This document shows, in pieces, positions 1 through 34,397 of a stretch of 34,397 nucleotides of DNA. The translations under genes and the position numbers were made by a program. The notes under the pieces are model-generated. The model searched no databases and had not been told where the DNA came from. It saw only the letters and a list, made by a program, of their open reading frames with translations. The number at the start of each line of letters is the position of its first letter. Position 1 is the stretch's first letter. The stretch comes from Aquabacterium sp. (GTDB taxonomy: Bacteria; Pseudomonadota; Gammaproteobacteria; Burkholderiales; Burkholderiaceae_C), in NCBI GenBank assembly GCA_023150345.1, contig JAKLLB010000039.1:2797-37193 (forward strand). The letters are read 5' to 3'.

Positions 1-650
1 TTACGCCCCAGAAGCCGATCAAGCGCGCCTACGAACAGCGACCCGAGGCGGTCAAGCAGTGGCTCGAGCAGGAGTACCCGGCTATCGAGCGCCGTGCCAA
101 GGCCGAGGGCGGCGAGATCCACTGGGGCGACGAGACGGCGCTGGTCAATACCGACGTGCGCGGCCGCAGCTATGCGCCTCGCGGCAAGACGCCGGTCACG
201 ATGGCCGTGGGCGGCACACGCGAGAAGCTGTCGATGATCTCCACCGTCACCAACCAGGGACGCGCCAACTGGATGATCATCGACGGGGCGTTCAATCACG
301 AGCGGCTCATCGAGTTCCTGCAGGCCCTGGTGCGCGACGGCCGGCGCCGACACAAGAAGGTCTTCCTCGTTCTGGACAACCTGGGCGTGCATCACTGCAA
401 GCCGGTCAAGGCCTGGCTGGCCGAGCACCAGCGCGACATCGAGGTCTTCTTCCTGCCCAGCTACAGCCCCGAGCTCAACCCCGACGAGCGGCTCAACGCC
501 GATCTCAAGCACGCCATCGGCACCAAAGTGCCCGTGCGCACCAAAGCCAAGTTGCGCGCCGCCGCCGATGAGCACATGCAATTCGTCGCCACCAACCGCG
601 AGCGCGTTCGGGCCTACTTCCAGGACCCGCTCGTCAAGTACGCGGCGTGA
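1..650 (+). mobile_element. IS630-family transposase, 5' end outside window
   Basis: The reading frame is open from base 3 to the TGA at 648-650 (215 codons seen); the N-terminal helix-turn-helix part lies off the left edge. It shows the DDE catalytic layout of IS630/Tc1-like transposases: an Asp in HWGDET (codon 129-131), an Asp in LVLDNLGVHH (codon 375-377), and the acidic pair in SPELNPDERLN (483-488). These enzymes cut and rejoin the ends of their element, normally at a TA target. No terminal inverted repeat could be assigned because the left end is not visible; the right end should lie shortly after 650. The visible catalytic half has no frameshift or stop, so the copy may be functional. 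The family call is firm; activity is inference. Confidence 0.88.
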
Positions 651-998
651 AGACTTCATCGTGCCGGATCAATAATAGCAGGGGTCATGCCAGGCCGTGG
701 GTCTCCCCGTGCGGCCCGGGTCCTGCGCCTGGGAGAAAAGTGCAACAGGCCGTCGCGATGTCAGGGCAATCACTGAGGCGGGCGTCCCAGCGCCGGGCCG
801 ACGTGTGTGGAAGTCCGCCATCCTTCGGCCGCGCGCTGTGTCGATTCCCGCGCATTGACGGCGCGTGCGGCGGTGGACCAAGATTGCCCCTGGCTGCGTC
901 GATCTGCGCGTGTCCTTTGGGGCATCGCACTGCGCAATGGCGCCGTGGCAGACGCCTGTGCCGTGCCGTGCCCGAGACTCGACCCGACCCGACCCGCC
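651..998. other. Gene-poor stretch between the IS630 transposase and the sensor kinase
   Basis: No convincing gene is seen here. The stretch should hold the right end of the IS630 element (probably within the first few tens of bases) and the promoter and leader of the two-component operon. In-frame GTG codons at 807 and 963 could extend the sensor kinase upstream, but the encoded residues are Arg/Cys/Pro-rich and unlike a sensor N-terminus. A pentamer, GACCC, is repeated three times at 981-995. I looked for a sigma54 -24/-12 promoter and found no good match. Confidence 0.5.
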
Positions 999-2743
999 TT
1001 GCAGCTATCGAACTCCCTCTTCAGCAACCGCCGCCGTCAGTGGCTGCTGGCCGGTGCCCTGGTGCTGGCTGCGCTGGTGCCGGCAGCCGCGGCGCTGGCC
1101 TGGCACTTCAGCGTGCAGCGCGGGTTGCAGCGTCTGGGTGATGTGGCAGCGCATCAACTCGACCTCTATGCGGCAGTGCTGGAGTCCGAAATCGCCAAGC
1201 AGGCCGATCTGCCGGGGCTGGTCGATGCCGAGGGCGAGATCGAGACCCTGTTGCGCCTGGGGCCTGACGGTGGCCGCGCAGCCGCAGTCAACCGGCGGCT
1301 GGCGCGCTTCGCGGCGCGATCGGGCGCGCTGGACGTACTGGTCACCGACGCCCAGGGGCAGGCCATGGCGGCCAGCAACTGGTTCGCGGCCGATCAGCCG
1401 TTGGGCCGCAATCTGCACAGCGAACCCTGCGTCGCCGAAGCCCTGGGTGGCCACGATGTTCGTCGGTTCGCACCTGACGCCGATACCGGTTCGCCGCGGG
1501 TGTGCTTTGGCCGCGCCCTGATGAGCCAGGGCCGGCTCGTGGGTGCGCTGCGCGTGCGCACGAGCCTGGACCCGATCGAGGCCAGTTGGGTCGATGCGGC
1601 GTTTCGCGAAGAGGCCGAGAAACCTGTTGTCATCGATCGCAGTGGCGTGGTGGTGATCTCCTCGGTACCGGTGTGGAAGCGTCTCTCACTGCCCATGCTG
1701 GTCCAGCGCGAACGTGCTCTCGACGGTGGCGGCGAACTGGTGCGACTGCGGCTGGGTGGGCCCGATGCTCCGTTGCGCCTGATGACCGAGCGTCCCATAC
1801 CCAGCCTGGACTGGCGGCTGGTCATGCTGTCGGACACGGCGGCGGCATGGCGCGATGCACGCTCGGCGGTCTGGGGTGCGGCGGCGCTCGCCGGTTGTGC
1901 CGGGCTGCTCGCCGTGGCCTGGTGGCTGCGCCAGCGCAACATCGCTCAGAAGCTGGCCTCGCGCGAGGCGCTGCGCCGTGCCAACGACGAGCTGGAGGCC
2001 AAGGTGCGCGAGCGCACCGAGGCCTTGCTCCAGGCGGGGAAGCTCGCGCTGCTGGGGCAGATGTCGGCCGGGATCTCGCATGAGTTGGGTCAGCCACTGA
2101 CAGCGCTGCGGGCCCTGGCCGACAACGGCCGCGTGTTGCTCGAGCGCGGCCAGCCCGAGCGCGCGGCGCAGAACCTGCGTTCCATCGCGGAGCTCACCGA
2201 GCGCATGGGACGCATCACCTCGCAGTTGAAGTCGTTCGTGCGCAAGGCGCCATCGCCACAGCGCGATCAGCCATTGATCGATGCCGTGGCGAGCACCCAA
2301 GTCATCCTCGCACCGCGCCTGCGTGGCGAAGCCGTCGAGCTGCATGCCGACATCGACCGCGAGTTGCGCGTGCGCTGTGATGTCTACCGTCTGGAGCAGG
2401 TGCTGCTCAACCTGATGGCCAATGCCATCGACGCGATGCGCGGCCAGCCCTCGCGTGTGCTCACCGTGAGCGCGCAGGCCCGAGGTGATCGAGTGGTCGT
2501 GCGCGTGGCCGACACCGGTCCAGGGCTCACGCCCGAGCAGGCCAGCCACATGTTCGAACCGTTCTTCACGACCAAGCCGCCCGGCGAGGGGCTGGGGCTG
2601 GGCCTGGTGATCTCGGCCCAGATCGTGGGCGAGTTCGGTGGCGAGCTGCGCGCCGTTCCCGGAGCCAGCGGTGCCGTGTTCGAATTCGATCTCGCGAGGG
2701 CGAATTCCTCGAGCGATACCGTGCTGCCCATGCCCAACCCGCC

Positions 2744-2747
<4 letters not shown>
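999..2747 (+). CDS. dctB: DctB-like sensor histidine kinase
   Basis: Inner-membrane sensor kinase of the DctB/AauS type, which detects a periplasmic C4-dicarboxylate or acidic amino acid and phosphorylates the sigma54 activator encoded next. In order: a transmembrane segment (AGALVLAALVPAAAALAW), a periplasmic region of about 250 residues fitting a double-Cache sensor, a second membrane segment (about 1867-1929), a short coiled coil, the H-box GISHELGQPLTAL (phosphorylated His near 2078), the N-box NLMANAIDAM, and ATP-lid motifs DTGPGL, FEPFFTTK and GLGLGLV. There is no ATG before the first membrane segment; starts available are GTG 807, GTG 963 and TTG 999. TTG 999 is chosen because the upstream residues look non-coding, with low certainty. 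The stop overlaps the next ATG (ATGA). The gene name reflects family resemblance, not a proven ligand. Confidence 0.85.
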
Positions 2748-4141
<1,394 letters not shown>

Positions 4142-4168
4142 CCCGCACGGGACGGCGCCACCCCGTCG

Positions 4169-5071
4169 TCATCGATAGTGGGCTGGATCGGGCGTATCGG
4201 TGGGCTGCTCGATCACGCGGCGCATGGCCGGCAGCATGGGCAGCGAGAGATTGACCCCGCCTGGAGGTATGGCGGACTCGAACCAGCGCCGGTACAGCGC
4301 ATCGACCTCGCCACGGCGAAACATCGCGACGATGGCGCGATCAACCAGTTCCTTGAACGCAGGATCGCCCTTGGGCAGCATGATGGCGTAGGGCTCCACC
4401 GAAAGGGCGTCTTCCGACACGACGAAGTCCGCTGGGTTGCGCGCGAGCGCGATCATGCCCCGCAGCAGCACGTCATCCATCGCGAACGCATCGGCCCGGC
4501 CGTTTTCCACCCAGCGGAAGGCATCCGGGTCGTCGCGGGCCGCCACGATGGACATCGCCAGCCCCTGCTCGGTGCTCAGCCGCTGCAAGTGCGCCAGGCT
4601 CGTGGTACCGACGGTCGACGTGACCACCCGGCCCCTCAGGTCCTGCAGCCGCCGCACCGGGTCGGACCGCCGCGACACCAACCGGCTGGCTGCCACGTAC
4701 GTGGTGACCGAGAAGGCGACATGGCGCTGCCGTTCGACCGTGTGCGTGGTGACGCCGCACTCGAGGTCGACCGTGCGGTTGGCCACCATGGGCACGCGGG
4801 TGGCGGAGTTCACCAGCACGAAGCGCCGCTCCAAGTCGGGCTGTCCAAGGTGCTCGCGCACGGCATCCACCACGCGTTGGCAGATGTCGATCGAGTAGCC
4901 CACTGGCCGGTGAGCCGAGTCGAGATAGGAGAACGGCACCGAGCCATCGCGGTAGCCCAGCGTGATGACGCCGGCCTCGCGGATCTTGCGCAACGTGGGT
5001 GAGTCCTGGGCATGCGCGCCCAGGGCGAAAACCAGTCCCGCGAAGATGAGTCCGACGGCACGACGCAGCAT
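4169..5071 (-). CDS. gltI: GltI-like glutamate/aspartate-binding periplasmic protein
   Basis: Type-3 solute-binding protein for polar amino acids, exported to the periplasm by the signal peptide MLRRAVGLIFAGLVFALGAHA. It matches the GltI pattern across its length: NSATRVPMVANRTVDLECG, TTHTVERQRHVAFS, AFAMDDVLLRG and IPPGGVNLSLPM, which in GltI belong to a glutamate/aspartate binder. ATG 5071 gives a clean signal peptide; a GTG at 5086, 2 bp from the amiC stop, would add five residues. No permease or ATPase lies beside it, so it is an orphan receptor that must dock to a transporter elsewhere. It is last in the tsaE-amiC run and faces the two-component system, 27 bp from stop to stop. Whether that system controls it is an inference. 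Confidence 0.85.
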   Translation of the reverse strand: MLRRAVGLIFAGLVFALGAHAQDSPTLRKIREAGVITLGYRDGSVPFSYLDSAHRPVGYSIDICQRVVDAVREHLGQPDLERRFVLVNSATRVPMVANRTVDLECGVTTHTVERQRHVAFSVTTYVAASRLVSRRSDPVRRLQDLRGRVVTSTVGTTSLAHLQRLSTEQGLAMSIVAARDDPDAFRWVENGRADAFAMDDVLLRGMIALARNPADFVVSEDALSVEPYAIMLPKGDPAFKELVDRAIVAMFRRGEVDALYRRWFESAIPPGGVNLSLPMLPAMRRVIEQPTDTPDPAHYR

Positions 5072-5088
5072 GGCTGTGGCAGGCACCT

Positions 5089-6489
5089 CTAGAGCACCCG
5101 ATGCCGCGCCAGTGGCGGGTTGCGGGCAAAGTAGCGTCGGATGCCGGTGTGCAGCGCCTCGACGAGCTGGCCGTGAAAGCCCTCATCACGCAGCCGCGCT
5201 TCCTCGGTCGGGTTGGATATGAAGGCCGTCTCCACCAGGATGCTGGGGATGTCGGGCGCTTTGAGCACCGCAAATCCCGCCTGCTCGACCTGGCGCTTGT
5301 GCAGAGCGCCGACGCGGCCGATGCCGGTCAGCACTTCGCGGCCGACCTTGAGGCTGTCCTTGATTTGGGCGGTGGTACTCATGTCGAGCATGGCGCGCAT
5401 CACCTGTGCATCGCGCGCCAGTCGCTGATTGACGCCACCGACGACGTCCGCTGCGTTCTCCTTGTTCGCCAGCCAGCGCGCTGCCGAGCTGGTCGCGCCG
5501 CTGTCGGACAACGCAAAGACCGACGCGCCACGCGCTTGTGGCGTGATGAACGCATCGGCGTGAATCGACACGAACAGGTCGGCCTGGACGCGCCGGGCCT
5601 TGCGCACGCGCTCGTGCAGCGGCACGAAGTAGTCTGCGTCGCGGGTGAGCATGGCCCGCATGCCGGGCACGCTGTTCAGGCTGTCGCGCAACTTCAGCGC
5701 GATGGCCAGCACCACGTCTTTCTCGCGCAGCCCGGTGGGGCCGATGGCGCCCGGGTCCTCGCCTCCATGACCGGGGTCCAGCGCGACCACGATCAAGCGG
5801 TCGATGCGCTGCTGTTCGTCGGGCCCGAGCTGGGGTGGCGCTGCGGTGCGCGGCTCGGTTTGCGCCACCGCCGCGCTGGCCGGCGCAACGGGCGCCGAGG
5901 CGGCTGCCACTGCCGGTGCTGGCGGCTGACGCTCGATACGCCCGATGAGCTCGCCCAGCGCATCGTTCATGCTGCGCTCGGCCCGCTGTTGTGCCCGTTC
6001 GCGCTCGGCGATCAGCTCGAGCAGCGGGTCGCGTTCCTGCGTCGGATACAGGTCGAACACCAGGCGGTGGCGGTAGGCCGCCACCGGCTCCAGGGTGAGT
6101 TGCTGCGGGTTCACCGGCTGCTTGAGGTCGAACACCAGCCGCACCACACGTGGCTGATACTGGCCCACCCGCACGCTGCCGATGTAGGGATCGTCTGGCC
6201 TGACCTTGCCCACCAGCTCGCGCAGTGCGGGTGCGAGCTCGAGTTGGTCGATGTCGACGACCAGTCGTGGTGGTTGATCCACCATCGTCTGACGGGCCTG
6301 CAGCGGCTGGTCCGATTCGATGGTGACGCGGCTGTAGTCGGCGGCGGGCCACACGCGCACGGCGATGATGGTTGCGCCATGAGCGAGATGGCGAGCGCCG
6401 AGCAGCAGCACCAGGGCGCCCAACCGACCCAACGCCTGCCGCCGGTCCGGCGCGGCGGCGCGAACGTGCCTCGTCATCGGTGTGTCCAT
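5089..6489 (-). CDS. amiC: N-acetylmuramoyl-L-alanine amidase (AmiC type)
   Basis: Periplasmic zinc amidase that cuts the peptide stem from murein, needed for splitting the septum at division. From the ATG at 6489 (466 aa): a signal region at 1-38 with a twin-arginine-like DRRQALG before a hydrophobic stretch, which suggests Tat export as for E. coli AmiC; an AMIN targeting domain at about 40-150; a charged then Ala/Pro-rich linker at about 155-230; and an Amidase_3 domain at about 232-460. Zinc and catalytic residues are visible: His241 (DPGHGG), Glu256 (GLREKD), His311 (SIHADA) and Glu421 (VETAFISN). The start codon shares one base with the tsaE stop (TGATG), so the two are translationally coupled, the same pairing as yjeE-amiB in E. 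coli. A second Met at 6477 is an alternative start. Confidence 0.94.
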   Translation of the reverse strand: MDTPMTRHVRAAAPDRRQALGRLGALVLLLGARHLAHGATIIAVRVWPAADYSRVTIESDQPLQARQTMVDQPPRLVVDIDQLELAPALRELVGKVRPDDPYIGSVRVGQYQPRVVRLVFDLKQPVNPQQLTLEPVAAYRHRLVFDLYPTQERDPLLELIAERERAQQRAERSMNDALGELIGRIERQPPAPAVAAASAPVAPASAAVAQTEPRTAAPPQLGPDEQQRIDRLIVVALDPGHGGEDPGAIGPTGLREKDVVLAIALKLRDSLNSVPGMRAMLTRDADYFVPLHERVRKARRVQADLFVSIHADAFITPQARGASVFALSDSGATSSAARWLANKENAADVVGGVNQRLARDAQVMRAMLDMSTTAQIKDSLKVGREVLTGIGRVGALHKRQVEQAGFAVLKAPDIPSILVETAFISNPTEEARLRDEGFHGQLVEALHTGIRRYFARNPPLARHRVL

Positions 6490-6971
6490 CACGGCAGTAG
6501 CGTCAGACCGCGTTTGGTCAGGGCTTGCCACTGGACTTGCCGCGCTTCGTCGCCGTCCAGTTCGATGCGGATTGACAAATCCGCCATCGGCAACAGATCG
6601 CCGGCGCGCTCTGGCCACTCGGCGAGCTTCAAGCCGGGTTGCGCGTAGACGTCGCGCAGGCCGGCGTCAAGCCACTCCCGCGGGTCGGCGAAGCGATAGA
6701 AGTCAAAATGCGCGGCTGTCGAGCCGCCCGGCAGGGCATAGGGCTCCATCACCGTGTAGGTCGGGCTCTTGATGCGGCCGGTCACGCCCAGCGAGCGCAG
6801 CAGGTGCCGCACGAAGGTGGTCTTGCCGGCACCGAGCGGGCCATGCAACTCGATGGCCGCGTCGATGATGGCAGGACGGGCTGCCAGTGCGCGCGCGCTG
6901 GCCTGGCAGGCCGCTTCGTCGCGCCAGTCTTGCAGTCGCGTCTCTAAAATCGGCGGATGCGTCAGGGTCAC
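6489..6971 (-). CDS. tsaE: tRNA t6A biosynthesis ATPase TsaE
   Basis: TsaE is the small P-loop ATPase that resets the TsaB-TsaD complex during threonylcarbamoylation of A37 in ANN-decoding tRNAs; it acts in the cytoplasm. Visible are Walker A GPLGAGKTT, then IKSPTYTVMEPYAL, the HFDFYRF segment and LAEWPERAGDLLP, all typical of the family. No ATG exists upstream of the P-loop in this frame. A GTG at 6971 gives a 160-aa protein, close to the usual 150-160, and is taken as start. That makes it overlap divergent queG by 15 bp at the 5' ends. Downstream it is coupled to amiC. Product is sure; start is not. Confidence 0.9.
   Translation of the reverse strand: MTLTHPPILETRLQDWRDEAACQASARALAARPAIIDAAIELHGPLGAGKTTFVRHLLRSLGVTGRIKSPTYTVMEPYALPGGSTAAHFDFYRFADPREWLDAGLRDVYAQPGLKLAEWPERAGDLLPMADLSIRIELDGDEARQVQWQALTKRGLTLLP
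6945..6950 (+). promoter_or_regulatory. Possible -10 element (TAAAAT) of queG
   Basis: TAAAAT lies seven bases before the queG ATG at 6957. If used, transcription would begin at or next to the ATG, giving a leaderless or nearly leaderless mRNA. No good -35 is seen 16-18 bp upstream. The element lies inside the 5' end of tsaE on the other strand. Confidence 0.3.
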
Positions 6972-8084
6972 GAGTCGGGTGGGGTGGAGCAACTGCGCCG
7001 GGCTGACCCCGCCGATGTCATGCAGCAGCTGCGGGCCTGGGCGCATGAGCTCGGATTCTCCCAGATTGGGGTGGCCGACGTGGACCTGCACAGTGCCGAG
7101 CCAGGCCTGCTGGCCTGGCTCGAGGCAGGGTTCCACGGCCACATGGACTACATGGCTGCTCACGGCCTGAAGCGCGCACGGCCAGCGGAGCTGGTGCCCG
7201 GCACGGTGCGCGTGGTCACGGCTCGAATGGACTACCTGCCCGCCACATTGCCGCCCGGCTGGCAGCACATCGGTTGGGAGAGACTGCAGCGGCCCGCGCA
7301 GGCGGTGGTGTCGCTCTATGCGCAGGGGCGCGACTATCACAAGGTGATGCGCCAGCGGCTGCAACGGCTGGCCGATCGGCTGGCAGCGGCGCTGGGGCCT
7401 TTCGGTCATCGTGTCTTCACCGACTCGGCGCCCGTGTTGGAGGTGGAGCTTGCCCAGCGCAGCGGCATCGGCTGGCGTGGCAAGCACACGCTGGTGCTGT
7501 CGCGCGAAGCGGGCTCCATGTTCTTCCTCGGCGAAATCTACGTCGACTGGCCGTTGCCGCTGACCGAGCCCGTGGGTGCACACTGCGGCAGCTGTGAAGC
7601 CTGCATAGCGGCCTGCCCGACCGGGGCCATCGTGGCGCCTTATCGGCTCGACGCGCGCCGCTGCATTTCTTACCTCACAATCGAGCTGGATGGGCCCATC
7701 CCGCAGGAGTTCCGTGCGGCCATCGGCAACCGCATCTATGGCTGCGACGATTGCCAGCTGGCCTGTCCCTGGAACAAGTACGCGCGGCGGGCTCGGGTCG
7801 CCGACTTCGATACCCGTCAGGCGCTGGCGGGTGGCGACCTGGTCGCGCTTTGGCGCTGGAGCGAGTCGCAGTTCCTGCACCACACCGAGGGCAGTGCGAT
7901 CCGTCGCATCGGCCATGCACGCTGGCGGCGCAACCTCGCAGTGGCACTGGGCAATGCCTGGCGCGAGAGCGGCGACCCGGGGCTGGCCCTGGCGTTGCTC
8001 GATGCCCGCGACGGTGCTGACGACCTGTTGCGCGAGCACATCGATTGGGCACTGGCCCAGCGTCCGATTCCGGCAGCGGGCTGA
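6957..8084 (+). CDS. queG: Epoxyqueuosine reductase QueG
   Basis: Cobalamin- and iron-sulfur-dependent enzyme for the last step of queuosine synthesis, reducing epoxyqueuosine to queuosine in the wobble base of GUN tRNAs. The 375-aa length is normal. Two 4Fe-4S motifs are clear: CGSCEACIAACPTGAI (around residue 209) and CDDCQLACPWNK. The N-terminal part holds GFSQIGVADVDL and the GFHGHMDYM segment seen in the family. ATG 6957 is used; GTG 6984 and ATG 7020 are possible later starts, the latter just before QQLRAWAHELGF. It is divergent from tsaE, another tRNA-modification gene, with overlapping 5' ends. A short gap separates its stop from convergent fpr. Confidence 0.95.
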   Translation: MRQGHESGGVEQLRRADPADVMQQLRAWAHELGFSQIGVADVDLHSAEPGLLAWLEAGFHGHMDYMAAHGLKRARPAELVPGTVRVVTARMDYLPATLPPGWQHIGWERLQRPAQAVVSLYAQGRDYHKVMRQRLQRLADRLAAALGPFGHRVFTDSAPVLEVELAQRSGIGWRGKHTLVLSREAGSMFFLGEIYVDWPLPLTEPVGAHCGSCEACIAACPTGAIVAPYRLDARRCISYLTIELDGPIPQEFRAAIGNRIYGCDDCQLACPWNKYARRARVADFDTRQALAGGDLVALWRWSESQFLHHTEGSAIRRIGHARWRRNLAVALGNAWRESGDPGLALALLDARDGADDLLREHIDWALAQRPIPAAG

Positions 8085-8120
8085 GTGCGAGCTGCCGGCT
8101 GATTGCCGGTGCGTCGTGAC

Positions 8121-8894
8121 CTACTGTTCGGCGAAGGCGCGCTCGATCACGAAGTCGCCCGGGGTGGAAGTGTTGCCTTCCTTGAAGCCTCGCGACTCGA
8201 GCATGTGCTTCAGGTCACGCAGCATCGAGGGGCTGCCGCAGATCATCACGCGATCGTCCTGCGGATTCATCGCCGGAACCTCGAGGTCCTCGAACATCTT
8301 GCCCGAGTCGACGAGCTCCGTGATGCGACCCATGTTGCGGTAGCTCTGCCGGGTGACCGTCGGGTAGTAGCGCAGCTGGCTGCTCACCATGTCGCCGAGG
8401 AACTCGTGTCGCGGCAGATGCTCGACCAGCACATCGTGGTATGCCAGCTCGTCGACCTGTCGCACGCCGTGCACGAGGATCACCTGCTCGAACTTCTCGT
8501 AGGTATCCGGGTCGCGCACGATGCTCATGAACGGCGCCAGACCCGTGCCTGTGGACATCAACCACAACCGCTTGCCGGGCAGCAGGTAGTCGATCACCAA
8601 CGTGCCGGTGGGCTTGCGGCCGACGATGATGGTGTCGCCGGGCTGGATATGCTGGAGTCTCGAGGTCAACGGGCCATCGGGCACCTTGATGCTGAGGAAC
8701 TCGAGGTGATCTTCGTAGTTGGCGCTGACGATGCTGTAGGCGCGCAGCAGCGGCTTGCCGTTCACCCGCAACCCGATCATCGTGAAGTGACCGTTCGAAA
8801 ACCGCAGCGAAGTGTCGCGCGTTGTCGTGAACGTGAAGAGCCGATCGGTCCAGTGATGGACGCTCAACACGCGTTCTTCGTTGAAGGCACTCAT
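8121..8894 (-). CDS. fpr: Ferredoxin/flavodoxin--NADP+ reductase
   Basis: FAD enzyme passing electrons between NADP(H) and ferredoxin or flavodoxin, used for iron-sulfur enzymes and oxidative-stress defence. The 257-aa protein has an FAD-binding half with RAYSIVSANYEDHLEF and an NADP-binding half with STGTGLAPFMSI, VHGVRQVDELAY and MICGSPSML. The C-terminus ends VIERAFAEQ, an extension past the last strand as in Azotobacter-type bacterial FPRs rather than the short end of E. coli Fpr. The start MSAFNEERVLSVHHW is typical. No strong Shine-Dalgarno is visible. It stands alone, convergent with queG. The AEC permease lies upstream on the same strand with a gap of about 170 bp that holds no gene I recognise. 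Confidence 0.95.
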   Translation of the reverse strand: MSAFNEERVLSVHHWTDRLFTFTTTRDTSLRFSNGHFTMIGLRVNGKPLLRAYSIVSANYEDHLEFLSIKVPDGPLTSRLQHIQPGDTIIVGRKPTGTLVIDYLLPGKRLWLMSTGTGLAPFMSIVRDPDTYEKFEQVILVHGVRQVDELAYHDVLVEHLPRHEFLGDMVSSQLRYYPTVTRQSYRNMGRITELVDSGKMFEDLEVPAMNPQDDRVMICGSPSMLRDLKHMLESRGFKEGNTSTPGDFVIERAFAEQ

Positions 8895-9068
8895 GGCAAG
8901 GGCAGGGGGGAGCGACAGAACCGGTCCCGTGCGGGCCGGAATGGCAGCCCGCGGTCCGGCGCCGGCCGCGGGGGAAAACCCTGCATTTTGCCTGGATCTG
9001 CAATGCGTGCCCGGGAACCCCCGGTGCCGTCATGGGGCCGGCAGGCGCCGTGCGCGCTGGTGCAGCCG

Positions 9069-9971
9069 CTATCGCAGCCAAGCCAACGCCGCCAGCGCCA
9101 ACGGCAGGCCGGGCATGGCCAGCAGGGTCGACAGCGTCACCAGCCCGGCCACGTAGCTGCCGTGGCCGCCCATGCGGGTGGCCAACACATAGGCACTGCT
9201 GGCCGTGGGCATGGCTGCGAACGCCACCATCACCGCCTGTTGCGCCACTGGCATGCCCTGGGCGATCACCAGTGCGATGGCCAGCGCCGGCAGCACCGCG
9301 TGGCGAATGGACAGGAAAGCAGCGGCCAGGCCTGGCCCGTCACGCAGCGCCCCGAAGCGCAGCCCGGCGCCTACCGCCATGAGGCCCAGTGGCAGCGCCG
9401 CAGCGCCGACGCGCGACAGGACCATGGATGCCGGTTCCGGCAATGCGACGCCCGCGAGGTTCACGGCCAGTCCGCCCACCGTGGCCAGGATCAGCGGGTT
9501 GCGGACGAGTTCCCGCAGGTAGCCATGCCCGCCCTGGCGTGCCAGCGGCCAGACAGCGGCCACATTGCACAGCGGCACGCACAGGGACACCAGGAGCGCC
9601 TGCCATGCCAAGCCCTGGGCTCCGGCCAGGCGTTCGGCCAACGCCAGGGCGACATAGGAATTGAAGCGAAACGCCGTCTGTGCGCCCGAGGCATGCAGGC
9701 GGCCGTCCACACCGGGCGCCAGCCGCACTGCATAGGCCGTTGCGATGCCCACGGCAACCACCGCGACCCCGGTGGCGCAGAACGCGGCCATGGCGCCGGG
9801 CTGCAGGCTGTTGCGGGCGATCGAGTGGAACAGCAAAGCTGGAAACAGCAGGTAGTACACCAGCCGCTCCGCGCCATCCCAGACGCTGCGGTCCAGCGGC
9901 GTGTGGCGGCACAGCAGGTAGCCCAACGCGATCAACGCGAAGTCGGGCAACAGCAGCAGCAGATCGGGCAT
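9069..9971 (-). CDS. AEC-family (auxin efflux carrier-like) membrane transporter
   Basis: A 300-aa integral inner-membrane protein with about ten hydrophobic segments in two halves, matching the AEC/malate permease family (PF03547), whose bacterial members move malonate, malate or related organic anions. Typical points are the N-terminal DFALIALGYLLCR, the conserved RFNSYVALALAE stretch after segment three, and the C-terminal MPTASSAYVLATRMGG, the usual conserved motif. The substrate cannot be read from sequence. It is divergent from the Bug binding-protein gene across a 133-bp region with two short palindromes, so the two may share a regulator for an organic acid; this is inference. Confidence 0.88.
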   Translation of the reverse strand: MPDLLLLLPDFALIALGYLLCRHTPLDRSVWDGAERLVYYLLFPALLFHSIARNSLQPGAMAAFCATGVAVVAVGIATAYAVRLAPGVDGRLHASGAQTAFRFNSYVALALAERLAGAQGLAWQALLVSLCVPLCNVAAVWPLARQGGHGYLRELVRNPLILATVGGLAVNLAGVALPEPASMVLSRVGAAALPLGLMAVGAGLRFGALRDGPGLAAAFLSIRHAVLPALAIALVIAQGMPVAQQAVMVAFAAMPTASSAYVLATRMGGHGSYVAGLVTLSTLLAMPGLPLALAALAWLR

Positions 9972-10000
9972 GGCCGGCGCAGTGTGCCAGCCCCGTTGTG

Positions 10001-10012
10001 CGTAGTGCTACG
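10001..10012. promoter_or_regulatory. Short perfect palindrome between AEC and Bug genes
   Basis: CGTAG-TG-CTACG is a perfect inverted repeat in the 133-bp region between two divergent transport genes. Its placement suits an operator. No regulator gene is adjacent. Confidence 0.3.
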
Positions 10013-10025
10013 TATGCGGGTGGCG

Positions 10026-10039
10026 TGCACAATCGTGCA
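10026..10039. promoter_or_regulatory. Second short palindrome between AEC and Bug genes
   Basis: TGCAC-AATC-GTGCA is a perfect inverted repeat 13 bp after the first palindrome, followed by a CATAAC that could be a -10 hexamer for the Bug gene. An operator role is inferred from position only. Confidence 0.3.
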
Positions 10040-10104
10040 TAACACCGACGGCAGCCCGATGGCCGGCTGCTCCCAACGCGCGCAAACCCCAGGAGACGAC
10101 AGGC

Positions 10105-11085
10105 ATGACACGTTCGTTCACCCGCCGCCACGCCGTGGCAATGGTCACTTTGGCCGCCCTGTTGCCCGCCGGCGCCTGGGCCCAGGGTTACCCCACCAAG
10201 CCGGTGAAGCTGGTGGTGCCCTTCGCACCCGGCGGTACCACCGACATCATTGCCCGGGTGGTGGCTGAGCGCATCCAGCCGGCACTGGGCCAAACGCTGG
10301 TCATCGAGAACCGCGATGGCGGCGGGGGCATCGTTGGGGCAGGCGAGACGGCCCGGGCGGCACCCGATGGCTATGCGCTGGGCATGGCGACGGTCAGCAC
10401 CACCGCCGCCAACCCTGCCATCAACCCCCGCGTGTCCTACAACCCGCTGACCGACTTCACGCCCATCATCAACATCGCGGCCACCCCCAACGTGATCGCG
10501 GTGCATCCCTCGTTTCCGGCCAAGGACTACGCCGGCTTCATCGCGGAGCTCAAGCGCAATCCGGGCAAGTACAGCTACGCCAGTTCGGGTACCGGGGGCA
10601 TCGGACACCTGCAGACCGAGCTCTTCAAGAGCATGGCCGGTGTGTTCGTCACGCACATCCCCTACCGAGGTGCCGGCCCCGCGCTGCGCGACACGGTCGC
10701 GGGACAGGTGTCGATCATCTTCGACAACCTGCCCTCGGCGCTGCCCTTCATCAAGGACGGTCGCTTGATTCCGCTCGTGGTGGCCGCGCCGCAGCGCCTG
10801 GCCGTCTTGCCCAACGTGCCCACGTTTGCCGAGCTCAAGCTCCAGCCGGTCAATCGCATGGCCTACTACGGCGTCTACGGACCCAAGGGCCTGCCCAAGG
10901 AGGTCGTCGACAAAGTGCATGCGGCGGTGAAGAAGACGCTCCAGGTTCCCGAGGTGAAGAAGCGCATCGAGGACACCGGCGCCATCATCGTGGCCAATGC
11001 GCCGGCGGAGTTCGCAGCCCAGATCAAGGCCGAACTCGAGGTCTACAAGGACGTTGTGCAACGGCAGAAGCTCAAGCTGGATTGA
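10105..11085 (+). CDS. Bug-family tripartite tricarboxylate transporter binding protein
   Basis: Periplasmic solute-binding protein of the Bug/TctC family, hugely expanded in Burkholderiales; members bind carboxylates such as citrate, nicotinate or aspartate. The 326-aa product has a signal peptide (to about residue 26, AGAWAQG), then the family marks [19 protein letters not shown], the loop [20 protein letters not shown] and the C-terminal [14 protein letters not shown] strong Shine-Dalgarno, AGGAGA at 10091-10096, sits 8 bases before the ATG. No TctA/TctB membrane genes are nearby, so this is one of the common orphan Bug proteins. The divergent AEC permease may handle a related substrate. 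Ligand unknown. Confidence 0.92.
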
Positions 11086-11143
11086 CCGTGCGGTGTGGCC
11101 GGCGTGCATGTGCGACAGCTGGCCCTGACGTCGGAGCTCGACG

Positions 11144-12058
11144 ATGACCGCGGATGGCGATTCAGGCGCCAGTCGGGACTTGATCGATCGCTTCATCGAC
11201 GCGCTGTGGATCGAGGACGGGCTGTCGCGGCTCACGTTGGCGGCTTATCGACGTGATCTGGCCTTGCTGGCAGGCTGGATGGCCGCCGACAGCGGCCGAG
11301 CGCTGGACGCGGCGCGCGAGTCGGACCTGCTGGCCTATGCGGCCGCGCGCCATGCCGAAAGCCGCGCCACCACGTCCAACCGTCGCCTGACGGTGTTCAA
11401 GCGGTTCTTCCGCTGGGCCGTGCGCGAGCGGCTCGTGAACGCCGATCCCACGCTGCGCATGGGCTCCGCACGGCGGCCACTGCGGGTGCCGCGCAGCCTC
11501 AGCGAAGGCCAGGTCGAGGCGCTGCTGGTGGCGCCCGACTTGGACGATCCGCTCGGGCTGCGCGATCGCGCGATGCTGGAGCTCATGTACGCCTCGGGTC
11601 TGCGCGTGAGCGAACTCGTGGGGTTGACGTTGGGCCGCGTGGGCCTGCGCGAAGGCGTGGTCAGCGTGATGGGCAAGGGTTCGCGCGAGCGCATGGTGCC
11701 CTTCGGGGCCGAAGCCCAGGCCTGGATCGAGCGCTACATCGCGCAGGCACGTCCGGCCATCCTCCAGCAGCGAACGAGCGATGCGCTGTTCGTCACCCGC
11801 CTGGGCGGGCCCATGACCCGGCAGATGGCCTGGAAGCTGGTCAAGAAGCACGCGCTGGACGCGGGCATTCGGGTGCCGCTTTCACCCCATACGCTGCGCC
11901 ACGCCTTCGCCACGCACCTGCTCAACCACGGTGCCGACCTGCGCGCCGTGCAGATGCTGCTGGGGCACGCCGACATTTCCACGACCACGATCTACACCCA
12001 CGTGGCCCGCGAGCGGCTGCGCCAGCTGCATGCCGCGCACCATCCACGAGGCGGCTGA
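11144..12058 (+). CDS. xerD: Site-specific tyrosine recombinase XerD
   Basis: Acts with XerC at the dif site to resolve chromosome dimers under FtsK control at the septum. The 304-aa length is standard. An N-terminal SAM-like core-binding domain (about 12-95) precedes the catalytic domain. Catalytic residues are visible: Arg in YASGLRVSEL (about 152), Lys in GKGSRERMVPF, His and Arg in SPHTLRHAFATHLL, His in LLGHADIS, and nucleophile Tyr in STTTIYTHV (about 284). The C-terminus RLRQLHAAHHPRGG is the XerD type rather than XerC. CGGAG at 11132-11136 is a weak Shine-Dalgarno. It is a housekeeping recombinase; no integrated element borders it. Confidence 0.94.
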   Translation: MTADGDSGASRDLIDRFIDALWIEDGLSRLTLAAYRRDLALLAGWMAADSGRALDAARESDLLAYAAARHAESRATTSNRRLTVFKRFFRWAVRERLVNADPTLRMGSARRPLRVPRSLSEGQVEALLVAPDLDDPLGLRDRAMLELMYASGLRVSELVGLTLGRVGLREGVVSVMGKGSRERMVPFGAEAQAWIERYIAQARPAILQQRTSDALFVTRLGGPMTRQMAWKLVKKHALDAGIRVPLSPHTLRHAFATHLLNHGADLRAVQMLLGHADISTTTIYTHVARERLRQLHAAHHPRGG

Positions 12059-12064
12059 TGCCTG

Positions 12065-12080
12065 CCGTTCGATTGAACGG
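12065..12080 (+). terminator. Possible hairpin after xerD
   Basis: CCGTTC-GATT-GAACGG forms a perfect 6-bp stem with a 4-base loop seven bases after the xerD stop. There is no T tract, so it would be a weak terminator or an mRNA 3' stabiliser. Confidence 0.3.
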
Positions 12081-12156
12081 GGCGGCTGCCGACGAACCCG
12101 TTGCCGCGGGGGCGCAATTCCGCCAGTTGTTCGGCTCTTGGGCGACGGCCGGAACC

Positions 12157-12162
12157 TAGAAT
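12157..12162 (+). promoter_or_regulatory. Possible -10 element of the amino-acid ABC operon
   Basis: TAGAAT (inside CCTAGAATTCC) lies about 85 bp before the binding-protein start in the 187-bp gap after xerD. No matching -35 was found at 16-18 bp. An SD, AGAAGGA at 12230-12236, precedes the ATG by 9 bases and fixes the start of the operon's first gene. Confidence 0.28.
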
Positions 12163-12245
12163 TCCGCCCCACCCGGGCTGTCGCGCGCCACGCAGCATTC
12201 GCCAGCCTGCCTCCTATCGACGTCATTCCAGAAGGATTCATTGCC

Positions 12246-13022
12246 ATGAAGCTGCTGAAATCCGTGACCCGATGCGCCGCCGTGGCTATCGCCATGCTGG
12301 GCGTAACGCTGCATGCCGACGCGCGTCCGCTGGCCGCCATCCAGAAGGCCGGCAAGATCGTGATCGCCACCGAAGGCCAGTACGCGCCGTTCAACTTCTT
12401 CCAGGGCTCCAAGCTTGCCGGGTTCGAGGTCGATGTCGCCGAGGCCATGGCTGCCAAGATGGGCCTGAAGGTCGAGTGGAAGGCCCTGTCGTTCGATGCC
12501 CTGCTCACCGGCCTGAAGCAAGATCGCTGGGACATGGTGATTGCCTCGCACGGCATCACCGATGAACGATCGAAGGCCGTCACCTTCACCGAACCGCACT
12601 ACTGCTCGGGCGGGGTGATCGTGGCCAAGGACGCTGCCATACGCACGGCCAAGGACCTTGCCGGCAAGGTGGTTTCGGTTCAAACCGGCACCACCTACCT
12701 CGAGAACGTGAAGAAGGTCGGCGCCATCAAGGAGGTCAAGAACTTCCCGCAGGACACCGACGCCCGCGCGGCGCTTGCCAGCGGCCGCGTCGACGCCTGG
12801 GTGACGGATCGCTTCGTGGCGATGAATTCACTGAAAGCGGAGCCGGCCGCCGGCTTGAAGATGGGCGATTTCCTGTTCATCGAGCGCATCGCATCGGCGG
12901 TGGCCAAGGGCAACACCGGCTTGGCCAGCGAACTCAGCAAGGCGCTGGCGGCGATCCAGGCCGACGGCACCTACGCCGCCATTTCAAAGAAGTACTTCAA
13001 CGAGGACGTCCGCTGCAAGTGA
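12246..13022 (+). CDS. Polar amino-acid ABC transporter, periplasmic binding protein
   Basis: Receptor of the three-gene importer that follows. The 258-aa protein starts with a signal peptide cut near LHADA (residue 27) and then shows the type-3 binding-protein fold: KIVIATEGQYAPFNFF, GFEVDVAEAMAAKMGLK, WDMVIASHGITDERSKAVTFTEPHY, the hinge AKDLAGKVVSVQTGTT and the C-terminal DGTYAAISKKYFNEDV. An open frame extends upstream, but the SD at 12230-12236 and the signal peptide fix ATG 12246. There is no lipobox, so it should be soluble in the periplasm. It resembles glutamine/cystine/arginine-type receptors, but the ligand cannot be chosen by eye. Confidence 0.92.
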   Translation: MKLLKSVTRCAAVAIAMLGVTLHADARPLAAIQKAGKIVIATEGQYAPFNFFQGSKLAGFEVDVAEAMAAKMGLKVEWKALSFDALLTGLKQDRWDMVIASHGITDERSKAVTFTEPHYCSGGVIVAKDAAIRTAKDLAGKVVSVQTGTTYLENVKKVGAIKEVKNFPQDTDARAALASGRVDAWVTDRFVAMNSLKAEPAAGLKMGDFLFIERIASAVAKGNTGLASELSKALAAIQADGTYAAISKKYFNEDVRCK

Positions 13023-13118
13023 GCGGCATGAGTCGGCATCCGGTGCATCGCGCGCCGGTTGCCGCCCTGGCGCCGCTGCCGCGGTGCTGATTGTTCCCCT
13101 CCGCAGGAGTCCCCGGGC

Positions 13119-13907
13119 ATGGACCGACTGCTACGCGTGTGGCCTGCCGCATGGTCGCGACAGCAGCGCAGCAGCGCCACGATGCTGGCCGCGTCGGTGC
13201 TGCTGGTGCTCATCCTCTGGTTGATCGCCATACCGCTGTCATGGGCACCGGAGCCCATCGGCAACAACGCGCAGCTGTTCGCGCAGGGCACGCGGGTGAC
13301 GGTGGAACTCACCGTGGTGTCAGGGCTGGCCGGTGTGCTGCTGGGCATGCTGGCGGCGCTGGGCAAGGTCTCGCGGCTGCCGCCACTGCGATGGCTGGCC
13401 GGTTTCTACATCTGGGTGATGCGCGGCACCCCGCTGCTGGTGCAGGTGCTGTTCGTGTACTTCGCGCTGCCCGAGGTGGTGCCGGTGCTGCGCATGGATG
13501 AGTTCACAGCGGCTTGCGTGGCCCTGGCGCTCAACGTGGGCGCCTACAACGCCGAAGCCATACGCTCGGGCCTGCTGGCCGTGCCACGCGGCCAGGTGGA
13601 GGCAGCCCATTCACTGGGCCTGGGCCGGTGGCACACCTTTGCCGATGTGGTGTTCCCGCAGGCATTCAAGATTGCGCTTCCGCCGCTGGTCAACAACATC
13701 GTCGCGCTGCTCAAGGACTCGTCGCTGGCGTTCACCATCGGGGTGGTCGAGCTCACCAACGCCGGTTCGCAGGTCAAGAGCACCTCGTTCCAGGCGGTGC
13801 CGGTGTTCATCGCCACGGCCATCATCTACCTCGTGCTCACGACGGTGATGACGCAGATCTCGAACGCGGTCGAGCGCCGCTTCGACATCGAAGGCAAGCT
13901 GGCATGA
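13119..13907 (+). CDS. Amino-acid ABC transporter permease
   Basis: Inner-membrane subunit (262 aa) of the importer. The HisM/GlnP domain includes [38 protein letters not shown] and the EAA loop [29 protein letters not shown], which docks to the ATPase. Only one permease is encoded, so the channel is probably a homodimer. ATG 13119 is chosen because AGGAG at 13105-13109 lies 9 bases upstream; the frame is open further back to 13059, but those residues are not family-like. A longer N-terminus than usual (about 60 residues with one hydrophobic segment) precedes the TM domain. The stop overlaps the ATPase ATG (ATGA). Confidence 0.93.
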
Positions 13908-14644
13908 TCGAACCGGCGCTCATCACCGTCGAGGGCGTGAACAAGCACTTCGGGGCGCATCACGTCCTGCGCGATGTCACCACGCACTTCAACGCCGGCG
14001 AAGTGACCGCCATCCTGGGTGCCTCGGGCTCGGGCAAGAGCACGCTGCTGCGCATGCTCAACCGGCTCGAGACCCATGACAGCGGCCGCATCGTGGTCGA
14101 CGGCATCGAGGTGCGCGACGACGCGCGTGCGCTCGAGAAGCTGCGCACCGAAGTGGGCATGGTGTTCCAGCAGTTCAACCTGTTCCCGCACCTCACGGTG
14201 CTGGACAACATCACGCTGGCGCCGCGCCGCGTGCGGCGCATCGACGGTGCCGCTGCCGCAGCGCGCGCCTTCGAGCTGCTCGAGCGGGTGGGCCTGCGCG
14301 CGCATGCGCACAAACATCCATTCCAGCTCTCGGGCGGCCAGCAGCAGCGGGTGGCCATTGCCCGCAGCCTGGCCATGCAGCCCAAGGTCCTGCTGTTCGA
14401 CGAGCCCACCTCGGCGCTCGACCCCGAAATGGTCAAGGAAGTGCTCGACGTGATGAAGCAGCTGGCGCGCAGCGGCATGACCATGCTGGTTGTCACGCAC
14501 GAAATGGGATTCGCGCGCGAGGTGGCCGACCGGGTGCTCTTCCTGGACCAAGGGCGCATCGCCGCCGATGCGCCGCCCGCCGACTTCTTCGGGGCGCAGG
14601 GCAACGAGCGCATCCGGGCGTTCCTGGGCCAGATCGGCCACTGA
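13904..14644 (+). CDS. Amino-acid ABC transporter ATP-binding protein (GlnQ type)
   Basis: Cytoplasmic ATPase (246 aa) that powers the importer. Complete motif set: Walker [11 protein letters not shown]-loop [17 protein letters not shown], signature [16 protein letters not shown], Walker [15 protein letters not shown] and H-loop [16 protein letters not shown]. The [16 protein letters not shown] stretch after Walker B is the polar amino-acid uptake subfamily mark. It is translationally coupled to the permease by a 4-nt overlap. The operon ends here; a long palindrome starts 38 bp after the stop. Confidence 0.95.
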
Positions 14645-14681
14645 CGCCGGCCGCGGGGTCGCGACGCGGCTTCCCTGCCGC

Positions 14682-14719
14682 CTAGGAGCCTGTCGGGCGT
14701 GAGCCCGACAGGCTCCTAG
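14682..14719. repeat. Perfect 17-bp inverted repeat with 4-nt loop
   Basis: CTAGGAGCCTGTCGGGC (14682-14698), loop GTGA, then its exact reverse complement at 14703-14719. Such a stem would be a very stable RNA hairpin and sits 37 bp after the ABC ATPase stop, so it may end that operon or protect its 3' end. No T tract follows. The right arm runs into the -10 and start region of the next gene. A shorter relative sharing AGCCTGT...ACAGGCTCC occurs at 31429-31448, which hints at a dispersed palindromic repeat family. Confidence 0.8.
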
Positions 14720-14722
14720 AAT
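14717..14722 (+). promoter_or_regulatory. Possible -10 element (TAGAAT) inside the palindrome's edge
   Basis: TAGAAT overlaps the last three bases of the palindrome and would place the transcript start near 14729, a few bases before ATG 14733. This supports 14733 over the ATG at 14721 as the start of the carbonic-anhydrase-like gene and implies a nearly leaderless mRNA. No -35 was recognised. Confidence 0.3.
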
Positions 14723-14732
14723 GTCGGGCTCC

Positions 14733-15257
14733 ATGCCCACCTACCTCTTTGGCGAACACGCGCCCCAGATCCATCCCTCGGCCTGGGTGGCCGATACCGC
14801 GCAACTGCTGGGCCGCGTGGTGCTCGAAGCCGACGCCAGCGTCTGGTATGGCGCGGTGCTGCGCGGCGACAACGATCTCATCCATGTCGGCGCGCGCACC
14901 AACGTGCAGGATGGCTGCGTGCTGCACACCGACACCGGTCTCGAGCTGCGCCTGGGCACAGGTGTCACGGTGGGGCACCAGGCCATGCTGCACGGCTGCC
15001 AGGTGGGCGACCACACATTGATCGGCCTGCAAAGCATCGTGCTCAATGGGGCGCGGATCGGCCGCCACTGCCTGGTGGGTGCAGGCGCGCTCGTGGGCGA
15101 GGGCAAGGTCTTCCCGGATGGGGTCCTCATCCTCGGCGCGCCCGCCCGTGTGGTGCGCGAGCTGGAACCTCACGAGGTGGCGCGCCTGCAGTCGTCCGCC
15201 GAGCAATACGTGCAGCAGCAGCGCCGCCACCGGGCACTCGCACGCCGCATTGACTGA
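14733..15257 (+). CDS. Gamma-carbonic-anhydrase family protein (YrdA-like)
   Basis: Left-handed beta-helix hexapeptide protein of the gamma-CA/YrdA/PaaY group, forming trimers with metal at the subunit interface. The 174-aa product shows hexapeptide turns in ASVWYGAVLRGDNDLIHVGARTNVQ and possible metal-binding histidines in DGCVLHTD and GHQAMLHGC, then GAGALVGEGKVFPDGVLILGAPARVVREL, usual for the family. An ATG at 14721 is in frame, but it touches the palindrome and would lie upstream of the predicted transcript start, so 14733 is preferred. The gene is followed after 11 bp by hslO and likely shares its transcript. Real activity in this group is often unproven; carbonic anhydrase is a family name here. 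Confidence 0.9.
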   Translation: MPTYLFGEHAPQIHPSAWVADTAQLLGRVVLEADASVWYGAVLRGDNDLIHVGARTNVQDGCVLHTDTGLELRLGTGVTVGHQAMLHGCQVGDHTLIGLQSIVLNGARIGRHCLVGAGALVGEGKVFPDGVLILGAPARVVRELEPHEVARLQSSAEQYVQQQRRHRALARRID

Positions 15258-15268
15258 GCACCGTCGCC

Positions 15269-16087
15269 ATGGATCGCCTGCACAAGTTCCTCTTCGAGGG
15301 CATGCCCGTGCGCGGCATGATCGTGCGGCTCGAAGGCGGCTGGCGCGACCTGCTCGCGCGGCGCACCAGCCGTGACGACGGCGGCCATGCATTCACGCAG
15401 CCGGTGCGCTCGCTGCTGGGCGAGATGGCCGCTGCGGCCTGCCTGATGCAGGCCAATCTCAAGTTCAATGGCGCGCTGGTGCTGCAGGTGTTCGGTGACG
15501 GACCGGTCAAGCTGGCAGTAGCCGAGGCGCAACATGATTTGAGCTTCCGCGCCACGGCCAAGGTCAGCGGCCCCGTGCCTGCCGGCGCTGGGCTCAAGGC
15601 GATGCTCAACGTGCACGGCAAGGGTCGATGCGCCATCACCCTCGATCCGAAGGATCGCCTGCCCGGACAGCAGCCTTACCAAGGCGTGGTGCCCCTGCAC
15701 GGCGACCGGCGCGAGCCGCTGGACGAAGACGCGATCGGTCGCAGCGAAGACTACAACCGCATCGCGATGCTGGCCGGCACGCTCACTGCCGAGGAACTCC
15801 TGGCGCTCGACCCCGATGACCTGATGCGGCGGCTGTTCTGGCAGGAGCGCGTGCTGCGCTTCGAGCCGCAGACGCCGCACTTCGCCTGTACCTGCTCTCG
15901 CGAGCGGGTGGCCCGGATGCTGTTCGGGCTGGGCCGCGAAGAGGTCCAGGGCATCGTCGACGAGCAGGGCCAGGTGGAGATCGGTTGCGACTTCTGTGGC
16001 GCCCAATACCGATTCGATCCGGTGGACGCGCTGGCGTTGTTCACTCCGGATGCCGAGCGGGCGCCCGGGAGCCCGTCGGTTCAGTAG
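15269..16087 (+). CDS. hslO: Redox-regulated chaperone Hsp33
   Basis: Cytoplasmic holdase activated by oxidation: four cysteines release zinc and form disulfides under bleach or peroxide stress. The 272-aa product carries the C-terminal zinc switch Cys207-x-Cys209 and Cys240-x2-Cys243, with 30 residues between the pairs. The N-terminal domain has AACLMQANLKFNGALVLQVFGDGPVKLAVAEA and GKGRCAITLDP. The last 47 bases overlap, on the opposite strand, the 3' end of the NadR-type kinase gene, so the two transcripts can pair at their ends. The terminal 15 residues after FTPDAER are not conserved and seem to be an extension into that overlap. Confidence 0.95.
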   Translation: MDRLHKFLFEGMPVRGMIVRLEGGWRDLLARRTSRDDGGHAFTQPVRSLLGEMAAAACLMQANLKFNGALVLQVFGDGPVKLAVAEAQHDLSFRATAKVSGPVPAGAGLKAMLNVHGKGRCAITLDPKDRLPGQQPYQGVVPLHGDRREPLDEDAIGRSEDYNRIAMLAGTLTAEELLALDPDDLMRRLFWQERVLRFEPQTPHFACTCSRERVARMLFGLGREEVQGIVDEQGQVEIGCDFCGAQYRFDPVDALALFTPDAERAPGSPSVQ

Positions 16088-16673
16088 CGCGCGCCCCGAT
16101 CCACGGCGCGATGGCTTCGAGCACCGATTCGAGCCGCCGGTCACCCTGGCCGTGCACGCGGCGCCAGGGCAGGGCGTGGCTGTCGAGGAGCTGCCGCAGC
16201 AAAGCGTCGATGGGTTCGCGCACGTGGGGTCCGTCGCGCTGCAGGCCATCGGCCTGCCAGGGCAGATCGAGTGCCGTGAGCAGCGTGAGCGTGCAACTGC
16301 GTTGCCAGCGCAGGGCAAGGTCGTGCAGCGACCGATCGCCGAATACATGCTCACTGTAGACCGCCGTCATCAGCGGCGTGGTGTCGCACAGCACCAGTTC
16401 GAACCGGGCGGCGGCCTCGGCAATGCGCCGCGCCTGCTCGGCCGCGATGGCGGCCTGCTCGTCGATGCGCGGCGTTCGGCCGTGCTCATCGCACCACTGA
16501 CGCAGGACTTCCGGCACCCAGGTGCTGCGCACGCCATGGTGCGATGCCAGGTGCTCGCTGGCGTGGCGGGCGAGCCAAGTCTTGCCCGTGCTCTCGGCGC
16601 CGACGATGGCGATGCACAGGCCGCCTGAGGCCTCGGGCGCGGGCAGCACTGTGCGTGGGTGCGGGGTCATCAT
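16041..16673 (-). CDS. NadR-type ribosylnicotinamide kinase (single domain)
   Basis: P-loop kinase of the NadR C-terminal/AAA_28 group; in NadR this domain phosphorylates nicotinamide riboside to NMN. From ATG 16673 the 210-aa protein has Walker A GAESTGKT (25-32), VPEVLRQWCDEHGRTPR, the DTTPLMTAVYSEHVFGD segment and the NadR-like LLTALDLPWQADGLQRDG lid. It lacks both the helix-turn-helix and the NMN adenylyltransferase domain of E. coli NadR, so it should only make NMN. A homologue-level function is supported by pnuC, the NR channel, two genes upstream in the same coupled operon. Its start overlaps the Crp/Fnr stop (ATGA). The 3' end overlaps hslO by 47 bp. Specificity for NR rather than another nucleoside is inferred. 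Confidence 0.8.
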   Translation of the reverse strand: MMTPHPRTVLPAPEASGGLCIAIVGAESTGKTWLARHASEHLASHHGVRSTWVPEVLRQWCDEHGRTPRIDEQAAIAAEQARRIAEAAARFELVLCDTTPLMTAVYSEHVFGDRSLHDLALRWQRSCTLTLLTALDLPWQADGLQRDGPHVREPIDALLRQLLDSHALPWRRVHGQGDRRLESVLEAIAPWIGARATEPTGSRAPARHPE

Positions 16674-17395
16674 CCGGCCTGGCCTACCCATGCGCGCAGG
16701 CCTTCGAGGTTGAGTACGGTCATGCCCCGAGGTTCCAGTTCGAGCAGGCCGTCTTCGCGCAGGCGCCGCAGGGCACGGTTCACGCGCTGGCGCGACAGGC
16801 CGCACAGCAGCGCCACCTCGGCCTGCCGCACATCGAGCGCCAGCCGTTGAGCCGGCTCCTGCTCGGGGTCGAACAGCGATGCCAGGCAGCGCGCCACCCG
16901 GGCGTCCGGCCCCAGCAGCCGGCCGTGTTCGAGCATGCCGATGAACTGCGCCAGGCGTGCGTTCATCAGGTGCTGCAGCGCATGGTTGAACGGCAGACTG
17001 TTCTGGCGCAACCACTCGAAGGTGGCCGCAGGCACCAGGGCGATGCGGCACTCGCGCAGGGCCACGATGTCGTAGCGCCGCGATTCGCGCTTGATCAGCG
17101 ATCCCTCGCCGAACCAGCCCGGCGTGGCCAGGCCGCTGAGCGTGGACACCCGACCATCCGCCGAGGTGACCGACATCTTCAGCACGCCGTTCATCAGCCC
17201 GAGCCAGTGCGTGGGTGCCTCGCCCATGTGGGCCACATAGCCGCCTGCCGGCACGGTGCGTGCGGTGGCCGACTCGAGCACGCGACGCAGTTCAGCGGGC
17301 TCGAGCACCCGGCCCCAGCGCGACTCGCCGACGAAGGCTGCCAGCGGGTCGGGGTCGCGCTCGGGGGGCCGCGTGTCGGCGCTCGGGTGCATCAT
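16670..17395 (-). CDS. Crp/Fnr-family transcriptional regulator
   Basis: A 241-aa regulator with an N-terminal cyclic-nucleotide-binding-type beta roll (about 35-135; WFGEGSLIKRESRRYD at 94-109 corresponds to the phosphate-binding cassette), a dimer helix (about 138-158) and a winged helix-turn-helix (about 189-213, AEVALLCGLSRQRVNRALRRL). It has only three scattered cysteines (116, 170, 198), so it is not an FNR-type iron-sulfur sensor. It is sandwiched between pnuC and the NR kinase with 4-nt overlaps on both sides, which suggests control of NAD-precursor uptake or of its own operon. The effector is unknown; a nucleotide is plausible for the fold. I know of no named NAD regulator of this type. 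Confidence 0.9.
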   Translation of the reverse strand: MMHPSADTRPPERDPDPLAAFVGESRWGRVLEPAELRRVLESATARTVPAGGYVAHMGEAPTHWLGLMNGVLKMSVTSADGRVSTLSGLATPGWFGEGSLIKRESRRYDIVALRECRIALVPAATFEWLRQNSLPFNHALQHLMNARLAQFIGMLEHGRLLGPDARVARCLASLFDPEQEPAQRLALDVRQAEVALLCGLSRQRVNRALRRLREDGLLELEPRGMTVLNLEGLRAWVGQAG

Positions 17396-18012
17396 GATGA
17401 GCGTGCCAGGCGTGCCCAGGCGCGCCAGCCCCACAGTGCCATCACCGTGAACAGCGCGTACAGCAGGACGGTCAGCCACAGCCCCTTCACACTGAACAGC
17501 ACCACGCTGACCAGGTTCACCGCCACCCAGACCGGCCAGTTCTCGACCAGCTTGCGGCCGAGCAGGAACTGACCGGTGACGCTGCCCACCGTGGGCAGGG
17601 CGTCGAGATAGGGGACGTCGGTGTCGGTGGTGTGCGCCAGCAGCAGGCCCAGCAGCGGCCAGGCAGCCAGCGTCGCCAGTGCGGTCCAGACGCGTGAGCG
17701 CGGGGACAAGCGGTGCACCTGCAGTGGCGCACCGGTGCTGTCGGTGCCGCGCAGCCACTGCCACCAACCCCAGCCCGCCACCACGACGAACAGCACCTGC
17801 AGCCCGGCTTCGCCGTACAAGCGGCTGTGCAGGAACAGCAGGCCATACAACGCGGAGGCTGCGATGGCCAGCGGCCATGCCAGCACGTGCACGCGGATGT
17901 TGCATACCACCATCCAGACCGACAGCACGAACGCCACCACCTCGATCCAAGTGACCGGGCTGCCCCACAGCGCGAATGCCGCGGCGTAGATGTCGATCGT
18001 CGCGAGCGTCAC
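17392..18012 (-). CDS. pnuC: Nicotinamide riboside transporter PnuC
   Basis: Inner-membrane channel of the PnuC family (206 aa, about seven hydrophobic segments), which lets nicotinamide riboside diffuse in for trapping by phosphorylation. Characteristic parts are GSPVTWIEVVAFVLSVWMVVCN, LLFLHSRLYGEAGLQVLFVVVAGWGWWQWL and the NWPVWVAVNLVSVVLFSVKGLWLTVLLY end. PnuC relatives can carry thiamine or riboflavin, but the kinase two genes downstream favours NR. The start is a GTG that overlaps the ftsB stop (GTGA); the stop overlaps the Crp/Fnr ATG. No riboswitch is possible directly upstream because there is no leader. Confidence 0.92.
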   Translation of the reverse strand: MTLATIDIYAAAFALWGSPVTWIEVVAFVLSVWMVVCNIRVHVLAWPLAIAASALYGLLFLHSRLYGEAGLQVLFVVVAGWGWWQWLRGTDSTGAPLQVHRLSPRSRVWTALATLAAWPLLGLLLAHTTDTDVPYLDALPTVGSVTGQFLLGRKLVENWPVWVAVNLVSVVLFSVKGLWLTVLLYALFTVMALWGWRAWARLARSS

Positions 18013-18281
18013 CGGCGGGTGATCTGCACGAAGACCTCATCCGGGCGGACCATGCCCAGCTCCAGCCGGGCGCGCTCTTCCACCATCTCCAGGCCCTGTC
18101 GCAGGTCCTCGACCTCAGCCACCATGCGCGCATTGCGCAGGCGCTGGGCATCGTTGGACTGGCGCAGCCCGTCGAGCTGCGTCTGCAGCTTCATCACCTG
18201 TGGCGCACCGCCATCGCCCAGCCACAGCTTGGCGTGCACGAGCCCCAGCAGTGCCAGCAGCAACAGCGTGGTGGGGCGCAT
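18009..18281 (-). CDS. ftsB: Cell division protein FtsB
   Basis: Small bitopic divisome protein (90 aa) that forms FtsQLB and helps switch on septal murein synthesis. Residues about 4-20 (TTLLLLALLGLVHAKLW) are the membrane anchor and about 28-75 a coiled coil with regular Leu/Val positions (LQTQLDGLRQSNDAQRLRN), including the conserved GLEMVEERARLELGMVRPDE end. It follows eno by 44 bp, the usual eno-ftsB pairing in Proteobacteria. Its stop overlaps the pnuC GTG by 4 nt, which is unusual: a division gene is coupled to a vitamin transporter. Confidence 0.93.
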   Translation of the reverse strand: MRPTTLLLLALLGLVHAKLWLGDGGAPQVMKLQTQLDGLRQSNDAQRLRNARMVAEVEDLRQGLEMVEERARLELGMVRPDEVFVQITRR

Positions 18282-18325
18282 GGCAGGGCAGGGGTGGCAG
18301 GCAACGGGTGTGGCGAAACCCTCGT

Positions 18326-19792
<1,467 letters not shown>

Positions 19793-20083
19793 TCACGCCA
19801 CGCCGTCGACCACCACCATGCGCATGATGCCCGCACCTTCGCGCAGGCTGCGCGCGTGGGTGTAGGTCTGGCTGGCGTAGAAGGCCTTGGCGGTGGCGCG
19901 GTCCTTGAACCGCAGCAGCACCAGCCGGCTCGGAGTCCAGGGCCCCTCGAGCACCTCGAACTCGCCACCGCGCACCAGCACCTCGGCGCCATGCTCCTGC
20001 ATGGCTTTGGTGCTCCACTCGCGATAGCGGGCCATGGCGTCGGGGTCGGTGACGGTGACGTCGGCGATGATGTAGGCGGCCAT
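19793..20083 (-). CDS. DUF1330 domain protein
   Basis: A 96-aa protein of the dimeric alpha/beta-barrel DUF1330 family (ferredoxin-like fold). It shows the usual pattern: AAYIIADVTVTDPDAMARYREW, the middle VRGGEFEVLEGPWTPSRLVLLRFKD and ASQTYTHARSLREGAGIMRMVVVDG. Function is unknown for the family. It has no signal or membrane segment. It sits between a small membrane-protein gene and eno on the same strand, 27 bp after the former, and is likely co-transcribed from kdsA. Confidence 0.88.
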   Translation of the reverse strand: MAAYIIADVTVTDPDAMARYREWSTKAMQEHGAEVLVRGGEFEVLEGPWTPSRLVLLRFKDRATAKAFYASQTYTHARSLREGAGIMRMVVVDGVA

Positions 20084-20110
20084 GGGAGGATTCTGGCCGA
20101 GATTGCGGCG

Positions 20111-20287
20111 TCAGCGGACCTTGCGACGCAGGTAGACCACGAGGGCGCCGCCAATGGCGCCGGCAACCGCAAGAATCTCCACCAGCAGCAGGGTGGTCTC
20201 CCAATGCAGATGCAAGACCAGAACCCCGACGATCCAGGCAACAACGGCGCCCGTCAGAAAGCCCAGTGTCGCAGCCAGGGCTGGCAT
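20111..20287 (-). CDS. Small two-helix membrane protein, unknown
   Basis: A 58-codon frame with an ATG at 20287 and a TGA at 20111-20113, lying between kdsA and the DUF1330 gene on the same strand. The protein is almost all hydrophobic: helix one about 4-27 (LAATLGFLTGAVVAWIVGVL) and helix two about 32-53 (TLLLVEILAVAGAIGGALVV), joined by a short loop with His/Trp/Glu, and a basic tail YLRRKVR that should lie in the cytoplasm. Glycine-rich second helix suggests helix packing. It starts 34 bp after the kdsA stop. Composition and placement support a real gene; I do not recognise a family. Confidence 0.6.
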   Translation of the reverse strand: MPALAATLGFLTGAVVAWIVGVLVLHLHWETTLLLVEILAVAGAIGGALVVYLRRKVR

Positions 20288-20321
20288 GAACCTGGTACCC
20301 GATCGCCGGCGTCTCGATCGG

Positions 20322-21179
20322 TCACGGCGCGAAGTCGTTCTCCAGCAGTGCCTGGCTCTTCACCACCCGGTCGAGTGCGACGAGCTGTTCGAGCAGGGCT
20401 CGCATGTGCTTGAGGGGAACGGCGTTGGGGCCGTCGGACAGGGCGTGGGCGGGGTCGGGATGGGTCTCCATGAACAGGCCGGAGACGCCCACCGCCACCG
20501 CGGCGCGCGCCAGCACGGGCACGAACTCGCGCTGGCCGCCGGAGCTGGTGCCTTGGCCGCCGGGCAACTGCACCGAATGCGTGGCATCGAACACCACCGG
20601 AGCACCGGTCTCGCGCATGATCGCCAGGCTGCGCATGTCGGAGACCAGGTTGTTGTAGCCGAAGCTCACGCCGCGCTCGCAGGCCATGAAGCGGTCTTGC
20701 GACAGGCCCGCGTCGCGCGCGGCGGCGCGGGCCTTGTCGACCACGTTCTTCATGTCGTGGGGTGCCAGGAACTGGCCCTTCTTGATGTTCACCGGCTTGC
20801 CGCTGCGTGCCACCGCTTGAATGAAGTCGGTCTGCCGGCACAGGAAGGCCGGTGTCTGCAGGACATCGACCACCGAGGCCACGGCCGGGATCTCGTCTTG
20901 GGTGTGCACATCCGTGAGCACCGGCACGCCGATCTGGCGCTTGACTTCGGCCAGGATCTGCAGGCCGCGCTCCATGCCGGGGCCGCGAAACGATGTGCCG
21001 CTGGAGCGGTTGGCCTTGTCGTAGCTCGACTTGAAGATGAAGGGGATGCCCAGCGCAGCGGTGACCTCGCGCAACTCGCCGGCCACGTCGAGCTGCAGTT
21101 GCTCGGACTCGACGACGCAAGGGCCGGCGATCAGGAAGAAAGGCTGGTCGAGGCCGGCCTGGAAGTGGCAGAGCTGCAT
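20322..21179 (-). CDS. kdsA: 3-deoxy-D-manno-octulosonate 8-phosphate synthase
   Basis: Condenses arabinose 5-phosphate with phosphoenolpyruvate to KDO-8-phosphate for the lipopolysaccharide inner core. 285 aa, standard. Marks: [14 protein letters not shown], the phosphate/PEP site [40 protein letters not shown] and [13 protein letters not shown]. The neighbouring pyrG makes CTP, which KdsB later uses to activate KDO, and eno makes or uses PEP, so the order pyrG-kdsA-eno fits metabolism and is conserved in Proteobacteria. It follows pyrG by 96 bp. Confidence 0.97.
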
Positions 21180-21275
21180 GGTGGGGCGGGTTCCGTTCGT
21201 TAGGCCGCGCGGGCCGGGATGGCCGGGCCGCGCGGCCAGCGCGCGCGATGGGGCCGTTCGGCGCGGTCGGTCCGG

Positions 21276-23919
<2,644 letters not shown>

Positions 23920-24161
23920 GGGGCGAAGCCAGATCTCGAGGTGGATGGCTCGGAGTGTGCCTCGTCGGGCGTGGCGCCCCTGCCGCAGGCATGCCGGGCC
24001 GGCGTGTGGCGGACATGCTGCACGTGGCGATTGCGCGGGCGCCGGCTGCGCGAGAGTTCGATGACCGCGGGTCCACGCGGCTACACTTTTCGTCACCTGG
24101 GTCGCGTGGCCCGGGGGGCGTGTGACGGGGTCATGGGACTCCATCAGGGGGCACGGTGGCA

Positions 24162-25586
24162 ATGCGTCTGAGCGGGCGGTGGGCGATGCGTGCGGCGTGC
24201 GTGGTGCTGGCGGGCTCGGGCCTGGCCGCGGCGCGGGCCCAGACCAGCGATTGCGCGGTGGCTTCCGATCAGGCGCTCGCGGCCGACCTGGAGGCGGCCA
24301 CCACGCCCCACATGGCCGGGCAGACCGCCGAGGCGGTGAAGCGCTGGGACCAGGCGGTGGCTTGGTGGGAGCAGGCCGCGCAGGTGTGCCAGGGCGCCTT
24401 CAAGCAGCGCGCCGAGCGCAATCTGGCGGACAGCCAGCAGGCGCGGGCCCGGTTGCTCACTGGCAGCAGCGGCGGCCAGGTCTGCAGTTCCAGCCACAAG
24501 GATGCCGCCGGCCTGGATCTGCTGGCCGAGGTGGCGGCTGTCGAGCGACGCGAGGCCGATGCCGCGCTGTTGTTCCGCAAGGCGGCGGTGGCGTGGGAAC
24601 TGGCCGCCGAGCGGTGCCGGGGCAGCTCTCAGCGCGTGGCGCAACTGCGGCGCGATCGATCGGTCGAGGCGTCAGCCAACCCGGTGTCGGGTAGCGGCCG
24701 GGCGGCATCGACGCCGTTGCCCGCATCCGGGGGCGTTGCCGTGGCCTCGGCGCCAACGCCTGCCGCGCCGCCCGCGGCCTCGGTCCAGGCGACGGCGGTG
24801 CCGTCGGTTGCCGCCGCCCCGCCGCCGGTTGCCGCACCCCCACGCGCTGCCAGCCCCGTCGAGGTCGCCCTGGGCGGAGGCACGCGCATGGTGGGCTTGT
24901 TCGCGGCCGATGCCGGCGGGCGCACCTACAGTGGCAGCGGCCGCATCATCTGGCCCAACGGCGAAGTCTACGAAGGCCAGGTGGTGGCCAGCCAGCGCCA
25001 GGGGCAGGGCGAGTTCACCTGGGTGAGCGGGCAGCGCTACAAGGGCCAGTGGGTGGCCGACCGCCCCGAAGGCGTGGGAACGCTGCGCTTTGCCAACGGC
25101 AATGTCTACGAAGGTCCTGTGAACGGTGGCGACCCCCAGGGCACCGGTCGCATGGTGTATGCGTCGGGCGATGTGTACGTGGGGCAGTTCACCCGTGGCG
25201 AACCCGACGGCCAAGGCCAGTACACCTGGCTCAACGGTCAGCGCTACGACGGTACATGGGTCACCGGACGTGCGCGCGGCCGCGGTGCGATGTCCTTTCC
25301 CAACGGCAACACCTACCAGGGCGAGGTGAACGACGGTGTGCCCAACGGGGAAGGGCGGATGGACTTCTCCTCAGGTGACAGCTATCGCGGCCAGTTCGCA
25401 GCCGGCCTGCCCGAGGGCCAGGGCACCTACGCCTGGGCCAACGGTGACCAGTACACCGGTGGCTGGCGCGCCGGGCGCCGCCACGGGCAAGGCGTGATGC
25501 GCTGGCGCAATGGCGACCGCTGGGAGGGCGAGTTCGAAGCCGATGCGCAGACCCCCCGCGGCTCGCTGATCCGCGCCAACCGGTGA
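24162..25586 (+). CDS. Exported MORN-repeat protein with duplicated N-terminal domain
   Basis: A 474-aa protein. Signal peptide at about 1-27 (ACVVLAGSGLAAARA), then two similar helical units, residues about 31-96 and 108-167, each with two cysteines 44-45 apart (31/76 and 108/152) and matching AVAWWEQAAQVCQG / AVAWELAAERCRG. A Pro/Ala/Val-rich linker (about 170-230) leads to MORN repeats: eight full 23-residue units at 24969-25520 with a half unit at each end. MORN arrays form flat beta sheets that bind proteins or lipids. ATG 24162 is preferred over GTG 24156 because AGGGGG at 24146-24151 is well spaced to it. Probable periplasmic or envelope scaffold; function unknown. Confidence 0.88.
   Translation: MRLSGRWAMRAACVVLAGSGLAAARAQTSDCAVASDQALAADLEAATTPHMAGQTAEAVKRWDQAVAWWEQAAQVCQGAFKQRAERNLADSQQARARLLTGSSGGQVCSSSHKDAAGLDLLAEVAAVERREADAALLFRKAAVAWELAAERCRGSSQRVAQLRRDRSVEASANPVSGSGRAASTPLPASGGVAVASAPTPAAPPAASVQATAVPSVAAAPPPVAAPPRAASPVEVALGGGTRMVGLFAADAGGRTYSGSGRIIWPNGEVYEGQVVASQRQGQGEFTWVSGQRYKGQWVADRPEGVGTLRFANGNVYEGPVNGGDPQGTGRMVYASGDVYVGQFTRGEPDGQGQYTWLNGQRYDGTWVTGRARGRGAMSFPNGNTYQGEVNDGVPNGEGRMDFSSGDSYRGQFAAGLPEGQGTYAWANGDQYTGGWRAGRRHGQGVMRWRNGDRWEGEFEADAQTPRGSLIRANR
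24969..25520 (+). repeat. Eight in-frame 69-bp MORN repeats
   Basis: Eight units of exactly 69 bp (23 codons), each opening with Y-x-G and holding a central G-x-G, without a single indel between units. The next codon run WEGEFEAD starts a degenerate ninth. The units differ in DNA sequence, so recent copying is unlikely. Confidence 0.85.
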
Positions 25587-25613
25587 ATCCGGCGCGCGGC
25601 GCTTACGGCGGGC

Positions 25614-26441
25614 TCAGACGATGTGCTCGCCCGCGTGGGTAACCTTGCGCATCGGCTCGTAGCGCCCGCCGGCGGTGATCAGCGGGTGTTCGGCATCGCC
25701 GCCGTCCCAGCGCGGGTCGTCGATGCCCTCGAACACCTCGCGCAGGCGCTGGCCCCAGGTCTCGCGGATCATGCGGAAGTAGGGGTTGGACTCATCGATG
25801 CACACATGCTCGTCGCTGCGCATCGCGCCCTCGCGGTAGACCAGCAGGTCCAGCGGCAGGCCCACCGACAGGTTGGACTTCAGCGTCGAGTCCATCGACA
25901 CCAGCGCGCACTTGGCGGCCTCGTCCAGCGGCGTCTGGGGCGTGAGCACGCGGTCGAGGATGGGCTTGCCGTACTTGCTCTCGCCCACCTGAAAGAAGCA
26001 GGTCTCGCGCGTGGCCTCGATGAAGTTGCCCGCCGAGTAGACGAGGAACATGCGCATCGCTTCGCCGTTGATCTGGCCGCCTAGGATCATCGAGGCATTG
26101 AAGTCCACCCCCGTGGCCTTGAGCGAGGGGCCGTCCTGCTCGTAGACGCGGCGCACCGTGGCGCCCAGCACCCGTGCGGCATCGAACATGCTCTGCGCAC
26201 TCCAGATCGTCAGCGGCGGCTGATCGGGGCCGCCGTCGATCCTTTCGACCTGCAGCAGTTCGCGCACCGACTGGCTGATGCTCAAGTTGCCGGCCGACAG
26301 CAGCACCATGAAGCGGTCGCCTGGCTTTTCATAGATCATCATCTTTCGGAAGGTGCTGATCTGGTCCATGCCCGCGTTGGTTCGCGAGTCGGACAGAAAC
26401 ACCAGGCCGGCGTTCAGGCGGATGCCGATGCAGTAGGTCAT
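25614..26441 (-). CDS. Anbu proteasome-like peptidase
   Basis: Member of the Anbu family (COG3484), bacterial relatives of proteasome beta subunits and HslV that assemble into helical or ring particles in the cytoplasm. The 275-aa product starts [24 protein letters not shown]: removal of Met would expose Thr as the N-terminal nucleophile, with Asp17 (SDSR, mature numbering) and a Lys in STFRKMM near 32-33. [11 protein letters not shown] and [12 protein letters not shown] are family blocks. Anbu is usually found with circularly permuted ATP-grasp, alpha-E and transglutaminase-like genes; none is here. Instead its ATG overlaps the mutS stop (ATGA). Substrate and activity of the family are not settled. 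Confidence 0.92.
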
Positions 26442-29080
26442 GGCTGGGAGTCCCGGGCGAGGGTCTTGAGTCGATACAGGGCCTCGAGCGCCTGGCGTGG
26501 GCTCAGGGTGTCGGGGTCGATGTCGTGCAGTTCACGCTCGAGCAGCGAGGGCGTCGCCGGCACATCGGCGGCAGGCGGCGGCGCGGCGAACAGGTCCACC
26601 TGAGCCTGCTGGGCACGCTGCTGCGCTTCCAGCGCCTCCAGTGTGGCGCGCGCCTGGCGCACCAATGGCGCGGGCATCCCGGCCAGGCGCGCCACCTGCA
26701 CACCGTAGCTGCGGCTGGCGGGGCCGGGCTCCACCGCATGCAGGAACACGATGTCGTGCCCGCTCTCGGCAGCCGAGACATGCATGTTCACCGCCCGCTC
26801 GTGGCGCGCGGGAAACTCGGTGAGCTCGAAATAGTGTGTGGCGAACAGCGTGAAGGCGCGGCTGCGGTCGTGCAGGTGACTGGCGATGGCACCGGCCAGC
26901 GCCAGGCCGTCGAAGGTGCTGGTGCCGCGCCCGATCTCGTCCATCAGCACCAGGCTGTGCTCGGTGGCGCCGTGCATGATGGCCGCGGCTTCGGTCATTT
27001 CGACCATGAAGGTCGATTGCGCATTCGCCAGGTCGTCGGCCGCGCCGATGCGGGTGTGGATGGCATCGATCGGCCCCAGCCGGCAGGCACGCGCGGGCAC
27101 GTACGAGCCCATCGACGCCAGCAGCACGATCAGCGCCACCTGCCGCATGTAGGTGCTCTTGCCGCCCATGTTGGGCCCGGTGATGACCATCATGCGCGTG
27201 CGCGCGTCGAGCCGGCAATCGTTGGCGATGAACGGCCCGCCGCCGACTTCCTGCAGCCGCGCCTGCACCACGGGATGGCGGCCCTGCTCGATCTCGATGC
27301 ACGGCTGCGGCACGAACTGCGGGCACACCCAGCCGAGCGTGGTGGCGCGTTCGGCCAACGCTGCCAGCGCGTCCAGGGTGGCCAGCGCGCGGGCCAGCGC
27401 CGCCAGCGTGGCCAGGTGCGCCTGCAGGTCGTCGAGCAGTTGCTCGTAGAGCCAGCGCTCGCGAGCCAGCGCACGTTCTTGGGCGGACAGCGCCTTGTCC
27501 TCGAAGGCCTTGAGCTCGGGCGTGATGAACCGCTCCGCGTTCTTCAGCGTCTGGCGGCGCTGGTAGTCGGCCGGCACGCGGTCCAGACCCGACGTGGTGA
27601 CCTCGATGTAGAACCCATGCACGCGGTTGTACTGCACGCGCAGATTGCCGATGCCGGTGCGCTGGCGCTCGCGTGCCTCGAGTTCGAGCAGGAAGGCATC
27701 GCAGTTCTGGCCGATGGCGCGCAGCTCGTCGAGCTCGGCGTCGAAGCCCGTGGCGATGACGCCGCCATCGCGCAGCAGCGCCGCGGGTTCGTCTGCGATG
27801 GCACCGGCCAGGCGCTCGGCCAGTGCGGGCGGCACGTCGAGCGCCCGGTGTGCGCGTGACAGCACGGGTGCTGTGCCAGGCACGGCCTGCCGCAACGCGG
27901 GCAGGGCCTGCAGCGTGTGGCGCAGGCCGGCCAGCTCGCGCGGGCGAACCTGGCGCAGGGCCACGCGCGCGGCGATGCGCTCGACGTCACTCACCCCGCG
28001 CAGGAGATCGCGCAGCGGCTCGAAGCCGCCTGCAATGAGTTCGCCCAGCGCCTGGTGCCGCTCCAGCGGGCGGGCGCGCTCGCGCGGCGGGTGCGCCAGC
28101 CAATGCCGCAGCGCGCGGCTGCCCATGCCGGTGCGGCAGGTGTCCAGCAGCGACAGCAGCGTGGGCGACTCCTCGCCGCGCAGCGTGCGCGTGAGCTCGA
28201 GGTTGCGGTGCGTGGCCGGCGACAGGTCGATCAGGTCTTGCGCACGCAGCACCTGCAGCGCATCCACATGGGCCAGCGCCTGGCCCTGGGTGTGCTCGGC
28301 ATAGGCCAGCAGCGCCGCCGTCGCGGCCAGCGCCGGACCCAGGTGCTCACCCTGGTAGGCCTGCAGCGAGTTCACCCGCAGCAGCGCACACAGCTTGCGC
28401 TCGCCCAAGGCGGCATCGAACTGCCAGGCCGGGCGCTGCGTGCGCGCGGCACCATGCGCAGCCAGCGCGGGCGGCACCTCGGCATCGGCCAGCAGCACCT
28501 CGGCAGGCTCCAGCCGGGCGAGCCAGGCCGCCAGCTCGGCCTCGGTGCACTCGGTAGCGCCGAGCTGGCCGCCGGCCAGGGCCAGCCAGGCCAGACCCCA
28601 GCGCGCGTTGCCCGCACTGGCAGCCGCGCGCGTGCCGGCATCGCGCGCCAGTGCCAGCAGCACCGTGTCGGCGCGCTCGGCCAGCAGTTCGCTGTCGGTC
28701 ACGGTGCCAGGGGTCACCACCCGCACCACCTTGCGCTCCACCGGCCCTTTGGCGCTGGCCACATCCCCCACCTGCTCGGCGATGGCCACCGCCTCGCCCA
28801 GCTTGATCAGGCGCGCGAGGTAGGTTTCCACCGAGTGCACCGGCACCCCGGCCATCACCACCGGCTCGCCCGCGCTTTGGCCGCGCGTGGTCAGCGTGAT
28901 GTCGAGCAGCCGGTTGGCCTTGCGCGCATCGTCGTAGAACAGCTCGTAGAAGTCGCCCATGCGATAGAACACGAGCGTGTCGGGGAACTCGGCCTTGATG
29001 CGCAGGTACTGCGCCATCATGGGGGTGTGGGCGGCGAGCATGTGCTCGTCGACGGGTGACGACAGCGCCTGGGTATTCAT
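26438..29080 (-). CDS. mutS: DNA mismatch repair protein MutS
   Basis: Recognises mispairs and small loops and recruits MutL. 880 aa, typical of MutS1. N-terminal mismatch-binding domain with [29 protein letters not shown] (holding the Phe-x-Glu wedge), connector, core lever and clamp, then the ATPase: Walker [29 protein letters not shown], Walker [17 protein letters not shown] and [10 protein letters not shown]. The C-terminal tail ends [13 protein letters not shown], the usual tetramer helix region. The stop is overlapped by the Anbu gene. A 153-bp gene-free gap separates its start from the suhB 3' end. Confidence 0.97.
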
Positions 29081-29233
29081 CGAGGACGCGATGTTAGGGG
29101 ACGCCAGGGCGGGCGGACCGCTCGATGGCCCGGCCCGACACCGTGGTCTGCATCAGCGACGGCCGGATGGACATCGGCGCGGCCCCGAGCACGGCGACCC
29201 TGGGCGATCACCCCGGGGCCGGGGCCGCTGCGC

Positions 29234-30499
29234 TCAGCCGCGGTCGTTGTTGCGTCGCCGCGGCGGGGCTGATCGGTCGGTGCCGCCCGCACGGTGGCCA
29301 CCGGCGCCCGCGCGCGAAGTGCCTTTGGGTCCGGCCTTGCCTGTGTTGGGTCGATCGGCGTTGCTGCGCGCGGCCGCCTTCGATGCCCGCGCGTCGGCCG
29401 GGGCCGGCTCGGCGACGCCGCGGCGGCGCTGGGGCGGCGGCGCTGCAGGCAGTGTGCCAGCCGCGGCTGGATCGATCTCGGCTGCGCGGCGGATGCGGAT
29501 CGGCTGCCGTTGGCGTGGCGGCGCGGTGGTCGACGGCGATGGGTCGGCGTCGGAGATCGGCTTCGGGGCTTGCGCGTGCAGGTCCGCGTGGCCGTCGGCC
29601 AGCACGGTGGCCGCCAGTGCCTGGGCCGGCGTGACGACCGGGTGCGCGGTCGCAGCGTCGGCGGGGTTGTCCACCCCGGCGTCATCGGCCTTGACAACCC
29701 GGCTGTACGGTGCCAGCAGCGTCACCAGCTGGCCGTAGACCTTTGGATTGCCCGCCACGAGCTCGCGCTGGTACAGGAAGTCGGCTTCGCCGGTGAAGTT
29801 GCCCACCAGGCCACCGGCCTCGGTGATCATCAGCGAGCCCGCGGCCATGTCCCACGGATTCAGTCCGGTCTCGAAGAACCCGTCGTACCAGCCGGCGGCC
29901 ACATAACACAAGTCGAGTGCGGCCGCGCCGGGCCGGCGTACGCCGGCGCACGACTGCATCACGGACTCGAACATCTTCACGTAGCGCTGGAAGCTGTCGC
30001 CCTTGCGGAAGGGGAACCCGGTACCGATCAGCGAGTCGGCCAGCCGCGTGCGCTTGCTCACGCGCAGGCGACGGTCGTTGAGGAAGGCGCCGCGGCCGCG
30101 CGAGGCGAAGAACAGGTCGTTGCGGGTCGGGTCGTAGACCACGGCCTGCTGCACGACGCCGCGGTGCGCCAGCGCGATGGAAACCGCGTAGACCGGGAAA
30201 CCGTGCAGGAAGTTGGTGGTGCCGTCCAGCGGATCGATGATCCAGACGAATTCGCTGTGCCGGGCGCCGTGCGTGCGACCGGACTCCTCGGCCAGGATGC
30301 CGTGGGCCGGGTAAGCGGTGAGCAGCGTGTCGATGATGGCGGCTTCGGCGGCCTGGTCAACCTCGCTGACGAAATCGTTCGGACCCTTGTGGGTGACCTT
30401 CAGCAGGTCGAGGTCCTGCGAGCCACGGTTGATGATCGCCCCAGCGGCGCGAGCCGCCTTGATGGCGATGTTGAGCATGGGATGGAGCGATTGCGACAT
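29234..30499 (-). CDS. suhB: Inositol-1-monophosphatase SuhB with long C-terminal tail
   Basis: Mg2+-dependent phosphatase that in E. coli also joins ribosomal RNA antitermination complexes. From ATG 30499 the first 265 residues are a normal Suh[20 protein letters not shown], the metal site [17 protein letters not shown], and [17 protein letters not shown]. After [17 protein letters not shown], where family members usually stop, about 155 more residues follow. They are rich in Pro, Ala, Arg and Ser, low in hydrophobics, predicted disordered, and end RRRNNDRG. The frame stays open and in phase to TGA 29234. A second Met at 30478 is an alternative start. It is divergent from trmJ. Confidence 0.93.
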
Positions 30500-30596
30500 G
30501 GGATCGGAGAGCGCGCGGTCGCGCCGGGGCAGGCTGGCGTGGGGGACAGGGCGCCCCCGGGCGGCGGCAAGCGTGCGCTGACGCCCCCTTCGATGG

Positions 30597-30609
30597 GGTT
30601 GAGTCAACC
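30597..30609. promoter_or_regulatory. Palindrome between suhB and trmJ
   Basis: GGTTGA-G-TCAACC is a perfect inverted repeat in the 184-bp divergent region. It could be an operator or part of a promoter (TTGAGT resembles a -35). A possible trmJ -10, GACAAT, is at 30645-30650. Confidence 0.28.
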
Positions 30610-30683
30610 TGGGCAGCCCGGTGATGACTCCATGGCGTCGGCGCGACAATGGCCGCAAAACACCCGATTTTACCGGCCGCCCC

Positions 30684-31421
30684 ATGCCACTGCCCGGCAA
30701 TCACGCACGTTTCGTCCTCATGCACACCAGCCACCCGGGCAATGTGGGCGCCGCGGCGCGCGCCATGAAGGTGATGGGTTTCTCCGATCTGGTGCTGGTG
30801 AGTCCGCGGCAGGCCGGCGTGACCTGCCATGAAGACACCGTGGCCATGGCCAGCGGCGCTGCCGACATCCTGGTGCGGGCCCGGGTGGTCGACAGCCTGG
30901 ACGAAGCGCTCGAGGGCATCACCCACGCCTGTGCCACGGCCATGACACCCCGTGACTTCGGCCCACCGACCTACGCGCCGCGCGCGCACTTCCAGGCGCT
31001 CGCGCCACAGGGGCAGGCCGTGGCATTCGTCTTCGGTGGCGAGAGGTACGGTCTGGCCAACGACGATGTCTGGCGCTGCCATGCCTGCCTGAGCATTCCC
31101 ACGCATCCGGACTACGGCTCGCTCAACCTGGCCCAGGCGGTGCAGGTGATCGCCTACGAGTGGCGACAGGCGCTGGGCGGGTTCGACGTCGTTGAACGCA
31201 CGCAACCGGTGGAACTGGCCACCGCCCCCGAAGTGGCGGGTGCGCTGGCGCACTGGCAGCAGGCGCTCCAGGACATCGGGTTCCTGGACCCCGCCGCGCC
31301 CAAGCGCCTGATGCCTCGCCTGCAGCAACTGCTCAACCGTGCGCAACTCACGCAACAGGAACTTCACATCCTGCGTGGCATCGCGCGGGCACTGCAGCGA
31401 CCGAGGCCGCCACGCGGGTAG
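30684..31421 (+). CDS. trmJ: tRNA (cytidine/uridine-2'-O-)-methyltransferase TrmJ
   Basis: SPOUT-class enzyme that 2'-O-methylates position 32 of tRNA using S-adenosylmethionine. 245 aa from ATG 30684. Visible are [26 protein letters not shown], the catalytic-loop Arg region, [16 protein letters not shown] and the knot motifs [14 protein letters not shown] and [24 protein letters not shown]. The C-terminal helical extension (about 165-245, [29 protein letters not shown]) is the TrmJ dimer region. The open frame starts at 30621, but the extra residues are not family-like. An AGCCTGTG hairpin follows the stop. Confidence 0.95.
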
Positions 31422-31428
31422 CCTGGGC

Positions 31429-31448
31429 AGCCTGTGTCCGCACAGGCT
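31429..31448 (+). terminator. Hairpin after trmJ
   Basis: AGCCTGTG-TCCG-CACAGGCT is a perfect 8-bp stem with a 4-base loop, seven bases after the trmJ stop. There is no T tract. It shares AGCCTGT/ACAGGCTCC with the large palindrome at 14682-14719. Confidence 0.45.
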
Positions 31449-31549
31449 CCGAGTGATGCTCCCCTGCTGCGGCGTGGGGCATGAACCCCGCGCGGTCAAT
31501 TCGGTACTGCAATGCCGCATACTTGGGGCTCGAACTGCCCGCATTCACC

Positions 31550-32329
31550 ATGTTCAGCCGCCTTCGTGAAGACATCGCCTGCATCCGTGAGCGCGACCCC
31601 GCCGCGCGCTCGACGTGGGAGGTGCTCACGTGTTACCCGGGCCTGCATGCGCTGATCTGGCACCGCATGGCGCATGCGGCGTGGGGCGCGGGGTTCAAGT
31701 GGACCGGGCGGTTCCTGTCCCACCTGGGCCGCTTCTTCAGCGGCATCGAGATCCATCCGGGCGCCACCATCGGCCGGCGGGTGTTCATCGACCACGGCAT
31801 GGGCGTGGTGATCGGCGAAACCGCCGAGGTGGGTGACGAGTGCACCATCTACCAGGGTGTGACCCTGGGCGGCACGACGCTCACCCGCGGCGCGAAGCGC
31901 CACCCCACGTTGGGGCGCGGTGTGATCGTCGGTGCCAATGCCCAGGTGCTGGGTGGCTTCACCGTGGGCGATGGGGCCCGGGTGGGGTCAGGCGCCGTGG
32001 TGGTCAAGCCGGTGCCGCCAGGGGCCACCGCGGTGGGCAATCCGGCGCGCATTCTGCAGGCCGAGGCCGAGTCCGCTCGTGAGGCCGCGGCCGCACGCAT
32101 GGGCTTCTCGGCCTACGGCGTGACGCAGGGCGATGACCCCGTGGCGCAGGCCATGAAAGGCCTGATCGACAACGCGGCGGGTCATGAGCACCAGATCGCG
32201 TTGCTGTGGCAGGCCATCGAAAAGCTCTCGGCGCGATCGCGCGAACTGCCTGCGTCCGACTGCGTGCCGCAGGATGCGCACACCACCGAGACCTTCGACG
32301 CCGCCGGGCTGAACCGCCTGGTCAAGTAG
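31550..32329 (+). CDS. cysE: Serine O-acetyltransferase
   Basis: First step of cysteine synthesis: acetyl-CoA plus serine to O-acetylserine. 259 aa from ATG 31550 ([26 protein letters not shown]), the short bacterial form. The left-handed beta-helix core reads [44 protein letters not shown], with the catalytic His-rich DHGMG region, then [27 protein letters not shown] and GNPARIL. About 75 residues follow the helix, longer than the regulatory tail of the short plant/bacterial types. The last 8 bp overlap the mogA stop end on the other strand. iscR often follows cysE in other bacteria but not here. Confidence 0.94.
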
Positions 32330-32912
32330 CGCTGCGCGGCGGCCGCACGGCGCTCTTGGGCCGGAACGCCTTGCACACCGCTTCGTCGGTCTCGAGATAC
32401 GGCCCGCCGATGAGATCGATGCAGTAGGGCACAGCGGCAAAGATGCCCGTGGCGCCCTGCTCGGGCAGCCCCTGCAGCGTTTCGGCGATCGACTTCGGCT
32501 GTCCGGGCAGGTTGATGATGAGCGCGCGCCCACGGATTACGGCCACCTGGCGCGACAGGATGGCCGTGGGCACGAAGCGCAGGCTGATCTGGCGCATTTG
32601 CTCGCCGAAGCCGGGCATCTCGCGGACGGCCACATCCAGCGTGGCCTCGGGCGTGACATCGCGCGGTGCCGGGCCGGTGCCGCCGGTGGTGAGCACCAAG
32701 TCGCAGTGCTCGTCATCGACCAGAGCCCGCAGTGACTGCGCGATGGTCTCGCGCTCGTCAGGAATCAGCCGCGTATGCCACTCGATGGGGTTGCGCAGCG
32801 CACGGCCCAGCCAGTCCTGCAGCGCCGGTATGCCCTGGTCGGCGTAGGTACCGCTGGAGGCGCGGTCGCTGACCGAAACCACGCCGATGCGCACAGGGTC
32901 GAAGTCACTCAT
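32322..32912 (-). CDS. mogA: Molybdopterin adenylyltransferase
   Basis: Adenylates molybdopterin before molybdate insertion; the MogA/MoaB fold. 196 aa with [23 protein letters not shown], the MPT-binding [20 protein letters not shown] and the [15 protein letters not shown] loop. The [14 protein letters not shown] end is the MogA type. The C-terminal [11 protein letters not shown] is an unconserved tail overlapping the cysE end. It lies 39 bp downstream of darP on the same strand. No other Mo-cofactor genes are in the window. Confidence 0.93.
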
Positions 32913-32951
32913 GGTGTCGCAGTGGGATTGGGATGTGAGGGGTTCGGTGAC

Positions 32952-33548
32952 TCAGGTCGCGGCGTCGTCTTGCGCATCGTCGGCGCCATCCGGCGCGCCT
33001 GGCGGTTGGGCCTGCAGCGAGGCCAGCACGGGCTTGATGAACTGGAACAGCTCGCGGTACGCGCGGGCCTGGCGCTGTTGCGGCGCGGCCTGGGCATCGC
33101 GTCGGGCGGCCCGCACGAGGCTGCGCAGGCGCTGCAGGTCGGTGTCGGGGTGGGCCTGCACCCAGCGGTCGAGCGCGCCGTCGTCGGCGATCAACTCGTC
33201 GCGCCAGCGCTCCACCTCGTGCAGCGCCAGCGTCTCGCGGGCCGATCCGAGTTGGTAGGCCGCCACCGCCTCGCGCAGCGGCGCCGGGTCGACCAGGCGC
33301 ATGCACTTGCCCACGTATTGCATCTGGCGCCGGCGGCCTTCGTACGAGCGGGTGCGGCGGTACTCGGCGATGGCTTCGCGCAGGCGTTCGGGCATGGCGA
33401 TCGCCGCGAACCGGTCTTCTGGCAGGGCAGCCAGCGCCAATCCCAGGGTTTGCAACTCGTGGGCCTGTTGCTTGAGCTGGGTCTTGCTGGGGCGTTCGCC
33501 GCCGTCTTCGTCGGTGTCCGCAGCGGCGGATGCGGGTCGCGTGCGCAT
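32952..33548 (-). CDS. darP: Ribosome biogenesis factor DarP (YjgA)
   Basis: Small factor that associates with 50S assembly intermediates. 198 aa from ATG 33548. The core DUF615 region shows PSKTQLKQQAHELQTLGLALAALPEDRF, RRRQMQYVGKCMRL and RAARRDAQAAPQQRQARAYRELFQFIK. The N-terminal 20 and C-terminal 25 residues are acidic and low complexity. It is divergent from pmbA with only 39 bp between starts, the same yjgA-pmbA divergent pair as in E. coli. Confidence 0.93.
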   Translation of the reverse strand: MRTRPASAAADTDEDGGERPSKTQLKQQAHELQTLGLALAALPEDRFAAIAMPERLREAIAEYRRTRSYEGRRRQMQYVGKCMRLVDPAPLREAVAAYQLGSARETLALHEVERWRDELIADDGALDRWVQAHPDTDLQRLRSLVRAARRDAQAAPQQRQARAYRELFQFIKPVLASLQAQPPGAPDGADDAQDDAAT

Positions 33549-33587
33549 GGCTATGATTGTCGCCCACCCTGAGCCGGCTCTCGATCC

Positions 33588-34397
33588 ATGACCCCATCGA
33601 CCACACCGCAAGGCTTCGCCTACGCGCCCGAACAGTTCCAGCAGATCATCGAGGACACGCTGGCCATTGCGCGCGGGCTGGGCGCCAGCGACGCCGCGGC
33701 CGAGGTCTCGGAAGGTGCCGGTCTGTCGGTATCGGTGCGCAAGGGCGAACTCGAGAACGTGGAACGCAACCGCGACAAGTCGGTCGGCGTCACGGTCTAC
33801 CTGGGGCAGCGCCGCGGCAATGCCAGCACCTCCGACTTCTCGCGCCAGGCGCTGGAGCAGACGGTGCGGGCGGCCTATGACATCGCCCGCTTCACCGCCG
33901 AAGACCCGGCTGCCGGCCTTCCCGACGAGGCGGATCTCGCCGGCCCCGACGAAGCCGCGCTCGACCTCGACCTCTTTCACCCCTGGGCGGTCGATGCGGC
34001 CCAGGCCGCTGAACTGGCGCAACGCTGCGAGGACGCGGCCTTCGCAACGGACCGGCGCATCACCAACAGCGAGGGCGCAGCGGTTTCGGCCCAGCAGTCG
34101 CACTTCTGGGCCGGCAACACGCGGGGCTTTCGCGGCGGCTATGCCAGCTCGCGCCACTCGATCTCGGTGGCCCCCATCGCCGGGCGCGGTGCGCACATGG
34201 AGCGCGATGCCTGGTACACCTCGATGCGCGACCCGATGGCACTGGCCTCGCCCGAGTCGGTGGGTCGCTATGCCGCCGAGAGGGCACTGGCGCGCCTGCA
34301 CGGGCGCAAGGTCGCCACCTGCGAGGTTCCCATCCTCTTCGAGGCGCCGCTGGCTGCCGGGCTGCTGGGCGCCTACGTCCAGGCCACCAGCGGCGGC
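33588..34397 (+). CDS. pmbA: PmbA/TldE metalloprotease component, 3' end outside window
   Basis: The frame from ATG 33588 is open to the last base of the window (270 codons seen of about 450). It is the PmbA (TldE) partner of TldD; the pair processes small peptides such as microcin precursors and the CcdA antitoxin. Visible family parts are the substrate-tunnel start ASDAAAEVSEGAGLSVSVRKGELENVERNRDKSVGVTVYLG, the ITNSEGAAVSAQQSHFWAGNT segment and APLAAGLLGAYVQATSGG. PmbA lacks the HExxxH zinc motif of TldD, and none is seen here. It is divergent from darP, as in E. coli. Confidence 0.93.
   Translation, partial: MTPSTTPQGFAYAPEQFQQIIEDTLAIARGLGASDAAAEVSEGAGLSVSVRKGELENVERNRDKSVGVTVYLGQRRGNASTSDFSRQALEQTVRAAYDIARFTAEDPAAGLPDEADLAGPDEAALDLDLFHPWAVDAAQAAELAQRCEDAAFATDRRITNSEGAAVSAQQSHFWAGNTRGFRGGYASSRHSISVAPIAGRGAHMERDAWYTSMRDPMALASPESVGRYAAERALARLHGRKVATCEVPILFEAPLAAGLLGAYVQATSGG

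Follow-up and report, generated by a model that had tools for sequence, protein, structure and literature searches.

Salvage of nicotinamide riboside (NR), one of the forms of vitamin B3, is carried out by the transporter PnuC together with the kinase of NadR, a protein of Haemophilus and enterobacteria. NiaR belongs to a protein family other than Crp/Fnr. Within the Crp/Fnr family, CRP recognizes a TGTGA box and CooA a similar one, and proteins of the Fe-S type (FNR) are characterized by a cysteine cluster at the N terminus. Among open-licence papers, we found no operator described for the Crp/Fnr subfamily considered here. Passages of PMC5343134 describe a nadA-pnuC regulon of NadR and place NadR, NrtR, and NadQ in protein families other than Crp/Fnr.

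The window, i.e., the whole stretch of 34,397 nt from Aquabacterium sp. that was analyzed, contains four genes on the minus strand joined by three 4-nt overlaps, exactly as the first-pass annotation had described: ftsB (18009..18281), encoding a cell division protein over the cut-off for DivIC (PF04977) and matching NF002058 with 102.4 bits (cut-off 101); pnuC (17392..18012, GTG start), encoding a putative nicotinamide riboside transporter; crp (16670..17395), encoding a regulator of the Crp/Fnr family; and a gene for a NadR-like ribosylnicotinamide kinase consisting of the kinase domain only (16041..16673). The overlaps are GTGA between ftsB and pnuC (18009..18012) and ATGA both between pnuC and crp (17392..17395) and between crp and the kinase gene (16670..16673). 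Upstream, an open reading frame on the same strand (18326..19657) encodes the enolase Eno. Downstream, the 3′ end of the kinase gene overlaps by 47 nt with that of the convergent hslO (Hsp33; 15269..16087, plus strand), named from reading of the sequence; hslO also sits downstream of the kinase gene in many relatives. Overlaps of 4 nt are frequent in compact operons; on their own, they do not demonstrate a common function. As the genome containing the window is a draft of 251 contigs, the gene order might be suspected to be an assembly or annotation artefact, but G204, a separate assembly, has the identical order and, as read from the junction sequences, all three overlaps. The order is also the same in G205, where only the crp/kinase ATGA is kept and gaps are found at the other two junctions. 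An artefact is therefore extremely improbable.

The view that PnuC and the kinase form an NR salvage pair was supported by family membership. PnuC scored 173.8 bits against PF04973 (cut-off 27.3; E = 4.2e-51) and 78.5 bits against TIGR01528 (cut-off 42.45), and matched the solved PnuC structure 4qtn (E = 2.3e-6). The kinase (AAA_28, 88.3 bits; cut-off 27) is homologous to the NadR-type kinase domain and has a Walker A motif, GAESTGK, and a DTT motif, both invariant in 12 aligned rows. A profile built from these rows matched the NadR structures 1lw7, 8x7f, and 9x6f, aligning with 1lw7 over 158 positions (E = 1.8e-6). It is not a full NadR with adenylyltransferase and kinase, since it reached only 46.4 of the 341 bits required for TIGR01526 and covered only positions 165 to 319 of 325. 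Judged from these families, PnuC would admit NR and the kinase would trap it as NMN, and we infer that the core of the operon is an ordinary NR salvage pair. It resembles the known PnuC and NadR systems in combining, in adjacent genes, a PnuC-family transporter with a NadR-type kinase domain. In contrast to NadR, however, the kinase stands alone as a protein and lacks the adenylyltransferase and DNA-binding parts, and, unlike in the known systems, the pair is located behind eno-ftsB.

Within the bacterial family, this location is the rule. We examined 105 of the 113 pnuC loci found (leaving out the pnuC genomes G009, G039, G045, G080, G087, G112, G120, and G134 and second pnuC matches in G064, G076, and G119). 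Upstream of pnuC, ftsB was present in 101 of the 105 loci and an eno match in 98, and the kinase gene directly followed pnuC in 98; eno-ftsB-pnuC-kinase is the usual locus of the family, headed by eno. Translation behind a division gene, which had been called unusual, is hence common here. In contrast, crp lay between pnuC and the kinase gene in only 2/105 loci, both from the genus of the window. Inside this genus, 5 of the 20 genomes that have pnuC showed the same arrangement, and in 14 of the 20 the kinase gene immediately followed pnuC. The first-pass annotation had named absence of the regulator gene from most relatives keeping pnuC and the kinase as the observation that would speak against its proposal, and this is what we found. 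We consequently do not regard the trio as a conserved unit of regulation.

The five carriers, i.e., the genome of the window (G000), G204, G205, G143, and G217, form one clade in a tree of eno, ftsB, pnuC, and the kinase gene (94/97), and their Crps at the pnuC locus likewise form one clade (98/99). Since the carriers form a single clade, crp was likely inserted only once between pnuC and the kinase gene, presumably in the ancestor of these five genomes. It adjoins the kinase gene in all five, with the ATGA overlap in three. Compared to G204, dN/dS was 0.20 for crp, 0.23 for pnuC, and 0.20 for the kinase gene; compared to G205, crp had a value of 0.46, versus 0.40 (pnuC) and 0.37 (kinase). Such ratios indicate that crp is under purifying selection, and its equality with pnuC and the kinase gene in the comparison with G204 would also be compatible with a role in common.

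The regulator exceeded the cut-offs for the cNMP-binding domain (PF00027, 53.2 bits) and the HTH_Crp_2 domain (PF13545, 52.9 bits), placing it in the Crp/Fnr family. It does not qualify as a cAMP-dependent CRP by profile, having scored 44.7 of 266 bits against NF008732, nor as an FNR (Fe-S) protein, its cysteines being found only at residues 116, 170, and 198 of 241. With CRP, Vfr, and GlxR (structure chain 4cyd, which we take to be GlxR) it shares the cNMP-binding domain, the Crp-type HTH, and a predicted 5-6-5 palindromic operator geometry. It differs from Vfr in the phosphate cassette, where RRYD precedes a gap opposite the RSA of Vfr, so that an RSA-type cassette is absent, and from CRP in the predicted half-site, TGTCG instead of TGTGA. 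Its recognition helix reads GLSRQRVNRAL. The SRQR-(V/A/T)-N helix is kept in all five Crps of the pnuC locus; it was present in 38 of 40 rows, many of them from loci without the box described below, and does not discriminate. A scan of genome contigs with the Crp yielded three loci.

The predicted operator, TGTCG-N6-CGACA, was sought in 55 related and unevenly sampled crp loci, up to 250 nt ahead of each crp match. This box was found at 30 of the 55 loci and was perfect at 23, while 29 other permutations of the half-site gave 0 perfect and at most 7 one-mismatch sites at the same loci. Inside the genus of the window, 24/28 crp loci had the box, 19 of these 24 representing one paralogue; outside, it was present at 6/27, with 2 perfect. 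At the pnuC locus, it is present in only two of the five carriers, G143 and G217, where a LivK-type binding-protein gene (Peripla_BP_6) is divergent from crp and the box lies between them; this box is perfect in G143 and has one mismatch in G217. The order box-livK-crp was found in 4 of the 20 loci retrieved for related crp genes (G104, G407, G096, and G350; two other genera), whose Crps are 59 to 63% identical and whose boxes are perfect in three cases and have one mismatch in one. Of the genes for the six nearest Crps from other genera, four come after a LivK-type gene and two do not.

In the window itself, the sole site with at most one mismatch lies at position 30633, with none at the trio, eno, or pyrG, and a local operator for the operon in the window was rejected. 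The box was also not found near the trio in G204 and G205. A perfect 5-6-5 dyad was absent from the 200 nt preceding eno in G000 and G204, and one unrelated dyad was present there in G205. Genome-wide, box counts versus reversed controls were 7 versus 10 in the window's genome, which led us to reject a large regulon there by motif count, 4 versus 2 in G204, 7 versus 0 in G205, 8 versus 2 in G143, and 6 versus 5 in G217; with a longer pattern at up to two mismatches, no genome of six exceeded its control. Of the 11 sites that we inspected in the genome of the window, none lay by a recognizable NAD metabolism gene, as judged from reading-frame starts. Scans for tRNAs, promoters, and terminators were uninformative.

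We consider it most probable (roughly 0.58) that the locus combines ordinary NR salvage with a Crp that was inserted once, probably with livK, and acts elsewhere. Most likely, this Crp works in trans and targets transport and acyl-CoA genes with TGTCG-N6-CGACA in their promoters, not NAD genes. A dedicated vitamin B3 switch is conceivable, but is unsupported because the family of this Crp appears to regulate other transport genes. Alternatively, crp might be a passenger without functional link to its neighbors; its expression would then be that of the operon, and the protein would bind, by cross-talk, wherever the paralogue on contig C88 does. Both proteins have the same helix type (SRQRVN versus SRQRTN in the paralogue) and the promoter of the paralogue contains a perfect box, but maintenance of crp by selection between G000 and G204 and its presence in all five descendants make such a passenger unlikely.

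Even less probable is that the Crp responds to NMN, NAD, or redox state and thereby regulates pnuC, the kinase gene, and NAD genes, as the first-pass annotation had suggested. Such a role could explain the adjacency to the kinase gene and the purifying selection, and in another genus (13 genomes searched) a related Crp was located near nadC in 3/3 carriers, two of which had the divergent order with a one-mismatch box between. However, crp is missing between pnuC and the kinase gene in 103/105 family loci and 15/20 genus genomes with pnuC, the operon lacks a box, none of the 11 sites pointed to NAD metabolism, and livK precedes the gene in four cases when the six nearest Crps from other genera are considered. 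Apart from nadC in the other genus, neither an operator at NAD genes nor conserved co-occurrence was found. NadR, NrtR, NadQ, and NiaR, set apart from the Crp by their family descriptions, would share a subject with it only if it did regulate NAD metabolism. If the pnuC and nadC neighborhoods reflect function, a Crp/Fnr-type NAD regulator would be new. A still slightly more doubtful variant is that the clade represents a branch linked to NAD within a Burkholderiaceae subfamily of Crps whose operators are TGTCG-N6-CGACA. This branch would have arrived next to NAD genes on two independent occasions (pnuC/NR kinase and nadC) and would adjust NAD supply to the acyl-CoA and amino acid transport status sensed by its relatives. 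The guess of a new NAD regulator has thus become a testable, mostly negative answer, together with a concrete operator prediction for one Crp/Fnr subfamily of this bacterial family.

Regarding the preferred reading, an inserted Crp acting elsewhere, we infer that the LivK-type gene probably arrived together with crp, that livK was later lost in the lineage of the window, where neither livK nor the box is present at the locus, and that the Crp binds DNA at the targets named above. In this lineage, crp would be translated from a housekeeping operon. Relocation of livK within the window's genome was rejected, since its four homologues are only 34 to 36% identical; upstream of these four LivK-type genes, there is one weak one-mismatch site, and one other site lies inside a gene. 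In G205, a 16-mer identical to the box of G217 is located on another contig, ∼67 nt before a LivK-type gene whose product is 38% identical to LivK of G143.

The window carried eno, ftsB, pnuC, a Crp/Fnr-type gene (crp) and a NadR-like kinase gene on the minus strand. Three 4-nt overlaps (18009-18012, 17392-17395 and 16670-16673) confirmed that the last four form a coupled block, as the first-pass annotation had reported. FtsB, PnuC, both Crp domains and the AAA_28 domain exceeded the curated cut-offs of their family profiles. The kinase sequence by itself had no match among solved structures; a 12-row kinase profile matched solved NadR structures over their kinase domain. According to PMC5343134, NadR within the Proteobacteria is limited to Enterobacteriales, whereas NadQ occurs in alphaproteobacteria as well as in several beta- and gammaproteobacteria. 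The window's hslO (Hsp33; 15269-16087) encoded 272 aa, compared with 325 aa in G204, a genome of the same genus. It lacked an internal 53-residue stretch between near-identical flanks, reflecting either a real deletion or an assembly fault.

Among 200 genomes of the family, pnuC was found in 113, and one locus was inspected in each of 105. Of these loci, 98 had eno and 101 had ftsB upstream of pnuC (two of the four loci without ftsB, L079 and L096, begin at a contig end), and a kinase match followed pnuC within 300 nt in 98. Since these genes recur so regularly, eno-ftsB-pnuC-kinase is the usual arrangement in the family, and the position of pnuC behind a division gene, previously considered unusual, is the norm. 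The kinase was more distant in four loci (G000, the window's genome, and G143, G199 and G098), and no kinase match was found in L040, L085 and L102. The first-pass annotation had regarded pnuC, crp and kinase as parts of a candidate salvage system; in the family, crp stood between the other two in only 2 of 105 loci, those of the window's genome and of G143, which belongs to the same genus. In L039 (G199) and L041 (G098), ∼2.9 kb separated pnuC from the kinase. Pfam assigned genes in this spacer to enoyl-CoA hydratase (L039) and family-III CoA-transferase (L041); it is a second insertion at this junction, independent of crp.

Within a sample of 21 genomes of the genus, several of them incomplete, pnuC and a kinase match were each present in 20. 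Five genomes carried crp between them (≥61% identity): G000, G204 (92%), G205 (67%), G217 (63%) and G143 (61%). The kinase directly followed pnuC in 14 genomes (in G200, a fragment that abuts the end of a contig) and was ∼18 kb away in G210. The five Crps formed one clade (support, 98/99), as did the five genomes in a tree built on eno, ftsB, pnuC and kinase (94/97); a single insertion of crp is therefore the likely explanation for all carriers.

Two carriers had further sequence at the junction. In G143 and G217, ∼1.3 kb separated pnuC from crp. The G143 spacer contained a gene for a LivK-type binding protein, convergent with pnuC and divergent from crp, and G217 had an 80% identical gene in the same place. 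A search of 399 family genomes recovered related Crps in other genera, and no pnuC or kinase match was found within 1.5 kb in 27 such loci (L240-L266). Among 20 loci inspected more widely, livK immediately preceded crp on the same strand in four (G104 and, from one genus, G407, G096 and G350). The six Crps nearest to those of the genus but found outside it include these four; in the remaining pair (G197 and an additional G407 copy), no livK preceded crp. The remaining loci had varied neighbors, such as efflux pumps and dCTP deaminase (named from first residues only), or nadC nearby (Pfam).

The livK-crp gap of G143 contained a perfect palindrome, TGTCGTTGCAACGACA. In 55 mutually related loci, the 250 nt preceding the crp match were searched for the box TGTCG-N6-CGACA, which occurred in 30 at ≤1 mismatch and was perfect in 23. 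None of the 29 alternative permutations of the half-site yielded a perfect match, and each reached at most seven loci with one mismatch. The box was present in 24 of 28 loci of the genus versus 6 of 27 outside it (two of the six perfect); 19 of the 24 represent one paralogue, carried by 19 of the 21 genomes sampled from the genus. The four loci with livK directly ahead of crp fall outside this count; there, the box preceded livK instead. The recognition helix read SRQR-(V/A/T)-N in 38 of 40 rows, both box bearing and box-less; the box was absent from G209:C3, the sole row whose helix differed markedly. From these sequence patterns we infer that at least part of the Crp subfamily binds the box; for the Crp at the pnuC locus, binding is predicted from the G143 and G217 loci. 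Nothing relevant on ftsB with pnuC, the palindrome or such Crp operators was found in the open-licence literature. In L147, L148 and L149, a 46 to 49% identical Crp gene and a molybdenum-hydroxylase-type gene (identified by Pfam in L147 and by resemblance in L148 and L149) were divergently oriented, with the box upstream of crp perfect in L148 and L149 and carrying one mismatch in L147.

At ≤1 mismatch, the only box in the window lay at 30633 and none at the trio, nor was the box found in the 8.7-kb trio stretches of G204 and G205. Across each genome, the perfect box was counted against the reversed pattern, giving 7 versus 10 (G000), 4 versus 2 (G204), 7 versus 0 (G205), 8 versus 2 (G143) and 6 versus 5 (G217); a longer pattern at ≤2 mismatches exceeded its control in none of six genomes. 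In G205, a site identical to the G217 16-mer was located on a different contig from the trio, ∼67 nt ahead of a LivK-type gene, which is a plausible candidate trans target of Crp. The one perfect site in G000 at the promoter of a relative was that of the paralogue on contig C88, which is divergent from an AMP-ligase gene; in G143, branched-chain-type ABC genes come after the corresponding ligase gene. In L150, L151 and L152, this 41 to 43% identical paralogue and the AMP-ligase gene (assigned by Pfam in L151) point away from each other, with a perfect box in between; in L150, branched-chain-type ABC genes follow the ligase gene.

It had been proposed that the Crp senses an NAD-related or redox signal and thereby controls nicotinamide riboside salvage. 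The sparse distribution of crp between pnuC and kinase, the missing operator at the trio and the livK partners of related Crps all speak against such a regulator, whereas a link to nadC in another genus counts for it. There, 3 of 13 genomes carried the Crp at an E value of 1e-55 or better, and nadC was near in all three (L278, L337 and L274): adjacent and divergent in G265 and G416, each with a one-mismatch box in the nadC-crp gap, and ∼2 kb off in G058. However, G265 and G416 are closely related (their nadC genes share 95% identity), a scan of the other related-crp loci revealed no nadC, and the link was noticed post hoc; for these reasons we regard an NAD-linked role as improbable.

The strongest argument for a shared role, which we do not discount, comes from selection and gene adjacency. 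By a simple counting method, dN/dS for crp, pnuC and kinase was 0.20, 0.23 and 0.20 between G000 and G204, and 0.46, 0.40 and 0.37 between G000 and G205, respectively. Given these similar values, crp is under purifying selection roughly like its neighbors. The ATGA overlap of crp and kinase was retained in G000, G204 and G205, and in G143 and G217 crp adjoins the kinase without it.
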